Part shown: piece by piece, positions 1-64,000 of the stretch
Numbering within the stretch: the first letter of the stretch is position 1
Layout of the letters: each line of letters starts with the position of its first letter
DNA from: an uncultured Bacteroidales bacterium
Lineage (GTDB): Bacteria > Bacteroidota > Bacteroidia > Bacteroidales > Muribaculaceae
DNA length: 64,000 nt
Direction of reading: 5' to 3'
Assembly: GCA_902779125.1 (NCBI GenBank)
Contig: CACZAC010000018.1
Span: 1-64,000 of the forward strand
Program-made: the position numbers and the translations under genes
The notes under the pieces: generated by a model
Told to the model about the DNA's origin: nothing
Seen by the model: only the letters and a program-made list of their open reading frames with translations
Database searches by the model: none

Positions 1-1278
1 GACATCCAGCAGCGCAACGTCGATGACCACAGCAACGTCATCCTGCAGCTCATGGCTCGCAGCATGGTCGACGGGGCGACCTCGTCGCTCACGCTCGCCA
101 TCGGCCCGGCCACACGCACCCGTGCCGGCGTGCTCACCGCCGAGGACTACATACGCATCCAGGGCATCGGTGAGACGAACGACGAACTCACCGACACCGT
201 GCTCGAGATGCAGGACATCATCGACCAGCACTCCGCCAGGCTCAACGCCATCGGCGCGGCGGGCAATGTGCTGCAGTTCTTCGCCGAGGGCAACAGCGAC
301 GCCAACAAGGTCGTGTTCTCCGCCAGCCGCTACAACCTGTTCAACGGGGCGGGGACCATGGCGACCGCAGCCCTCGTCATCAACGGCGCCACCGACCTGA
401 AGGCCGGTGCGATGACCGCCGCCCATGTCATCTCCCTCAATGCCGCCAAGACCGACATCACCGCCCTGAAAGCCGCTATGCAGAAGGTGCAGGGCAGCGG
501 CGCCCTCGTGGACGACATCCGCCAGCACTATACCGCGGCCGACCGCCTCGGCTTCGAGATCATCGGCTACAACGTCGCCACCGGCGAGCAGAACATCGTG
601 CTGAAACGCATCTTCCTAACGGGCGCCGACACCCAGAACGCGGGCCTGATGACCTCTGCCATGGTCACCCAGCTGAACCAGCTGCGCCAGGCGGTCTTCG
701 GCAGCGGCGGCTCTACCGCCCAATCCCGTTCGTTCTACGGTCTCGGCATCGAAATCAACAAGGGAACCGGCGCCCTGCACCTGCGCGGCGCTGAGGAACT
801 CATCGCCAAGGGCTACACGCCCTACCTGTTCCGCTACACCCGCAAGCGCAACCGAGTCAACATCAGCGGCGAGAAGTCACACGGCCCCGTCCGCAAGGGC
901 TGGAACGTGCTGGGCAAGGCCGACACGGTGACCATCGGCAACGACGAGACGGTGCTTATCGATGCCAAGGTCATCCATCGCGGCTATGAGGATGATCAGA
1001 AGTACCGCCATGAGGCGCGGTATTTCGTCAAGGAAGGCCGTGACCAATCAGGAAACTTCATGGCCAGCTACGGCAAAATCCGCATCACCATTGCAGAGAG
1101 ACAGGGCAAGGTGCTCGTGCCCAAGAAAGTGCGCCTGCTGTACGGCATCGCCTTCTCGTCTGCCAAACCCGACAACCGCAAGCTGCTGGACAAGGCCAGC
1201 CTGGTCACTCCGATAGTGACTTTCCACGTCAGCACACAGATCAACAACGGCAGTTACACCTGGATTTTTGAGAGGTAG
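1..1278 (+). CDS. Prophage tail/fibre-like structural protein (5' end outside window)
   Basis: The reading frame is open from base 1, so the start lies upstream; the first internal ATG is at 52. The visible 425 residues are rich in Ala, Asn and Thr in the first half (short repeats around LNA and GA, as in trimeric fibres). They end in a compact basic C-terminal domain with several Arg/Lys-Tyr pairs. I do not recognise a named domain. A tail or fibre role is inferred from position directly upstream of a holin/amidase lysis block and from the GC-rich codon use shared with the tape measure gene. It ends at TAG 1276-1278, just before the U-run of the minus-strand RNA candidate. Confidence 0.6.
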   Translation, partial: DIQQRNVDDHSNVILQLMARSMVDGATSSLTLAIGPATRTRAGVLTAEDYIRIQGIGETNDELTDTVLEMQDIIDQHSARLNAIGAAGNVLQFFAEGNSDANKVVFSASRYNLFNGAGTMATAALVINGATDLKAGAMTAAHVISLNAAKTDITALKAAMQKVQGSGALVDDIRQHYTAADRLGFEIIGYNVATGEQNIVLKRIFLTGADTQNAGLMTSAMVTQLNQLRQAVFGSGGSTAQSRSFYGLGIEINKGTGALHLRGAEELIAKGYTPYLFRYTRKRNRVNISGEKSHGPVRKGWNVLGKADTVTIGNDETVLIDAKVIHRGYEDDQKYRHEARYFVKEGRDQSGNFMASYGKIRITIAERQGKVLVPKKVRLLYGIAFSSAKPDNRKLLDKASLVTPIVTFHVSTQINNGSYTWIFER

Positions 1279-1281
1279 GGA

Positions 1282-1385
1282 CAAAAAAGAAAGGCGAGCC
1301 GAAGCACACCCTTTCACTCAGCTGACGAGCCGAAGCACATCATTATAACAACTGGTGAGCCGAAGCACACCACAAGTCTTCTTTC
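1282..1385 (-). ncRNA. Candidate small antisense-strand RNA with three UUCG hairpins
   Basis: On the minus strand three hairpins of the form GGUG.GC-UUCG-GC.CACC occur at 1354-1371, 1324-1341 and 1293-1310, spaced 30-31 bp. Each has a C(UUCG)G tetraloop and one conserved U-U mismatch. Stem bases differ but still pair: GGUG/CACC, GAUG/CGUC and GGUG/CGCC, with U-G wobbles only if read on the minus strand. The last hairpin extends into AAAGG/CCTTT and is followed by a run of six U (1288-1283), like an intrinsic terminator. A canonical promoter lies just upstream (1391-1423). Transcript ends are estimates. It runs opposite to the lysis genes, in the gap between the tail gene and the holin. Function unknown. 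Confidence 0.6.
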
Positions 1386-1390
1386 CGACC

Positions 1391-1423
1391 ACAAAGATAG
1401 AACTTTAATCCCTAACAGCCAAA
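1391..1423 (-). promoter_or_regulatory. Bacteroidota-type promoter for the prophage antisense RNA
   Basis: On the minus strand TTTG (1423-1420) and TATCTTTGT (1399-1391) are separated by 20 bp, the textbook -33/-7 arrangement for Bacteroidota housekeeping sigma. It points away from the holin toward the three UUCG hairpins. Confidence 0.65.
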
Positions 1424-1437
1424 GAAAAACAGTAAAA

Positions 1438-1950
1438 ATGCAGACAATCATCGAAATCCTAAAAAACCTGTCGCTGCACCACACAGCCGTCTGGCTGGCA
1501 CTGACGTACATCGCCGTCATGCTGGCCATGGCCGTGGACTTCGTCGCCGGGCTCCGAAAAGCCAAGCAGGCGGGCATCGCCACCACCTCCCGCGGTTTCA
1601 AGATGACCGTGGAGAAGGCCACGAAATACTTCCTGCCCATGTTGTGCCTGTCGTGCATCGACATCATCACATCGGTCATCCTGCCCGCACCGTTCTTCAC
1701 GATCCTGATGGGCGGCTTCAACATCTTCTGCGAATGGAAGTCCGTGTTGGAATCGACCCATGACAAGCAGGAACTGCGCGACAAGGCGCACACCTTCAAC
1801 GTCATCGTCAAGAACAAGGACGACATCGCCGCCATCGTCATGCAGGCCATGGAACTGATGGAGCGCAAGAAGCAGCTGGAATCCAGTGACCAAAACCGTA
1901 TCAATCAACCATATACTAACACTAACCAAATCGAAGATTATGAAGACTAA
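1438..1950 (+). CDS. Phage holin family protein
   Basis: 170 residues. A hydrophobic N-terminal segment (about 20-37) containing an Asp (AMAVDFVAGL) is followed by a basic loop with a Ser-Arg-Gly-Phe motif and a second hydrophobic stretch (about 60-92). The tail is charged and cytoplasmic. This layout matches the Phage_holin_4/toxin-secretion holin family, which forms the inner-membrane lesions that release endolysin. It sits two genes upstream of an amidase, as expected for a lysis cassette. The start at 1438 is the first ATG after the intergenic RNA region. The 3' end overlaps the next gene by 11 bp, suggesting translational coupling. Confidence 0.8.
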   Translation: MQTIIEILKNLSLHHTAVWLALTYIAVMLAMAVDFVAGLRKAKQAGIATTSRGFKMTVEKATKYFLPMLCLSCIDIITSVILPAPFFTILMGGFNIFCEWKSVLESTHDKQELRDKAHTFNVIVKNKDDIAAIVMQAMELMERKKQLESSDQNRINQPYTNTNQIEDYED

Positions 1951-2605
1951 GAAAGTTCTGAACATCAAGCCCCAGGAGGTTTGTGAGGGCGACGAGCATT
2001 ACGTCCGCTACAAGGGCTGCGACGGCCGCATGCACGAGCTGCCCACGCACACCGTCACCCACAACGAGCGCGTCAAGGAGATGTTCATCACCTCCATCGA
2101 CACGCTGCACTCCGTGATCATGAGCGTCGAGCTGACCAACCCCGAAGCCCGTGCCGTGTTCCAGGCGTCGTTCCCCAACGCCATCGAGGTCAAGGAGATC
2201 CAGGTCGCCGGCTGCTTCCTGCGCGACGACTCCCAGCAGAGCGAGCTGCGCTTCGATGCCCCCCTCATCGGCGTGCCGCAGAAACGGTTCCCGCACTACT
2301 ACGCCATTGACAGCCAGGGCACCATCCGCTTCATCAGCGACGGCGAGCCTGTTGACCAGTCAAGCCTGAGCCTCGCCGAAGACCATGAGGCGAAGCCCGA
2401 GCTTGTGGCCTTCTTCCAGCGGACGCTGGACAGCATCGCCGGGGAAATCACCCCCAAGCTGTGGGCGTTCTTCGTGGCCCACGTTACCAGGTTCGACTTC
2501 AGCTTCTCGTTCACCATGGTCGAGAAGCACCTGTGCGTCATCGACAAGAACAAACAGACCTATGACGCGGGCGTTCTCACCCCCGTCTCGACCGCTAAAG
2601 TCTGA
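1940..2605 (+). CDS. Hypothetical phage protein in lysis cassette
   Basis: 221 residues from the ATG at 1940, preferred over an upstream in-frame ATG (1886) because 1940 overlaps the holin stop by only 11 bp and removes a low-complexity N-terminus lying inside the holin gene. No signal peptide, membrane segment or named domain is visible. The protein is acidic in its middle (SLSLAEDHEAKPE) and seems globular. It is encoded between holin and endolysin, ending 5 bp before the amidase start, so it is probably translated with them. A regulatory or accessory lysis role is possible but unsupported. Confidence 0.7.
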   Translation: MKTKKVLNIKPQEVCEGDEHYVRYKGCDGRMHELPTHTVTHNERVKEMFITSIDTLHSVIMSVELTNPEARAVFQASFPNAIEVKEIQVAGCFLRDDSQQSELRFDAPLIGVPQKRFPHYYAIDSQGTIRFISDGEPVDQSSLSLAEDHEAKPELVAFFQRTLDSIAGEITPKLWAFFVAHVTRFDFSFSFTMVEKHLCVIDKNKQTYDAGVLTPVSTAKV

Positions 2606-2610
2606 CCGCC

Positions 2611-3018
2611 ATGCGAAGCATCGATCAAATTATTTGCCATTGCTCCGCAACGCGGGAAGGGCAGCACGTCACCGTACAGCAGATCCGTCAGTGGCATCTG
2701 CAGCGCAAGTTCGCGGACATCGGCTACCACTACGTGGTTTACCTCGACGGGACGGTCCACAAGGGCCGACCCCTCGAGAAAGCCGGTGCCCACTGCAAGG
2801 GCCACAATGCCCATTCCATCGGCATCTGCTATGTCGGCGGGCTTGACCGAAACGGCAATCCCAAGGACACCCGCACCGCCGCCCAGAAGGCAGCGCTGCT
2901 GTCGCTGATCCGTGAACTGAGGCAACGTTTCCCGCGTGCCACGGTCCACGGCCACCGGGAGTTCGCCGCCAAAGCGTGCCCCTGCTTTGATGCCAAGAAA
3001 GAGTATTCAAACATCTAA
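2611..3018 (+). CDS. N-acetylmuramoyl-L-alanine amidase (T7 lysozyme type endolysin)
   Basis: 135 residues forming a single Amidase_2 domain. Likely zinc ligands are His10 (in ICHCSAT), His115 (in GHRE) and Cys123, with catalytic Tyr39 (GYHY) and Lys121. The spacings between these five residues equal those of T7 lysozyme. It cleaves the amide between muramic acid and L-Ala in peptidoglycan at the end of the lytic cycle. There is no signal peptide, so export would rely on the holin encoded two genes upstream. The start at 2611 is 5 bp after the previous stop. Downstream follows a small membrane protein, as in many Bacteroidales prophages. Confidence 0.92.
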   Translation: MRSIDQIICHCSATREGQHVTVQQIRQWHLQRKFADIGYHYVVYLDGTVHKGRPLEKAGAHCKGHNAHSIGICYVGGLDRNGNPKDTRTAAQKAALLSLIRELRQRFPRATVHGHREFAAKACPCFDAKKEYSNI

Positions 3019-3029
3019 ATCCAAAAGTT

Positions 3030-3593
3030 ATGAATGACCAATTTAAGAACCTGTTCAAGGGCATCGTGTTCATCCTGCTGCTGGTAGTGGTGCTTTTGTG
3101 CCTCTCCATCACGTTCCACTCCTGTCGAAGCCAGAAGCAGGCCACCACCACCGTGGCGGAGAACGTCGAGGTCGCCAAGGCTGCCAGTACCACCACCGAG
3201 ACCGCTGCGCGGACTCAGTGGATGAGCAGCCTGAGTATCGACCTCGACAGCTTCGAGCTGTTCATGCCCATGCCGTTCGGCACAGACACGGCTTCATCTC
3301 TGCCTGCGTTTGCCGATCCTTCCATAAGCCAACCACGTCTGCATGCTGCAAACATGGTTGTCTTAAAGGGCAAACGCGCGTCCATCGGTAAGGCCGTCTT
3401 GGCCGAGCGCAACGCTTCGCGGTGCGCCCGCCAGGTCGACAGCGTCGCTTCGCACCGCACGATGGACATGTCAGACCATTACGCCCGTGACACTGTGGGC
3501 ATCTACAAGCCCCCTAATATCACCTGGTGGCCATGGGCCATCTTCGCTGCGCTCGCACTCGTGCTCACGGGAAAATACCTTTTGAGGAAATAG
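3030..3593 (+). CDS. Small two-span membrane protein, possible spanin-like lysis protein
   Basis: 187 residues. A strongly hydrophobic segment (about 10-32, ending near a Cys: FHSCRS) could be a membrane anchor or lipoprotein signal. A Thr/Ala-rich middle region follows, then a second membrane segment at the C-terminus (WWPWAIFAALALVLTGKYLL) and the basic end RK. It begins 11 bp after the endolysin gene. Position and topology suggest a role in lysis, such as spanning the envelope, but no family is recognisable. It ends at TAG 3591-3593, immediately before a 17-bp hairpin. Confidence 0.65.
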   Translation: MNDQFKNLFKGIVFILLLVVVLLCLSITFHSCRSQKQATTTVAENVEVAKAASTTTETAARTQWMSSLSIDLDSFELFMPMPFGTDTASSLPAFADPSISQPRLHAANMVVLKGKRASIGKAVLAERNASRCARQVDSVASHRTMDMSDHYARDTVGIYKPPNITWWPWAIFAALALVLTGKYLLRK

Positions 3594-3594
3594 T

Positions 3595-3643
3595 CGATTG
3601 GGCAATGGGAAACTCGCTTCGCTCGGTTCCCGTTGCCCAGTCG
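3595..3643 (+). repeat. 17-bp inverted repeat after the lysis genes
   Basis: The arms 3595-3611 and 3627-3643 pair over 17 bp with two G-U wobbles; the 15-nt loop contains CGCTTCG. It begins one base after the stop of the preceding gene. No U-run follows on either strand, so it is either a non-canonical end signal or an mRNA-stabilising hairpin. Confidence 0.6.
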
Positions 3644-4543
3644 CCATTAAAAAAGCATCCCGTTTCGCAACGAGGTGCCCCTAGGAAAAATAGTATGAAT
3701 AAAACATAGATTTAAGGTTGGTTATACGTAGTGCAAAGATAGCCAAAATCCCCGAGACCAAAGATCATTTCCTTCGGAAAAATGCCCGCCCCAGGCCCCG
3801 ATGGCGATGGGCCGTTCCGCTCCGTCTGCGTCCGCTCCGAATGACTGACTTATCGGCTGGAGAGTGCCTGGTCAGGCTCACTGGCCGCACCGAGACCCCC
3901 CACACCCGGCTGCTGCGGTCATTCCCGTTCCGCACTGCGCTTCGCTCCGTCATCGACAGTGCAACACCTGCGGTTCAAGGAGGTCTGCTGACGGCGGGTG
4001 CGGGGATGCACCCGGCTCGCTGCACTGGTATCGGGCTCCTCCTTCGTCCTCAACCCGATCCTGGCGTTCCGCAAGCCCGATGTTCAATCGTAGATTGCCT
4101 CGCAACGCCTGCATCCCGCCTGGCACTCACGATGACTCCACTCATCTTGTGCCTCCACTTCATTCCCTCCGCGCCCCGCTGTTTTCGCTGCGCTCAGGGG
4201 CACGATTTTTTCGGATAAAAACAGAGGTAGGCCAAAGTGTAATGCCGAAACCGATACTGCGTGTCGGTTCGTCATCACACATTGGCGATTTTACCGCCCA
4301 TTCGCTGCATACTATTTTGCATATTCCGCTATTTTTTGAGTCGGTTTTCGTTTTGCGCTCCGTAGGGCGGTCGGGGGATCCTCTCGGACAGAGCGGGGCT
4401 GCCGCCCCGTAACCCCGCAAATGGCTGAAAATCAGCCATTTTTTATTTTCAATCCTTGACAGTCCGTAATTTTTCTTAAATCCAGCCCAGAAAAACCGTC
4501 TGATAACTTGCTGATATAGGTATTTTTACGATACCCATTTTTT
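3644..4543. other. Non-coding 0.9-kb block, GC-rich in the middle
   Basis: No convincing gene: the open frames here overlap each other on both strands and show no domain. The block from about 3770 to 4210 is C-rich on the plus strand and differs from neighbouring phage genes. A minus-strand -7 box (TATCTTTGC, 3741-3733) with TTTG at 3762-3759 points left out of it. At 4393-4418 a GCGGGG/CCCCGC hairpin lies just before an intrinsic terminator. The style resembles non-coding control DNA of Bacteroidales conjugative elements, but I cannot verify that. It separates the lysis genes from the tape measure gene. Confidence 0.5.
4419..4450 (+). terminator. Intrinsic terminator
   Basis: A 10-bp perfect stem AAATGGCTGA/TCAGCCATTT with a 3-nt loop is followed by TTTTATTTT. 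It ends any transcript crossing the non-coding block and insulates the tape measure promoter. Confidence 0.8.
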
Positions 4544-4570
4544 TTGCACAAAGTTGCACAAGTTTGCACA
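4544..4570 (+). repeat. Three TTGCACA iterons at exact 10-bp spacing
   Basis: TTGCACA occurs at 4544-4550, 4554-4560 and 4564-4570, one helical turn apart, 100-130 bp upstream of the tape measure promoter. This spacing is typical of cooperative protein binding to one DNA face. Confidence 0.6.
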
Positions 4571-4584
4571 CACTGGAAAAATCG

Positions 4585-4620
4585 GCACACATCCGTCACC
4601 GACAGCCGACGAATGTGTGC
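4585..4620. repeat. 13-bp inverted repeat upstream of tape measure gene
   Basis: GCACACATCCGTC (4585-4597) and GACGAATGTGTGC (4608-4620) are inverted copies with one mismatch and a 10-bp spacer. The outer GCACA matches the core of the adjacent iterons, so both may bind the same protein. Confidence 0.6.
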
Positions 4621-4674
4621 ATGACAAAGCCATCGACAACAGCCAATGTCTTTTAATAGCAAAAGTAACAGATA

Positions 4675-4683
4675 TACCTTTGA
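4675..4683 (+). promoter_or_regulatory. Promoter -7 box for tape measure gene
   Basis: TACCTTTGA fits TAnnTTTG and lies 20 bp before the ATG at 4703. It decides the start: an in-frame ATG at 4646 would be upstream of the transcript. Confidence 0.55.
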
Positions 4684-4702
4684 CCTAAAAAATCACGATA
4701 CT

Positions 4703-7700
4703 ATGAGCGACATCAACACCAACGCAACCGTCAACCTGGTCGTCAACGGACAGCAGGCCCAACAGGTACTCCAGCAGCTCAAACAGCGTGCTCTGGAACT
4801 GGAGAACGCCATCGCCAAAGCCGCCGCCAGCGGCAACAAGATAGAACTGAGGAAACTCCGCAGAGAACTCGCCGACACCAAGCGGCAGATCCGCGAAATC
4901 GAGTCCTCGACCATGCAGGTCGAGGGCGTGATGCGCCGTCTCGACAAGGCGACACCCAAGGAACTGAACCGCGCCCTGCAGACCCTGAACCGCCAGCTCG
5001 ACTACATGGAGCGGGGCAGCGCCGCATGGAACGCCCATGTGGCGAAGATCCAGGCCGTCAAGGCCGAACTGTCCAAGGTCAACGCCGAACTGCGCACGCA
5101 GCAGTCCTGGTGGGACCGCTTCAACAACAAGCTCAACCTGTGGCAGACCTCGCTGATGGGCATCGCCGCCCTGCTGACCGGCCTGGTGATGGCTGGCCGC
5201 AAGGCGGTGAACTCCTACGCCGAGATGGAGGAGGAACTGGCCAACACGATCAAGTACACGGGCATGGCCCGGGAGGAGGTGGAGGCGATGAACGACGCCT
5301 TCAAGCAGATGGACACCCGCACAGGACGCGACAAGCTCAACGAACTCGCCCAGGAGGCAGGCCGTCTGGGCAAGAACACCCGTGAGAGTGTCCAGGGCTA
5401 TGTAGAGGCGGCCGACATCATCAACGTGGCGCTGGTCGACCTGGGCGAGGGCGCCACGCAGACCATCGCCAAGCTGACCAACATTTTCGGTGTGGAGGAG
5501 GTCCTGGGCACCAAGGACGCCATGCTTGCCGTGGGCTCCACGGTCAACGTCCTCTCGCAGAACTGTACCGCGGCAAAACCCTATCTGGTGCAGTTCGCCC
5601 AACGCCTTGCAGGTGTGGGCGCGCAGGCGAGGATGACGATTCCCGAGATCCTGGCATTTGCGGCCACTTTGGACGCAAACGGCCAGAAGGTGGAGATGTC
5701 CGCATCAGCACTCTCGAGGCTCATCATGATGCTCTTCCAGAAGCCCCAGGAACTCGCCCGTACCGTCGGCCTGGATGTCCAGAAGTTCACCGAGACGCTG
5801 AACAAGTCCACCAACGAGGGCGTGCTGATGTTCCTCGGCAAGCTGCAGGAGATCGGCGAGGCCGACGCCTTGGCGGCCCTGTCCCCGTTGTTCAAGGACT
5901 TGGGCATGGACGGCATCCGCATGTCCCAGGTCCTGGCCACGCTGGCCACCCACCTCGATATGGTCAAGTGGGAGCAGGAAGAGGCGAACAAGGCCTTCAC
6001 CGAAGCAACCTCGGCCACCAGGGAGTACAACATCTTCAACAACACGGCGCAGGCCGGCATCGACAAGGCCCGCAAGCGCGTCCACGAGCTCGCCGTGGAA
6101 CTCGGCGAGAAACTGTTGCCATTATATAGACATATAATGACCTCCGGCAGCGCCATGCTGCGCTTCCTGAACGTCATCGTGGACTTCGCCGTCAAGCACA
6201 AGACCGCCATCCTTACGCTCACTGCTGCCATTGTCGGCTACACGGTGGCCGTCAACGCCAGCAACATCGCCCTGAGACTTCACTACACGTGGCTCGTGCT
6301 CGTGGAGACGTGGCAGAAGGCGGTGAAGGGCACGACCCTCTTGTGCTCTATGGCCTACAACACCCTCACTGGCAACATCACCAGGGCGAATGCCGCCCAG
6401 AAGCTGTTCGTCGATACCTTCAAGACCACGCCGTGGGGCCTCGCAATAGCTGCCGTCACAGCCTTGGCCGTGGGCATCTACAACCTCGCCTCAAAGACCG
6501 ACGAGTACACCAAGTCGGTGAAGGAGAACATGAAGGCCGCCAACGAGGTCAGCGGCGAGTACGTCAAGGAACAAAGGGAACTTGACCTGCTCTTCGGCAA
6601 ACTCAAGGGTGCCGAAAAAGGCTCCGACGACTACAAGTCGGCGAAGAAGGCCATCATCGACCAGTACGGAAAGTACCTGTCCGGCCTGATCGACGAGAAA
6701 GGCGAGATCATCAACGACCGACTGACGGAGGCCATCAGACGGTCTGCCCGGGAACGCGGCATCGCAGCGGTCAAGGAGAAGATGGAGCAGGAGTACGTGG
6801 ACCAGACGCAAAAAGATCTCAACCGCCTGCAGGAGTCGTTAGAGAAATACGGCGTCTCGGCGCAACTCGCCGCCAAGACGGTGCAGCAGGTGGCCACGGC
6901 CATGATCGCCAACAAGCCCATCCCCCAGGATGCCCTCAAGGTCATCGAGGATGCGAGCCGCAACATGCCGTGGTACGACCGCTGGACGGGAGGCCGCAAA
7001 GACCAGGTGCAGTACACCGGCCCTGCAGGTATCGTCAACAACATGTACCGCCACCAGGGCGAGTACAGCAAGGGCATGGCGGGCATCGAGGCGATGGAGA
7101 ACGCCAACGCCCCCTTGCGCAAGGTCGATACCGCATGGCTCAAGCGTGCCATCGAAGGGCTGGAGGCCATCGTCAAGTCGGAGACGAGAGGCCGTGCCCT
7201 CGTCTTCGTTGACGGCTCCAACCAGGGAGAGTACAAGGAACTCTCGCCCAAGCAGGCACAAGACCTGCTGGCCCAGTATAGGTCAGAGATGAACTATCGA
7301 GGCACCGGCGGCAGCACCTCCAACAATGCAACGCCCCCGGGCGGCAGCTATTCGCCGTCGGGCAGTCCCGACAAAGCCACAGGTGGCGGCTCCAGCCACG
7401 CCAAGGCCGAGGACAGATTCAAGGCCGAGAAGGAGTGGAGAGAACGGGAGGAAGCCTTGAACCGCATCGCCTACGCCACGGGCCAGAAGAACTACGAGGA
7501 CTACACCAACAGGATGCTGGAGATAGCCGTCGAGTTCGAGAAGCAGCGGCTTGCCCATACTGACCTCAGTGCAACGGAGCGCCTGACCATCGAGGCGCAG
7601 TACCGCGAGGCTCAGCGCAAGCAGCAGGAGCAGGCCAACAAGTTCACCATCGAGGAAGAGCAGGAAGCCTACAGGGAAATCAAGGCCCTGATGCAGCAAC

Positions 7701-9100
7701 GCTACATCGACGGGAAGATCACCACGGAGCAGTACAACGCCAACATGGAACTTATCGAGCTGCAGCACCTGCGCACCCTCGAAAAGATCTACGAGCAGCA
7801 GGCCAACAGGCCCGTCAAAGACTGGGAAGAGGCGAAACTCCAAGCTGAAGAAAACGGTGAGGAGTTTGATGTGGCCAAGCCCAACGTGGACGAGAAGGCC
7901 TGGCAAGACTACATCAAGGCCCACGACACCTACCTGGCCGCCCTGGTCAAGGACCAGCAGAAGCGCCAGAAGGAGTACGAGGACCAGCAAAAGAAGCATC
8001 AGGCGGAACTGAAGAAACTCAAGGATGAGTTCTTCGGTAACAATGCGGCCGAGAATCTCGCCCTCTACAACGAGGCGATGGTAAACCTCGATGCCGTCTA
8101 TGAGGCGGAACTTAAAGCCGCAGGCGACAACGCCAAGGAGAAACTCCGCATCGATGAGGCCTACGAGAAGGCGAAACTCGCCCTGAAGAAGCGGTACAAC
8201 CAGCTTGGTGGAGAGAGTGATAAGAACGCCCTGCAGGAGTGGAACCAGGACGTGCTCGACTGGCTCGAAGGCGACGGCGGTCAGGCCGTCACCAAGAGCG
8301 TCGAGACTCTCACCTCGGGTATGTCATCCATCTTCAGCCAGATCTCCAGCCTCGTCCAAAGCGAGATGGAGATAGAGACAGCCGCAATAGAGAAACGCTA
8401 CGAGCGCGAGATCTCGATGGCCGAGGGCAACAAGTTCAAGACCAAACGCCTTGAGCAGCAGAAGCAGAAAGAGGTGGCCAAGGTCAAGGACGAGGCGAAT
8501 AGGAAACTGTTCGCCATGCAGGTCATTCAGGCCGTGGCCCAGACGGCGACCGCCGCCTTGAACGCCTATTCCAGTGCCGCAGCCATCCCTGTCGTGGGCT
8601 ACATCATCGCCCCTATAGCCGCTGCCATGGCAGTGGCTGCAGGAGCCATGCAGGTGGCCGCGATCAAAAAACAGCAGCAGGCAAGCCAGGCCCAGGGCTA
8701 CGGCGAGGGCGGTTTCACCCGCAAGGGCCGTGCCGACGAGGTGGCTGGCGTGGTCCATGCCGGGGAATGGGTGGCGAGTCAGAAACTGGTCGCTTCACCC
8801 GTTGCCCGTCCTCTGATCGAGGCCCTGGACTACGCGCAGCGCACCAACACGATCGGCTCGCTTCGCAGTGCCGACGTGTCAAGGTCAATCACCGCGCCGA
8901 TGGCTTTGGCGCAAAGCCAACCGCAGGTGATAGTCCAGGAGAGCAAAGACTTGAAGGCGATCATCGCCCGTCTCAACGAGCGATTGGACGAGCCCTTTGT
9001 CACCGTCAACACCGTGACCGGCGACAAGGGCATAAAGCAGGCACAGGACGAGTACCAGCGCCTCATGAATAATAAATCACCGAAAAATAAGAGAAAATAG
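4703..9100 (+). CDS. Phage tail tape measure protein (TP901-like core)
   Basis: 1465 residues from ATG 4703, the first start after the promoter. The N-terminal 130 residues are coiled-coil (QQVLQQLKQRALELENAIAKA). Next comes a TP901-type core (about 150-400) with hydrophobic spans near 150-170. Further hydrophobic spans lie near 500 and 570, followed by a long Glu/Lys/Gln-rich helical region (about 900-1200) and an Ala-rich hydrophobic hairpin near 1290-1320. This protein sets tail length and forms part of the DNA ejection channel, so the phage is probably a long-tailed siphovirus or myovirus. The last 36 bp of the gene are duplicated at 10514-10549. Confidence 0.9.
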   Translation: MSDINTNATVNLVVNGQQAQQVLQQLKQRALELENAIAKAAASGNKIELRKLRRELADTKRQIREIESSTMQVEGVMRRLDKATPKELNRALQTLNRQLDYMERGSAAWNAHVAKIQAVKAELSKVNAELRTQQSWWDRFNNKLNLWQTSLMGIAALLTGLVMAGRKAVNSYAEMEEELANTIKYTGMAREEVEAMNDAFKQMDTRTGRDKLNELAQEAGRLGKNTRESVQGYVEAADIINVALVDLGEGATQTIAKLTNIFGVEEVLGTKDAMLAVGSTVNVLSQNCTAAKPYLVQFAQRLAGVGAQARMTIPEILAFAATLDANGQKVEMSASALSRLIMMLFQKPQELARTVGLDVQKFTETLNKSTNEGVLMFLGKLQEIGEADALAALSPLFKDLGMDGIRMSQVLATLATHLDMVKWEQEEANKAFTEATSATREYNIFNNTAQAGIDKARKRVHELAVELGEKLLPLYRHIMTSGSAMLRFLNVIVDFAVKHKTAILTLTAAIVGYTVAVNASNIALRLHYTWLVLVETWQKAVKGTTLLCSMAYNTLTGNITRANAAQKLFVDTFKTTPWGLAIAAVTALAVGIYNLASKTDEYTKSVKENMKAANEVSGEYVKEQRELDLLFGKLKGAEKGSDDYKSAKKAIIDQYGKYLSGLIDEKGEIINDRLTEAIRRSARERGIAAVKEKMEQEYVDQTQKDLNRLQESLEKYGVSAQLAAKTVQQVATAMIANKPIPQDALKVIEDASRNMPWYDRWTGGRKDQVQYTGPAGIVNNMYRHQGEYSKGMAGIEAMENANAPLRKVDTAWLKRAIEGLEAIVKSETRGRALVFVDGSNQGEYKELSPKQAQDLLAQYRSEMNYRGTGGSTSNNATPPGGSYSPSGSPDKATGGGSSHAKAEDRFKAEKEWREREEALNRIAYATGQKNYEDYTNRMLEIAVEFEKQRLAHTDLSATERLTIEAQYREAQRKQQEQANKFTIEEEQEAYREIKALMQQRYIDGKITTEQYNANMELIELQHLRTLEKIYEQQANRPVKDWEEAKLQAEENGEEFDVAKPNVDEKAWQDYIKAHDTYLAALVKDQQKRQKEYEDQQKKHQAELKKLKDEFFGNNAAENLALYNEAMVNLDAVYEAELKAAGDNAKEKLRIDEAYEKAKLALKKRYNQLGGESDKNALQEWNQDVLDWLEGDGGQAVTKSVETLTSGMSSIFSQISSLVQSEMEIETAAIEKRYEREISMAEGNKFKTKRLEQQKQKEVAKVKDEANRKLFAMQVIQAVAQTATAALNAYSSAAAIPVVGYIIAPIAAAMAVAAGAMQVAAIKKQQQASQAQGYGEGGFTRKGRADEVAGVVHAGEWVASQKLVASPVARPLIEALDYAQRTNTIGSLRSADVSRSITAPMALAQSQPQVIVQESKDLKAIIARLNERLDEPFVTVNTVTGDKGIKQAQDEYQRLMNNKSPKNKRK
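9063..9098 (+). repeat. 36-bp direct repeat, copy 1 (end of tape measure gene)
   Basis: This segment encodes the last residues of the tape measure protein (about LMNNKSPKNKR). It recurs at 10514-10549 with 35 of 36 identical positions. The two copies bracket two cargo genes. Confidence 0.85.
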
Positions 9101-9112
9101 AGAAAGAATACA

Positions 9113-9121
9113 TATCTTTGC
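9113..9121 (+). promoter_or_regulatory. Promoter -7 box for cargo lipoprotein
   Basis: TATCTTTGC matches the Bacteroidota -7 consensus exactly and is 25 bp before the ATG at 9146. The gene can therefore be expressed independently of the tail operon. Confidence 0.65.
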
Positions 9122-9145
9122 GAAGCTAACAGAAATATTTCGATT

Positions 9146-10195
9146 ATGGAACTAAATAATAATAGTGGTTTGCAATTATGTGGTTTCATTGAGCGGGTTG
9201 GCTGCTTGTTCTTTTTGCTGGTGTTGTTATCTTGCAGTAATAACAGAAACTCAAATGTGTTTCCCACTGACGGTTTGCCTTACACGTCAGTCGGAGAAAG
9301 TATGCATTATTCTTCCATGGTTTTTATGAATGACACCTTGGGCTATTTGTTTGGCACACTCAGTAGAAACTCTCACAAGACATGTGAAAATTATATTTTT
9401 CAAACTGATGATGGAGGACATAATTGGAAACTTGTCAGCTGTTTCTCAAATGGCAAGACTCTGATCTCTGGTGAGGTCGTTGATGATAATCAAGGTAATT
9501 TATATCGGTTGTTGAGAAATCTTTCTGAAGAAAGTGATTATGTAGAGCGCTATTCTATGGCAGACGGCAAAGTGGTACTCCGTAAACAGTTCCAAAGTAG
9601 GGCTTCATTAATAGGTGCATACAAGGGTCTGCTTTATGTTTTGGTAAATATAGACAACCAAGATAGAATCAATGTCTATAATGAAAACCTAGAAGTACAA
9701 CATAGTTACCCGGCTTTCCCTTTTTACAATGGTCTGGTTTTTGAGCACAAATTGTATTGTTTGAGTGCAAATCAAGACAATGGTGAGTCTGATCTATGTC
9801 GACTTGACAAGGATGGCCATGAGTTGATATGTTTGCCATTAGACCCTGGTGCACTTACGCTTTGGGGTAATGAACTCCTGATTATGGGTGACAAAAAAAA
9901 TGAAGAAAGAATCTATGTAGCGAGCTATGATGTTGAGAGTAATAAATCAGTGCTCCTATCAAGCTTTGATGGCTACTCAATCATCAGGTTTTTGGAGAGC
10001 AATAATAACCATGTGATTGCCGTATTGGGCAAAGACCCATTTTCTGGTGACTTTTTCTATAGCAACGATGGCGGAAAAACATGGAGTAAGTATGCACTGC
10101 CACATTATGCTTTTATAGATGCGATTACATTAATACAGGATAAGGCTATGATAATCTATGATGCCGATGAATTTGAAAAAATAGATTTGATATAA
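9146..10195 (+). CDS. Cargo lipoprotein with Asp-box beta-propeller repeats
   Basis: 349 residues. The N-terminal signal ends in a lipobox (LLSC, Cys about 30), so the protein is probably lipidated and exported. Two Asp-box motifs are visible, TDDGGHNW near residue 90 and SNDGGKTW near 310. This S/TxDxGxxW pattern marks BNR/sortilin/HCF136-like beta-propellers. Catalytic sialidase residues cannot be identified, so an enzymatic role is not claimed. The gene is clearly AT-rich compared with the flanking phage genes and has its own promoter, so it is probably a recently acquired moron acting on the lysogen's surface. Confidence 0.7.
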   Translation: MELNNNSGLQLCGFIERVGCLFFLLVLLSCSNNRNSNVFPTDGLPYTSVGESMHYSSMVFMNDTLGYLFGTLSRNSHKTCENYIFQTDDGGHNWKLVSCFSNGKTLISGEVVDDNQGNLYRLLRNLSEESDYVERYSMADGKVVLRKQFQSRASLIGAYKGLLYVLVNIDNQDRINVYNENLEVQHSYPAFPFYNGLVFEHKLYCLSANQDNGESDLCRLDKDGHELICLPLDPGALTLWGNELLIMGDKKNEERIYVASYDVESNKSVLLSSFDGYSIIRFLESNNNHVIAVLGKDPFSGDFFYSNDGGKTWSKYALPHYAFIDAITLIQDKAMIIYDADEFEKIDLI

Positions 10196-10221
10196 CATAT
10201 CCGAAAGGGGATGCTTTTTGC

Positions 10222-10230
10222 TACCTTTGC
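10222..10230 (+). promoter_or_regulatory. Promoter -7 box for small cargo membrane protein
   Basis: TACCTTTGC, exact -7 consensus, 38 bp before the ATG at 10268. Confidence 0.6.
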
Positions 10231-10267
10231 AAGAATCAATCTGTAGTTAATACTAAATTTATTTGTA

Positions 10268-10507
10268 ATGGAGTATTTGTTCCGAAATCTACTCGTATTA
10301 TATCTTGGTACTTTTATTAGATTCGTATATTTGCGATATATTAGAAGGAAGGATGTGCGCTTTAAGGAACTGCTACACCCAGCACAAGAAGGAAAGATTG
10401 ACAAAGATAATGAGTTGGACATATTCACGAATGAAATAGCTAACCGAAGTTATGGTTGTATTTTTCTTATAATTATTGTTGGAATTTTGGCTTATTTCCT
10501 GACCTAA
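10268..10507 (+). CDS. Small cargo membrane protein
   Basis: 79 residues with a hydrophobic N-terminal segment (LLVLYLGTFIRFVYL), a charged middle (KDVRFKELL...KIDKDNELD) and a C-terminal membrane segment (IFLIIIVGILAYFLT). No family is recognised. It is AT-rich, with its own -7 box, and lies between the cargo lipoprotein and the second 36-bp repeat. Small two-span proteins in such positions are often superinfection-exclusion or envelope-modifying factors; here that is conjecture. Confidence 0.6.
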   Translation: MEYLFRNLLVLYLGTFIRFVYLRYIRRKDVRFKELLHPAQEGKIDKDNELDIFTNEIANRSYGCIFLIIIVGILAYFLT

Positions 10508-10513
10508 TCATTT

Positions 10514-10549
10514 TCATGAATAATAAATCACCGAAAAATAAAAGAAAAT
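10514..10549 (+). repeat. 36-bp direct repeat, copy 2
   Basis: Second copy of the tape measure 3' end, with a single G-to-A difference from 9063-9098. Here it is non-coding, 6 bp after the stop of the small membrane protein gene. Confidence 0.85.
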
Positions 10550-10571
10550 GAGTGTTTAGCGAAAATTTCAC

Positions 10572-10580
10572 TACCTTTGC
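10572..10580 (+). promoter_or_regulatory. Promoter -7 box for secreted cargo protein
   Basis: TACCTTTGC, exact -7 consensus, 31 bp before the ATG at 10611. Confidence 0.6.
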
Positions 10581-10610
10581 CTACGTTTACTGAAAGATAA
10601 ATCGGAATTT

Positions 10611-11450
10611 ATGAGACATACATTCGCTATATTCATATTGATATTATCAAATGCCATATCCGTAAAAGGGCAATGTGACATGCTGATTGATTATTCTGTC
10701 GAGAATATTCAATCTACTTCCCATGGGACATTGAGAATGCTTCTTCCTGACGGAAAGATGACCATAGTGTTTAATGATACCGTCAAACAGATGCAAAAAG
10801 AATGTCATTTGGAGCAACTTGGCGAATATCGACTGACAGTCATATTTTCCAATGAGAAATCAGGCAAGGATTCCTTGGAGAGAACTTTTACACTGACAGG
10901 TGAAGAATACAAGGTGGAGACAACGGCTCATTTTGGGAGAGAGCCCAAAAACTGGTTTGATTGGCAAAGCAAAGATTCCATCAACTCTGGTCGCTTCACC
11001 ATAACAAAATATTCTCATCCTTCTCCCTTGGTTAAGATAAAGTACCTTCGCAACAATACTGGTGAGAATGGAGAGTTTCCTGGTCCACAGTTTCTTGTCA
11101 AGAACGAAAGCAAAGACACTCTTTATGGAGAATGGCTTCCTGGGTATTTTTGGGGCAGTCTCTCCATATTGGTTGAAGATGAATATGTGGGTAACCTCAG
11201 CGGTCGGATTGATACTGAATTTGTAAATGAACCACCACTATACCCTGGTTCCGACAAACTTGCATGGGTGGGTAGTTTCGGGAGAAAGACATATCCTGGC
11301 AAGTATCGATTCAATTTGTATTATTCAACTAAAGATAATAGAAAAGGCTCAGTAAGATTAATATCTGAAACCGATTCTTTCAGGTGGTGGAGTGCTGTTC
11401 AGAATTGGCATCTATTGACATGTGAGTTTGAAACGAAACCGAAAGAGTAG
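10611..11450 (+). CDS. Secreted cargo protein of unknown function
   Basis: 279 residues with a typical signal peptide (MRHTFAIFILILSNAISVKGQ, cleavage near residue 20). The mature part is predicted beta-rich with many aromatic residues (NWFDWQ, GYFWG, FRWW) and no recognised domain. Like the lipoprotein upstream it is AT-rich, carries its own -7 box and lies inside the tail operon. It is therefore probably a lysogenic conversion gene rather than a virion part. The next gene returns to GC-rich phage codon use. Confidence 0.65.
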   Translation: MRHTFAIFILILSNAISVKGQCDMLIDYSVENIQSTSHGTLRMLLPDGKMTIVFNDTVKQMQKECHLEQLGEYRLTVIFSNEKSGKDSLERTFTLTGEEYKVETTAHFGREPKNWFDWQSKDSINSGRFTITKYSHPSPLVKIKYLRNNTGENGEFPGPQFLVKNESKDTLYGEWLPGYFWGSLSILVEDEYVGNLSGRIDTEFVNEPPLYPGSDKLAWVGSFGRKTYPGKYRFNLYYSTKDNRKGSVRLISETDSFRWWSAVQNWHLLTCEFETKPKE

Positions 11451-11509
11451 TCCTGATCCTAGTCTAAACTGTAAATTCCAATTTATCGGTACGTCTTTTC
11501 ACAGCATAC

Positions 11510-11546
11510 GCGGTTGATTTACCTTTGCATTAAGTAAATCAACCGC
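11510..11546 (+). promoter_or_regulatory. Promoter inside a perfect 13-bp palindrome
   Basis: GCGGTTGATTTAC (11510-11522) and GTAAATCAACCGC (11534-11546) are perfect inverted repeats. The -7 box TACCTTTGC (11520-11528) starts in the left arm and fills the 11-bp spacer. The right arm ends 7 bp before the ATG at 11554. It could be an operator, or a leader hairpin that masks the ribosome site. Confidence 0.65.
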
Positions 11547-11553
11547 TATTCTT

Positions 11554-13518
11554 ATGATATTGACGATAAACGGAAAACAGGCAGCGCTGAAGAAGGGGTC
11601 TTCGATAGAGTATGTATCGGAGAACCGCATCTTCACCGATGCCGATGACTACAGCATGGAAATCGAACTGCCCTTGGCAGACTGCCCGCAGAACCTCGAC
11701 ATCTTCGGCATGATCACCCGCAAAGACGTCGATGCAGGCGACATCTTCTTCGATGCGGTGCTGCAGGACACCAACTTCTTCAAGCGAGGTGCCGTCGTGA
11801 TTACCGGCATCACGCAGGAATCAGTCAAGGTGCAGTTCCTGGAGAAACGCTCCTACCAGAACTTCTTCCCCCGCTTCGATGAGACCTACATCGACGAGCT
11901 CGACCTGGGCAAGTGGCCCAGCATCTACCCCGACAATTCGCCTACCGGCGGCGGGGCCCAGCCACGACCCGGAGAAGAAGTGTCCTACGCCTCTCCGGCG
12001 CAGCTCTGGGGCAGGACGGAGGACTACACCGCCTTGCCGTGGGTCAACAACTCCAGCGGCATCCTGCAGAACTGCGCCAAGTGGAATGCCACAGCCAGCA
12101 AGTACGAGTGGAAGGTCAACCCCGACGATGAGGACGACACGGACTTCACCCGTGGCCTCTCGTTCCAGCCGTACCTGCTGTGGCTCACCAAGAAGATCTG
12201 CGAAGCCCTGGGCTACGCCTATGACTTCTCGCTGTGGGAGCAGAGCGACTACCGCCACCTGCTGCTGATGAACACCACGCCATACGCCAACAGCAACCGC
12301 ACCTGGGCGAGTGCTTTGCCGCATTGGACGGTGAACGAGTTCTTCCAGGAACTGGAGAAACTCCTGCTGTGTGAGTTCGACATTGACCACGCACGCAGCA
12401 CGATTGCCTGCACTGCGACCGCGGACAACATCGAGGCGGCCGGCACCATCCACATCTCAAAGGTCGTTGACGCTTTCACTGTGGAGGTGACCACCGACGA
12501 GGAGAAGAGCGGCTACAAGGCGATGCTCAACCAGGGCTATGCTGCAGGTGGCCACCGCCTTGACAACATCTACAACTGCCAGTGGTACATCGACCAGATG
12601 ACCAAGGCAGACGGCACGGTGAGGTGTACCACCCACGCTACGCTCAACGCCCTGATCTCGAGCAACGTCCGCCAGGAGGCAGTGCCCGACAGCGGCGGAG
12701 TGTGGGGCCTGCACTATGCGCAGGACGTGGACACCTACTTCGTGCTCGAGGTGATGAAGCGAGTAAAATACCGCAGCGGAGGCCGCGAGGAGTGGGACAA
12801 CTGGGGCAACGTCACCCGACTTGTGCCCATCAACCGCTTCGGCCCGCTGATCATCGACAGGGACAACCCTGACGATGTAGATGAGATGAAGATAGTACCC
12901 GCCTGGCTCGACGAAACGGACGATATCATCGGCCTCGTCCCATTCCTCGAGTGCGGCGAGACGGGAGAGGGCGACAATGCCTACTCCAACCAGTCGCACA
13001 CAGGCCGCCCCCATTCGTCAGAGAAGGTGGACCAGGACGTGCCCATCCAGTGGGGCGCACTTCCCACGGTCAGCGCCGGGAAGCGGGAGAAGAGCGGAGC
13101 CGTCTTCGACAAACTCTTTGTCGCCTTCTGGTGGGGCAGTTACATGATGTTCTCGCCCCGACACCCGCATCCCTGGACGGATACCTTCGACCTCGATTAC
13201 TCCTATTACGCCCCGACTCCCAACAGCAACTCTGGCGTACTCTCGATCACCTGGAAGCGCACCGACAGCGGCAAGACCTGCTCGCTGCGTATCAACAACG
13301 CCGCCTACGGCCAAGGCGTTGAGCGTGACACCTTCTATCCAGTCGACCAGAAGAAGAAATACACCTTCTCCTTCCTCGCCGACAAGATCCCCAACGTCCG
13401 CTCCGTCTTCCACATCGACGGCAAACGCTACCTCTGCGAGAAACTGACCGCCACCTTCACCGAAGACGGCATGTCCCACCTCCTAAAAGGCCAGTTCTAC
13501 AAAATTACAAGCAATTAA
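11554..13518 (+). CDS. Large phage tail protein (probable baseplate/distal tail)
   Basis: 654 residues, GC-rich like the tape measure gene. The N-terminus (MILTINGKQAALKKG) begins a beta-rich domain, followed by long stretches with many Trp and Tyr and acidic loops (DEDDTDFTRG). No catalytic motif is seen. In Bacteroidales prophages a protein of this size usually follows the tape measure gene, so a distal-tail or baseplate role is inferred. It was probably adjacent to the tape measure gene before the cargo genes arrived. It ends 24 bp before the convergent glycine-zipper ORF. Confidence 0.65.
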   Translation: MILTINGKQAALKKGSSIEYVSENRIFTDADDYSMEIELPLADCPQNLDIFGMITRKDVDAGDIFFDAVLQDTNFFKRGAVVITGITQESVKVQFLEKRSYQNFFPRFDETYIDELDLGKWPSIYPDNSPTGGGAQPRPGEEVSYASPAQLWGRTEDYTALPWVNNSSGILQNCAKWNATASKYEWKVNPDDEDDTDFTRGLSFQPYLLWLTKKICEALGYAYDFSLWEQSDYRHLLLMNTTPYANSNRTWASALPHWTVNEFFQELEKLLLCEFDIDHARSTIACTATADNIEAAGTIHISKVVDAFTVEVTTDEEKSGYKAMLNQGYAAGGHRLDNIYNCQWYIDQMTKADGTVRCTTHATLNALISSNVRQEAVPDSGGVWGLHYAQDVDTYFVLEVMKRVKYRSGGREEWDNWGNVTRLVPINRFGPLIIDRDNPDDVDEMKIVPAWLDETDDIIGLVPFLECGETGEGDNAYSNQSHTGRPHSSEKVDQDVPIQWGALPTVSAGKREKSGAVFDKLFVAFWWGSYMMFSPRHPHPWTDTFDLDYSYYAPTPNSNSGVLSITWKRTDSGKTCSLRINNAAYGQGVERDTFYPVDQKKKYTFSFLADKIPNVRSVFHIDGKRYLCEKLTATFTEDGMSHLLKGQFYKITSN

Positions 13519-13541
13519 GGTATTCATTTTTAAGCTGTTAT

Positions 13542-13865
13542 TCATTCTTTCTCCCCAAAGCGAAAGCCGAGGGGAGATTTTTTTCTCATCTCGTAATATG
13601 TTTCACGGATTGTTTCACTAAGCGTTCCACTACCAGCACCACTACCAGCACCAAAGGCGGCACCTATAGGAGCACCGACGGCGGCACCGATGCAGGAACC
13701 GATGGCGGCACCGCCCGAGGAACCAATACAGGTACCACAAAAGGCATCGCAAAAGGCACCACCCAAGGCACCACATAAGAAACCGCCAATGGCATCACAA
13801 CTGACACCATTGGCGGCTCCAAAAAAGTATACTTTTGAGGTTATCTCTTGCCGTAGATAACCCAA
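13542..13865 (-). CDS. Glycine-zipper ORF built on a 12-bp tandem repeat
   Basis: Open frame of 107 codons from a TTG at 13865 that lies inside the end of the integrase gene (25-bp overlap); the first ATG comes only near the C-terminus, so the start is doubtful. Residues about 15-75 repeat every four positions with Gly or Ala (GAAIG, GAAVGAPIG, GAGSGAGSG), encoded by degenerate 12-bp units. This is a glycine-zipper pattern that could pack membrane helices. The plus strand is interrupted by a stop in the matching frame. It could be a real small membrane protein coupled to integrase translation, or repeat DNA with another role. Confidence 0.4.
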   Translation of the reverse strand: MGYLRQEITSKVYFFGAANGVSCDAIGGFLCGALGGAFCDAFCGTCIGSSGGAAIGSCIGAAVGAPIGAAFGAGSGAGSGTLSETIRETYYEMRKKSPLGFRFGEKE

Positions 13866-15079
13866 TCTAGAACCTTGCGGTTCGCCACGTCAACTTTGCG
13901 CTGATCAAACTCAATGTAGATATCGGTCACAGTGTTACTACTATGTCCCAACGCTTGGGCGATAGTCTCTTTGGGGATATCAAGGCTGGCAGCTATTGTT
14001 GCCCATGTGTGACGTGCCCAGTATGTTGAAATCTTCGGGAAGAGTGGCTGATGAACTTTCTTGCCTCCACGTCCCACGCGCTTCACGGGGCCAATCTTCT
14101 TTAGCGAGTTGTTCATCCTATGAGTGTAGTTGCGGTGATCTTCATAACGATCGAGGATATTTAGCAACCAATCCTTGCCGCGATAGCGATTGATGATTTC
14201 AAGTGCCTCAGGCTCAACCTTAACGGAGTACAAGCGTCCCGTTTTGGCACGATAATAGTTGACACGGCCATCCTCAATCTCTTTGAGCCTACACAAATCC
14301 ACGATGTTGATACCCAGTAGCATGAATATCAAGATGAACATGTCTCTGTATTGCTCAGCATATTCTTCAGTAGGGAAGTTCATCAAGGTACGCAGCTCAT
14401 CCACCTTCAAGTTTCGCTTGGGCGTAGCCACTGGACGAATCTTGAATCGGCGAAACGGGTAAAACGTGGTAACACCGTCATCTATCGCTTCATTGAAGAC
14501 GGAACGGACGTTACGAAGATGAATATTTCGGGAGTTCTTTGACTTCGCTGTCTTTGCCATGAAGTTATCGAAGTCTGTGAGCCACTCCTTTGTGATGTCC
14601 TCAAAACGGAGTCGGTTCAAACGCTGCTCACCGATAAAGTCTCTCATGCGCCTATACGTGCACATGTAAAGCCCACGGGTACTAGGTTTCTTACTTTCAG
14701 CAAAAGCAAGGAAACGGGTTATGAACAAGTCTCTACTCTGCTTTCTCTGCTCCTTCTTCTCAACCTTGTCCGGATTGAGCCTTCGCTCAATTTCGTCCCT
14801 TATTTCATTAGCAGTCATTCCCTGCACACGCCCGTCCTCAGTGAGGAACAGGATTATGCGGTTGACATGATGCTGAACCCTTGAAATATAGAGATTCAGC
14901 CTCTGCTCATCTGGATGGTTGATAACTCGCGAATGATCAGCATCCCACTGTTCGGGGAGCAGTTTCGCATCAAGAGATACATACGATCTAGTATTGCAGT
15001 TGGTAATTACAACTTTCAATACCGAGGAAGAACCTGGCTTTGTTCTTCGCGTGTCGAGAAAAAATTTTGTCGTTGCCAT
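13841..15079 (-). CDS. Tyrosine-type site-specific integrase
   Basis: 412 residues: an N-terminal SAM-like arm/core-binding part (about 1-215) and a catalytic domain. Visible active-site residues are the Lys in the beta-hairpin (RAKTGR), Arg356 (YWARHTW), His379 (LGHSS) and nucleophile Tyr388. The first catalytic Arg is replaced by Asn (GINIVDL) and the His before Arg356 by Tyr353, variants I recall from Bacteroidota prophage integrases of this type. The gene reads away from the tRNA-Gly whose 3' end lies 227 bp upstream, the usual arrangement of a phage integrated at a tRNA gene. The start at 15079 gives the full-length family N-terminus. Confidence 0.92.
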   Translation of the reverse strand: MATTKFFLDTRRTKPGSSSVLKVVITNCNTRSYVSLDAKLLPEQWDADHSRVINHPDEQRLNLYISRVQHHVNRIILFLTEDGRVQGMTANEIRDEIERRLNPDKVEKKEQRKQSRDLFITRFLAFAESKKPSTRGLYMCTYRRMRDFIGEQRLNRLRFEDITKEWLTDFDNFMAKTAKSKNSRNIHLRNVRSVFNEAIDDGVTTFYPFRRFKIRPVATPKRNLKVDELRTLMNFPTEEYAEQYRDMFILIFMLLGINIVDLCRLKEIEDGRVNYYRAKTGRLYSVKVEPEALEIINRYRGKDWLLNILDRYEDHRNYTHRMNNSLKKIGPVKRVGRGGKKVHQPLFPKISTYWARHTWATIAASLDIPKETIAQALGHSSNTVTDIYIEFDQRKVDVANRKVLDWVIYGKR

Positions 15080-15136
15080 AATAAAAACTGGCGGCTACTC
15101 TCTCCACATCCATCTGTCCGTTTCATCTTGCCTGGA

Positions 15137-15166
15137 TCTGTGTACGTACACAGGTATGTACACAGA
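15137..15166. promoter_or_regulatory. Cluster of TGTGTAC half-sites upstream of integrase
   Basis: CTGTGTACGTACACAG (15138-15153) is a perfect 16-bp palindrome. A third half-site, GTACACAGA (15158-15166), pairs with TCTGTGTAC (15137-15145). It lies 58 bp upstream of the integrase start, between it and the attachment site, so it may bind a repressor/excisionase or be an integrase arm site. Confidence 0.55.
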
Positions 15167-15246
15167 TTTTTAACAGCAAATCAAGATTTTTGACGATTTT
15201 TGTGCAAATTTTGCCTTTTTTTTATGGCATTTGCCTTGAAAATAGG

Positions 15247-15291
15247 GCTGAAAATCTAAAGATTTATGTAATTAACCTCTTGATTTTCAGC
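15247..15291. repeat. 10-bp inverted repeat near the phage-tRNA junction
   Basis: GCTGAAAATC (15247-15256) and GATTTTCAGC (15282-15291) are perfect inverted copies with a 25-bp AT-rich spacer, 15 bp from the 3' end of the tRNA gene. It could belong to the attachment site or terminate the tRNA transcript on the minus strand. Confidence 0.45.
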
Positions 15292-15305
15292 TCCCTATGC
15301 TTTTG

Positions 15306-15378
15306 AGCGGTAAACGGGACTCGAACCCGCGGCCCTCAGCTTGGGAAGCTGATGCTCTACCAACTGAGCTACTACCGC
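15306..15378 (-). tRNA. tRNA-Gly (anticodon CCC), probable prophage attachment site
   Basis: The 73-nt minus-strand sequence folds into a full cloverleaf: acceptor GCGGTAG/TTACCGC (one G-U), D arm GCTC/GA GC, anticodon stem TCAGC/GCTGA with loop TTCCCAA (anticodon CCC), and T arm GCGGG/CCCGT with loop TTCGAGT. CCA is not encoded. Its 3' end faces the integrase, so the prophage joins the chromosome here. The matching copy at the other prophage end is outside the window. Confidence 0.95.
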
Positions 15379-15417
15379 AATGATGCCTTGCACTCGCTAG
15401 TGCCAGGCATTTTAAGT

Positions 15418-15753
15418 TTAGGAAATATCTCCCAAGATAACGTCGGTGACGCTGTCGCCGTTCTCGGTCACATAATACCTCACGGTCACGGTATCACCCA
15501 CATCCCACGAAGCGCGGCGGTCACTATCGATGTCGGGATAGCTGAAGACAACCGTGTCGTCTCCCACCTTGAGGTAAACGCTATTCATGGCGCCATCTAC
15601 TGCGATACCAGTCACCTCTTGGTCAAGGCTATCGGTCATGGCTTCGACCTGGGTCGAGTCAACGAGATTGCTATTCTGTCCTTCATCGCTGTGATTGCAA
15701 GAGAACAGTGACATAGCAAACAATACGCCAAATGCTAAAACCAATTTTTTCAT
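15418..15753 (-). CDS. Small lipoprotein of unknown function
   Basis: 111 residues. Signal MKKLVLAFGVLFAMSLFSC has a lipobox ending at Cys19. The mature part is acidic with one predicted beta domain (VYLKVGDDTVVFSYPDID...DTVTVRYYVTENGDSVTDV), typical of small OB-like envelope lipoproteins. It is encoded immediately upstream of the tRNA-Gly on the same strand. No family assignment. The start at 15753 gives a standard MKK signal. Confidence 0.75.
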   Translation of the reverse strand: MKKLVLAFGVLFAMSLFSCNHSDEGQNSNLVDSTQVEAMTDSLDQEVTGIAVDGAMNSVYLKVGDDTVVFSYPDIDSDRRASWDVGDTVTVRYYVTENGDSVTDVILGDIS

Positions 15754-15873
15754 ATCCCTTATAAATGAGTTTGTTTTACGGCAGCAAAATTACTGCTTAT
15801 TATTGATTGTGCAAAAAAATCATGCAATAATTATGCCAATAATACCTATAGGTTCAGGGACGAACTGAGACTA

Positions 15874-16437
15874 TCAGAACTTGTAGTTGTCGCTATCCAG
15901 GCTGTCAAGTTCCTCAAAGTCGGAGATCTCATCCTCATCATACTCCTCATCACCATAGAACTCGCTCTTGTCGATGGGATCGATGTTGCTGGCATCGGGA
16001 ATCTTGGGGATGGTAATGAAGTCGGAGATGTCCACACTCTCGGCCGGGGCATTACCCACCTTGCTCTCGCACAGCGGATCATGCAGGTTCTTGCCGGTGA
16101 CGATTTCTTTGAGCTTCACCTTGAAGAAGCGCTCGGTCATGTAATCGAAGACGAATTTGAGCCTCTGACCCTCATCCTCAATGAGTTCGTCGAGCTGGGT
16201 ATCGTCCATAATCCAGATATCCTCGTCGCTGTCAGTGCCCATGTCCATACAAGTGACTTCTTTCTCTTTGTTCCACTCTTCGTCACAGATGTAGAATGAG
16301 TCCATCTGCTCCTTGCCATATCCGGCAGACTCAAGAATGACATTACGCAACTGCATGAAGGTTGCAGCTGAATCTATAGCTATCTGTAACTTGAAGTTAT
16401 CGGACTCGTCCGAAACAATCACAAATCTGTAAATCAT
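15874..16437 (-). CDS. Plasmid pRiA4b ORF-3-like family protein
   Basis: 187 residues. The N-terminus MIYRFVIVSDE, the following aromatic/charged pattern (FKLQIAIDSAATFMQLRNVIL, FYICDEEW) and the acidic C-terminal tail (DEEYDEDEISDFEELDSLDSD) match the pRiA4b ORF-3-like family (PF07929), common in Bacteroidota and of unknown function. It is cytoplasmic, with no signal or membrane segment. The gene appears monocistronic. Confidence 0.7.
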   Translation of the reverse strand: MIYRFVIVSDESDNFKLQIAIDSAATFMQLRNVILESAGYGKEQMDSFYICDEEWNKEKEVTCMDMGTDSDEDIWIMDDTQLDELIEDEGQRLKFVFDYMTERFFKVKLKEIVTGKNLHDPLCESKVGNAPAESVDISDFITIPKIPDASNIDPIDKSEFYGDEEYDEDEISDFEELDSLDSDNYKF

Positions 16438-16552
16438 AGTAGTAGCTTTGTTCTTTCAGTTTTGATGTTGCGAAATTACTAATACATTTTTATCACACAA
16501 ATGTTTTTACTGTTTTTTTTTGTTTTAGGGCGTATATTGTGGGGGTTTCAGT

Positions 16553-16588
16553 AAAAAAGGAGCCATTCACGAACAATCGGAATGGCTC
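16553..16588 (-). terminator. Intrinsic terminator of spt
   Basis: On the minus strand a 9-bp perfect stem GAGCCATTC/GAATGGCTC (16588-16560) is followed by C and six T (16558-16553), 30 bp after the spt stop. Confidence 0.85.
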
Positions 16589-16617
16589 ACAATGGTATTT
16601 TCAAGCTGTATTGCCGG

Positions 16618-17805
16618 TCAGGGAATCAAGCCATAACCACGGAATACCTTCTGGATTTTCTCGAGTGCAAAGGCCACCTGCTCATGGGTATGGGTTGCCA
16701 TGAGGCTGAAACGGATAAGCGTATCATTGGGAGCAACTGCAGGAGAAACTACCGGATTGACAAATATACCCTCGTTCAACAGGTCACGCGTGATGGCAAA
16801 GGTCTTGTTGTTGTCACGGATAAACAAGGGGATGATGGGCGTCTCGGTATGGCCGATTTCGCATCCCATATCACGGAATCCCTGCAAGGCTTCGTGGGTA
16901 ATCTTCCAGAGGTGCTCCTGGCGTTCCGGCTCGCTAATCATGATGTCAATGGCCTTCATAGCAGCAGCCGTCGATGCGGGCGTGATGCTTGCCGTGAAAA
17001 TGTAACTGCGCGAATGATGACGCAGGTAGTTGGTAATCACCTTGCTGGTGGCGATAAAACCACCGAGCGATGCAATCGACTTGGAGAAAGTACCCATGAT
17101 AAGGTCTACCTCGTCGCGGAGTCCGAAATGGTCGCACACACCCCGTCCACCCTCACCAAAGACGCCGATACCGTGAGCCTCATCAACCATGATGCTGGCG
17201 TTATACTTGTGTGCCAGGTCCACAATGTCGGGAAGCTTGCACACGTCGCCCTCCATCGAGAAAACGCCGTCGGTAACAATGAGTTTCACACGATCGGGCT
17301 CACACTTCTTGAGTTGAGTCTCAAGCGAAGCCATATCGTTGTGCTTGTACTTGAGCGAGTTGGAGAATGAAAGTCGGCGACCCTCGATAATCGAGGCATG
17401 GTCCTGTTCATCCCAGAGAATATAGTCCTCACGGCCTGTGAGCGTGGAAATGACACCCAAGTTGACACCAAAACCGGTGCTGTAGATCATCGCATCCTCC
17501 TTACCCTCATAGTCGGCAAGCTTACGCTCCAACTCCTTGTGAAGGTCCAGCGTACCATTGAGGAAGGGAGAACCAGCGCAACCAGTACCATATTTCTTAG
17601 TGGCCTCGATGGCAGCTTGCTTGATGCGCTCATCGTTGACCAGACCGGAGTAGCAGTTAGATCCGAACATGAGCACCTTTTTGCCATTCATGATGACTTC
17701 GGTGTCCTGTTCACTTGAGATAGCGCGAAAATAAGGATAGATGCCTGCGGCCTTCGCCTTCTGAGGCTCTTGGTAACGCGCTAACTTGTTCTCTAATAGG
17801 TTCAT
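16618..17805 (-). CDS. spt: Serine palmitoyltransferase (sphingolipid synthesis)
   Basis: 395 residues of the alpha-oxoamine synthase fold (PLP fold type I). PLP-binding Lys242 lies in GTFSKS, the DEAHG motif at 208-212 contacts the cofactor, and SNCYSG near 49-54 is typical of the Bacteroidales enzyme. It condenses L-serine with an acyl-CoA to 3-ketosphinganine, the first step of sphingolipid synthesis. Close relatives (KBL, BioF) lack this context, but I cannot exclude them by sequence alone. A -7 box lies about 75 bp upstream and a terminator follows, so it is a single-gene unit. Confidence 0.85.
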   Translation of the reverse strand: MNLLENKLARYQEPQKAKAAGIYPYFRAISSEQDTEVIMNGKKVLMFGSNCYSGLVNDERIKQAAIEATKKYGTGCAGSPFLNGTLDLHKELERKLADYEGKEDAMIYSTGFGVNLGVISTLTGREDYILWDEQDHASIIEGRRLSFSNSLKYKHNDMASLETQLKKCEPDRVKLIVTDGVFSMEGDVCKLPDIVDLAHKYNASIMVDEAHGIGVFGEGGRGVCDHFGLRDEVDLIMGTFSKSIASLGGFIATSKVITNYLRHHSRSYIFTASITPASTAAAMKAIDIMISEPERQEHLWKITHEALQGFRDMGCEIGHTETPIIPLFIRDNNKTFAITRDLLNEGIFVNPVVSPAVAPNDTLIRFSLMATHTHEQVAFALEKIQKVFRGYGLIP

Positions 17806-17876
17806 AAAAATTAATCTAAGTACTTGATTAACAAGCTGTGAAAGTATTCACGCTTGACTTTGTATTATAATTGGCT

Positions 17877-17885
17877 GCAAATATA
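17877..17885 (-). promoter_or_regulatory. Promoter -7 box for spt
   Basis: Minus-strand TATATTTGC, exact consensus, about 72 bp upstream of the start codon. Confidence 0.6.
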
Positions 17886-18032
17886 CAAAAAAAATTGTTA
17901 AGCGTATGTTAAAAATCAGTCAAAAAGAGAACGAACTCACCTCGGAGCACCACCTAATGCACTCACAGGCAATTCATCGCGTCTTTTAATATTTTTTAAA
18001 CATAGTGCAAACAAATGTTGAAGTGATAATCA

Positions 18033-18218
18033 TCAACTGCGGTCCAAATCATCCATCTCCAGCTCAGCATTCTGCATCAAGTCATAGTCAGAAAAACTCG
18101 AGCCGTCAAATTCGCCGTCTTCAAAGAACATATAGTCCTGCCGAAAACAGCTTGTTGACATTAACGTGAAACCCGCAGCTACAGAAATCATCATCAGGTA
18201 TTTTAACACTCGCTTCAT
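18033..18218 (-). CDS. Small lipoprotein, short acidic mature part
   Basis: 61 residues from ATG 18218; a longer frame from 18248 is unlikely because the -7 box at 18245-18253 overlaps it. The signal (MKRVLKYLMMISVAAGFTLMSTSC) carries a lipobox. Only about 37 acidic residues follow (FFEDGEFDGSSFSDYDLM). No family recognised. The gene lies alone, divergent from ligA. Confidence 0.6.
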   Translation of the reverse strand: MKRVLKYLMMISVAAGFTLMSTSCFRQDYMFFEDGEFDGSSFSDYDLMQNAELEMDDLDRS

Positions 18219-18244
18219 ATATACTGAATCGTTTAAATTGAAAT

Positions 18245-18253
18245 GCAAATTTA
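18245..18253 (-). promoter_or_regulatory. Promoter -7 box for small lipoprotein
   Basis: Minus-strand TAAATTTGC, 27 bp upstream of ATG 18218; it decides the start. Confidence 0.55.
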
Positions 18254-18334
18254 GTGAAAATACTTAAGGGAGTGCATACTTTAGCGAAAAATTTGCTAAT
18301 TTAGCGCACTAAAATCACAGAAAACGGCAAAAAG

Positions 18335-20338
18335 ATGGACTTATTTGAACAACGAATCAAAGAGTTGCGGGAAATCATCAACCGCCATAACCACAACTAT
18401 TATGTGTTGAACTCCCCAACGGTAAGCGACCAGGAGTTCGATGCCCTGTTGCGCGAACTGCAGGAATTGGAGCACGATTACCCTCAATACATGGATCCGC
18501 TCTCGCCCACTCAGCGCGTGGGCAGCGATATTACCAAAGGGTTTGTCCAAGTGCGCCACGAGCGTCCCATGATGTCGCTGTCCAACAGCTACAGCATCGA
18601 GGAAGTGCAGGATTTCCTGCGCCGCGCCCAAGACGGCCTGGGCGGTGAGTCCAGCGAGATTGTGGGCGAGATGAAATATGACGGCACGTCGATATCGGTG
18701 ACCTATGAGAAAGGGCGACTGGTGCGAGCCGTGACACGCGGCGATGGCGTGCAGGGCGACGATGTGACCGCCAATGTCATCACCATCAAGAGCGTGCCAC
18801 TGGAAATCACCGGCGTGGACGATTTGCCCGACAAGTTTGAGGTGCGAGGCGAAATCCTGTTGCCCTGGCAGAGTTTTGAGAAACTCAATGCCGAACGCCA
18901 GTTCAACGAAGAGCCGTTGTTTGCCAATCCCCGCAATGCCGCCGCCGGTACGCTCAAGCTGCAAAACAGTGCCGAGGTGGCACGTCGCGGGCTGGATGCC
19001 ATCTTCTATTTCATGCTGGGTGACAACCTGCCCTTCACAACCCACTACGACAGCATCATGGCGCTCAAGCGCTGGGGGTTCAAGACGGGTGAGATGTCTA
19101 TCTTGCCCAGCATCGATGCCGTGAAAGACTTCATCAACCACTGGGATGTGGAAAGAAAGAAACTGCCTGTCGCCACTGACGGTCTGGTGTTCAAAATCAA
19201 TTCCTTGCGCCAGCAGCTCAACTTGGGTTCCACCGCCAAGTCTCCCCGTTGGGCCATAGCCTATAAATTCGCTCCCGAGCGCGAATGCACCAAACTGCAA
19301 TACGTATCCTTTGAGGTGGGCCGCACTGGCGTCATCACCCCTGTCGCCAACCTCGACCCGGTGCTGCTGAGCGGTACTATCGTCAAACGCGCGTCGCTCC
19401 ACAACGCCGACATCATCTCGCAACTCGATATCCATGAGGGGGATATGCTCTATGTAGAAAAAGGTGGCGAAATCATCCCCAAGATTGTGGGCGTTGACGA
19501 GAAACGGCGCCAGCCGGACAGCCAGCCCATCGCTTTCGTCACTCACTGCCCCTCTTGCGGTACGCAGCTGGTACGCATTGAGGGTGAAGCCGCTTGGGTG
19601 TGTCCCAACAAATGGGGTTGCGGACCGCAGATTTGCGGACGCATCGAGCATTTTGTGGGACGCCATGCAATGGATATCGACGGCATCGGCGAGGAGGTCG
19701 CAGTTATTCTCAACAAGAGCGGATTGGTCAACGATGTGGCCGACCTCTATGACCTCACACAAGAGAAACTGGTCGCTCTCGACCGTTTCCAGGAACGCAG
19801 CGCCCAACGCATCCTGCGAGGTGTTGAGGCAAGCCGCGGTGTGCCATTCGCCAGGGTGATTTTCGCCCTGTCCATTCCTTTTGTCGGCGAGACCACCGGC
19901 AAAGTGCTGGCACGCCACACACGCAACATCGACACCTTGATGACCATGCCTGCCGAAGAACTTGCCGCAATTCCTGAAATCGGCCCCAAAATCGCCCAGT
20001 CAATTGTCGATTTCTTTGCCGAAGAACGCAACCGCATCATTGTAGAACGACTGCGTGCCGCAGGGCTGCAGATGGCACTCACCGAAGAGGAAACCGCCAG
20101 TCAAACCGACAAACTCATGGGCAAGAAGGTGGTCATCAGCGGCGTATTTGCCAAGCATTCCCGCGAGGAGTACAAGGCGATGATTGAGCAGAACGGTGGT
20201 AAGAACGTGAGCAGCATTTCGAGTGCCACCAGCTTCATCCTTGCCGGTGAGAACATGGGTCCTGCCAAACTTGAGAAAGCCCGTATACTTGGTATTGAAA
20301 TCATCAACGAAGACCAATTCCTGGACATGCTGCAATAA
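18335..20338 (+). CDS. ligA: NAD-dependent DNA ligase LigA
   Basis: 667 residues, normal for bacterial LigA. The order is: Ia domain (NHNYYVL near 19-25), nucleotidyltransferase with adenylated Lys114 (KYDG), OB fold, Cys4 zinc finger (CPSC and CPNKWGC, about 405-432), HhH repeats, and a C-terminal BRCT domain ([10 protein letters not shown]). It seals nicks during replication and repair using NAD. The start at 18335 gives the standard N-terminus. The next gene begins 4 bp after the stop. Confidence 0.97.
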
Positions 20339-20342
20339 CCAG

Positions 20343-20951
20343 ATGAGACGAATTTCCGGCATTATAATAATGATATTGATTGGATGCTGCATGACCATGA
20401 CAGCTCAAGAAGTGGAGAACTTTGTCAAAAGGCAACTGGAGCGTTACCCGCAGGCACGGTTGCTTGACATCTATAAATCCTGTTTCCAGGACTACATGGG
20501 CGCCGAGCATCTGGTGAATGACACGGCAAGTGCCCGCGCCTATCTTGAACAGGAAATCGCATCGTCCTCCCTTGATGGGATGATGCCGTGGTATAGCGAG
20601 CCATGTGGAATTGACGGCAATTATATCCGAGTGAGCCTGAGGGCAGTCCATGAGGGCTTCATCACTGCCGATATGCTCCTCAACGCTTTCGTCGCCAGCG
20701 CCAATGCAGAGCGGCCCAGTGTAGAGCAGTGGGCACAGCGATGGCTTGAAATCGTCACTGTCATCGACGGCATGGGACTGGACTTGCCCCATTATCAGGA
20801 AGACAAGGAATTCATTGATGGAGTGCTCAGTCAAGGCAAATATGCCATCAGCCACTCTCGCGAGTACCGTGAAGCTTATTCACCGCACTACCGCATCATC
20901 AGTCACGATATCTTTGAGCGCGACATCCAGCCGCGACTGCCCAAACCTTAA
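20343..20951 (+). CDS. Secreted hypothetical protein downstream of ligA
   Basis: 202 residues from ATG 20343, chosen over an upstream in-frame start inside ligA because it provides a signal peptide (RRISGIIIMILIGCCMTMTAQ). The mature protein is helical and acidic, with conserved-looking motifs (FQDYMGAEHLV, CGIDGNYIRVSL, SHSREYREAYSPHYRI). I recognise homologous-looking Bacteroidales proteins of this shape but no named family. It lies 4 bp after ligA, so the two are probably co-transcribed although the functions are unrelated. Confidence 0.75.
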   Translation: MRRISGIIIMILIGCCMTMTAQEVENFVKRQLERYPQARLLDIYKSCFQDYMGAEHLVNDTASARAYLEQEIASSSLDGMMPWYSEPCGIDGNYIRVSLRAVHEGFITADMLLNAFVASANAERPSVEQWAQRWLEIVTVIDGMGLDLPHYQEDKEFIDGVLSQGKYAISHSREYREAYSPHYRIISHDIFERDIQPRLPKP

Positions 20952-20980
20952 GCCAGTCATAGAGTATAGCAGAAAAAAGC

Positions 20981-21017
20981 GCGTCCTAAGATTACCGTTA
21001 ATACGGTCTCAGGACGC
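20981..21017. terminator. Hairpin between convergent genes, terminator-like
   Basis: GCGTCCT/AGGACGC (20981-20987, 21011-21017) encloses a second stem ACCGT/ACGGT with a TAAT loop. A second small stem GCTCCC/GGGAGC follows at about 21028-21044. No U-run is present, so termination is an inference from the convergent context. Confidence 0.4.
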
Positions 21018-21097
21018 CCGGTTTGTTGCTCCCCTCATGGGAGCTACCATCTATTACCGGCTCATCAAATCTATTAAAACGCTTATAGCTTCATCTC

Positions 21098-21706
21098 CTA
21101 GCGATGTTCATTATCGCGGTATGGCAGAATTCTTCCATAGATAGTAATAGGTGTTCCACCATTAATCTGTGCCACAGCACGATTACTATTACTGAACAAG
21201 GTGATACTCACATCGGCATTAACTGACTTGCCAACAAGTTCATACTGCATGAAAACTTCACCATCGTCCTTAAACTTGATAGTGCTATTTTTCACATTCC
21301 CCTTTCCTGTCCATCCGCCGAGGCCGTTTGCTCCAGGCGATGCTGTGTTAAATGCAATCTGGATGATGCCGTCATTTTTCTGGACAAGGATAAAATTGGA
21401 GTTGCTGTTGATATCGTAACGGCGATACCCGCTAAAACCGACCTGGATGTTATCGGCAAGAAGGACGAAATAACCACGCCTCATCGAATTGGCGGCTTTA
21501 GCGTAGGCCATTTTATCCTCGTGGGCACGCAAGAGTTTCTCGCGCTCCTTAATCTGTTCCTTTGTCTCAGTCACTGGTTCAGCCGGAGTAATCACTTCAA
21601 GCTTGATATTGTCGTCGGTAACAATATCTATTTCATCAGGCGTCTGTGCCGTTGCACAAAGCACTGACGTCACCATTGCTGCTGTTAATAAAAATATCTT
21701 TTTCAT
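21098..21706 (-). CDS. DUF4251 domain-containing secreted protein
   Basis: 202 residues from ATG 21706, which gives a classical signal peptide (MKKIFLLTAAMVTSVLCATAQ). The linker 25-65 is Glu/Lys-rich and helical. The C-terminal beta domain shows DUF4251 hallmarks: a YFVLLADNIQ strand, NSNFILV, GANGLGGWTGKG, and a closing strand with A.AQI.GGTPI. The family is periplasmic in Bacteroidota and of unknown function. It is convergent with the gene downstream of ligA. Confidence 0.85.
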   Translation of the reverse strand: MKKIFLLTAAMVTSVLCATAQTPDEIDIVTDDNIKLEVITPAEPVTETKEQIKEREKLLRAHEDKMAYAKAANSMRRGYFVLLADNIQVGFSGYRRYDINSNSNFILVQKNDGIIQIAFNTASPGANGLGGWTGKGNVKNSTIKFKDDGEVFMQYELVGKSVNADVSITLFSNSNRAVAQINGGTPITIYGRILPYRDNEHR

Positions 21707-21767
21707 ATCTGTCAAGTGGTTTTATGTACATTGTTTGTCTTTTAGACCATATTCGCCGAAAAATGTT

Positions 21768-21776
21768 TAATTTTGC
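21768..21776 (+). promoter_or_regulatory. Promoter -7 box for CPBP protease gene
   Basis: TAATTTTGC fits TAnnTTTGC, 23 bp before ATG 21799. The intervening leader contains a run of nine A. Confidence 0.55.
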
Positions 21777-21798
21777 ACATCAAAAAAAAACGATAGCA

Positions 21799-22674
21799 AT
21801 GGAACGTAAAACGACAATGAAACTCGGATCACGATTGCTGATCCTGTTTGGACTGATTGGTATTGGCCTTATCGTCGGTTCGGTAGCCGGTGTGATGGTT
21901 TTGCCTCTAGGCTTGCTGGGCATGATTACGGCACAAGACATCTTTGCTTTTATCACTCCTGCAATCGTTGCTATGGCTTTCTTCTACCGCAAGCCACTAC
22001 AAGCCATGTGCTTTGACAAAGCCCCAGGTTGGTTAGCGCTAATCATCGTGTTGGCGGTTTACTGCATATCATTGCCTGGCATGAACTGGCTAGTGAAAAT
22101 CAATGAGGACATGTCACTGCCCTCATGGATGAGCAGTATCGAACAGATGATGCGTGCAGCCGAGGACAGAGCAGCCGAGGTCACCAAACAACTGCTGGAC
22201 ATCCACACCGTGGGACGGCTGCTGGCCGTCACATTTGTCGTCGGATTCATGGCAGGGTTGAGCGAGGAGATGCTGTTCCGCGGAGCGATGTTACGCACGA
22301 TGCAAGACAGCCGTCTGAACAAACACGCTGTGGTGTGGCTCGTTGCCTTTATTTTCAGTGCCATCCACTTCCAATTCTACGGCTTTCTCCCCAGGTTGGT
22401 ATTAGGTGCATGGCTCGGCTATTTATTGGTGTGGACACGCAGTCTGTGGGTCCCCATCATTGCACACACCCTCAACAACAGCACTGTTGTGGTTATGAGT
22501 TACCTGGCCAACAAAGGTATAGTGGCCGAGGACTTCGGTGACAATTTGGGAATTCCCGCCGAGGGCGCTTTCCCGTGGCTCGCTATAGCAAGCATCATCA
22601 TCACCATAGCCATTGCCGTGTGGGTTCATATCCATTACACCCCCAAGGCATCGCTCCCCCACCCCCGTGATTAG
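21799..22674 (+). CDS. CPBP-family intramembrane metalloprotease
   Basis: 291 residues from ATG 21799, set by the promoter; the longer frame from 21646 would begin inside the divergent gene. Multiple membrane segments are visible (near 18-45, 55-75, 85-105, 140-160, 175-215, 250-275). CPBP/Abi catalytic motifs are present: EExxxR (SEEMLFRG), FxxxH (FSAIHFQFYG) and HxxxN (HTLNNS). Such proteases process membrane proteins; some protect against self-made peptides or phage, but nothing nearby indicates the substrate. Confidence 0.9.
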   Translation: MERKTTMKLGSRLLILFGLIGIGLIVGSVAGVMVLPLGLLGMITAQDIFAFITPAIVAMAFFYRKPLQAMCFDKAPGWLALIIVLAVYCISLPGMNWLVKINEDMSLPSWMSSIEQMMRAAEDRAAEVTKQLLDIHTVGRLLAVTFVVGFMAGLSEEMLFRGAMLRTMQDSRLNKHAVVWLVAFIFSAIHFQFYGFLPRLVLGAWLGYLLVWTRSLWVPIIAHTLNNSTVVVMSYLANKGIVAEDFGDNLGIPAEGAFPWLAIASIIITIAIAVWVHIHYTPKASLPHPRD

Positions 22675-22707
22675 GTCATTTTTTAATGAAAATGACTAAC
22701 AAAAAGA

Positions 22708-22737
22708 TTGTTTATCACAAAAAAATGTTACCTTTGT
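22708..22737 (+). promoter_or_regulatory. Promoter of the sppA-lpxK-punA run
   Basis: TTG (22708-22710) and TACCTTTGT (22729-22737) are 18 bp apart, giving an RNA leader of about 95 nt before sppA. Confidence 0.6.
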
Positions 22738-22838
22738 AGTTTAGAGCAAAGTGCTTGGATGGTCGTTTATAGAATAATCTAATATAAAAGCCTGACTAGA
22801 AGAATCTTAGAATACAAATCAAATAAATACAATACATT

Positions 22839-24632
22839 ATGATTAAGAAATTTATCCTTATTGTGTGCGGATCATTTGTCGGAGCTTTTCTGGCATTCCT
22901 GATTTTCATGTTCGTGGGTATGATCATGAGTTTCGCTATCATGGGCTCTATGGGTACTAGCACCAAGAAGTCAACGGTAGTTTCCAAACACTCCATCTTG
23001 AAGCTTGACCTCAGCAACACCATCAGCGAGCGTGAAGGAGTTGAATCACTTGACATGATGTCATTTATTCAGAATCAGGGCATGCCGCCCACGAGTACAG
23101 GACTGAACTGCTTGCTTGAGGCCATTAAAGAAGCCGCCACCAATGACAAGATTGACGGTATTTACATCGAGTGCAATGGCGTGAGTGCAGCCCCTGCTAC
23201 CCTCGAAGCCGTTCGTAAAGCCCTCAAGGAATTTAAAAAGAGCGGCAAGTGGATTGCAGCCTACGGATACGAAGGCATCAACCAAGCCGACTACTATCTT
23301 GCCAGTGTTGCCGACAGCATTTACCTGAATCCTGTTGGCGCCGTTGACCTGCACGGTATGGGAAGTGTTACTCCCTACATGAAGAAAATGCTTGACAAGG
23401 TGGGTGTAGAGATGCAGATTGTCCGCGTCGGTTCATTCAAGAGTGCTGTGGAGCCCTATATGCTCGAAGACATGAGTGACGCCAACCGTCTGCAGCAAGA
23501 GCACTATCTGGGTTCGCTGTGGAAAGAGATGCGTGACGCCATGGCTGCCGACCGCAAATTGACGTCCGACGCACTGAACTCATTGTGTGACAGTGTCGTC
23601 ATGACTTTCGATCCCAAGGACCTCATTAAAAACAAACTGGTTGACAAACTGGTTTACAGCAATGAGATGGATAAAATCCTGATGGCCCGTACTGATGCCA
23701 AGAAGCCCGAAGACCTGAAATTCGTCAGCCCCGATGACCTGGTGACCTCTCTTGAGGACACAGCCATTGGTGACCACATTGCTGTGGTGTATGCCGTAGG
23801 CGAAATCTACAGCACTTCGGGTGAAGACATCGAGAGCATCAATGGCCAAGAATTGTCTGAAACCATCCTTAAGCTCAAGGACGACGATAATGTCAAGGGT
23901 ATGGTTCTGAGGGTTAACTCCCCCGGTGGTAGCGCATTTGCCAGCGAACAGATTTGGAAAGCCGTCCAGGATTTCAAAGCATCGGGCAAACCAGTTGCCG
24001 TTTCGATGGGTGACTATGCCGCTTCTGGCGGTTACTACATCTCATGCAATGCCGACCGCATCTTTGCCGAGCGCACGACCATCACCGGCTCGATTGGCAT
24101 CTTCGGTATGATTCCTAATGTCAACGAGCTCGTCGAGAACAAGCTGGGTGTCCACATGGCATCGGTAAAGACCAACGAAAATGCCGACATGGGCGCCCTT
24201 GGCAAGAAACTCACACCCACACAGATGGCAGCGCTCCAGAACATGGTGAACCAGGGTTACGAACTGTTCACCAAGCGTTGTGCCGACGGCCGCCATGTAA
24301 CACAGGACTCCATCAAGAAAATCGCCGAAGGCCGTGTGTGGGATGCCATTACCGCCAAGCAGATTGGACTGGTTGACGAATTCGGCGGCATCAAGGAAGC
24401 CGTGGCATGGGTAGCCAAGAAAGCCAATATGGGTGAAGACTATGAAACCCAAAACTATCCCGAAATCAAGGATCCCTTCATGGCGATGCTCGAAAAGTAT
24501 ATGTCGACCAGCTATGAGGCACGTCTGGAGCGTGAAATGGGTCCGCTGTATGAATGGCACAAACAGCTGCAGCGCATCTTGGGACGTGACCGTATCTTGT
24601 GCCTGATGCCCGAAAGCGAAATCCAATATTAA
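22839..24632 (+). CDS. sppA: Signal peptide peptidase SppA, 67-kDa type
   Basis: 597 residues with one N-terminal membrane anchor (about 5-30). Two tandem Clp/crotonase-like halves follow. The general-base Lys lies in VGSFKSAVEPY of the first half, and the nucleophile Ser in GDYAASGGYYIS of the second. The catalytic pair is therefore split between halves as in E. coli SppA. It degrades cleaved signal peptides at the inner membrane. It is first in a same-strand run with lpxK and punA. Confidence 0.93.
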   Translation: MIKKFILIVCGSFVGAFLAFLIFMFVGMIMSFAIMGSMGTSTKKSTVVSKHSILKLDLSNTISEREGVESLDMMSFIQNQGMPPTSTGLNCLLEAIKEAATNDKIDGIYIECNGVSAAPATLEAVRKALKEFKKSGKWIAAYGYEGINQADYYLASVADSIYLNPVGAVDLHGMGSVTPYMKKMLDKVGVEMQIVRVGSFKSAVEPYMLEDMSDANRLQQEHYLGSLWKEMRDAMAADRKLTSDALNSLCDSVVMTFDPKDLIKNKLVDKLVYSNEMDKILMARTDAKKPEDLKFVSPDDLVTSLEDTAIGDHIAVVYAVGEIYSTSGEDIESINGQELSETILKLKDDDNVKGMVLRVNSPGGSAFASEQIWKAVQDFKASGKPVAVSMGDYAASGGYYISCNADRIFAERTTITGSIGIFGMIPNVNELVENKLGVHMASVKTNENADMGALGKKLTPTQMAALQNMVNQGYELFTKRCADGRHVTQDSIKKIAEGRVWDAITAKQIGLVDEFGGIKEAVAWVAKKANMGEDYETQNYPEIKDPFMAMLEKYMSTSYEARLEREMGPLYEWHKQLQRILGRDRILCLMPESEIQY

Positions 24633-24693
24633 TAATTGTTCAATGATCAGTTTTTCGGTTTTTGCGCTATTGCCTAAAACCTAGAGTCTGAAT

Positions 24694-25848
24694 ATGAGCA
24701 TTGATTTTTCCAAAATACTGAATAAAGAACACCGTAAATCCTTTGTTGACGCTGTCTTGACGCCGTTCTCATGGGTTTACGGTGCCAGCGTGTGGTTGCG
24801 CAATACGGCGTTCGACATGAACATTCTCCATGAGCAGGAGTATGAGGTGCCTGTGGTCTCGGTAGGTAATATCACCGTGGGAGGCACCGGCAAGACTCCT
24901 CATGTCGAGTATATCATCGAAGCCCTTTACCGCCGCTACCACATCGCTGTGCTCAGCCGTGGTTACAAACGCAAGACCAAGGGGTTCATTCTCGCCAGCA
25001 ACAACATGACCCCTCGCGACATCGGTGACGAACCGTACCAGATTTACCGCAAGTTTGCTGGTCTGATAACACTTGCCGTGTGTGAAGACCGTCGCAAGGG
25101 TATACGCCAACTGTTGAAAATCGACCCCGACATCAACCTAATCCTGCTTGACGACGGTTTCCAACACCGCTATGTAAAACCCAAGGTAAACATCCTGTTG
25201 ATGGATTACAACCGCCCCATCAATGAGGACAAACTCATGCCTCGAGGCACACTGCGCGAACCCGCTTCCAGCGTATCACGCAGCGATATCGTGGTGGTGA
25301 CAAAATGTCCTACCGATATCAATGCGATGGACATCAGACTCATCAAGAAGAACCTGAGCCTGTTCAAGTATCAGCAGCTCTACTTCAGCAATATCCGTTA
25401 TGCCGACCCGGTTCCGGTTTTCCCTGTGCAGTCTCCCCAACTCACTTCTCTGCAATGGCTTCACGAGGATGATGCCGTGCTGTGCATCACTGGCATTGCC
25501 ACCCCCAAGCCACTGGTACGCTACCTGCGTCAGTTCTCGACCAACTTCAAGGTAATCCACTTTGACGACCATCACGAGTTTACCCGAAGGGATTTCAGTG
25601 AAATCTTCAAAGTCATGAAGGAACTGAAAGGAAAACGCAAGTTCATCATCACGACCGAGAAAGATGCCGTGCGCATCATGAACAACCCCTATTTCCCGCC
25701 CACCAAACGCAATTGCATCTATTATGTTCCCATGAGAGTGGGATTTCTTGAACTTGAGGGAGGTCACAACTTCGTCGAGGAACTGACCAGAATGATTGAC
25801 AAGCAGGAAGAAGGAAGCAATCTAACTACAATCAACGACAACCAATAG
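24694..25848 (+). CDS. lpxK: Tetraacyldisaccharide 4'-kinase LpxK
   Basis: 384 residues. A membrane-associated N-terminus is followed by the P-loop VGNITVGGTGKTP (about 62-74), LSRGYKRKTKGF and LLDDGFQH, all LpxK hallmarks. It phosphorylates the 4' position of the lipid A disaccharide at the inner membrane using ATP. It follows sppA by 61 bp and precedes punA by 14 bp. The start is a single clear ATG with upstream A/T-rich leader. Confidence 0.95.
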   Translation: MSIDFSKILNKEHRKSFVDAVLTPFSWVYGASVWLRNTAFDMNILHEQEYEVPVVSVGNITVGGTGKTPHVEYIIEALYRRYHIAVLSRGYKRKTKGFILASNNMTPRDIGDEPYQIYRKFAGLITLAVCEDRRKGIRQLLKIDPDINLILLDDGFQHRYVKPKVNILLMDYNRPINEDKLMPRGTLREPASSVSRSDIVVVTKCPTDINAMDIRLIKKNLSLFKYQQLYFSNIRYADPVPVFPVQSPQLTSLQWLHEDDAVLCITGIATPKPLVRYLRQFSTNFKVIHFDDHHEFTRRDFSEIFKVMKELKGKRKFIITTEKDAVRIMNNPYFPPTKRNCIYYVPMRVGFLELEGGHNFVEELTRMIDKQEEGSNLTTINDNQ

Positions 25849-25862
25849 AAGAAAGGACTATT

Positions 25863-26705
25863 ATGGCAAAAGAAAACAACTTGCTGGATATGATTCAAGA
25901 AACCAGCGAATTCATTAAGCAACGCGTCAACGGCAAGTTGCCCAAGACAGCCATCATCCTGGGTACAGGCCTGGGTGCCGTGGTTGACCACATTAATATC
26001 GAAGTCGAGATTCCCTACAGCGAGGTTCCCAACTTCCCCGTTTCGACAGTGCAAGGCCACAAGGGTCGCCTTATCTTCGGCACTCTCGGCAACAAGTATA
26101 TCATGGCAATGCAAGGCCGTTTCCATTACTATGAGGGCTACTCGATGCAACAGGTAACCTTCCCCATCCGTGTGATGAAGGCTATCGGCATCAAGACCGT
26201 CTTTGTATCCAACGCATCGGGCGGCATGAATCCCAACTTCAAGGTGGGCGACTTAATGATTATCACCGACCACATCAATGTGTTCCCCGAGCATCCCCTG
26301 CACGGCAAGAACATCGAGGAGTTAGGACCGCGTTTCCCGGCTATGGTCGATGCCTACAGTCCGCGCCTGATTCAGATGGCACGCGATATTGCCAAAGAGA
26401 AAGGCATCCGTCTGATGGAAGGCGTATATGTGGGCACACAGGGTCCCACATTTGAGACACCTGCCGAGTATCGCTACTTCTGGCGCATTGGTGGCGATGC
26501 CGTGGGTATGAGCACTGTCCCCGAGGTCATTGTGGCACGCCACGGCGACATGGAAGTGTTCGGTATCTCCATCATCACCGACCTGGGTGTGGAAGGAGCT
26601 GTTGAACGTGCTTCCCACGAGGAGGTGCAAAAGGCTGCCGCTGCAGCCCAACCCATCATGGCAATGCTGGTACAGGAAATCATCAATCGTTTTGATGAAT
26701 TGTAA
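25863..26705 (+). CDS. punA: Purine-nucleoside phosphorylase
   Basis: 280 residues, trimeric PNP family. Phosphate- and substrate-binding motifs are visible: LGTGLGAVVD, GRFHYYEGYSMQ, FVSNASGGMNP and the GTQGPTFETPAEY loop. It cleaves purine nucleosides with phosphate to free base and ribose-1-phosphate. It starts 14 bp after lpxK and is probably co-transcribed. Family length is normal. Confidence 0.93.
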   Translation: MAKENNLLDMIQETSEFIKQRVNGKLPKTAIILGTGLGAVVDHINIEVEIPYSEVPNFPVSTVQGHKGRLIFGTLGNKYIMAMQGRFHYYEGYSMQQVTFPIRVMKAIGIKTVFVSNASGGMNPNFKVGDLMIITDHINVFPEHPLHGKNIEELGPRFPAMVDAYSPRLIQMARDIAKEKGIRLMEGVYVGTQGPTFETPAEYRYFWRIGGDAVGMSTVPEVIVARHGDMEVFGISIITDLGVEGAVERASHEEVQKAAAAAQPIMAMLVQEIINRFDEL

Positions 26706-26758
26706 ACCACTGGATTTCATTTCCCAAAGGGCTAACGCCACTATTTTCACATAACAAG

Positions 26759-26777
26759 ACCGCCCTGACCGGGCGGT
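26759..26777 (+). terminator. Short GC-rich hairpin between punA and thiL
   Basis: ACCGCCC/GGGCGGT with a 5-nt loop, followed by ACTTGTTTA rather than a clean U-run. It is probably an attenuating terminator after punA, or an RNA processing/stability element. Confidence 0.5.
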
Positions 26778-26803
26778 ACTTGTTTATCAGACAACTCACA
26801 AAT

Positions 26804-27865
26804 ATGAAAGAAACCGAAATATCGACATTGGGTGAATTCGGACTTATCGACCACCTCACCCGTTCATTTCCTGTGCGCAATGAGTCCACCCGCCGCGGTG
26901 TGGGCGACGACTGTGCCGTCATCAATTATGGCAAAGACAGGGAAACGCTGGTTACTACCGACTTGTTGCTTGAAGGCATCCACTTCGACCTGACCTATGT
27001 GCCACTGATGCATCTGGGCTACAAGGCTATCGTAGTGAACCTGAGCGACGTGTACGCCATGAACGGTACGCCACACCAAGTAACCGTATCGTTAGGCATC
27101 AGCAAGCGCTTCACGCTGGAACACATCGAGCAACTGTACGAGGGCATGCGCATTGCCTGTGAGCATTACGGGGTGGACCTCGTGGGTGGTGATACGAGCG
27201 CATCGGTCACGGGACTCATCATCAGCGTGACATGCTTGGGTGAAGCAGCCAAAGAAGACATCGTCTATCGCACCGGAGCCAAGGATACCGACCTCATCTG
27301 CGTGAGCGGCAACCTAGGAGCGGCTTATATGGGTCTGCAACTGCTGGAACGTGAGCGCCGTGTGAGCGCCGAGGTGAAGGACAAGGACTTCGAGCCTGAT
27401 TTCTCGGGCAAGGAGTACATCATCGAGCGACAACTCAAGCCAGAGGCACGTCGTGACGTAATTGAGGAACTGAGGGAACTGGGCATACGTCCCACGGCAA
27501 TGATGGACGTGAGCGACGGTCTGTCGAGCGAGCTGTTGCACATCTGCAAGGACTCGGGTGTTGGCTGCCGCGTGTATGAAGACCGCATTCCCATCGACTA
27601 CCAGACGGCTCTCATGGCCGAGGAATTGAACATGAACCTCGTCACAGCAGCCATGAACGGCGGCGAGGACTACGAACTGCTGTTCACTGTTCCCCTGGCA
27701 GACCACGAAAAGGTGGCCCGCATGAAGACTGCCCGTCTCATCGGTCACATCACAAAATCAGATTTAGGTGCTTACATGGTGACCCGTGACAACCAGGAAA
27801 TGGAAATCCGCGCCCAAGGCTGGAATGCCTTCAGCACCAACGATACTAAGAAAGACAAGTCTTAA
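26804..27865 (+). CDS. thiL: Thiamine-monophosphate kinase ThiL
   Basis: 353 residues from ATG 26804; the in-frame ATG at 26780 is close to the preceding hairpin and adds an atypical N-terminus. Motifs of the PurM-like fold are visible: GVGDDCAVI, TTDLLLEGIHFDL, DLVGGDTS, MDVSDGLSSEL and NGGEDYELLFTV. It phosphorylates thiamine monophosphate to the pyrophosphate cofactor. It is the last gene of the plus-strand run and is convergent with the sulfatase gene. Confidence 0.93.
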   Translation: MKETEISTLGEFGLIDHLTRSFPVRNESTRRGVGDDCAVINYGKDRETLVTTDLLLEGIHFDLTYVPLMHLGYKAIVVNLSDVYAMNGTPHQVTVSLGISKRFTLEHIEQLYEGMRIACEHYGVDLVGGDTSASVTGLIISVTCLGEAAKEDIVYRTGAKDTDLICVSGNLGAAYMGLQLLERERRVSAEVKDKDFEPDFSGKEYIIERQLKPEARRDVIEELRELGIRPTAMMDVSDGLSSELLHICKDSGVGCRVYEDRIPIDYQTALMAEELNMNLVTAAMNGGEDYELLFTVPLADHEKVARMKTARLIGHITKSDLGAYMVTRDNQEMEIRAQGWNAFSTNDTKKDKS

Positions 27866-27873
27866 TGCGATAA

Positions 27874-29541
27874 TCAATATCTGGCTTTGACGGTTGATTC
27901 CTCCTTGTATTTATCATAATCAATGGAGCCCAGAACGCGTCTTGTCGCTGGCTTATAATTATCATTGACAAAACTCAATTCCGGCGCAAAATACTCCGTT
28001 TTGATTCCGGCAACATCGAATAAGAAATGAGGAATGTTGTCCGTAAAAATCGGCTTATGCTCTGCGTCCTTTAGCCTTTGCACAACATCTGGATGGAGGG
28101 TTTGATACGCTTTAGATGTCCATACCATTAAAGGAACTCTCATCTGATACTTGAGGGTTGGTCTTTGTGCAGCATTGCCGTGGCCCATGAAATCGTCAAT
28201 CTCATATATTTCCTCTCCATGGTCCGAGAAATAGACTAAAATGCAATTCTTGTCCTCGAATTGCTTGATGACATTATCAACGACATAATCATTATAGAGT
28301 GTCGCATTGTCATAATGCGCAACAATCTCACGTTCCGCGTCAGTCAGGTCGCCGCTATAATCTGAGGCAGAAAAGCGCTTGAATTCTGAAGGATAACGTA
28401 TTTCATAAGTATAATGCTGTCCCATCAGATGAATCACAACCAATTGAGGTTCAGAAACCGTTGGCAGTTCCTTAATCAAATTGTTATCCAAACCCACACT
28501 CTCCTTGTTGCGATAATCAAACATGATATCAGAAAGCTTTTCGTCATTAATCCACGTCAATCCATTTCCGACAAAATACTGGTTATCAAGCAACGCCGTC
28601 TTATATCCTGCTTTTCTGAAACAAACGGGGAACAGCACATTACCACTAGATGGAGCGCTGCTTCCATTTGCCACATATACAGAATACATTACCACTCCAG
28701 TATGGTCGCTGATAGAAACCACATTATCAAACACTACCATCGATCCATCACTAACCCTTTCAGACAACAGCGGATTGGTCTGTTTGGGGTATCCATAAAG
28801 AGACGAATGATAAATACTGAAACTCTCTCCAATAACAACCACAACAGTGGGCGCATCTTGTTCTTGCCGTTCAGCGACCACAGCACGATTGATATCCCGC
28901 AGAGTCTTTATATCTTCGTGAGCGTTTTTAAAAATCACTAATGAGTATCCATATCTTGAGAAAGAGTGGAGCTGTGACACAGACAGGTCTCCCCCCCCCG
29001 TTGTGGCATGTTTATAAACCATAAACAAATAAACTGATGCTCCCAATATTGTCAAGACCATAGATGTCACAGCAATTGGTTTATTGTTAACCATTTTGCG
29101 CGCAAGCCATGAAATTATCCATATCGTGGCAACTACAGCACCGATAATGAGCAAGATATTCCAAATAGTCAAATATGTGGAAAGGAATGATTTGGTTTCT
29201 TCTGGAGTCGTTTCAGCAATAATGCCAACAGCATTCTGTGTAAAAATCAGATTAAAATTGACTATAAGAAAAGAGTCAATGATTGCTGTAAACAGATGTG
29301 CCGCAATGAAGCAAGACAATACAATATTGTGTATCTTCCTATTTTTAAAAAGACGGCAAATGCAGGATTCAATCGTTGCCGATAGTGCTGAGATACACAG
29401 AATCATGAGTATTGACCCCACATCCTCAAATGTCACCACAGCAGTAGCATTAGATAAAAGATTGAAAATCAAGAGCATCAAGAAGTCCTGATCTGCCCAA
29501 ATCTTTGTAATATTCTTTAAACCAGATGTTTTTGAACTCAT
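27874..29541 (-). CDS. EptA-like phosphoethanolamine transferase / sulfatase family membrane enzyme
   Basis: 555 residues from ATG 29541; an in-frame ATG at 29607 is also possible. About five N-terminal membrane segments precede a periplasmic sulfatase-fold domain. Metal-site motifs are seen: VVVIGESFSIYHSSLYGYPKQTNP, the probable nucleophile Thr in SISDHTGVVM, HLMGQH and YFSDHGEE, with a late GHGNAAQR. Such enzymes add phosphoethanolamine to lipid A or glycans. The gene is AT-richer than its neighbours. A G9 tract in the coding strand (28991-28999) separates the membrane and catalytic parts. Confidence 0.85.
   Translation of the reverse strand: MSSKTSGLKNITKIWADQDFLMLLIFNLLSNATAVVTFEDVGSILMILCISALSATIESCICRLFKNRKIHNIVLSCFIAAHLFTAIIDSFLIVNFNLIFTQNAVGIIAETTPEETKSFLSTYLTIWNILLIIGAVVATIWIISWLARKMVNNKPIAVTSMVLTILGASVYLFMVYKHATTGGGDLSVSQLHSFSRYGYSLVIFKNAHEDIKTLRDINRAVVAERQEQDAPTVVVVIGESFSIYHSSLYGYPKQTNPLLSERVSDGSMVVFDNVVSISDHTGVVMYSVYVANGSSAPSSGNVLFPVCFRKAGYKTALLDNQYFVGNGLTWINDEKLSDIMFDYRNKESVGLDNNLIKELPTVSEPQLVVIHLMGQHYTYEIRYPSEFKRFSASDYSGDLTDAEREIVAHYDNATLYNDYVVDNVIKQFEDKNCILVYFSDHGEEIYEIDDFMGHGNAAQRPTLKYQMRVPLMVWTSKAYQTLHPDVVQRLKDAEHKPIFTDNIPHFLFDVAGIKTEYFAPELSFVNDNYKPATRRVLGSIDYDKYKEESTVKARY
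28991..28999 (-). repeat. Homopolymer G9 tract inside the sulfatase gene
   Basis: Nine consecutive C on the plus strand encode Thr-Gly-Gly-Gly in the linker after the last membrane segment. Loss or gain of one base would truncate the enzyme before its catalytic domain. Confidence 0.9.
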
Positions 29542-29666
29542 ATTAAAACGGCACAGCACTAATGAATAACAACTGGACAACATCAATTGTCCTATAAACA
29601 AACACATCAGAATTTTCTCTTATTTAAGTGCTGAATAATAAACAAGGAATGGCTCTGATACGCACT

Positions 29667-29675
29667 GCAAAAGTA
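29667..29675 (-). promoter_or_regulatory. Promoter -7 box for sulfatase gene
   Basis: Minus-strand TACTTTTGC fits TAnnTTTGC, about 125 bp upstream of ATG 29541 and 59 bp upstream of the alternative ATG 29607. The stretch 29608-29955 is AT-rich and otherwise shows no gene I can support. Confidence 0.5.
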
Positions 29676-29955
29676 ATAACTTTTTCTGAAAAAAAGGATT
29701 CTTATAACGACGTGATTAATGTATGCACATCCATTTCAAGTAATTGCGTACGATTTAATTGGCTGATTAACATAAATCAATCGTATTCCAAAACAATCGG
29801 ACTTTCTTTAATTGGTTTTTCAAATTTGATTTCAAAACGCAATCAATCGATGAATTATTATGATATTTCGATGAATTTTTGGGAGTTTTTGCTAATTTGT
29901 GTTAAAAACAGGCATTTTTTTGATGAAAAATTAGGTAGTAAAAAGCAAATGGCTT

Positions 29956-30187
29956 TATATTTGCAACGGTTTTCATGGTATTAGTTTTTAAGATTGAGGG
30001 AAAACGAGCGTCGTGAGACAAGTAGTTTTTCCAAAAAAACTTGACAAACCGAAAGCCTTTTGATGCTTGCATCAATGCTTAAGGTGACAACAAGTTTATC
30101 TAAATGTTTAAGGTTTATGTTAATGGTATTAGAAGGTTAATTAGTTAAAAACAAGCCCTTGACTTGGTGTCAAGGACTTGCTTTTTA
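29956..30187 (+). ncRNA. Candidate structured RNA gene with promoter and terminator
   Basis: A -7 box TATATTTGC (29956-29964) is followed by about 220 nt without an ORF. The RNA would carry: a stem GGAAAA/TTTTCC (about 29999-30032) capped by GUC-GUGA-GAC with a GNRA loop; a nested hairpin AAACTTG/CAAGTTT (30037-30097) enclosing CCTT/AAGG and TTGATG-CTTG-CATCAA; and a strong terminal hairpin with U-run (30152-30186). GGTATTAG occurs twice (29977-29984, 30125-30132). The element is convergent with the OmpA-like gene. It could be an sRNA, a 6S-like RNA, or a detached leader. I cannot match it to a family. Confidence 0.6.
30152..30186 (+). terminator. Strong intrinsic terminator of the RNA candidate
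   Basis: Stem CAAG-C-CCTTGAC / GTCAAGG-A-CTTG with a 5-nt loop, then CTTTTT. It has no coding gene upstream on this strand within 2 kb except thiL, supporting a separate transcript. It may also help end the convergent gene. Confidence 0.85.
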
Positions 30188-30232
30188 TATGCCTTTATAG
30201 AACTTGATTCTACAGGTGAGACGTAACCGGGA

Positions 30233-31087
30233 TTAATCCTCAGGTGCCTCATCGATGAGTTCAAGGAACTCTTCAAGCTTAGGCGTGATAATGATCTGTG
30301 TGCGGCGGTTGCGCTGCTTTCCAACGGTCGTGTTGTTGGAAGCCACGGGATTGTATTCACCACGACCACCAGCGGTTAGGCGCTTGGGATTAACACCGTA
30401 GTTGTTTTGAAGAGCTTGTACTACCGATGATGCACGCAAGCAAGAGAGGTCCCAGTTGTTACGGATATTCTCGCGGCGTATGGGCACGTCGTCGGTATTA
30501 CCCTCGATGAGCACATCATAATCCTCATAGTCGTTGATAATCTTTGCGATCTTGGACAGCGTCTCGGCGGCACGGTCGTTGATTTCGTATGAACCGCTCT
30601 TGTAGAGCATATTGTCTGCCAGCGAGATATAGACCACGCCTTTCAGCACCTGGACATCAACATCCTTGAGTTCCTCCTTAGAGAGTGAGCGCGTGAGTTT
30701 GTTGGTGAGCGCCATGTTGAGAGAATCGCTCTTGGTCTTGAGATCGGTCAAGTGGCGGATGTACTGATTGCTCTCATTGATCTGGTCAACGAGTTTCTCA
30801 ATTGAGACATTGCTCTGACTGGAATTGACGAGGCTCTTGTCAAGTGACTGCTGCAGGCGCTCATAGGCTGCCTTAGACTCGGCTAGCTGTTCCTCCAGCG
30901 AGGAGACACGCACATTGGCTGCAGCCAACTGTTCCTTTGCTTCCTGATAGTTGAGGTTCACCTCCTTAAAGGATTCGAGCATTCCCAGGTTGCGCTGCCT
31001 GCACTCTTCCAAGTCCTTCTTGCTGGCACAGCTGCTCACGAGCAGGAGACCCGCCAGCAGGGTCATCATCAAAAAAAGCTTTTTCAT
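30233..31087 (-). CDS. OmpA-family lipoprotein with coiled coil
   Basis: 284 residues from ATG 31087, giving the signal MKKLFLMMTLLAGLLLVSSC with a lipobox. Residues about 25-120 form a coiled coil (NYQEAKEQLAAANVRVSSLEEQL). The C-terminal part is an OmpA-like peptidoglycan-binding domain with the motifs VLIEGNTDDVPI, NWDLSCLRASSVVQAL, RLTAGGRGEYNPVASN and QRNRRTQI. It probably tethers the outer membrane to peptidoglycan. The longer ATG at 31105 is less likely. Confidence 0.88.
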   Translation of the reverse strand: MKKLFLMMTLLAGLLLVSSCASKKDLEECRQRNLGMLESFKEVNLNYQEAKEQLAAANVRVSSLEEQLAESKAAYERLQQSLDKSLVNSSQSNVSIEKLVDQINESNQYIRHLTDLKTKSDSLNMALTNKLTRSLSKEELKDVDVQVLKGVVYISLADNMLYKSGSYEINDRAAETLSKIAKIINDYEDYDVLIEGNTDDVPIRRENIRNNWDLSCLRASSVVQALQNNYGVNPKRLTAGGRGEYNPVASNNTTVGKQRNRRTQIIITPKLEEFLELIDEAPED

Positions 31088-31326
31088 AATATAATCTATT
31101 ATCATTAATGATGTATAATCATATTGTTATTCTTGTCATCTATATTAGACGCAGAAAACGACAGAATGTTGTATCCGTTTAAATGATTTAACCAAAATCG
31201 ATTAAATCTTACACTTTTTAGCACATTTCATGCCAGTGTTGTAGCCTTGACGGAAAAAAGATGAAAAAATTGTTCTTTTAGACGAGAAAAACGATAATAA
31301 AATGTATCTGTAGCCTAAAAAATAAG

Positions 31327-31335
31327 TATCTTTGC
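31327..31335 (+). promoter_or_regulatory. Promoter -7 box for dCMP deaminase gene
   Basis: TATCTTTGC, exact consensus, 20 bp before ATG 31355. Confidence 0.6.
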
Positions 31336-31354
31336 TGATTAAAACTATAAATGA

Positions 31355-31864
31355 ATGGAAGCTCGTGAGAAAAAACAGTTGCTGTTGGACTCCAGGTACC
31401 TGCGCATGACACAGATCTGGGCCGAAAACTCATATTGCCGTCGCCGCCAGGTGGGCGCCTTGCTCGTCAAGGACAAAATGATTATCAGTGACGGTTACAA
31501 CGGTACTCCGTCAGGGTTTGAAAACGTGTGCGAGGAAGACGCCGACCACTCCAAACCCTATGTCCTGCACGCCGAAGCCAACGCCATCACCAAGGTGGCA
31601 CGCAGCAACAACAGCAGCGACGGGGCAACGCTCTATGTCACCACATCCCCCTGCATGGAATGCAGCAAACTCATTATCCAAGCAGGCATCAGGCGTGTGG
31701 TGTTCGGTGAGTATTACCGTATGCACGATGGTGTGGACCTGCTGTGCCGTGCCGGTATTGAAGTAGTCCACCTGTGGCAACATGGAGACGAGTATGAACT
31801 AGTTGAAATCACAAGCCATAACAGCGAAAGCCATTATCAGGAAGTGGCTAAAGAATTAGCTTGA
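31355..31864 (+). CDS. Deoxycytidylate (dCMP) deaminase family protein
   Basis: 169 residues. The zinc site of the cytidine deaminase fold is complete: HAEANA (His ligand, catalytic Glu) and PCMEC (two Cys ligands). The ComEB/dCMP deaminase hallmark CRRRQVGALLV...GYNGTPSGF is present. It probably converts dCMP to dUMP for thymidylate synthesis. The start is fixed by the promoter 20 bp upstream. The tandem protease genes follow after 44 bp, perhaps in one transcript. Confidence 0.9.
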   Translation: MEAREKKQLLLDSRYLRMTQIWAENSYCRRRQVGALLVKDKMIISDGYNGTPSGFENVCEEDADHSKPYVLHAEANAITKVARSNNSSDGATLYVTTSPCMECSKLIIQAGIRRVVFGEYYRMHDGVDLLCRAGIEVVHLWQHGDEYELVEITSHNSESHYQEVAKELA

Positions 31865-31908
31865 AGTCAGAAATAAGAAGTTTGGAGTTTGTAAATTCTT
31901 TATAATCA

Positions 31909-33528
31909 ATGAAGCAGAAGTCCACACGTCAACCCATCTGGTTACCCCTCGCCATAGCTCTGGCGGTGGTGGTGGGCATCTTTATCGGCAGCCGATTCAC
32001 CGTCAACAAACCCGTTGCCGAGAACGACCGTAAACTCAATGCCATCCTCAACCTCATTGCTCAGGACTATGTTGATACGACCAATCTCAAGGACCTCATC
32101 GAAATGAGTATCCCCGAGATACTGAGCAATCTGGACCCACACACAAGTTATTTCAGTGTAGAAGACCTGAAAGCTGCGACCGATGACCTGAACGGGTCGT
32201 TCAGCGGCATCGGCATCTCGTTCGTCATGGTAAATGACACCATCGGCGTTGTTGAAGTCATACCCGGTGGTCCAAGCGAGAAAGTGGGCATCATGGCTGG
32301 CGACAAAATCGTCATGATTGACGATTCGGTGGCTACAGGTCCTAAAATGAGTAATGGTGAAGTGATGAAACGCCTGCGTGGCAACAAGGGCAGTAAAGTC
32401 AAACTGGGCATCAAGCGCCAGAATACAAGCAAATTGCTCACGTTCACCGTAACACGTGGCGACATTCCTATCAACACTGTGGACGCCTACTACATGATTG
32501 ACAAAAACACAGGCTACATTAAAATCAACCAGTTCGGACGCCATACCTACGATGAATTCATTACCGCCATGGCAAGCCTTGAAGACGAAGGCGCCAAGCG
32601 ATATATAATAGACCTGCGAGGCAACGGAGGCGGTTTTATGGAGATGGCCGTGCTCATGGTCAACGAGTTCCTGCCTGCCGACCAGCCCATCGTGTTCACC
32701 AAGGGGCGCTACAAGCGCGATGACAGTGAAGTGTGGAGTGACGGCAACGGCTCATTCCAGGATGCCGAGGTGGCAGTGCTTATCGACGAGTTCAGCGCCA
32801 GCGCCAGTGAGATTTTTGCAGGTGCCATGCAAGACAACGACCGAGGTCTGATTGTTGGATGCCGTTCGTTTGGCAAGGGACTGGTTCAGAAGGAGTTTGT
32901 ACTGCCTGACAGCAGTGCCATCCGCTTGACCACTGCACGTTATTATACGCCCAGCGGCCGCTGCATCCAGAAGGATTACAAGGAAGGGATGCTCAACTAT
33001 GAGAAAGAACTCATCGACCGCTATACCCATGGTGAGCTTTACAGCCGCGACAGCATGAAGGTGGATAAGAGCCAGGTCTTCACCACAACTCATGGCCGAA
33101 CGGTATATGGCGGCGGTGGCATTGTCCCTGATATCTTTGTCGCCCGCGACACCAGCGGCATCACCAACTATTATATCGAAGTCGCTAACGCCGGACTGCT
33201 GCAGCGCTATGCCTTTAACTACTGCAACAACCACCGTGACGCGCTCAACAAGATGGAGGACTACAACCAGTTCCTGAGAACGGCTCCCAGTGATGATGCC
33301 CTGACCAAGGACTTTGCCGACTATGCTGCGGCTAACGGCATTGCTCCACGCTGGTACTACATCAACCTGTCACAGAACGTGATTGTCACCAATCTCAAGG
33401 CTCTGATTGCCCGTGACACCTTCGGCAACCAAGCGTTCTATCCCATCATTAACCGTAATGACAATACTGTTCAGGCCGCCCTCAAGGCCATGAACAAGCA
33501 CAAGGCAGCCTTTCCCATTACCGACTAA
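31909..33528 (+). CDS. S41-family carboxyl-terminal processing protease, copy 1
   Basis: 539 residues. An N-terminal membrane anchor (about 8-28) is followed by a PDZ domain (GIGISFVMVNDTIGVVEVIPGGPSEKVGI...) and an S41 protease core. The catalytic Ser lies in SASASEIFAGA and the Lys in SFGKGLVQ. It acts in the periplasm on C-terminal tails of proteins, as CtpA/Prc do. Copy 2 follows after 18 bp with the same length. Confidence 0.92.
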   Translation: MKQKSTRQPIWLPLAIALAVVVGIFIGSRFTVNKPVAENDRKLNAILNLIAQDYVDTTNLKDLIEMSIPEILSNLDPHTSYFSVEDLKAATDDLNGSFSGIGISFVMVNDTIGVVEVIPGGPSEKVGIMAGDKIVMIDDSVATGPKMSNGEVMKRLRGNKGSKVKLGIKRQNTSKLLTFTVTRGDIPINTVDAYYMIDKNTGYIKINQFGRHTYDEFITAMASLEDEGAKRYIIDLRGNGGGFMEMAVLMVNEFLPADQPIVFTKGRYKRDDSEVWSDGNGSFQDAEVAVLIDEFSASASEIFAGAMQDNDRGLIVGCRSFGKGLVQKEFVLPDSSAIRLTTARYYTPSGRCIQKDYKEGMLNYEKELIDRYTHGELYSRDSMKVDKSQVFTTTHGRTVYGGGGIVPDIFVARDTSGITNYYIEVANAGLLQRYAFNYCNNHRDALNKMEDYNQFLRTAPSDDALTKDFADYAAANGIAPRWYYINLSQNVIVTNLKALIARDTFGNQAFYPIINRNDNTVQAALKAMNKHKAAFPITD

Positions 33529-33546
33529 GTAACACGACTGGCAACA

Positions 33547-35166
33547 ATGAAAAGAAATCTGCCCATCTGGCTTACAATCGCCATCGCTCTGATAGCGTTT
33601 GCGGCAGGCTTTATCATTGACCGTCATTACATGAATTACTCTTCAAGACATGATGTCAACGACCCCAAGGTGAAAGCCATTCTCGACCTCATCACAGAGG
33701 AGTATGTGGATACTTTGAACTTTGATGAACTCATAGAGAGGAGCATCCCGTTGATTCTGAGAGGACTTGACCCCCACACCAGTTATTTCGATGCCCAAAA
33801 TTCCAAGATTTCACGGAATCATCCCGATGGGGTCATTCCTGACATCGGTGCTGTCCTCATCATCTTCAACGATACGATTCATGTTGAATGTATTGTTCCC
33901 GCTGGTCCAAGTGATATAGCCGGCATCCTGCCAGGTGACTGTATCGTGAAGATTGACGGGCAACCAACCGACAACATCAAGAAAAACTCAGGTGAGGTCT
34001 TCAAACTCTTGAGCGGACCCAATGGCAGCAAGGTCACGTTGAGCGTGCAACGCCATGGCTACCCCAAAGTTCTTGACTTTACAGTGACACGCAACAGGAT
34101 TGTAAAGAAAACCCTTGATTCCTACTACATGCTTGACAAGAACACGGGATATATCAAGGTCAACCAGTTTGAACGCAACACTTATAAAGAATTTGAGCAG
34201 GCTTTAACCCAACTGAAAGACCAAGGCGCCAAGCGCTTCATGATAGACCTAAGAGGCAATGGCGGAGGCTATATGGAAATTGCGGTGCTCATGGCTAACG
34301 AGTTCTTGTCTGAAGGTCAACCGATAGTCACCACACGCGGCAGGCGCAAGAAGTACAATCATCCATACAAGAGTGACGGAAAAGGGAAATTCCAGAATGT
34401 CGAACTTGCAGTCCTTATCGACGAATACAGCGCCAGCGCCAGTGAGATCTTTGCAGGCGCTCTCCAGGATAATGACCGTGCTCTCATCGTGGGTCGTCGC
34501 TCCTTTGGAAAGGGTTTGGTGCAGAATGACTTCATCCTCTCTGACAGCAGTATTATCCGACTTGCTGTAGCACGCTACTATACCCCAAGCGGCCGCTGCA
34601 TCCAAAAGAACTACAAGCATCAAGAGACCCGCTACTATGATGATGAACTGCTGGAACGTTTCAAACACGGCGAACTCTACAACAGGGACAGCCTCAGGAT
34701 TGACAAGAACCAGGTATTCACTACGCTGCACGGCCGAACGGTCTATGGCGGTGGCGGCATCATCCCCGACATCTTTGTTGCGCGAGACACGGCAGGAATT
34801 ACCAATTACTACATTGATGTTGAAAATGCCGGTCTGTTACAGCGTTTTGCCTTTACCTATTGCGAGAAAAACCGCGCGACCCTTGAGCAGATGAGCGACT
34901 ACAAGCAATTCTTGCGTACGACGCCTATCGATAATGATATTGTCAAAGAATTTGCCGAATTTGCCGCAGCCTACGGCATAGCTCCGCGATGGTTCTACAT
35001 CAACCAGTCCCGTAATCTGATTTTAACCAAGATTAAGGCAATCATCGCCCACGATATCTTTGGTCCAGAGGGCTATTCCTTCATCGTAAACCGCAACGAT
35101 AACACTGTTCAGGCTGCCCTCAAGGCATTAAGCAGGCACAAAGCCGCGTTCCCGATTACCGAATAA
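33547..35166 (+). CDS. S41-family carboxyl-terminal processing protease, copy 2
   Basis: 539 residues, collinear with the preceding gene over its whole length, so a tandem duplication. Anchor, PDZ, Ser (SASASEIFAGA) and Lys (SFGKGLVQ) are all kept, so both copies look active. The PDZ carboxylate-binding loop differs most (GIGISFVM in copy 1, DIGAVLII here), suggesting different substrate tails. The two are separated by only 18 bp and are probably co-expressed. Confidence 0.92.
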   Translation: MKRNLPIWLTIAIALIAFAAGFIIDRHYMNYSSRHDVNDPKVKAILDLITEEYVDTLNFDELIERSIPLILRGLDPHTSYFDAQNSKISRNHPDGVIPDIGAVLIIFNDTIHVECIVPAGPSDIAGILPGDCIVKIDGQPTDNIKKNSGEVFKLLSGPNGSKVTLSVQRHGYPKVLDFTVTRNRIVKKTLDSYYMLDKNTGYIKVNQFERNTYKEFEQALTQLKDQGAKRFMIDLRGNGGGYMEIAVLMANEFLSEGQPIVTTRGRRKKYNHPYKSDGKGKFQNVELAVLIDEYSASASEIFAGALQDNDRALIVGRRSFGKGLVQNDFILSDSSIIRLAVARYYTPSGRCIQKNYKHQETRYYDDELLERFKHGELYNRDSLRIDKNQVFTTLHGRTVYGGGGIIPDIFVARDTAGITNYYIDVENAGLLQRFAFTYCEKNRATLEQMSDYKQFLRTTPIDNDIVKEFAEFAAAYGIAPRWFYINQSRNLILTKIKAIIAHDIFGPEGYSFIVNRNDNTVQAALKALSRHKAAFPITE

Positions 35167-35308
35167 ACCGCGCTTTAACTGCGACCATTTCACCACCAGA
35201 AACAATAAAATGATTGTCAATGAGGGTACTTATTCCATGACTACATACCCAAGCCAGAGACAGTGAAATTGACAGATATCTCTATAATTAATTATTAGTG
35301 TCCCTTAA

Positions 35309-35581
35309 AACATCGTAGATGTTAGCGGTTCGAAGAACCGATTTCAATGTGAAAGACCATGCAAGAACCTCGTAGGGGTTCGCAGCTTGGTCCCTGAACG
35401 AGATGGGAACGTGCCTCGAAGAGGAACTTTATGATTTCCTGGCATTTTGCAATTGCAAAAGTTCATCTTCGATGCACTATTCACTGGTTATCATGGTCAC
35501 CAAGCTACGCCCATCTTCGATGGGCTTGCATGGTGTTTCACACAAAGTCGGGCCTTCGACCCGCCTTGTCTCTCCGAGACA
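35309..35581. repeat. Inverted pair of four-hairpin units with GNA triloops
   Basis: Plus-strand unit (35309-35430) and minus-strand unit (35581-35458) flank the 16-bp palindrome TTTTGCAATTGCAAAA (35445-35460). Each holds four hairpins in the same order. Plus: 35309-35323 GTA, 35326-35340 GAA, 35365-35381 GTA, 35414-35424 GAA. Minus: 35581-35567 GGA, 35563-35549 GAA, 35525-35509 GAA, 35474-35464 GAA. Every loop is GNA closed by C-G. Shared unpaired words are TGTGAAA, ACCATGCAAG and AGCTTGGT. Stem sequences differ between units but pair in both. No gene is seen; 35167-35308 and 35582-35700 show nothing else. Confidence 0.85.
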
Positions 35582-35700
35582 TAAAACCAAGTCCCCAAAT
35601 CGGCAATTTCTAATAACTGATTTATTTCCAATTAATTAAACATGATGCTGCTTTTTTACCAGACACCAATAATAATCAATTTGGATTAGGACACAGTTAT

Positions 35701-35745
35701 AATGAAGATGACGAGGCAGAGGTAATCTGTCTCGTCATCTTCATT
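35701..35745. terminator. 20-bp perfect-length hairpin, probable bidirectional terminator
   Basis: The arms 35701-35720 and 35726-35745 pair over 20 bp with one G-U, with loop GGTAA. It lies 18 bp after the stop of the minus-strand 3D-domain gene and is followed on the plus strand by TCTTT. The exceptional stem length is noteworthy, while the U-tracts are weak. Confidence 0.6.
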
Positions 35746-35762
35746 TCTTTAATGTGAACTCA

Positions 35763-36167
35763 TCATTTTTGAGCTCGGTCAGCGTTCTTCTTACGAATGG
35801 TGACGGCTCCGTTACGGAAGTTGTACTTGTCACCTCTGGGAGTGAGGAAATCGATGCGTTTGCGCAGGCGCGGTCCCATCTTGTCCTTCACCACCCATTC
35901 GCCATTGATGGCGGGGGTGGACTCACTCTCCACAATAATCACGTCGCCCATTTTGAAGCCATGTTGCTTGAACATGTCATGCGAGAGAGCGACCCATCGA
36001 ATCTGATAGTTTTTCAACTTATCATAATTGATTCGGTCTCCGCTTGCTGTTACCCATCCAGCACCACCCTGTCCCGGGTGATATTTGGTGGCATGCAGTT
36101 TAAAATCCTGCCCCACGGCAGACACAGCAATCACAACAGCAAGCGCTAAAAAAAATCGTCTTAGCAT
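35763..36167 (-). CDS. Secreted 3D/RlpA-like double-psi beta-barrel protein
   Basis: 134 residues with a signal peptide (MLRRFFLALAVVIAVSAVGQ). The mature part has DPBB/3D-domain features: an early TKYHPGQGGAG, central WVALSHDMF, GDVIIVES, and the closing GEWVVKDKMGPRLRKRIDFL with the typical Asp. This fold occurs in lytic transglycosylases and RlpA. The family's activity in Bacteroidota is not established. It has a canonical promoter 25 bp upstream. Confidence 0.7.
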   Translation of the reverse strand: MLRRFFLALAVVIAVSAVGQDFKLHATKYHPGQGGAGWVTASGDRINYDKLKNYQIRWVALSHDMFKQHGFKMGDVIIVESESTPAINGEWVVKDKMGPRLRKRIDFLTPRGDKYNFRNGAVTIRKKNADRAQK

Positions 36168-36192
36168 AAGTTGTTAGTAATTGGTTCGTCAT

Positions 36193-36225
36193 GCAAAGGT
36201 ATGTAAATCATTTGAATTGACCAAA
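36193..36225 (-). promoter_or_regulatory. Canonical promoter of the 3D-domain gene
   Basis: Minus-strand TTTG (36225-36222) and TACCTTTGC (36201-36193) are 20 bp apart. Confidence 0.7.
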
Positions 36226-36413
36226 TATTTGGGGCATAAAGTGACACCTCAGCAAGGCCAAATTTGCCGATAAAGCCAGTGTTTACGGCGGTTTCGGGCC
36301 ATCTTCAGACAAGTGCTGAAAAATGGCTTCAATTTGGGAAAAACACGAAAAATCGACCTAAAAAACAAAAAACACGCCAAACGATGGATTAGCCGTATAA
36401 AGCGAAAAACTAA

Positions 36414-37199
36414 TCAGAAAGAGTAGTCTAGAATAGTGGGATTGAAGTGGATTTCGCGGTTCAAAAACAAGCGATCCATGGCGCCATCGGCAAGCAGTTG
36501 CTGAGTGGTGCCCGTGAGCACCTCACGGTCGGTAGTGATTAGCCATAATTCATCAGCCAGCATCAGTGACTGGGAGATGTCGTGGCTGGAGAGCAATACA
36601 GCCTTGCCACGGTCATGTGCAAGGGTCTGAAGCAAGCGCATCGTCTCGATGCGGCTAGCCACATCCAGGAAGGCTGTCGGTTCATCAAGGATGATGATGG
36701 GCGTCTGCTGGGCCAGGGCACGTGCAATCATCGCCTTCTGGCGCTCACCATCGCTCAATGATGCCATATAGTCATTTGCCTTACTGATGATGCCAGCATC
36801 AGCCATCGATTGCTGGATGATAGCGCGATCCTCATCATCCAGTCGTCCTAAGAACCCCGTGTGGGGCTGTCGTCCCAGTCCCACCAGTTCAGTAACCGTC
36901 AGAGCTCCGGCCTGGATGCGCTCGGTAGAAACGAGTCCGATGATTCGGGAACGGTCTTTCTGACTCATTTCCAGCAAGTCACGGCCGTTCACCTCGATAG
37001 AACCCGCCAACGGGCGTTCATCGCATGTGAGGGCACGCAACAGGGTTGATTTGCCAGCACCATTCTGCCCGAGCAAAGCAACCAATTTTCCTTTCTCAAG
37101 GTTAAGGTTCAATCCACTAAGCAGTGTGGTTGTCTGGCTGCCATTGCGGTAGCCGACTGCAAGTTCACGAGCGGTTAATATTGCGTTATTTTCTTTCAT
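36414..37199 (-). CDS. ABC importer ATPase (cobalamin/iron type)
   Basis: 261 residues. Walker A GQNGAGKST, signature LSDGERQK, Walker B IIILDEPTAFLD and the switch His in LLSSHD are all present. The sequence is of the BtuD/FecE/FhuC group, which powers import of metal chelates through FecCD-type permeases. It is the last gene of a minus-strand run, 55 bp after the permease gene. The substrate is unknown: vitamin B12, haem or siderophore are possible. Confidence 0.92.
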   Translation of the reverse strand: MKENNAILTARELAVGYRNGSQTTTLLSGLNLNLEKGKLVALLGQNGAGKSTLLRALTCDERPLAGSIEVNGRDLLEMSQKDRSRIIGLVSTERIQAGALTVTELVGLGRQPHTGFLGRLDDEDRAIIQQSMADAGIISKANDYMASLSDGERQKAMIARALAQQTPIIILDEPTAFLDVASRIETMRLLQTLAHDRGKAVLLSSHDISQSLMLADELWLITTDREVLTGTTQQLLADGAMDRLFLNREIHFNPTILDYSF

Positions 37200-37254
37200 C
37201 TGTCAGAAATTCATTATTTGTGAATTATGGCTGCATCTACCCAGAGACTCCAAA

Positions 37255-38289
37255 CTAATTAAAATACTGGATGCGACGCCGATTAAGGATGATATACAAG
37301 ATGATGGGCACACCGATAATCGGCGTGATGGCATTGATGGGAATAATACCATGAGGATTGATTACACTGACTAAAGCACATAGCAGAGCAATATCAGCAC
37401 CCGCAAGAATGGTAGCAGGAATCAAGCGGCTATGGTTACTCGTGCCTAGAGACAAGCGTGCGATGTGCGGCACCGCAAGGCCAATAAAGCCGATGGGGCC
37501 GCAAAAAGCGGTCACAACAGCAGTGAGCACACCGGTTATGAGCAAGAGGACATTGCGCGACCGCGTCACGTTCACACCCAAGTTGCGGGCATAACGGGAA
37601 CCCAGCAACATGGCGTTCAACGGCTTGACCATGAGAGCTGAGCCAATTAGTGCAAGGATGATGATACCGGCATAAACCGGCATTTGCGCTACACTCACAC
37701 CCGAGAAATTGCCGAATCCCCAAGACACATAGTTGTGAACGCCCTCCTCGGTAGCCACCGAGTTGAGCAACTGCACGACACTCGACGTGAGGTAACTCAC
37801 GAGAATACCGATAATGAGCAACATCGTGTTACTGCGTACAATCATCGAAAAAGCGATGAGCAGCACCAGCACCACACCAGCACCAATAAGCGCCCCTACC
37901 AGAATAGCGATGTAACTGCCCACGTTTTCACCCAGCAGTCCACCCAAAGATCCCCCCATCGCAAGAATGACAATGGCGACGCCGAGGCCAGCACCCGACG
38001 ATACACCTAGAATAGAAGGACCGGCAAGCGGGTTGTTGAAAGTCGTCTGCAACAACAGGCCCGAGATGGAGAGCGCTGCTCCTGCCAGTGCCGCTGTAGC
38101 AATCATGGGAATGCGAGACTGCAGAATGATAATGTCCCACGCCTTGTTGCCGCTACCCTTTCCCGAGAGAATGTCAACAATCCTGCCCACAGGAATGTCC
38201 ACAGAGCCGAAGGCGAGGCATGCCAATGCCAGCAGCACCAACAGCAACGTCAGAGCAATCACAGTAATGATATAGCGGCTACGGGTCAT
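37255..38289 (-). CDS. FecCD-family ABC permease (cobalamin/iron type)
   Basis: 344 residues with about ten membrane segments. Family motifs are SISGLLLQTTFNNPLAGPSILGVSSGAGLG and FCGPIGFIGLAVPHIAR (coupling helix), and the C-terminal GVPIILYII region. It forms the inner-membrane channel for the substrate delivered by the binding protein encoded 8 bp upstream. Confidence 0.93.
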   Translation of the reverse strand: MTRSRYIITVIALTLLLVLLALACLAFGSVDIPVGRIVDILSGKGSGNKAWDIIILQSRIPMIATAALAGAALSISGLLLQTTFNNPLAGPSILGVSSGAGLGVAIVILAMGGSLGGLLGENVGSYIAILVGALIGAGVVLVLLIAFSMIVRSNTMLLIIGILVSYLTSSVVQLLNSVATEEGVHNYVSWGFGNFSGVSVAQMPVYAGIIILALIGSALMVKPLNAMLLGSRYARNLGVNVTRSRNVLLLITGVLTAVVTAFCGPIGFIGLAVPHIARLSLGTSNHSRLIPATILAGADIALLCALVSVINPHGIIPINAITPIIGVPIILYIILNRRRIQYFN

Positions 38290-38297
38290 CCGGGTAA

Positions 38298-39422
38298 TTA
38301 TTCTATATGGTGATACATCTGAGATTCAACATCGGTAAACAGTTCGGGATGCATGATTGCTGCGAACTCACGCAACAACACTTCGGGATGGAACGGGATG
38401 CGGTCAAAGAAGTGTGTCTTGTCAGTGTCACAGACATAAACGTGCTTATTTTGGAACGCTGCCATTTCCTTGTTCAAATCGTATGCACCCTGCAAATCCT
38501 TCAGCGAATTGATATTGGTCCACTTGATAAACCAATAATCGGCATTTTGGGCAACAGCCAGCACCTGGTTGAAGTCCAACGCCAGTGACCCCGTATTCTT
38601 GTCATCAGCCCAAAAATAACTGCCGCCGGCATCAGCAAGAATCCGGGCCATGTAACTCTCGCCACCAGGAACGTTCCACACGCCATTGATGACCATTTCG
38701 GTCACCACAGTAGGACGGTTACTTGCTGCAGCCGCCTTTTCCTTCATGTCGTTATATGCCTTGACGACAGCGTTGTAGAGGCTGTCGGCCTCGTCACGCT
38801 TGCCGACTAATTCGCCATAAAACTTCACCCACTCGGCACGTCCCAACGGGTCATATTCCAGATAGTCAGCACACTCAATAATGGGAATATCCAAACTGGC
38901 AATCTGGCCATAGCTGGCATCCTGATAAGGCGACAACAGAATGGCATCGGGCTGCATTTCAATGACTTTTTCAACAGTAGGATTCATCGAATTGCCACAA
39001 TCAGCAATCTTGCCAGCAGCCACCCCAGAAGTGATAACCGAATCAGTAAAATACTGCTTATCCACAACACCGCGCACAGCATCGATTGCGCCCAGTTCAT
39101 CCAGCAGACTAGTGTGCACTGAGGAATAAACCAACGCATTACTGATGGGTGTACGCACGATAGTACCTTCAGGCAAATTTTTGGGCAGTTCTGAGTCACG
39201 GGGCACCATCACATAGCGGTGTAATACCCCACCCTTCCACGGGTCTCCAACAGTAACCAGTGTATAATCCGGAGTGCGCTGTATGGATAACAGTTTGGCA
39301 GCCGTTATCACCGAATCCTGTAAATCAAGCTGATTGCCTGCACCATGACCGTTCCTGAAGCAAGAGGTCATCAGCAAGCATATGACGAATAGTAATGTGA
39401 AATGATATCGTTTGATTGCCAT
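38298..39422 (-). CDS. ABC importer substrate-binding lipoprotein (cobalamin/iron type)
   Basis: 374 residues; the signal MAIKRYHFTLLFVICLLMTSC has a lipobox. Two Rossmann-like lobes joined by a long helix (about 215-240) fit the BtuF/FecB type-III fold. Motifs include RTPISNALVYSSVHTSLLDELGA and MQPDAILLSP. It captures the chelate in the periplasm for the permease encoded 8 bp downstream. It is the first of the three importer genes, 18 bp after a secreted protein gene. Confidence 0.88.
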   Translation of the reverse strand: MAIKRYHFTLLFVICLLMTSCFRNGHGAGNQLDLQDSVITAAKLLSIQRTPDYTLVTVGDPWKGGVLHRYVMVPRDSELPKNLPEGTIVRTPISNALVYSSVHTSLLDELGAIDAVRGVVDKQYFTDSVITSGVAAGKIADCGNSMNPTVEKVIEMQPDAILLSPYQDASYGQIASLDIPIIECADYLEYDPLGRAEWVKFYGELVGKRDEADSLYNAVVKAYNDMKEKAAAASNRPTVVTEMVINGVWNVPGGESYMARILADAGGSYFWADDKNTGSLALDFNQVLAVAQNADYWFIKWTNINSLKDLQGAYDLNKEMAAFQNKHVYVCDTDKTHFFDRIPFHPEVLLREFAAIMHPELFTDVESQMYHHIE

Positions 39423-39440
39423 AATAAAACGGTCAATAGG

Positions 39441-40079
39441 TTAACGGGGTGATTCACCTTCAATAAGGTCCAATATGTATGGCCTCATCTCATCATTTGT
39501 CACCCGTTTTACATACTCAATGAAATAATCCTCTATCATTATCGGCGACTTGTAATCCCTCATACTTTCATAGCGCTTGAGCAAGTCGGGATAGTCAGCA
39601 AGCAGTTCCTTGAGGACCTTAGGCGTCACCTTACTCACCCGGTGCTTCTCAAAATCAATATAGAAATAGAATACCTCATATTCTGCTTTCCAAGGATAGG
39701 AATATAAGACATAAGCTAACTTTTCGTTGAAATATAGCGGCACAAAATTCTTAAGCATCTTGGCATCACCCTTGAATTCACGCTGAAGATACCTGCTATT
39801 GATAACCCAGATGCTGTCATTTAATGAGGCAGCAATATGATCCTTGATATATACGAGTTTTTGCTTCTCATCTTTAATAGCGAATGTCGTTTCATAAGGC
39901 GACTCGTTAGTAATAATAGGTCTTTTTACTGTATCAGCAGGATTCAATTCAAAAATCTGTGACCACGAGTCATAGAAATAGACATTATCAAAAAAAGTGA
40001 CAAACTCGTCAAAAGCCATCGCCTGAAACGAGACCATGGCTAAGACAAATACCACAATATGTTGTTTCCACCGCTTCAT
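39441..40079 (-). CDS. Secreted protein of unknown function, paralogue B
   Basis: 212 residues with a signal peptide (MKRWKQHIVVFVLAMVSFQAMA). It is collinear with the next gene upstream: both have VYFYDSW/VYFYQSW, a late Pro-rich ESPYE/ETPYS, SRYL followed by K.F, VPLYFNEK/VPLYYNEK, YIDF, and a shared C-terminus (RVT.DEMRPYILDL). It resembles uncharacterised Bacteroidota secreted proteins, possibly DUF6563, but that is a recollection. It lies directly upstream of an ABC importer, so a linked role is possible. Confidence 0.7.
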   Translation of the reverse strand: MKRWKQHIVVFVLAMVSFQAMAFDEFVTFFDNVYFYDSWSQIFELNPADTVKRPIITNESPYETTFAIKDEKQKLVYIKDHIAASLNDSIWVINSRYLQREFKGDAKMLKNFVPLYFNEKLAYVLYSYPWKAEYEVFYFYIDFEKHRVSKVTPKVLKELLADYPDLLKRYESMRDYKSPIMIEDYFIEYVKRVTNDEMRPYILDLIEGESPR

Positions 40080-40131
40080 GATTGAAAAGATTTAAGCAAT
40101 TCAATATTAAAAAACCTCCTCATGGTAGATT

Positions 40132-40776
40132 TCATTCCACGAGGTCAAGAATATAGGGCTGCATGACGTCATCGGTAACACGCTCGATATACCTGAAGAA
40201 AAATTCCTCGACCATGTAGCGTTTCTTGTAGTCCTTCATGCCCTCAAATCGCATTTGCAAGTCGTGATAATCCTCCAGTAATTCACTCAAGTAATTGTGT
40301 GTCACCTTTCTCACACGACCGTTCTTAAAATCAATATAGTAATAATCAACGGGAAAAGTCATTTCATCATCATGGGCGAAAAGAATCTCCTTAACGCTCG
40401 GTTCACCAAGACAAGCGATATATGCCACTTTCTCGTTGTAGTACAATGGCACTAAATTATCAAACGCCCTGTCGTCGCACTGGAACTTATTCTTGAGATA
40501 TCTGCTGTTGGCATACCAAAGCCCGTCATGAGATACAGCGACGAAGCCACTCTTTTGAAGAGTCTCAATCGCCTCGTCGTTATCAGTCAGTACTCTGACA
40601 GAATACGGCGTTTCGGCTTCAATATACGGGTTTACAATGAGCACCCCAGGTGTCAAATCAAACACCTGTTGCCAAGACTGATAGAAATAGACAGTGTCAT
40701 TCCTTTCGGCAGCATATAACGAGCAGGATGTCGCCAATACCACCATCATCAGAAAATATCTTAAACTGGTTTTCAT
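40132..40776 (-). CDS. Secreted protein of unknown function, paralogue A
   Basis: 214 residues, signal peptide MKTSLRYFLMMVVLATSCSLYA (a Cys near 18 might make it a lipoprotein). It is the tandem paralogue of the 39441 gene with the same segment order and closing motif (RVTDDVMQPYILDL). It lies 10 bp after maf and 52 bp before its copy. Function is unknown. Confidence 0.7.
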   Translation of the reverse strand: MKTSLRYFLMMVVLATSCSLYAAERNDTVYFYQSWQQVFDLTPGVLIVNPYIEAETPYSVRVLTDNDEAIETLQKSGFVAVSHDGLWYANSRYLKNKFQCDDRAFDNLVPLYYNEKVAYIACLGEPSVKEILFAHDDEMTFPVDYYYIDFKNGRVRKVTHNYLSELLEDYHDLQMRFEGMKDYKKRYMVEEFFFRYIERVTDDVMQPYILDLVE

Positions 40777-40786
40777 ATCAATATCA

Positions 40787-41371
40787 TTAAAATGTTTTCA
40801 GTAATTGATAGAGTTTGCGTGTGGGTAGGCCCATCACGTTATAGAAATCTCCATTGATACCCGAGATGCCGATGTTGCCTATCCATTCCTGGATACCGTA
40901 TGCTCCGGCTTTGTCGAGCGGGCGATAATGCTTGATGTAGTAGTCTATCTCATCGTCGGTGAGGTCGGCAAAATGAACAATGCTTGTGTCAGCAAAAGAC
41001 TCGCTTCGGTCAACCGTGGTGACACACACGCCGCTGATGACCCGATGGGCGCGGCCCGAGAGGGCCCTTAACATGCGGTGGGCATCGGCTTCGCCTTCTG
41101 GCTTGCCGAGGACGGTTTCATCGAGCACGACGACGGTATCGGCGGTAATCAGCAGTTCATTGTCTTTGAGTGGATGTCCCTCGGCCTTAACTCGGGCAAG
41201 AAAGACAGGTATTTCCTCAATGGGCAGACTGGCAGGATAGGTCTCGTCGATGCCCTTGACGGTCTCGACACGGAACTTCACGCCCATATCATTAAGCAGT
41301 TCACGACGACGAGGCGAGTTACTGCCCAGTACCACATCATATTTTTCCAGATTATTGAGCATTGTCATCAA
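40787..41371 (-). CDS. maf: Maf family nucleotide pyrophosphatase
   Basis: 194 residues. Hallmarks are LGSNSPRRRELL at the N-terminus, the catalytic DTVV (ITADTVVVLDE), KPEGEADAHRMLRALSGR and AYGIQEWIG. Maf proteins hydrolyse non-canonical nucleoside triphosphates such as dTTP/UTP or modified pyrimidines. The start overlaps the end of the upstream Rossmann gene by 20 bp or less; ATGs at 41368 and 41362 are alternatives. Confidence 0.93.
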   Translation of the reverse strand: MMTMLNNLEKYDVVLGSNSPRRRELLNDMGVKFRVETVKGIDETYPASLPIEEIPVFLARVKAEGHPLKDNELLITADTVVVLDETVLGKPEGEADAHRMLRALSGRAHRVISGVCVTTVDRSESFADTSIVHFADLTDDEIDYYIKHYRPLDKAGAYGIQEWIGNIGISGINGDFYNVMGLPTRKLYQLLKTF

Positions 41372-42131
41372 TCGGATTACGGTTCATAATGGAATCAGAA
41401 ATCAAGCGGTAGATATCGCGTTTGTCACCTTGTAGCATCGCCAAGTGGCTGTCAATGACCTGAGTATCGTGACGAACAGCCGGTCCCGTCTGGGAACTGG
41501 CGGGTGCCAAGCGGTCGAGTTTTTCGACTGTTGTGCGGATGAGTGGCTTCATTGCGTCAAAGGGCAAGCCGGCACTGGTCAGCACCTCGTCGGCTAGAGT
41601 CCACATGTGGTTAGCAAAGTTGCATGAAAAGACAGCAGCGATATGCAACTGACGGCGCTTCTCGCTATCAGCCTCTACCACATGACGTGAGAGCAATTCG
41701 CCCAGTTCGCGCACATTTTCCAAGACATCGGCATTACGGGCCTCAATGAAAAAATGAACATCGTCAAGGGGAACGACCATCTGACGGGAGAACGACTGCA
41801 TGGGATAGAGCACGCCATAGCGAGAACGGTGTCCATCGAATAGGTCCATCGGTTTGCTGCCCGAAGTGTGTACCCATAAGGCTCCGTTATCAGCCGTAGC
41901 ACGAACGACATCGGCAATGGCATCGTCACGCACCGCGATGATATAGGCATCGGCATCAGGCACCAATGACTGCAAATCATTGGTAGCGTTTTCACAACCT
42001 ATTGCATCGGCTAATGCTTGAGCATGAGCAAGTTGGCGGCTATATATTTGAGCCACGTCACAACACGATGCCAATCCATGAGCCAGACTGGTTGCCACGT
42101 TTCCCGATCCTATAATTACTACTCGTTTCAT
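41352..42131 (-). CDS. Rossmann-like / DUF2520 oxidoreductase family protein
   Basis: 259 residues from ATG 42131, which puts the nucleotide-binding motif VVIIGSGNVATSLA at the very N-terminus; the in-frame ATG at 42173 adds a non-family extension. A C-terminal helical DUF2520 domain (AAVFSCNFANHMWTLADEVL) follows. These proteins resemble pyrroline-5-carboxylate reductase or F420-dependent oxidoreductases, but the reaction is unknown. It lies between prfA and maf. Confidence 0.87.
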   Translation of the reverse strand: MKRVVIIGSGNVATSLAHGLASCCDVAQIYSRQLAHAQALADAIGCENATNDLQSLVPDADAYIIAVRDDAIADVVRATADNGALWVHTSGSKPMDLFDGHRSRYGVLYPMQSFSRQMVVPLDDVHFFIEARNADVLENVRELGELLSRHVVEADSEKRRQLHIAAVFSCNFANHMWTLADEVLTSAGLPFDAMKPLIRTTVEKLDRLAPASSQTGPAVRHDTQVIDSHLAMLQGDKRDIYRLISDSIMNRNPIDDNAQ

Positions 42132-42183
42132 TTCCCAATGCAGAGATTTATTCTTATGACTCAAAAAAGCCAAGAAAGTTTAT

Positions 42184-43293
42184 CTACAACTCGGCTTCTT
42201 TAAGTTTCTCGGCATTCTCGGCAACAATCAGGTGGTCGATGCAGTCCTGGATATCACCGTCCATAAAAGCCGGCAGGTTGTAGATGGTATAGCCAATACG
42301 GTGGTCGGTGATGCGTCCCTGCGGATAGTTATAAGTACGGATTTTGGCCGAGCGGTCACCTGTGGAAACCAGAGTCTTGCGGCGCGAGGCAATATCATCC
42401 ATATACTTCTGGTGCTCATGGTCATAGATGAAGGTGCGCAGGCGTGCCAAAGCCCTCTCTTTGTTCTTGGGCTGGTCACGGGTTTCGGTACACTCGATAA
42501 GGATTTCCTGCTGCTCACCTGTATTGGGATTGGTCCACATGTAACGCAGACGAACACCACTGTTCACCTTGTTCACATTCTGTCCACCTGCGCCGCCGCT
42601 ACGGAACGTGTCCCACTTGATTTCACCCTCGTTGATGTGCACGTCAAACGGCTCGGCCTCGGGTAGCACAGCCACACTGGCTGCACTGGTGTGTACACGG
42701 CCCTGAGTCTCGGTGACGGGCACGCGCTGCACGCGGTGAACACCCGATTCATATTTCAAAGTGCCATAGACGTTATCGCCAGTGATACTGAATACCACTT
42801 CCTTGAAGCCACCAACAGCACCCTCGCTGCAACTCGACATCTGCACGTTCCAACCCTTGGTCTCACAATAGCGGGTGTACATGCGCGCCAGGTCTCCGGC
42901 AAACAAGGCAGCCTCGTCGCCACCCGTGCCGCCACGAATCTCGAGTACGACATTCTTGCTGTCCTCGGGATCCTCGGGGATGAGCAGGAGCTTGATTTCT
43001 TCCTCCAATTTGGGGATAGCGGCCTGATTGGCGTCAATCTCCTCGCGCGCCATAGCCCTCAAGTCCTCATCGGTCTCGGTGTCTAGCACGGCCTTGGCTT
43101 GCTCAATATCCTCCAACATCCTACGGTAACGGTGAGTGGCATTGAGCAGCGTTTCAAGGCTCTTATACTCCTTGGTCAACTTGACATATCGTTTCTGGTC
43201 GGCAATGACATTGGGGTCTGTAATGAGTGTGCCGATTTCCTCAAATCGGGCATCGAGACCATCCAAGCGTTGCAATAAAGTGTTTTCTGCCAT
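42184..43293 (-). CDS. prfA: Peptide chain release factor 1
   Basis: 369 residues from ATG 43293; the longer ATG at 43317 overlaps the -7 box. The catalytic GGQ is in SGGAGGQNVNKV. The stop-codon recognition region contains PVTETQGRVHTSAASV, with PVT matching the PxT motif of RF1. It releases peptides at UAA and UAG. It is first in an eight-gene minus-strand run reaching the ABC importer. Confidence 0.95.
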   Translation of the reverse strand: MAENTLLQRLDGLDARFEEIGTLITDPNVIADQKRYVKLTKEYKSLETLLNATHRYRRMLEDIEQAKAVLDTETDEDLRAMAREEIDANQAAIPKLEEEIKLLLIPEDPEDSKNVVLEIRGGTGGDEAALFAGDLARMYTRYCETKGWNVQMSSCSEGAVGGFKEVVFSITGDNVYGTLKYESGVHRVQRVPVTETQGRVHTSAASVAVLPEAEPFDVHINEGEIKWDTFRSGGAGGQNVNKVNSGVRLRYMWTNPNTGEQQEILIECTETRDQPKNKERALARLRTFIYDHEHQKYMDDIASRRKTLVSTGDRSAKIRTYNYPQGRITDHRIGYTIYNLPAFMDGDIQDCIDHLIVAENAEKLKEAEL

Positions 43294-43313
43294 AATATCG
43301 TTCAATTCTAGGC

Positions 43314-43322
43314 ACAAAGGTA
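43314..43322 (-). promoter_or_regulatory. Promoter -7 box for prfA run
   Basis: Minus-strand TACCTTTGT, 20 bp upstream of ATG 43293; it decides the prfA start. Confidence 0.6.
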
Positions 43323-43332
43323 GTATAAAGTT

Positions 43333-43360
43333 GTCAGTTTTCAGTTGTCAGTTTTCAGTT
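43333..43360 (-). repeat. Heptamer tandem repeat (AACTGAM)x4
   Basis: Four 7-bp units alternating AACTGAA and AACTGAC on the minus strand lie between the prfA promoter and the end of the metallophosphoesterase gene. The same family occurs at 54953-54980. Confidence 0.7.
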
Positions 43361-43368
43361 TTTTACGA

Positions 43369-44745
43369 TTACCGCTTCATCCTCTCGGGGTGGCGGTTAA
43401 CGTATTCCTGGATGCGGTTGGCGAATTTCTGGTCCTTTTTGTTGTTGGGATCAGGGGTGAATTCCATATATTCGGGAATGTCCTTGCCCAGGTCGGTCAC
43501 CAGATGCGCTTTCACAGGCGAGACGACAACAATCAGCGAGTCGTAGAGCGCATGGGTGTTAGCGTCATAGGTGGCCATCGCCAAGGTATCACCGCTGGTG
43601 CTCACCGTCTGGTAATAGCGGCTTGAGATGCCGAACTTGTCAAAGCGGTCGTCAAAACGGATGCGGTAATTCTTTGGCGAACAATGGCTGACGGTGTAAA
43701 CGGGCACGGCTGGAGCTCCGTTTTTATAGACGCCACCAATCATGCGGGCATAGGCATGTTCGTGACCCTGCAGCACAAGGTCGACACCATACTGACGCAC
43801 CAGGTCGTCAAACATCCAGCGCTGAATCAGGTTATTGTTCTTTTTCTTGATGGAATAGAGCGGATGATGCAGGACAAGTATCTTCCATTTCGCATTGCTT
43901 TGTTCAAGTTGTGTTTTCAGCCACTCGCGCTGGGTCCACAGGTGGAAGAACTCGCGGTTGCTGTCCAGTACAAATAACTGGGCGTCTCCATATTTCAGAG
44001 TATAGACCATGTTGTCATCGACCTTGGAGTCCAGGAAATAGGAGAAGACAAGCGGGAAGCGACGTTCCAATCGGCGGATGACGCCCTTGAAGTAATCGTG
44101 GTTGCCCGTGACATTGAGAATCGGCATCGATTGGCCAATACTATCCAAGTCGCGGAATGTCTCGGCCCAATACTGGTTGGCGGGGCGCTCGGTCAAGTCG
44201 CCGCCGCACACGAGGAACTCTGCCTCGGGATGATGCGCCCATGCCTCCATCAACAACCGGTTGGTGATACCACCAATGGTATCTTGCACATCGCCAACAA
44301 AGAGGAACGAGAAACGGTCGCGGTTTGGAGCATAAGTGCGGAAGCCAAACCACGGGGATGGCGCTTCTCCCGTAACAGCGCGATAACGGTAATGCCTATC
44401 GGGCTTCAACTGGCGCAGACGAGCCACATAATAGGCTGCCTTGCCCTTGCGCGAGGCAAACACCTCGCCCTGAGCCTCGATGCGAGCAGTATCGCTGTCT
44501 TCAAGGCATACCAACTCTAATGAAGAAGGCTGCAGCACAGAATCGCACTGCCAACTGACGTTGCGCGACATCTCGTCCTCATCACCGAAGGTAAGCAGGA
44601 CATGTCCTGGCGTATGGAGAGGCGCAACAGCCATTTCCTCGGGATTATAGAACCACACATGCCACCTTGTTGCAACCCAAACAGTCAATGTTAACAGGAG
44701 CAACAAGGCTACTATGGTCTTGATTTTTCTTTTACCGGATTTCAT
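43369..44745 (-). CDS. Secreted metallophosphoesterase (purple-acid-phosphatase-like)
   Basis: 458 residues. An N-terminal membrane anchor/signal (about 8-27) is followed by a beta-sandwich domain (about 35-135) and a calcineurin-like catalytic domain. Metal-ligand motifs in order are FVGDVQD, CGGDLTE, VTGNHDY, LVLHHPLY and LQGHEHAYAR. This is the layout of purple acid phosphatases, acting on phosphate esters outside the cytoplasm. A -7 box ends only 8 bp before the start codon. Confidence 0.9.
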   Translation of the reverse strand: MKSGKRKIKTIVALLLLLTLTVWVATRWHVWFYNPEEMAVAPLHTPGHVLLTFGDEDEMSRNVSWQCDSVLQPSSLELVCLEDSDTARIEAQGEVFASRKGKAAYYVARLRQLKPDRHYRYRAVTGEAPSPWFGFRTYAPNRDRFSFLFVGDVQDTIGGITNRLLMEAWAHHPEAEFLVCGGDLTERPANQYWAETFRDLDSIGQSMPILNVTGNHDYFKGVIRRLERRFPLVFSYFLDSKVDDNMVYTLKYGDAQLFVLDSNREFFHLWTQREWLKTQLEQSNAKWKILVLHHPLYSIKKKNNNLIQRWMFDDLVRQYGVDLVLQGHEHAYARMIGGVYKNGAPAVPVYTVSHCSPKNYRIRFDDRFDKFGISSRYYQTVSTSGDTLAMATYDANTHALYDSLIVVVSPVKAHLVTDLGKDIPEYMEFTPDPNNKKDQKFANRIQEYVNRHPERMKR

Positions 44746-44752
44746 AATGAGT

Positions 44753-44761
44753 GCAAAGTTA
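44753..44761 (-). promoter_or_regulatory. Promoter -7 box for metallophosphoesterase gene
   Basis: Minus-strand TAACTTTGC; the distance to the ATG leaves a leader of only a few bases. Confidence 0.5.
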
Positions 44762-44772
44762 GGGAAAGTCCC

Positions 44773-44800
44773 TTAGAGACGCAAGATTTTGTGTCTCTAC
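44773..44800. repeat. Dispersed palindrome, copy 1
   Basis: AGAGAC.CAAGATTTTG.GTCTCT with 9-bp arms. Its reverse complement matches 61813-61840 except at a few central bases. It lies between two divergent genes and overlaps no CDS. Confidence 0.75.
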
Positions 44801-44824
44801 AAAGCGAAACTGATGACTTTTTAC

Positions 44825-44833
44825 TAATTTTGT
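44825..44833 (+). promoter_or_regulatory. Promoter -7 box next to GTG start
   Basis: TAATTTTGT ends 3 bp before the GTG at 44837, suggesting a leaderless transcript or a start further in. Confidence 0.4.
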
Positions 44834-44836
44834 GCC

Positions 44837-46822
44837 GTGAAACGACGTTTTTCAATATCCGATATACCCCTCATTGCCGTGATGTGGGACCTAGTGGTGG
44901 CTTATATAGCCTACACTCTGTGCCGTGGCGTTTTTCTGATTCTCAACTGGTCACTGTATGCTGGTACGCTGACGTTGGGGCACGGCATGAAATTGTTCGG
45001 TGCCGGACTGTTATTTGACACCCCAGCCATTCTTTATACCAACGCCATCATCATGGTGATGTTCCTATTGCCTCTACATTGGAAGGAACGTCCTGTGTAT
45101 TACCGTGTGGCACGTTGGATTTATACCATCGTAAACAGCATTGCCGTGTATATGAACCTGATGGACTGTGTCTATTTTCCGTTCACAGGCAAGCGCACTA
45201 CGACATCGGTGTTTGCCGAGTTCAGCAACGAGAGCACAGGCGAAATGCTGAAAATCTTCGGCGGGCAGTTCTTGAGCCATTGGTACCTGGTGCTGCTGGC
45301 GGTTTTGGTCACCTGGGCATTCTGGAAATTGTTCCGACCTATTCCGAAATCGGTTGAGCGCCCAACCCACAAGCCACAATACTACACCATCCAGGTCATC
45401 TCGCTTTTTGTGACCGTTCCCCTGTGTATCGCTGCCATTCGCGGCGGCGTCACCAAGTCAACGCGCCCCATCACCATCAGCAATGCCAATCAGTATGTCA
45501 ACCGTCCAGCCGAGACGGGAATCGTGCTGAACACGCCGTTCTCCATTTTCAGGACACTGAAGAAGACGCCTTTTGTCGTTCCTAACTATATGAGCGACGA
45601 GGAGGCTTTGGCTATCTATACCCCACTCCATCAGCCCAATGACAGTGCTGCCTTTACCCCCCGCAATGTCGTGGTGCTTATTCTGGAGAGTTTCAGCAAG
45701 CAACACATCGGCTTCTATAACAAGACCTTGCGCAACGGCACCTATCACGGCTTCACGCCATTTTTGGACTCGCTCATCACTGATGGGGCGATGACCTACC
45801 GCTATTCCTATGCCAACGGGCGCAAGAGCATCGAGGGCATGCCTTCAGTATTATCGTCGCTGCCCAACTTCGTCGAACCGCTGTTCCTCACCCCTGCCTC
45901 GCTCAATGTCATGTCGGGCTTGGCACGGGAATTGGGTGAAAATAAGGGTTACACTACCGCTTTCTTCCACGGGGCGCAGAACAGTTCAATGGGATTTCAC
46001 GCCTTTGCCCGCGCTACGGGATTCCAACGCTATTACGGCCGTGAGGAGTACAATGCTGACCCCAACTTCCATGGTGACGATGATTTTGACGGCACATGGG
46101 CCATCTGGGATGAGGAGTTTTTCCAATTCTATGCCCAGCAGATGAGCATAATGAAAGAGCCGTTCATGACCGCCTTATTCAGTGCGTCTTCACACGACCC
46201 GTTTGTCGTTCCTGAGAAATACAAAGGACGTTTCCCACAAGGAGAGAGCCCCCTTCAGGAGTGCATCGCTTATACCGACTACGCCTTGAAGCGTTTCTTT
46301 GAAGAAGCGAGCAAGCAACCGTGGTTCAAGAACACGCTGTTTGTCATCACTGCCGACCATGTGAGCCAGCAGATTGACCCCTTCTATTGCACGACGCTGG
46401 GTAACTATTGTGTACCCATCATCCTCTATGCCCCGGGGGACCCGTCATTGCATGGTTATGACGAGCAACAGGTGGTGGAACAGATTGACATCATGCCCAC
46501 GGTACTCGGTTACCTGCACTATGACAAACCCTATATCGCCTTCGGGCGCGATATGATAAGCGGTCAAGCTAACGACGGTTTTGCCCTGCACTGGTTACCC
46601 GAGTCCAGCAGCTATGAATACGTCTGGGGGGACTATGCCCTGCAATTTGATGGGAAAGAAGTAACGTCGGCTTACGCTTTCCGCACCGATTCCACGTTCT
46701 CCCACAATGTGTTAGGCACAATACCGCCCGCCACACGCAATCGCATGGAGCGCCACATGAAGTCATTCATCCAGCAATACATGCAGCGCATGACCACCGA
46801 CCAACTGGTGATTAAGAATTAG
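44837..46822 (+). CDS. LtaS-like sulfatase-family phosphoglycerol/phosphoethanolamine transferase
   Basis: 661 residues from GTG 44837; ATG 44882 is the next candidate but would remove the basic N-terminus. Five membrane segments lie within the first 220 residues. The periplasmic sulfatase-fold domain shows VVVLILESFSKQHIGFYN (metal site), SYANGRKSIEGMPSV (nucleophile region, Ser or Thr) and FVITADHVSQQ. Family members transfer glycerol-phosphate or related head groups to surface glycans or lipids. The acceptor is unknown. It is unrelated in context to the EptA-like enzyme at 27.9 kb. Confidence 0.85.
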   Translation: MKRRFSISDIPLIAVMWDLVVAYIAYTLCRGVFLILNWSLYAGTLTLGHGMKLFGAGLLFDTPAILYTNAIIMVMFLLPLHWKERPVYYRVARWIYTIVNSIAVYMNLMDCVYFPFTGKRTTTSVFAEFSNESTGEMLKIFGGQFLSHWYLVLLAVLVTWAFWKLFRPIPKSVERPTHKPQYYTIQVISLFVTVPLCIAAIRGGVTKSTRPITISNANQYVNRPAETGIVLNTPFSIFRTLKKTPFVVPNYMSDEEALAIYTPLHQPNDSAAFTPRNVVVLILESFSKQHIGFYNKTLRNGTYHGFTPFLDSLITDGAMTYRYSYANGRKSIEGMPSVLSSLPNFVEPLFLTPASLNVMSGLARELGENKGYTTAFFHGAQNSSMGFHAFARATGFQRYYGREEYNADPNFHGDDDFDGTWAIWDEEFFQFYAQQMSIMKEPFMTALFSASSHDPFVVPEKYKGRFPQGESPLQECIAYTDYALKRFFEEASKQPWFKNTLFVITADHVSQQIDPFYCTTLGNYCVPIILYAPGDPSLHGYDEQQVVEQIDIMPTVLGYLHYDKPYIAFGRDMISGQANDGFALHWLPESSSYEYVWGDYALQFDGKEVTSAYAFRTDSTFSHNVLGTIPPATRNRMERHMKSFIQQYMQRMTTDQLVIKN

Positions 46823-46850
46823 AAAAACGTTAATACCAAATTCAAGAGAT

Positions 46851-49120
46851 ATGATGTACAAGACAAGTATGAACATTGTGTTGATGGTTTTACCCATCAT
46901 GTGCATCGCTGTATTGTTGGCGGGCTGCAAAAAGTCGGCCAATATCGAGCAGCGCGTTGATGAACTGTACAATAAGATGTCGCAAGAAGAACGCATCGCC
47001 CAGTTGAAAAGCATGTACATGGACGAGTTGTTCAATGAGCAAGGACAACTGGATACGATTAAATGGCCGCTGTCCAAGACTGGCTGATTCATCATACCCC
47101 CAACGGAATACCGGCACTATGCCATGAGGAAGCCCTGACGGGCATTAACACCATGGGAGCAACAATCTATCCGCAACAGATAGGACAAGCATGCTCGTTC
47201 AACACGCAATTGGCCGAACTCAAGACCCGTCAAACTGGTACAGCCATGAGAAAAATGGGTGCTGTTCTTGCCCTCTCGCCAATGGTCGATGTGTGCCGTA
47301 CTCCCAGTTTCAATCGTCTTGAGGAATCCTATGGTGAGGATGCTTATCTGTCGGCTGCGATGGGAACGGCTTTTGTCAAGGGTATGCAGCAAGGCGACCT
47401 CAAGAAAGGTGTAGGAGCTTGTACCAAGCATTACCTAGGATATGGCGGTGGTGGCGATGCCGACGAGAAGGAACTTATGGAAGAGATACTGTTACCTCAT
47501 GAGGCTATCATCCGACTTGCGGGCAGCCACGTAATCATGCCGGGCTATCATGCCGTTCATGGAGTCAATTGTGTAGCTAATGCCGAGATTTTGCAGGATA
47601 TCTTGCACGGTTATCTCGTTTTTGATGGCATGGTGGTGAGCGATTATGGCTCTATCGATCAGATTCCAGAACTCACCGACCCCGTCCAAAAGGCCGCGAC
47701 AGCCATAAATGCGGGCAATGATGTGGACTTCCCCACCGGCAACTGCTACCAGTACTTACAACAAGCTATTAATCAAGGCCTTGTGAGCCCAGACACCCTT
47801 GAACGGGCTGTAAAAAACGTGTTGCGCCACAAGATGCGTGCCGGTCTGTTTGATAAGAACCCATACCTTTACAGCAAGGAGCAGATTACACTCGATACGC
47901 CAGAGGAGCGACAAACAGCCTATGATATCGCTACCCAGTCGGTGGTTCTACTGGAGAATAACGGCATCCTGCCGCTCAAGGACGCAAAGAACATACTCTT
48001 GACAGGTCCCAATGCCAACACCATGTGGGCCATGTGTGGCGATTACTCCTTCCCGGCCATGTCCTATTTCTGGAAAAAGATGGAAAGCGGTTACGAGCAT
48101 CCTCATATCGTGACCTTGCTTGAGGGTATGCAGGACCACAAGGCAGAGGGCGTGAATATCCTTTATTCACGCGGCTGCGACTGGACCGAAGAAGTCGAAA
48201 CCAAATATGACAAGAATGGCGACCCGCGTTCATGGGAATACGGACTGCTGCACCGCAAGGTGGACGCAGGGGAAACCGCCGATAAGGCTGAAGCGTTGGA
48301 TATGGCACGACGTAGTGATGTCATCGTGGCTGCCGTCGGCGAGAACGTGATGCTTTGTGGCGAGAATCGCGACCGTCAAGGCCTTAGATTGCCTGGCCTC
48401 CAGCAACAATTTGTCGAGGAACTGCTGGCCACAGGAAAGCCAGTCGTACTTGTTGTGTTCGGTGGTCGCGCTCAAGTCATCTCGGACATCGCCGACCGTT
48501 GCGCTGCCGTCATTCAAGCATGGTATCCGGGTGAAGAAGGCGGTCATGCAGTGGCCGACATCCTATACGGGAAGGTCTCTCCCTCAGGTAAGCTGTCTGT
48601 CAGTTATCCCAAAACAGAGGTCTATGAGCCATTGTGCTACAACTATAGTGATAAACCCGATCCTCGCGTACAGTGGCCCTTCGGCTACGGTTTGAGCTAT
48701 ACCACATTTGAATACAGCGACCTGAAGATCGAAGGTGATTTCTCAACGGCCTCTCCGAGCGTCAACCTTTCGTTTGTGGTTAATAACACTGGAAAAATGG
48801 CTGCAGATGAAATCGCACAGGTCTATCTTTCCCCCACCAGCAGCAATCAGCCCCTTCGCCCGATTCAATTACAGGGTTTTGCCCGTGTGTCGCTCAATCC
48901 CGGCGAGAGCAAGACCGTCAAAATAAAGATTTATACCGAACAGTTCGGCTACTACAGCCACGAAGGCCAACGCCAGTGGAATATCGCCCCAGGCTCATAC
49001 ATTGTGAAAGTTGGAGCTTCGTCGGCCGATATCAGGCTGCAACAAACTGTTGCCCTGAATGGCGAGCCCGTCACCAAACCGCTAAGAGAGCATTACTTCT
49101 CGGAAACGATTATTGATTAA
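46851..49120 (+). pseudogene. Glycoside hydrolase family 3 gene broken by frameshift and apparent deletion
   Basis: Frame 1 (46851-47087) encodes a lipoprotein signal (lipobox LLAGC) and the family start QRVDELYNKMSQEERIAQL, then runs into a stop. Frame 2 resumes at AAVQDWL (about 47063) and encodes the GH3 N-domain, with nucleophile region VVSDYGS, the C-domain (VAAVGENVMLCGENRDRQGL) and an Fn3-like tail, ending at 49120. GH3 relatives of this subfamily carry roughly 25-30 residues between these two parts that are absent here, so bases appear to be missing. Without the signal the frame-2 product would stay in the cytoplasm. The intact enzyme would hydrolyse beta-glucosides or xylosides. Confidence 0.8.
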
Positions 49121-49219
49121 TAACCATCAGGTTAAGACATCATTGCGCAGGTTGTAATCAGTACCGCGCTAAAAATTGCAGATTGACCAGTCAATCAGAC
49201 CAGCATATAAATCCATAAA

Positions 49220-49262
49220 ATAACAAGAAACACAATGATTTATGATTTGTGTTTCTTGTTAT
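49220..49262. terminator. Bidirectional terminator
   Basis: 16-bp perfect stem (49220-49235 with 49247-49262), AT-rich flanks on both sides, between the convergent GH3 and serine hydrolase genes. Confidence 0.8.
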
Positions 49263-49284
49263 AATTGCTGTTCTGGTTGTTTTT

Positions 49285-50394
49285 TTATTGGAATCCTAAA
49301 ATGCTGTACACCTTGTTGACCATACCGAGGCGGTCGATGTCAGGACGGGTTGAGAAGAACAGGAAAATGACATCGCGCTCAGGAATCTTGCCGGCATAGA
49401 TGGTAAAGCCGCCGTTGTCGCCCAAGTGATAGACATGGGTGGGATGATTAGGCATGTCCTGAACGAAAAAGCCGTAGCCATAGCCCGTGTGAGGCTGGTA
49501 ACCGTACTCGGCATCGGCGGGAATCATTATCCAAGGATTGTAGGCCAGACGCTTGGTGGCTGCAGTCCACACCTTGTTATCCCGCAAGGCGCGTTCCCAA
49601 TTCACGAAATCGTTGATGGAACAATACAGGGCGCCATCGGCCTTAGTGCCAAAGAAACTCTCCTCGCCATAGTCATATTCCTGCCAAACGCCCTTGCCGT
49701 CACGCACATAGCCATGAGCCAAACAGGCAATGTTACGGTCGGGCTCAAAATAACGGCAAGTCGTCATTCCGGCTTTGTCAAAGACATTCTTCTGCATATA
49801 GGTCTCAAAGGGAATACCTGTAGCGCGCTCGACAATCTGGTAAATGAGTTGGAACGTCGGGTTGATGTACTCGTATTGTGTACCGGGCTGGAAATTCAAG
49901 TGATTGAGCGTGCGCATGTACTGCACCGAAGTAACGTCGTTGCTATAGAGCACAAAGTTGCGGTCGTTGCGGGGGCGCGCATCAGGGATGCCCGAGGTGT
50001 GGCTCATGATATGATGCAGGGTGATGTCCTTGAAGAAGGGTGCCTGGAACTCAGGGAAAAACTTCGACAACGGGTCGTTGAGCGACAGCACCCCCTGCTC
50101 GGCAAGTTGGAGCAATGCAACTGCCGAGAACTGCTTGGACACCGAAGCGATGCAAAAGTTGGTGGCAAACGTCACAGGGGCTTTGGTCACCATATCGGCC
50201 AAACCGAAGCAACGGCTGTAGAGCGTGTCATTGCCCTGCATGATTAACACGGCAGCGCCAGGCTCGTTGGGGTTATTATACACTGCACCGAAAACCTCGT
50301 CGATGCGCTTGGTCACGTCATTTTTCATGTCAACAGCATGGGCGGAGGCAAAAATGGCCATCAACGCCACAATCATTAATATGGTCTTTTTCAT
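49285..50394 (-). CDS. Secreted class-C beta-lactamase-like serine hydrolase
   Basis: 369 residues from the ATG at 50394, giving signal MKKTILMIVALMAIFASAHA; ATG 50397 adds one Met. The catalytic Ser/Lys lie in ASVSKQF (SxxK), the Tyr motif in YEYINPT (YxN), and a late HLGDNGG replaces KTG. This family includes DD-peptidases, esterases and beta-lactamases. Resistance is not implied. A -7 box immediately upstream suggests a very short leader. Confidence 0.88.
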   Translation of the reverse strand: MKKTILMIVALMAIFASAHAVDMKNDVTKRIDEVFGAVYNNPNEPGAAVLIMQGNDTLYSRCFGLADMVTKAPVTFATNFCIASVSKQFSAVALLQLAEQGVLSLNDPLSKFFPEFQAPFFKDITLHHIMSHTSGIPDARPRNDRNFVLYSNDVTSVQYMRTLNHLNFQPGTQYEYINPTFQLIYQIVERATGIPFETYMQKNVFDKAGMTTCRYFEPDRNIACLAHGYVRDGKGVWQEYDYGEESFFGTKADGALYCSINDFVNWERALRDNKVWTAATKRLAYNPWIMIPADAEYGYQPHTGYGYGFFVQDMPNHPTHVYHLGDNGGFTIYAGKIPERDVIFLFFSTRPDIDRLGMVNKVYSILGFQ

Positions 50395-50401
50395 CATGGC
50401 C

Positions 50402-50410
50402 ACAAAGGTA
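50402..50410 (-). promoter_or_regulatory. Promoter -7 box for serine hydrolase gene
   Basis: Minus-strand TACCTTTGT, only 5-8 bp upstream of the ATG codons. Confidence 0.5.
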
Positions 50411-50489
50411 ATGCTTTTCTTTGACGTCAATGGCGTACAGTCACAAAAATCTATTCACCATTATCTATTAACAATTCTCTAAAATATTG

Positions 50490-50498
50490 TATCTTTGC
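50490..50498 (+). promoter_or_regulatory. Promoter -7 box for B3/B4 protein gene
   Basis: TATCTTTGC, exact consensus, 22 bp before ATG 50521. Confidence 0.6.
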
Positions 50499-50520
50499 AC
50501 CGATTTTTAAAACGATAGCA

Positions 50521-51195
50521 ATGATTCAAGTAAAGATAGACCCGAGGATACTGGAAGCGTGTCCTGAATGCCGCATCGGGCTCATCAGCGCGACCGTCGT
50601 CAACGAACCGACGTGCGACGAACTATGGGCAGAAATCGAAGCTGCAGCCGAGGACATCAAGCAACGCTACGAATTGCTGGAAATCAACCAGCGCCCCGCT
50701 ATTGCCGGTACGCGCCACCTCTATAAATCACTGGGCAAGGATCCCAGCCGTTACCGCGTGTCGAGCGAGGCACTGTGCCGACGCATCATCCGCGGTTTGG
50801 GCATCTATCGTCTGACCACACTCATCGATGTGGTCAACCTGGTATCCATTAAGAGCGGCTATGCCATCAGCGGACTTGACGGCGACCGCATCGAGGGCGA
50901 CACCCTCACCATGAGCGTGGGCACTGCCGATGACGTGTACAACGGCATCGGGCGTGGACTGCTCAACATCGAGGGCATGCCCGTCTATCGTGATGCCAAA
51001 GGTCCCATCGCTACCCCAACCAGCGACGAGGAACGCACCAAGTTCACCGAACAGACCGTCACCGCTCAAATCAACATCAACGCCTTTGCCCCCGAGATGC
51101 CGCTCGAGGAGGCTGTGGAATGGATGGCATCGCTGCTCAAGAAGTATGCTCATGCTGTCAATGTAGAAACCAAAATATATGACCCAAACAATTAA
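50521..51195 (+). CDS. B3/B4 domain protein (PheT-like tRNA-binding domain)
   Basis: 224 residues forming one B3/B4 domain, as in the beta subunit of phenylalanyl-tRNA synthetase. Motifs are GTRHLYKSLGKDPSRYRVSSEAL, IDVVNLVSIKSGYAISGLD and FTEQTVTAQININAF. Stand-alone members may edit or bind tRNAs; the exact role is unknown. It is followed after 12 bp by a threonylcarbamoyl-AMP synthase, which also acts on tRNA, suggesting a linked function. Confidence 0.85.
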   Translation: MIQVKIDPRILEACPECRIGLISATVVNEPTCDELWAEIEAAAEDIKQRYELLEINQRPAIAGTRHLYKSLGKDPSRYRVSSEALCRRIIRGLGIYRLTTLIDVVNLVSIKSGYAISGLDGDRIEGDTLTMSVGTADDVYNGIGRGLLNIEGMPVYRDAKGPIATPTSDEERTKFTEQTVTAQININAFAPEMPLEEAVEWMASLLKKYAHAVNVETKIYDPNN

Positions 51196-51207
51196 CACAA
51201 CATAATT

Positions 51208-51813
51208 ATGGAAGTATTACAGATTATTGAAAAAAACATCAATCAACGCTACATCGATCAGGTGGTCGAGACCCTCAAGGACGGCGGACTCATCATCTAC
51301 CCTACCGACACCGTGTATGCTCTGGGCTGTGACGCGCTCAACAACCAGGCCATCGAGCGCATTTGCTCCATGAAGGAGATGAAATCGGCCAAGACCAACC
51401 TGTCCATCATCTGTGACGACATCTCTCAAGTGGCACAGTTCGCCAAGTTTGACAACACCCAGTTCAGACTGATGAAGGCCAACCTGCCTGGTCCATTTAC
51501 TTTTATCTTCCCCGCCCTGTCGAAACTACCCAAGGCATTTAAGGGGCGCCGCACCGTGGGCATCCGTATCCCTGACAACGAGATTGCTTTGTCCATCGTC
51601 CGCACACTGGGTGGTCCCATCCTGACGACATCGGTGCCTGGAGATGACGAGGACTACCGTTGCGAACCTGGATTGATGGCCGAAGCCTTTGAGTCTCAAG
51701 TCGATATCGTCATCGATGCCGGTCGTGGCCAACTCATGCCCTCGACCATCGTGGACTGCACCGGCGGTGAACCAGAGATTACCCGTCAAGGCAAAGGAAA
51801 GCTTGTTAGTTAA
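51208..51813 (+). CDS. L-threonylcarbamoyladenylate synthase (Sua5/YrdC family)
   Basis: 201 residues with the YrdC fold: YPTDTVYALGCD, the KSAKTNLSII nucleotide-binding loop, PGPFTFIF and RIPDNEIAL. It makes threonylcarbamoyl-AMP from threonine, bicarbonate and ATP for t6A37 of tRNAs. The Sua5 C-terminal domain is absent, so it is of the short YrdC type. A heptamer repeat array begins within its stop codon. Confidence 0.92.
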   Translation: MEVLQIIEKNINQRYIDQVVETLKDGGLIIYPTDTVYALGCDALNNQAIERICSMKEMKSAKTNLSIICDDISQVAQFAKFDNTQFRLMKANLPGPFTFIFPALSKLPKAFKGRRTVGIRIPDNEIALSIVRTLGGPILTTSVPGDDEDYRCEPGLMAEAFESQVDIVIDAGRGQLMPSTIVDCTGGEPEITRQGKGKLVS

Positions 51814-51850
51814 TAGTTAATAGTTAACAGTTAACAGTTAACAGTTAATA
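51809..51850 (+). repeat. Heptamer tandem repeat (GTTAAYA)x6
   Basis: Six contiguous 7-bp units (two GTTAATA, three GTTAACA, one GTTAATA) begin at the end of the yrdC-like gene and end 24 bp before the thioredoxin gene. Confidence 0.85.
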
Positions 51851-51873
51851 ATTGATTTTTAATCGTTTAGAGA

Positions 51874-52323
51874 ATGAAAAAGATATTTTTATGCCTGATA
51901 GCGCTTATGGCGCTCGTAGCCTGCAATAACAAGAGTGAAAACCAGAATGTTGAAGGCAATGAGGCTCAGCCCGAGACCGAGGCGGCTGCCGCTGTCGAGA
52001 AGAGCCAGGACGGCTGGATGAAGCAAACGACCCTCATGGCCAACAAGCCCATGGTCGTTGATTTCTATGCCACCTGGTGCCCTCCCTGCAAGGAGTTGGT
52101 GCCCGTGCTTGACCAACTTGAGAAAAAGTACGAAGGCAAGGTTATTTTCCAGCGCATTGATGTGGACCAAAGACCCGAATTGGCCCAGGAATTCCATATC
52201 GATGCCATTCCCATGCTGATGTTTATTACACCCAATGGCGAATACAAGGCCATCGTGGGTTATCAGGATGCTCCAGTGATTGATGCACAGATTGTCGAGT
52301 TGCTCAATTACAGCGCCAAATAA
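51874..52323 (+). CDS. Thioredoxin-family lipoprotein
   Basis: 149 residues; the signal MKKIFLCLIALMALVAC has a lipobox. A Glu/Ala-rich linker leads to a thioredoxin fold with active site WCPPC (about 68-72) and cis-Pro in IDAIPML. It probably acts as a periplasmic thiol-disulfide reductase. It lies between the tRNA-modification pair and the lipid A genes. Confidence 0.9.
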   Translation: MKKIFLCLIALMALVACNNKSENQNVEGNEAQPETEAAAAVEKSQDGWMKQTTLMANKPMVVDFYATWCPPCKELVPVLDQLEKKYEGKVIFQRIDVDQRPELAQEFHIDAIPMLMFITPNGEYKAIVGYQDAPVIDAQIVELLNYSAK

Positions 52324-52384
52324 AAAACTAGGGACCGGGGAGTAAAAACTAGGGATAAAGGACTAGAAACTAGAAACTTTTTCG

Positions 52385-52393
52385 TACCTTTGC
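52385..52393 (+). promoter_or_regulatory. Promoter -7 box for the lpxD operon
   Basis: TACCTTTGC, exact consensus, 43 bp before ATG 52437. Just upstream (52325-52375) are short repeats of ACTAG words, including two ACTAGAA heptamers. Confidence 0.65.
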
Positions 52394-52436
52394 GCCCGAT
52401 TTTGAATTATTAGACTAGTCAATACATAACTACATC

Positions 52437-53459
52437 ATGGAGATTACTGCACAACAACTTGCAGCGATGGTTAATGGTACGGTTGATGGTGATGCCTCGA
52501 CCGTGATTAACAATTATGCAAAAATCGAGGAGGCCACGCCTGGCTGCCTGACCTTTCTCGCCAATCCGAAATACACGCATTTCATCTATACCACCCAGGC
52601 ATCGGCAGTGCTGGTGCGCAAGGACTTTGTGGCCGAGCAAGAGGTCAAGGCTACGCTTATACGTGTGGACGACCCCTATAAAACGCTTGCCGACCTGCTG
52701 AACTTTGTAAACAGCCAGCGTCCCGGCAAACAAGGCATTGAAGACCCCATTCACGTTGGTCAAGGCACTACCCTGCCCGAGGACGTGTATGTCGGTGCAT
52801 TTGCTTACATCGGCGATGGTGTGACCATCGGCAAGAATGTGAAGATTTATCCTCAGGTGTATGTGGGTGACGGCGTGACTTTGGGCGATGATGTCATCCT
52901 GTATCCTGGTGTCAAGATTTATCATGGCTGCCGCATTGGCAACCGCTGCATCGTGCAGGGCGGTGCTGTCATCGGTGGCGACGGCTTCGGCTTCGCTCCC
53001 AAGGAGGACGGCACCTACGAGAAAATTTCCCAAGTGGGTATTGTCATCCTCGAGGATGATGTGGAGATTGGTGCCAACACGACCATCGACCGCGCTACCA
53101 TGGGAGCCACGGTTGTCAAGAAGGGTGCCAAACTCGATAACCTCATCCAGATTGCCCACAACGTCGAGGTGGGCGAAAGCACCGTGATGGCAGCCCAAGT
53201 GGGCGTTGCCGGTTCCACCAAAATCGGTAAGTACAACATGGTTGGCGGCCAGGTGGGCTTTGCCGGACACATCACTGTTGGCGACAAGAACGGCATCGGC
53301 GCCCAGACCGGCGTTGATAACAGCATCGGCAGCAACGGCAAGTGGCTGGGAGCCCCCGTACAACCCGCAATGGAATTTGCTCGCCAAGTGGTTTACCTTA
53401 AACGTATTGGCGAGATGTACAGCGACATCAAAGACCTGAAAAAGAAAATCAACAATTGA
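52437..53459 (+). CDS. lpxD: UDP-3-O-acylglucosamine N-acyltransferase LpxD
   Basis: 340 residues. The N-terminal uridine-binding domain (about 1-100) is followed by a left-handed beta-helix of hexapeptide repeats with [13 protein letters not shown] and catalytic His in [12 protein letters not shown]. It adds the N-linked 3-hydroxyacyl chain in lipid A synthesis, step 3. It is first in the lpxD, lpxC/fabZ, lpxA run. Confidence 0.96.
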
Positions 53460-53503
53460 ATCCACTAAAGGCTCACAGCTGATAGCATACAGCTTAGAAG
53501 ATA

Positions 53504-54898
53504 ATGAAACAGACGACACTGAAGAACGCCTTTACCGTGAGCGGCAAAGGATTACACACGGGCCAAATGTCAACGGTGACATTCAAGCCTGCCGAAGTGA
53601 ATACAGGCTATGTGTTCAAGCGCATTGACATGGAGGGCCAGCCCACCATCCAGGCACTTGCCGAACACGTTATCGAGACCACCCGTGGCACCGTCATTGC
53701 CAGCAAGAGCAACAAGGAAGCCCGCGTGAGCACTATCGAGCATGCGATGGCCGCCCTGTACGCCGCCGGTATCGACAACTGCCTCATCGAGGTGAATTGC
53801 GGCGAGGTACCTATCCTTGACGGCAGCGCCATCAAGTGGTGTGAGGAAATCGAAAAAGCCGGCATCGTCGAGCAGGAGGCCGAAAAGGAATACTATGTGG
53901 TGAAGCAGCGCATCAAGGTCGTTGACAAAGAGAGCGGCTCATCACTCATCGTCTTGCCTGATGATGATTTCTCCATCGACTGCATGATTGAGTTTGATTC
54001 CCCCGTGCTGGGCAACCAGTTTGCTTCGCTGACCGACATCCGTCAGTTCAAGAGCCAGATTGCTGCCAGCCGCACCTTTGTCTTTGTGCGTGAAGTACAG
54101 CCTCTCATCCAGCTCAATCTCATCAAGGGCGGTGACCTTGACAACGCTATTGTCATCTATGACTCGCCCATGAAACAGGAGGACCTGGACCACATGGCCG
54201 ACGTGATGAATGTGCCCCACAAACCAGCCAACGAACTGGGCTACCTGAACAACAAGCCCCTGGCGTTCAAGAACGAGCCCGCCCGCCACAAACTGCTTGA
54301 CGTGATGGGTGACTTGGCACTGATTGGCCGTCCGTTGAAGGGCCGCATCGTCGCTACCCGTCCGGGCCACACCATCAACACCCAGTTGTCCAAGAAAATC
54401 CGCCAGGAGTTGCGTTACCAGAATGTTCAGGCTCCCATCTATGACCCGAACAAGGAACCGCTTTACGACATCAACCAGATACGCAAGATGTTGCCTCACC
54501 GCTATCCCATGCTCATGATTGACAAAATCATCGAGAAGGGCAAGAAACACATTGTGGGCATCAAGAACGTAACGGTCAACGAGCCATTCTTCCAGGGGCA
54601 CTTCCCTCACGAGCCGGTCATGCCAGGCGTGTTGCAAGTCGAGGCGATGGCCCAAGTGGGTGGCATTCTGGTGCTGAGCAGCGTGGATGATCCCGAGAAC
54701 TACTCCACCTATTTCCTCAAGATTGACAATGTAAAATTCCGCAACAAGGTTGTGCCCGGTGACACCCTCATCTTCCACCTGTCGCTGATGACGCCCATCC
54801 GCCGTGGCACTGCCGTGATGAAGGGATACGCATTTGTGGGCGAGAAAATCGTTACCGAGGCCGAATTCATGGCACAAATCGTTAAGAACAAAGAATAA
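53504..54898 (+). CDS. lpxC: Bifunctional LpxC deacetylase / FabZ dehydratase
   Basis: 464 residues in two enzymes. LpxC (about 1-310) has the zinc ligands in EHAMAALYA, HKLLDVMGDLAL and the late RPGH. FabZ (about 325-464) has LPHRYPMLMIDKI and catalytic FFQGHFPHEPVMPGV. The fusion is typical of Bacteroidota. LpxC commits UDP-GlcNAc acyl product to lipid A, and FabZ dehydrates 3-hydroxyacyl-ACP, so the fusion balances lipid A against fatty acids. It lies between lpxD and lpxA. Confidence 0.96.
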   Translation: MKQTTLKNAFTVSGKGLHTGQMSTVTFKPAEVNTGYVFKRIDMEGQPTIQALAEHVIETTRGTVIASKSNKEARVSTIEHAMAALYAAGIDNCLIEVNCGEVPILDGSAIKWCEEIEKAGIVEQEAEKEYYVVKQRIKVVDKESGSSLIVLPDDDFSIDCMIEFDSPVLGNQFASLTDIRQFKSQIAASRTFVFVREVQPLIQLNLIKGGDLDNAIVIYDSPMKQEDLDHMADVMNVPHKPANELGYLNNKPLAFKNEPARHKLLDVMGDLALIGRPLKGRIVATRPGHTINTQLSKKIRQELRYQNVQAPIYDPNKEPLYDINQIRKMLPHRYPMLMIDKIIEKGKKHIVGIKNVTVNEPFFQGHFPHEPVMPGVLQVEAMAQVGGILVLSSVDDPENYSTYFLKIDNVKFRNKVVPGDTLIFHLSLMTPIRRGTAVMKGYAFVGEKIVTEAEFMAQIVKNKE

Positions 54899-54952
54899 TT
54901 GAGTATTACAGTTTTCTAATTCGGTTGAAAGCGAATGCCGCCAACAACCGAA

Positions 54953-54980
54953 AACTGACAACTGACAACTGAAAACTAAA
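54953..54980 (+). repeat. Heptamer tandem repeat (AACTGAM)x4
   Basis: AACTGAC, AACTGAC, AACTGAA and AACTAAA in a row, directly upstream of lpxA. Same family as 43333-43360 in the opposite orientation. Confidence 0.7.
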
Positions 54981-54984
54981 TAAT

Positions 54985-55758
54985 ATGGATATCCATCAGT
55001 TTGCCGTCGTTCACCCTGACGCTAAAATTGGGGAAAACGTGAAAATCGGTCCGTTTGTGACCATCGATGCCAATGTCGAGATTGGTGACGGCACCATCAT
55101 CGATAGCGGAGCCGTAGTGCGCAGTGGTGCGCGCATCGGCAAGAACTGCCATATACATGCCAATGCTGTGGTTGGCGATGTGCCTCAAGACCTGAAGTTC
55201 CAGGGAGAAGACACCGTAGCCATTATCGGCGACAACACGGTCATCCGTGAGTTTGTCACCATTCACCGCGGCACCGCTTCCAAGGGCAAGACGGTTGTGG
55301 GCAACAACTGCCTCATCATGGCCTACTGCCATGTGGCACACGATTGCGTGGTAGGTGACCATGTCATCATGTCCAACTCAGCTCAGCTGGCTGGCGAAGT
55401 GGTAGCTGGTGACTGGGCCATCATCGGTGGCGGCGCTCTCGTTCACCAGTTCACCCAGATTGGTTGCCACGTGATGATTCAGGGCGGTGCCCTGGTCAAC
55501 AAGGACATCCCGCCCTATTGCATGGCGGCTCGCTACCCCATCGCCTATGAGGGCGTGAACAAGGTGGGCCTGCACCGCCGCGGCTACACCAGCGAACAGA
55601 TTGATGCCATCGCCGACGTTTATCGCACCATCTACGACTCGGGTCTCAATATCACCCAGTCACTAGAAGAGGCCGTCAAACTGCCCGCCAGCCCTGAACG
55701 CGACATCATCATCGACTTCGTACGCGCCAGCAAGCGCGGCATCGTCCGTAAGCCCTGA
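54985..55758 (+). CDS. lpxA: UDP-N-acetylglucosamine O-acyltransferase LpxA
   Basis: 257 residues of hexapeptide beta-helix, then a C-terminal helical domain. Catalytic His lies in AYCHVAHDC. It adds the first 3-hydroxyacyl chain to UDP-GlcNAc in lipid A synthesis. It follows lpxC/fabZ by 86 bp that contain a heptamer repeat. A terminator lies 33 bp after the stop. Confidence 0.96.
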   Translation: MDIHQFAVVHPDAKIGENVKIGPFVTIDANVEIGDGTIIDSGAVVRSGARIGKNCHIHANAVVGDVPQDLKFQGEDTVAIIGDNTVIREFVTIHRGTASKGKTVVGNNCLIMAYCHVAHDCVVGDHVIMSNSAQLAGEVVAGDWAIIGGGALVHQFTQIGCHVMIQGGALVNKDIPPYCMAARYPIAYEGVNKVGLHRRGYTSEQIDAIADVYRTIYDSGLNITQSLEEAVKLPASPERDIIIDFVRASKRGIVRKP

Positions 55759-55791
55759 TTATCATCAGACAACCAGGACAACACAAAAATA

Positions 55792-55840
55792 CAACTTGGG
55801 CAACATCATTTCACTAATTGTTGCCCAAGTTGCTTTTTTA
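55792..55840 (+). terminator. Intrinsic terminator of the lpx operon
   Basis: 13-bp perfect stem CAACTTGGGCAAC/GTTGCCCAAGTTG, 15-nt loop, then CTTTTTTATT. Confidence 0.9.
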
Positions 55841-55864
55841 TTACCGTTGATGTCCAGATAGCCC

Positions 55865-57106
55865 TTATTGTGCGGACTCGATGGCTTGAAGTTTGTCGGC
55901 CTCACCCAGTTTGTAGTAGATGTCGCGCAACGCGTTTACCAGGTCGGGGTTGTTGGGATTGATGGCATAGGATTTCTCCAGAAATGGCAGCGCCTCACGG
56001 TACATGGGATTGACCAGGTCGGCGAGTTTCTTGCCATATAAGCGGCTGTTTTGCCGGGTCTCCTGTGCCTTATTGTAGAAGTATCGTCCCACGTTGAACA
56101 GTCCCAACGCATTGCTGTCATTGAGCTCAATGCAACGCTGATAATAGGGGAAGGCCTCATAAATATCCTCCTTGCTCTCGACCACGAGTCCCTTGAGGTT
56201 GAGCAACTCATCATCGTTGGGGTTAGCCTCCATCGCATCGTCAAGCAGGTCGTTAGCACCAGTGAAATCCTCACGAGACAGATAACTATTGATTAGGATG
56301 CGGATGTACTGTGGGTCACTGGTCCCGTACTTAATAAACGCTTCCCAAGCCAGTTTCACTACTTCCTGTTCCATGCCCATTTCGTTGAGGCAGACCAATG
56401 CATAATCGAAGGCTTCCTTATGGTCATAGCCTGAGTTGCGGGCAACCTCGAACAGCCGCACAGCCTCGAGCGTATCAGCCTTCTGCCAAGCAGCAATGCC
56501 TTGATAATAGCGCACCTCGCTCACCAAGCTGTCAGGTTTGTTCCACCGAGGGTCATCGGTTCGGGCTGCCAATTGGCAGTAGGCCTCCCAAGCCTGGTAT
56601 GCCCCATTCCAATCCTTCACATTATACAATTCACTGCCCACAAGGCGGAAATCGTCATGATGGTCCAGCATGCGGTTAGCGATGTCCTTGCTGTATTTGG
56701 TCCTCACCCTGGGACGCTTGGATTTCTTGTCAAGGATTTTTTCGCCCTTATTGTCGAGGATATAGACGGTATCCAATTTGAGCGCTATCAGGCTGTAATC
56801 GTAGCCATCCAGCAGAGCATGGCCCATCAGCTTGGCATCTATTTTCTTGCCCACACGACGGTTGTCCATGTATTTGTCATAGAGTTCGATTTTGATGCGG
56901 TTGGCAAGGGCCCATGTCTCGGCACGGTTACGCGTCTCGTCATTGGCCAATGCCGGTTCCAGCTTCTTGAAAGCCTTGTTATAACTGTCAACCGTCATGG
57001 TCAGGCCACTAATGGCTTTCTTGACCTCGGCAATGTTGGCTCGTTGTGCCGCAGCACCAAACGCCAGCATCACGATAATGGAAAATATAATGGTAGTTCT
57101 TTTCAC
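55865..57106 (-). CDS. Secreted TPR protein, paralogue 2
   Basis: 413 residues with signal peptide (MKRTTIIFSIIVMLAFGAAAQ). TPR-like helical repeats cover most of the rest: AWEAYCQLA, YYQGIAAWQKADTLEAVRLFEVAR, NPNDDELLNLKGLVVE, ALPFLEKSYAINPNNPDLVNAL. It is collinear with the gene upstream (same layout and D.VYILDNKGEK.../DSVPEVDKNGN insert). TPR proteins in Bacteroidota periplasm scaffold envelope complexes; no partner is known. Convergent with lpxA. Confidence 0.85.
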   Translation of the reverse strand: MKRTTIIFSIIVMLAFGAAAQRANIAEVKKAISGLTMTVDSYNKAFKKLEPALANDETRNRAETWALANRIKIELYDKYMDNRRVGKKIDAKLMGHALLDGYDYSLIALKLDTVYILDNKGEKILDKKSKRPRVRTKYSKDIANRMLDHHDDFRLVGSELYNVKDWNGAYQAWEAYCQLAARTDDPRWNKPDSLVSEVRYYQGIAAWQKADTLEAVRLFEVARNSGYDHKEAFDYALVCLNEMGMEQEVVKLAWEAFIKYGTSDPQYIRILINSYLSREDFTGANDLLDDAMEANPNDDELLNLKGLVVESKEDIYEAFPYYQRCIELNDSNALGLFNVGRYFYNKAQETRQNSRLYGKKLADLVNPMYREALPFLEKSYAINPNNPDLVNALRDIYYKLGEADKLQAIESAQ

Positions 57107-57235
57107 AATAATTCCTCCAATAAAAACGCTGCAAAATTAGTGCATTTTGATTATCCCTGCAAACGAAATGCCATGAGCATTGAGCCGTTTTAACATTATT
57201 AAGGTGTATGGAGAGGCTTATTCTGTACACTAAAA

Positions 57236-57265
57236 CGGGCAGTGAAGCTGTAACTTCACCGCCCG
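57236..57265 (-). terminator. Intrinsic terminator between the TPR genes
   Basis: Minus-strand CGGGC.GTGAAG/CTTCAC.GCCCG stem followed by TTTTAG. It ends the upstream TPR transcript. Confidence 0.75.
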
Positions 57266-57291
57266 CAACTTTAAAAATTAATGATTATTGA

Positions 57292-58425
57292 TTACTTAAC
57301 ACCCATCACTTCGAACTTCCAAAGGATGTCATCAAGAACACTATTGGGCTTGGTGTCATCAGGATTCAGTTCCATTGCTTTCCTCAAATAAGGAATAGCT
57401 TCGTCATAGATGGGTTTAAGCTTGGGAACAAGCTCCTTGTTGGTAGCATTAGGATTCTCGTCGATAATCTTTTGAGCCATCAGGTAGAGGCAACGACCAA
57501 CGTTATACTGTGAATCGGCATAGTTGGGGTCAACCTCTACAGCCTTACGGTAGAAGGGCAGAGCAGACTCAACGTCTTTCATCAACTCAACAGTGAAGCC
57601 CTTGATATCATAGAGGACACCATTGTTGGGGTCATCCTTCAGGGCATTGTCAATAAAGCTGCTGGCCTTTTCATACTCATTCTTATCAATCATACCTTGA
57701 ATCATGTTGGCCAGCGATGAAGTCTGGAATTCAGCAATGTTGTTATCGGTATAACCCAGCTTGCGAGAGGCTGTGAAGTTTTTGTATGCCTCATCAAACT
57801 GCTTAGCCTGGTACTGTGAATATGCCTGATAGAAACGCACCTGGCTCAGAGTGCTGTCGGGAGCAGCTACGCCGTTAGCGATGGCGAATTCAGATGATGC
57901 GATGTCGGCATAGTTACCGAAAGCATCAGCTGCATTCTCCCAATCACTGTTCTGCAGATAGATGTTACCGGCATTGGCAATGTCACCCATGTGAGACGTG
58001 AGGGTGCTGATAATCTCCTTGCTATACTTGGTCTTGATCTTTTTGCTACCGTCCTTGTTAAGCTTGGGGTTGCCATTCTTATCCACCTCGGGAACACTGT
58101 CCAAGGGGAGAGCCGTCATGTAGAACTGGTAGGCAGCATTGAGGCATTCATTCATCATGTTGTCATCAACGGCCTGACCCAACAGTTTCACTTTATACAT
58201 CTCATCAAAGAGACCGAATGCAGCTTTACCTGCAGTGTACCAAGTGAGGACATCCCCAGCGCTCTCAGGATTGGTGAATGCCGGTTCGATAGCCTGAAGT
58301 ACTTCAGCATAGGCTTGAGGGTTGCCAGTGCCAGCCTTCTTAGCGAGGTCCTTGACAAGGCTCATTTGAGCCGACGCGCCGAACGCCATCATGATGGCTG
58401 CGGCGAAAAGAATCATCTTTTTCAT
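57292..58425 (-). CDS. Secreted TPR protein, paralogue 1
   Basis: 377 residues from ATG 58425, giving signal MKKMILFAAAIMMAFGASAQ; ATG 58437 is less likely. The TPR repeats include ALPFYRKAVEVDPNYADSQYNVGR and AIPYLRKAMELNPDD. It is a paralogue of the 55865 gene. It lies 32 bp downstream of gyrA on the same strand and has its own terminator. Confidence 0.87.
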   Translation of the reverse strand: MKKMILFAAAIMMAFGASAQMSLVKDLAKKAGTGNPQAYAEVLQAIEPAFTNPESAGDVLTWYTAGKAAFGLFDEMYKVKLLGQAVDDNMMNECLNAAYQFYMTALPLDSVPEVDKNGNPKLNKDGSKKIKTKYSKEIISTLTSHMGDIANAGNIYLQNSDWENAADAFGNYADIASSEFAIANGVAAPDSTLSQVRFYQAYSQYQAKQFDEAYKNFTASRKLGYTDNNIAEFQTSSLANMIQGMIDKNEYEKASSFIDNALKDDPNNGVLYDIKGFTVELMKDVESALPFYRKAVEVDPNYADSQYNVGRCLYLMAQKIIDENPNATNKELVPKLKPIYDEAIPYLRKAMELNPDDTKPNSVLDDILWKFEVMGVK

Positions 58426-58457
58426 TTTTATTAACAAATTAATATAGTTTATAATGT

Positions 58458-61028
58458 TTATTCGTTCTCGTTTTGTTGTTCATCGTTTGTGTCCTCTGAG
58501 GCCTCTGTGTTTTCGGAATTCTCAGAGATTGCGGGAGTCTCGGGTACCTCGTTGAAGGCGTCACGTACGCTCTCCTCGTCGGTCGTCTCGGGCTCGGTAT
58601 CCACCTTGCAAACGCTTGCTATCTCGTCGTTCTTCTTCTCGAGGTTGATGAGCCTTACACCCTGAGTGGCGCGTCCCACAACACGCAGTGAGCTAACCCG
58701 TAGCCTGATGGCGATGCCGCTCTTGTTGATGATGACAAGGTCGTTATCGTCGTTCACATTCTTAATTGCAATTAGTTTGCCAGTCTTGGGCGTAATGTTA
58801 ATAGTTTTAACACCTTTACCGCCACGGTTGGTCACGCGGTAGTCCTCAAGGGCACTGCGCTTGCCCATACCCTGCTCAGAAACGACGAGCACGTCGTCGC
58901 GGGTGCCGGCACGCATACAAATCATACCGATGACCTCATCACCCTCGCTCAGCGACATACCCTTGACACCGGTTGCGGTGCGTCCCATGGCACGAACCTT
59001 GGTCTCGGGGAAGCGGATGGCATAGCCACGGCTGTTGGCGAGAATAACCTCGCTGTCACCCTCGGTGAGGATGGCGCCCACGAGCTGGTCGTCCTCGCTG
59101 ATATTGAGGGCACGGACGCCGTTAGCACGGGGACGTGAATAGGCACTCAGACTGGTGCGCTTCACGATACCGTTCTTAGTAGCAAATACGATGAAGTGTG
59201 ACTGGTTGTACTCGGGATCGGTGAGTGCCGTAGCACGGACGAAGGCCATGATGCGGTTCTCGGCATCCAGATTGAGCAGGTTCTGGATCGCACGTCCCTT
59301 GCTGTTCTTGGTACCCTCGGGAATCTCGAACACACGCAGCCAGAAACAGCGTCCCGTTGCGGTGAAGAACAGCATGTAATTGTGGTTGGTGGCTTCATAG
59401 ACATACTCGATGAAGTCCTCATCGCGTGTGTCACTGCCCTTGGCACCCACTCCGCCACGTGCCTGGGCACGGTATTCCTTGAGCGGGGTGCGCTTGATAT
59501 ATCCGAAGTGGGAGATGGTGATAATCATGGGATCATCACTGTAGAAGTCCTCAGCATTCATCTCCTCGCTGGAATAGACAATCTGTGTGCGGCGCTCGTC
59601 GCCAAATTTTGCCTTAACCTCGAGCAATTCCTCCTCGATGACCTTGCGGCACTCGGCGGGATCGTCGAGGATAGCCTGCAGGTGCTCGATGGTCTTGCGC
59701 ACCTCGGCCAACTCGTTGTGGAGCTTCTCCTGCTCCAAGCCGGTGAGCTGACGCAGACGCATCTCAACGATGGCACGGGCCTGAATCTCGGTGAGGCTGA
59801 AACGCTCACACAAGCGCTGGATGGCGTGCTCGGTTGAGTCGCTGCTCTTGATGATGGCGATGACCTCGTCGATATTGTCGCTGGCGATAATCAGTCCTTC
59901 CAGGATGTGGGCACGCTCCTTGGCCTTCTTGAGGTCGAACTGGGTGCGGCGGATAACCACCTCGTGACGGTGCTCCAGGAAGTAGTGCAGCAGTTGCTTG
60001 AGATTGAGCAGCATGGGGCGCCCATTGACAAGGCACACATTGTTCACGCTGAACGACGACTGCAGCTCGGTCATCTTGTAGAGCTTGTTGAGAAGCACAC
60101 TGGGGTTGAAGTCCTTCTTCACATCGATGACGATGCGCATACCGTGACGGTCGCTCTCGTCGTTGATGTCGGCAATGCCTTCAATCCTCTTTTCCTCGAC
60201 CAGACGTGCAATATTCTCAATGAGGTCTTTCTTGTTGACGTTATAAGGAATCTCGTTGACAACGATACGCTCATGGTTGTGTTCAGTTTCAATCTCGGCT
60301 TTGGCGCGCACGACGATGCGTCCGCGACCGGTCTCAAAAGCGTCTTTCACGCCCTGGTAGCCATAGATAATGCCGCCCGTGGGGAAGTCAGGAGCCTTGA
60401 TATAGTTCATCAGGTCGCTCACTTCCATCTCGGGATCCTCGAGCAAAGCCAGGCAGCCGTCAATGCACTCGCCCAGATTGTGGGGAGCCATGTTGGTTGC
60501 CATACCGACAGCGATACCTGTGGCGCCATTCACCAGCAGGTTGGGGATGCGGGTAGGCAGCACCGAGGGTTCTTCAAGGGTATTGTCAAAGTTAGGCACG
60601 AAGTCCACGGTATCCTTGTCCATGTCTTCCATCATGCTCTCGCCCATCTTGTCGAGACGCACCTCGGTGTAACGCATGGCAGCAGGACTGTCACCGTCCA
60701 CCGAACCGAAGTTACCCTGTCCGTCAACCAGCGGATAACGCATTGCCCACTCCTGGGCGAGACGGACCATGGCAAAGTAAACCGAAGAGTCACCGTGGGG
60801 ATGGTACTTACCAAGCACGTCACCCACGATACGAGCCGATTTCTTGTAGGGGGCATTGGAATAGTTACGCAACTTATCCATGCCATAGAGTACCCTGCGG
60901 TGCACGGGCTTGAAACCGTCGCGCACATCGGGTAGCGCACGCGAAACGATGACCGACATCGAGTAGTCGATGTAACTGGTCTTCATTTCGTTCTCAATGT
61001 TGATCTCTAGAATTCGATCGTTGTTCAT
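58458..61028 (-). CDS. gyrA: DNA gyrase subunit A
   Basis: 856 residues. Catalytic Tyr120 lies in AAMRYTEV, the quinolone region is GDSSVYFAM (Ser81 at the E. coli Ser83 position, Phe85 at the Asp87 position), and six beta-pinwheel repeats fill the C-terminal domain ([29 protein letters not shown] and similar). The acidic tail is Glu/Asp/Thr-rich. It cuts and passes DNA to introduce negative supercoils with GyrB, which is not in this window. Confidence 0.97.
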
Positions 61029-61122
61029 TTGTATTCTTTACTTTTAAATCTTTCACGGGCACCGCACCGCAGGCAAACTCCGCCCCAGGCTAGCACGAAT
61101 GCCACGACATTAGGTTTAACCT

Positions 61123-61153
61123 ACAAATTTACGCACTTTTTTTCAATCAACAA
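61123..61153 (-). promoter_or_regulatory. Promoter of gyrA
   Basis: Minus-strand TTG (61153-61151) and TAAATTTGT (61131-61123) are 19 bp apart. The leader is about 90 nt. Confidence 0.55.
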
Positions 61154-61282
61154 TTCGTTTTGCGCCACTTTTTGACTCATGAAGTTGCAAAATGTTTAAA
61201 AGTCTATCATTTTTATCGGTCAACACCTTATTTTTCCCATTAAATGCTTATTTTTGTCCTGTTATAACAAGCTGATAAGGCC

Positions 61283-61774
61283 ATGCAGAACTTTGCAGCA
61301 ATAGACTTTGAGACCGCCAACAACGAACGCACCAGCGTGTGCTCGGTGGGGGTCGTCATCGTGCGTGACGGTGAAATCACCGACACCTTCTATTCCCTTA
61401 TCCAACCCGAACCCAACTATTACAGCTACTGGTGCCAACGCGTACACGGCCTGGGCCATGAGGACACCGACGATGCTCCCGTATTCCCTTTCGTTTGGGC
61501 CCAAATCGAGCCCCTGATTGAGGGGTTGCCTCTCGTTGCCCATAACAAATCCTTTGACGAGAGCTGCCTGAAGGCCGTCTTTCGTTGCTACCAGATGGAT
61601 TATCCTGACTATGAGTTCCACTGCACCTGCGTGGCCGCCAAGCGCCAGCTCAAGCAACTGCCCAACCATCAACTGCACACCGTTGCCGCCTACTGCGGAT
61701 TTGACCTGAGACAGCACCACAATGCCCTGGCCGACGCCGAGGCGTGCGCCCACATCGCCCTGCAGCTCCTCTGA
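61283..61774 (+). CDS. DEDDh 3'-5' exonuclease (DnaQ-like)
   Basis: 163 residues. ExoI motif AIDFETANN, ExoII HNKSFDESCL and ExoIII HHNALADAEACAHIA provide the DEDDh residues. It resembles the stand-alone DNA polymerase III epsilon-type nucleases, which proofread or trim RNA/DNA. It is divergent from gyrA and convergent with dnaA. Confidence 0.9.
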   Translation: MQNFAAIDFETANNERTSVCSVGVVIVRDGEITDTFYSLIQPEPNYYSYWCQRVHGLGHEDTDDAPVFPFVWAQIEPLIEGLPLVAHNKSFDESCLKAVFRCYQMDYPDYEFHCTCVAAKRQLKQLPNHQLHTVAAYCGFDLRQHHNALADAEACAHIALQLL

Positions 61775-61812
61775 AGTTAATCCGACTATGTTAAAGCTAT
61801 AGCATGAAAGCA

Positions 61813-61840
61813 GTAGAGACACAAGATTTTGCGTCTCTAC
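61813..61840. repeat. Dispersed palindrome, copy 2
   Basis: GTAGAGAC/GTCTCTAC arms around a CAAGATTTTG centre. Inverted relative to 44773-44800. It lies between the convergent exonuclease and dnaA genes, where it could also end transcription. Confidence 0.75.
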
Positions 61841-61895
61841 CCCATACGGATGCCCCATGCAGGGCAATCCTTAAGTTGACTTTGTTGAATTCAGC

Positions 61896-63299
61896 TTATT
61901 GAGTCAGGCTGGCAGTAATCGCCTGTACTTCACGCGAAAAGTCTTTTTCTATCGACATGCGCTGCTCAATCTGGATGCAGGCATGCAGCACGGTCGCATG
62001 GGTGCGGTCCAGCTTTGCACCGATACTGGTTGATGACATCTGAGCCTCTTTCTTGGCGAGATACATCACCAACTGGCGGGCATCGCTGATTTCGCGCTTG
62101 CGTGATTTGCCATAAATCACATCGGTGGGCAGGTTGTAGTAGTCAGCCACAGTCTCGGCAATGGACTCAAAGGTAACCTGTTTCTCGGTAACCTTGACCG
62201 TGTTGCCGATGACGCTGCGGGCGAGGTCAATCGTGATGTCCTGTCCCAGCATGGTGGCATGGGCCAACAGGGCTACCATGACGCCTTCAAGCTCACGCAC
62301 GCTCTCGGTCACATGAGAAGCAATGAAGTCGAGCACCTCGTCGCTGATGGTCAATCCGTCCTGAGCTGCTTTCATAGCGAGGAACTTGCGCCTCAGCACA
62401 AAGTCGGGCTTCTCCAATTCCACGGTCATGCCCCACTTGAAGCGGGAAATCAGCCTGGGCTCCATACCGTCGAGGTCACTCGGGCGGCAATCACTGGACA
62501 TCACCAATTGGCGCTGGTGCTGATGCAAGTGGTTGAAGATATGGAAGAAGGTATTCTGGGTCTTCTCCTTTCCTGCCAGGAACTGTATATCGTCGAGCAG
62601 GAGGACGTCAATACTCTGGTAAAAATTAATGAAGTCGTTGACTTTCTTCTGGATAACAGCGGTCGTGTACTGGCTCTCGAACACTCTCGAGGAGACATAA
62701 AGCACCCTCATGCGCGGATTATTCTCCTTGAGTTTCACGCCGATAGCCTGCAAAAGGTGGGTCTTGCCCACACCCGTTGAGCCAAAGACGAACAAGGGGT
62801 TGTAAGTCTTCACCTCGGGATGCTCGGCAATCGTCTGGCCAATGCTGAGCGCAAGCTTGTTGCTCATGCTGCTGCAATAGTTCTCAAAGGTGTATCGCGG
62901 ATTGAGCTGCGGGTCGATATCCTCAAGCGTATCTTCACGCTCGAAGGGGTTGGCGACACGCGGCTTGCGGATCTTGAGTTCTTGCTTGAGCTTGACACTA
63001 GAGTTGTCCTCGGACTGCTCGACAGCACTGGCGTCATCATTAGCTACCACATTATATTTATAGGTGAGCCTGACATTCTCGCCAAATACCATCTTTAAGG
63101 CTGCCGACAAGATATCAATGTATCGACCCTCAATCTGTTCCACAAAGAACTGCGAGGGAACCCGAAGCGTCACGCGGTTGTTTTCCTGGTCAAAGTCAAC
63201 GGCAACAATGGGAGCGAACCAAACATCAAATTGTTCGGCCGGGAGGTTTGCCTTGATGACGTCAAGGCAACGGTTCCACTGTTGTGCAACGTTAAACAT
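61896..63299 (-). CDS. dnaA: Chromosomal replication initiator DnaA
   Basis: 467 residues. Domain I (1-80), a linker rich in Ser and Glu, the AAA+ domain with Walker A GSTGVGKT (173-180) and Walker B LLLDDIQFL, then the domain IV DNA-binding signature DRTHATVLHAC. It binds DnaA boxes at oriC and opens the origin. No run of TTATCCACA-like boxes is seen in the upstream gap, so oriC is not placed here. Confidence 0.97.
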   Translation of the reverse strand: MFNVAQQWNRCLDVIKANLPAEQFDVWFAPIVAVDFDQENNRVTLRVPSQFFVEQIEGRYIDILSAALKMVFGENVRLTYKYNVVANDDASAVEQSEDNSSVKLKQELKIRKPRVANPFEREDTLEDIDPQLNPRYTFENYCSSMSNKLALSIGQTIAEHPEVKTYNPLFVFGSTGVGKTHLLQAIGVKLKENNPRMRVLYVSSRVFESQYTTAVIQKKVNDFINFYQSIDVLLLDDIQFLAGKEKTQNTFFHIFNHLHQHQRQLVMSSDCRPSDLDGMEPRLISRFKWGMTVELEKPDFVLRRKFLAMKAAQDGLTISDEVLDFIASHVTESVRELEGVMVALLAHATMLGQDITIDLARSVIGNTVKVTEKQVTFESIAETVADYYNLPTDVIYGKSRKREISDARQLVMYLAKKEAQMSSTSIGAKLDRTHATVLHACIQIEQRMSIEKDFSREVQAITASLTQ

Positions 63300-63721
63300 T
63301 TTGTAATATTTTTCTTAGTAATGGTTGTTTTTTTCGTGCTTTTAGCAGTACAAATTTCGGTCAATATTTTCTTATAAAAAAGTGCTCAAAAAATTTGGAT
63401 ATTTCATTTCAAGTGTAACAATGTTGAAAAACAAAGGGTTACAACATTGTTTAAATTTTTATACATTTCATGGGATATAACTTTTATTATCTCATTCATA
63501 TTCAGCCAATTAGCAACAATACATGATTTAACTATTTCATTTTTCAAACTCGCAAATGGCTGTTATTGCTAGGGTTTGATTTTGCAAATCCCGAAAACCA
63601 TAAATTTCAAAAAAAACTCTATTTAGATTGAGTCCAAATAGAGTTTTTTATCCGCTCTCAAGAGGTCATTTTGGACCTCCAGAAATGAATTGCATCAGTT
63701 AAATTCAAACACGCTAGCATG
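63300..63721. other. AT-rich gap upstream of dnaA
   Basis: No gene is visible. The gap holds one perfect 10-bp inverted repeat, AACAATGTTG (63417-63426) and CAACATTGTT (63442-63451), about 120-150 bp upstream of dnaA, a possible operator. It also holds a bidirectional terminator near its right end. No recognisable DnaA box cluster was found. Confidence 0.5.
63611..63649. terminator. Bidirectional intrinsic terminator
   Basis: 14-bp stem AAAAAACTCTATTT/AAATAGAGTTTTTT with an 11-nt loop. It ends the MCE-family gene on the minus strand. Confidence 0.85.
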
Positions 63722-64000
63722 TTAGAAAACTTTGATATTAATATAGCGTTTGGGATTTGCCTTGATATCGGTCAGCAACGAGTCAAGACTGGCTATGGCG
63801 TGGTTAGCGTTATCATAGAGCTCGCGGTCGTTCACAATCTTGCCCAGCGAAGAATTCTTGTCGTTTAGCTGTTCGCTCAAGGCCTGCAGGTTGGCCAACG
63901 TGGTGTTGAGTTTGGTCATTGTCTCGTCAAGAGGCAACTGCTTGAGAGAGGCCGTCAAGTCAGTAATGTCGCTCGAAGCGCCAGTCAGGTTGCCTGTAAT
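63722..64000 (-). CDS. MCE/MlaD-family protein, C-terminal part (cut by window edge)
   Basis: The frame is open to base 64000, so 92 residues of the C-terminus are visible. It is a helical, coiled-coil-like tail with repeated LTxLxxLP and NxTLANLQALSEQLND patterns, followed by GKIVNDRELYDNANHAIASLDSLLTDIKANPKRYINIKVF. The terminal NPKRYI.. and L/N heptads are typical of Bacteroidota MCE proteins, which thread lipids across the envelope. The MCE core itself is outside the window. Confidence 0.75.
   Translation of the reverse strand: MTGNLTGASSDITDLTASLKQLPLDETMTKLNTTLANLQALSEQLNDKNSSLGKIVNDRELYDNANHAIASLDSLLTDIKANPKRYINIKVF

Follow-up and report, generated by a model that had tools for sequence, protein, structure and literature searches.

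For IS608 and ISDra2 it is established that subterminal DNA hairpins are recognised, and in IS608-type elements the hairpins of the left and right ends are distinct and lie on one strand. Hairpins with C(GNA)G triloops form very stable loops in DNA. In REP/BIME (REPIN)-RAYT systems (REPtrons) a Y1/HUH gene lies between inverted palindromic units, and the E. coli class 2 enzyme is described as requiring for its activity a stem with a bulge as well as the GTAG foot of REP (PMC8266576). The survey that defined TnpA-Y1 subclass 1.2 (Quentin et al. 2018, PMC6006769) characterizes its proteins by a Y---Q--HH motif, a size of ~148 aa and a DH[IV]H HuH motif. It describes them as "generally" devoid of typical IS200 terminal structures, and the REP entry for the subclass in its table is "no". 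No REP for subclass 1.2 is reported in that survey or in the open-licence literature searched. The function of the subclass had thus been open, because the defining survey reported neither IS properties nor REPs (PMC6006769).

The window analysed here is a stretch of 64,000 nucleotides from an uncultured Bacteroidales bacterium (Muribaculaceae; contig CACZAC010000018.1) that holds two inverted units of ~130 nt, each composed of four hairpins (Table 1). Our main reading, to which we assign a probability of roughly 80%, is that subclass 1.2 transposases act on the unit as a compound, REP-like ssDNA substrate and that the window copy last moved within an element bounded by terminal inverted repeats (TIRs). 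The inverted four-hairpin pair, the shared linker words and the 16-bp palindrome given in a preliminary description are all present in the sequence. The core hairpin of unit 1 features a mismatch and an asymmetric internal loop beneath H3. A scan for hairpins with C(GNA)G or C(TNC)G loops (stem of at least 4, at most one G.T) identified seven in the 273-nt feature and a maximum of three per stretch elsewhere (mean 0.08 over 1275 stretches, those overlapping the feature being counted). The eighth hairpin (35549-35563) has its wobble beneath the closing pair on the unit strand, which reads C.A on the + strand. For positions 35290-35600 the DNA fold has a z of -8.9.

Table 1. Features of the inserted unit pair and of its target site (window coordinates).
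Feature	Position	Strand	Basis
Left target-site duplication ATAATTAAT	35284-35292		8/9 identical to 35672-35680
379-bp MITE-like insert with TIRs, both units inside	35293-35671		Copies, empty site
Left TIR ATTAGTGTCC	35294-35303	+	
Four-hairpin unit 1	35306-35441	+	Covariance model R1, 120 bits; among the 26 model-building units
H1 of unit 1, AACATC-GTA-GATGTT	35309-35323	+	Pair counts, hairpin scan
H2 of unit 1, CGGTTC-GAA-GAACCG	35326-35340	+	Pair counts, hairpin scan
Foot tetranucleotide GAAA, directly 5' of the core; possible guide	35351-35354	+	
Core hairpin of unit 1, GACCA-T-GC-AA-G-[H3]-C-GCA-GC-T-TGGTC	35355-35392	+	RNAalifold consensus, pair counts
H3 of unit 1, GAACCTC-GTA-GGGGTTC	35365-35381	+	Pair counts, hairpin scan
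H4 of unit 1, GT-G-CCTC-GAA-GAGG-A-AC	35411-35427	+	Pair counts, hairpin scan
16-bp palindrome TTTTGCAATTGCAAAA, between the two units	35445-35460		Sequence
Four-hairpin unit 2	35447-35584	-	R1, 125 bits; also a model-building unit
H4 of unit 2	35461-35477	-	Pair counts, hairpin scan
Core hairpin of unit 2 (CACCA...TGGTG), H3 at 35509-35525	35498-35535	-	RNAalifold consensus, pair counts, scan
H2 of unit 2, one wobble pair	35549-35563	-	Pair counts; missed by the strict scan
H1 of unit 2	35567-35581	-	Hairpin scan
Right TIR AGACACCAAT	35661-35670	-	
Right target-site duplication ATAATCAAT	35672-35680		Sequence

The order of elements in the unit family is H1, H2, linker, core, variable spacer and H4. 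The core consensus, [S]ACCA-T-GC-AA-G-H3-C-GCA-GC-T-TGGT[S], comprises a T.T mismatch, an AA/GCA internal loop and the H3 cap; the 26 sequences divide equally, 13 and 13, between G-C and C-G as the outermost pair. These 26 diverse units bear out the earlier claim that folding rather than sequence has been kept: both-side changes are found in 22 of 31 pairs and 91.9% of the cells are paired, the cells with both-side changes numbering 136 against 48.6 in shuffles and 13-29 when the partners are slid. The core words are invariant in this alignment by construction, since the search for most members relied on them (24 of the 26 were picked up by exact core words); this does not apply to the covarying stems. 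Eight of 32 cluster representatives (L084, L093, L102, L105, L108, L121, L163, L175) were left out for missing or changed hairpins, a tandem array or chance matches, a choice that favours structure somewhat. GNA loops, said to occupy all hairpins, do so in the window and not throughout the family, where they are found on the unit strand in 18 (H1), 23 (H2), 17 (H3) and 24 (H4) of the 26 units.

Strong covariation of the stems is also what would be seen if the units acted as RNA, in the form of 3'-end structures, terminators or regulatory elements whose conservation is at the transcript level. The stable fold of the - strand RNA (z -7.0) and a mild bias of the upstream gene to be co-directional with the unit (42/65, p=0.025) point the same way. 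This explanation is improbable: wobble pairs make up only 3% of the paired cells (22/727), the triloops are of the type known for very stable DNA loops, and Rfam gave nothing relevant at gathering or permissive thresholds. Also against it are the presence or absence of units between relatives and a unit polarity that is set by the Y1 gene and opposite on its two sides (see below).

Variants of the unit were observed as well. Four units of the window's genome (L227-L230, at C6:117215, C9:119912, C80:4002 and C23:80888) have in common an insert of ~65 nt between the 5' core strand and H3, which contains GCTAAACTTGTTTA-GCTTTACCGA, similar to a repeat at L103 and L108. Same-strand tandem arrays of units, as opposed to the usual inverted pairs, are found at L102:4024-4374 (period of 102 nt) and L237:1880-2180.

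The insert that carries the unit pair in the window is larger than first reported, namely 35293-35671 (379 bp) plus a target duplication; the duplication and the TIRs around this copy are not in the preliminary description. As in MITEs, it is TIR-bounded, flanked by a target duplication, multi-copy and ORF-free (no ORF of at least 80 aa in the ORF list). Near full-length copies are found at C50 (94%) and at G036:C13 (90%). A comparison of the locus between the S41 protease and 3D-domain genes, suggested earlier, revealed an empty site in 13 of the 16 relatives examined (16 loci read, out of 27 relatives matching the neighbouring gene), the S41 side being without alignment in the remaining three. 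The distance from the 3D-domain gene to the S41 protease gene is 6-30 bp in those 13 relatives versus 520-544 bp in the window, the aligned gap exceeding the insert length because the flanking intergenic DNA differs too. Target duplications like that of the window were read by eye, without scoring against chance, at L024, L051 and L054, and a clear one was not seen by eye at L022. TIR-like ends are present on both sides of all five unit pairs examined in the window's genome; of 20 unit pairs scanned by a script, 9 showed a TIR pair, the script's pattern missing the window copy itself. The TIRs and target duplication of the element that contains the window copy make a different, DDE-type transposase the probable agent of that copy's last move. 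Beside the insertion are two adjacent, clearly similar 539-aa ORFs (31909-33528 and 33547-35166), both named as S41-type protease in the preliminary description.

Further copies of the unit, with compensatory changes, were found as had been proposed. The window's genome (3.35 Mb, 97 contigs, assembly 91% complete; the genomes surveyed are metagenome assemblies) contains 27 units according to the covariance model (E<=0.01), which the two window units helped to build, and 17 distinct related places according to DNA comparison (E below 1e-5). By DNA, relatives are detected in 26 of 36 genomes of the same genus versus 1 of 24 from other families of the order. When named species genomes were scanned with a pattern, at least 116 stretches were obtained, all but three titled with Bacteroidales-type names; the exceptions are two chance matches and one "bacterium UBA1790". 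The order-wide model search was positive in 3 of 393 genomes, a figure that understates distant relatives because of strict filters and few scored candidates (8 per genome among the rows listed). The pattern matches L196 and L197 on viral contigs, in which the hairpins are missing, and L121 and L175 were taken as chance.

Dispersed gene-less copies occur both singly and as inverted dimers. Single units are found in elements with a second type of end, GGGTGTGTCATAATTC; of 18 such units, 10 have both ends recognised. In 3 of the 17 loci examined (of 30 retrieved), a lone unit that shows no recognisable TIRs lies upstream of a gene that we take to be asd-like. The occurrence of units inside differing ends, or without recognisable ends, identifies the TIR elements as carriers of the units. 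As many units of the window's genome sit in TIR elements, much of the spread may nevertheless be DDE transposition.

Some neighbouring repeats deserve mention. An element of ~200 bp with GGGTGTGTCATAATTC ends and a single unit has many similar copies (L109, L117, L166, L190 and others, in the DGVT01 and JAGAYZ genomes). Upstream of the asd-like gene, the copy number of the H2-H1 module differs between close relatives at L358 and L359, L364 having one. A short unit-less repeat with ATTAGTGTCC-type ends is found in the window's genome at L055, L058, L060, L061 and L064 (C4, C23, C26, C31, C48). L061 is bounded on both sides by AAGAAAGAT, hence one transposase may move several unrelated elements.

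The association with a gene is seen in the distant genome G376, where a 149-aa Y1_Tnp ORF (PF01797, E 3.7e-21) lies between two inverted units. Of 101 genomes in the window's genus, 79 have a homologue of its product (E<=1e-10), with 1-7 matches per positive genome that are mostly mutually diverged among those listed with identity. The gene regions studied comprise 58 that were chosen by hand, nonrandomly, among the homologue matches listed (nine of them for already known adjacent units) and 30 automatic loci; they are assigned to groups A-G, which are our own labels. R1 matches of 64-127 bits flank 26 of the 27 group A genes on both sides, inverted and with H4 facing the gene, while the 27th has one side cut by a contig end. 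The link to HUH/REP-type transposases that the preliminary description had suggested is thereby found; readings of the unit as attC, retron or guide RNA were given up in favour of this link. R1 matches are likewise present on both sides of 9 of 12 group B genes (26-58 bits), 4 of 5 in group C, 1 of 2 in group D and the G376 gene. The cores diverge by group, those of B, C, D and G376 being of the CCCCAYGGCGC, ACACATTGTGC, GCCCCAGG and CACCACACT types, with the same layout by eye. Groups F (34 rows) and G (8 rows) gave no R1 match at E<=0.001; their units were identified by visual reading of eight loci.

A model-free comparison of the upstream flank with the reverse complement of the downstream flank gave inverted repeats exceeding all 30 shuffles in 85/85 testable rows versus 3/51 control genes. 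These rows represent 82 distinct loci, three group F loci being counted twice (L279-L281 are L242, L245 and L240), and they omit three F loci and one A locus whose flanks are too short. Direct similarity of the flanks also exceeds shuffles in 47 of the 85 rows, as expected from palindromic or tandem units. Of the two Cytophagales genes tested for inverted flanks, one is positive. GNA loops are on the expected strand in 105/110 cases in groups A-E and 36/47 in group F. In group G direct repeats score above inverted ones (median 182 vs 45), perfect hairpins number 1.1 per locus versus 0.84 in controls, and GNA loops are absent. Hairpins of the GCCCC...GGGGC form recur in the flanks of the group G loci read (L300, L302, L304, L316 and relatives); group G is perhaps a REP system of its own.

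The tetranucleotide foot of the core in groups A-C is N-N-A-[A/G], position -2 being A and position -1 being A or G in 71/71 distinct units (found by core pattern at loci L270-L327). These groups do not regularly have a GT[AG]G foot; some group F cores have, by eye, a GTAG or GTAA foot.

The units could alternatively be internal cargo of MITEs mobilised by DDE transposases, with the Y1 loci incidental. The TIRs and duplications that surround unit pairs, and the GGGTGTGTCATAATTC ends around single units, are what such an origin would leave, but it does not account for the inverted two-sided units, with H4 facing the gene, at nearly all group A genes examined and at most of those in groups B and C. 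It is further weakened by the presence of TIR-like ends on both sides at only 1 of 25 group A gene loci (chance 3/500), and by the occurrence of one unit type with different ends and without recognisable ends. We consider it unlikely, and favour a unit that belongs to the Y1 system and is at times carried by TIR elements.

The proteins encoded between the units display Y---Q--HH in 88/89 rows, the exception, L264, being cut by a stop codon. They have 146-151 aa (~148), the cut L264 excepted, and H53, H55, Y113, Q117, H120 and H121 are invariant in 52 aligned sequences. D-H-[IVL]-H is found in 43/89 rows, the exact HuH fit being in groups E-G; the 46 rows of groups A-D do not match it and read N-H-[IV]-H among the rows listed. 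The predicted structure (pLDDT 91) matches in Foldseek the ISDra2 and IS608 TnpA proteins, with the E. coli RAYT-REP complex 4er8 at rank 30. In the protein tree the deepest split is strongly supported (100/98 on both sides), group A is unresolved, and B emerges within A with L312, which has A-type units, at the base of B. By their motif and size, rather than by a joint tree, the proteins are provisionally filed under TnpA-Y1 subclass 1.2.

Both the fold and the Y---Q motif are as in IS200 TnpA, and the loci might for this reason be taken as ordinary IS200/IS605 insertion sequences with the units as their ends. However, each arm repeats the other in inverted orientation, whereas the ends of IS608-type elements are distinct, the few matches per genome are mostly mutually diverged among those listed with identity, and the gene locus is syntenic: for 13 of 18 compared group A loci, both flanks align to a single locus in the window's genome, where one unit is found and the gene is absent. 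Ordinary insertion sequences are thus the least probable of the explanations considered, and very improbable; the syntenic gene locus resembles REPtrons rather than insertion sequences.

The number of units per genome has a median of 14 (4-66, n=21) with a group A gene and of 1 (0-26, n=17) without (p=3.7e-6), in a comparison of hand-chosen genomes where absence of the gene was judged from the homologue search; G376 was searched and excluded from the test. No subclass 1.2 gene was detected in the window's genome at E<=1e-10, a point absent from the preliminary description, yet this genome has its 27 units (26 at the comparison threshold), and G036 has 11, likewise without a detected gene. Both may be cases of gene loss, which in the window's genome is supported by the orthologous gene locus, where a lone unit is present and the gene is missing.

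Three other Y1-like genes of the window's genome, found with the Pfam model, were rejected as partners, as none has an R1 match. Two are without a perfect GNA hairpin in the stretches scanned; one such hairpin occurs twice at the third, which scores below the Pfam cut-off. A 266-aa Y1 protein with YIHQNP is encoded at L201:1115-1915 (C40); this is the motif listed for Bacteroidetes subclass 2.6. A lone group B-like unit is present at L231 (C27:8638-8777) in this genome without a detected subclass 1.2 gene and is perhaps a relic of a second lost system.

In the mechanism that we propose the four-hairpin unit would be the ssDNA recognition element of a TnpA-Y1 (HUH, one-tyrosine) subclass 1.2 transposase, encoded in a REPtron-like locus where the gene sits between two inverted units, each with H4 facing it. 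The unit would fold when the DNA is single-stranded, for example in the lagging-strand template. The preliminary description had connected an ssDNA role with a transposase; that connection is supported by the units flanking Y1/HUH genes, the single-stranded state being putative. The enzyme would bind the core hairpin through the foot, ending in A then A/G, and the stem with its mismatch and internal loop, by analogy with the foot and interrupted stem of E. coli REP, and would cut and rejoin the strand near this hairpin. The C(GNA)G hairpins H1, H2 and H4 may impose on the adjacent single strand a shape that is defined and specific to the strand. Dispersed units would be non-autonomous products of Y1 activity, which may have spread single units. 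In the window, a gene-less BIME-like unit pair would have become cargo of the ~379-bp TIR element, inserted last by another transposase with a 9-bp target duplication.

A broader proposal, which we regard as evenly balanced, is that subclass 1.2 enzymes across Bacteroidales act on a previously unrecognised compound ssDNA fold whose architecture is kept while its sequence diverges with the enzyme. Such enzymes would form a second REP system, built independently within the IS200 (class 1) side of the family, in which a multi-hairpin fold replaces the GTAG guide as a sensor of strand and shape. A candidate substrate matched to each group makes the role of subclass 1.2 testable by a simple binding or cleavage assay, and the many natural enzyme/substrate pairs with strong compensatory variation offer a route to the recognition code. 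The main reading also explains a large repeat family of rumen-type Bacteroidales and provides natural cases of very stable C(GNA)G DNA hairpins that are apparently under selection.

Compared with known systems, the loci are most like the REPtrons in having a Y1/HUH gene between inverted palindromic units, dispersed gene-less copies that are single or in inverted pairs, an interrupted hairpin with a foot tetranucleotide, one unit type per gene group and a stable single locus. They differ in the unit, of ~130 nt and four hairpins in place of the 20-40 nt and one hairpin of REP, in the lack of a regular GT[AG]G foot in groups A-C, and in the protein, which is Y---Q--HH (class 1) whereas TnpA-REP is Y---NP (class 2). 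With subclass 1.2, as presented in its survey (PMC6006769), they share Y---Q--HH, ~148 aa, low copy number and occurrence in Bacteroidetes; unlike the subclass as surveyed there (REP "no"), inverted compound units flank the genes, and groups A-D lack the D of its HuH motif while groups E-G read D-H-[IVL]-H. The HUH fold (Foldseek) is that of IS200/IS605 (IS608, ISDra2), from which the inverted arms of one type and the syntenic locus set these loci apart. The window copy as a whole is like MITEs, short, TIR-bounded, gene-less and with a target duplication, but unlike them its contents are a structured unit common to elements with different ends and also found without recognisable ends.
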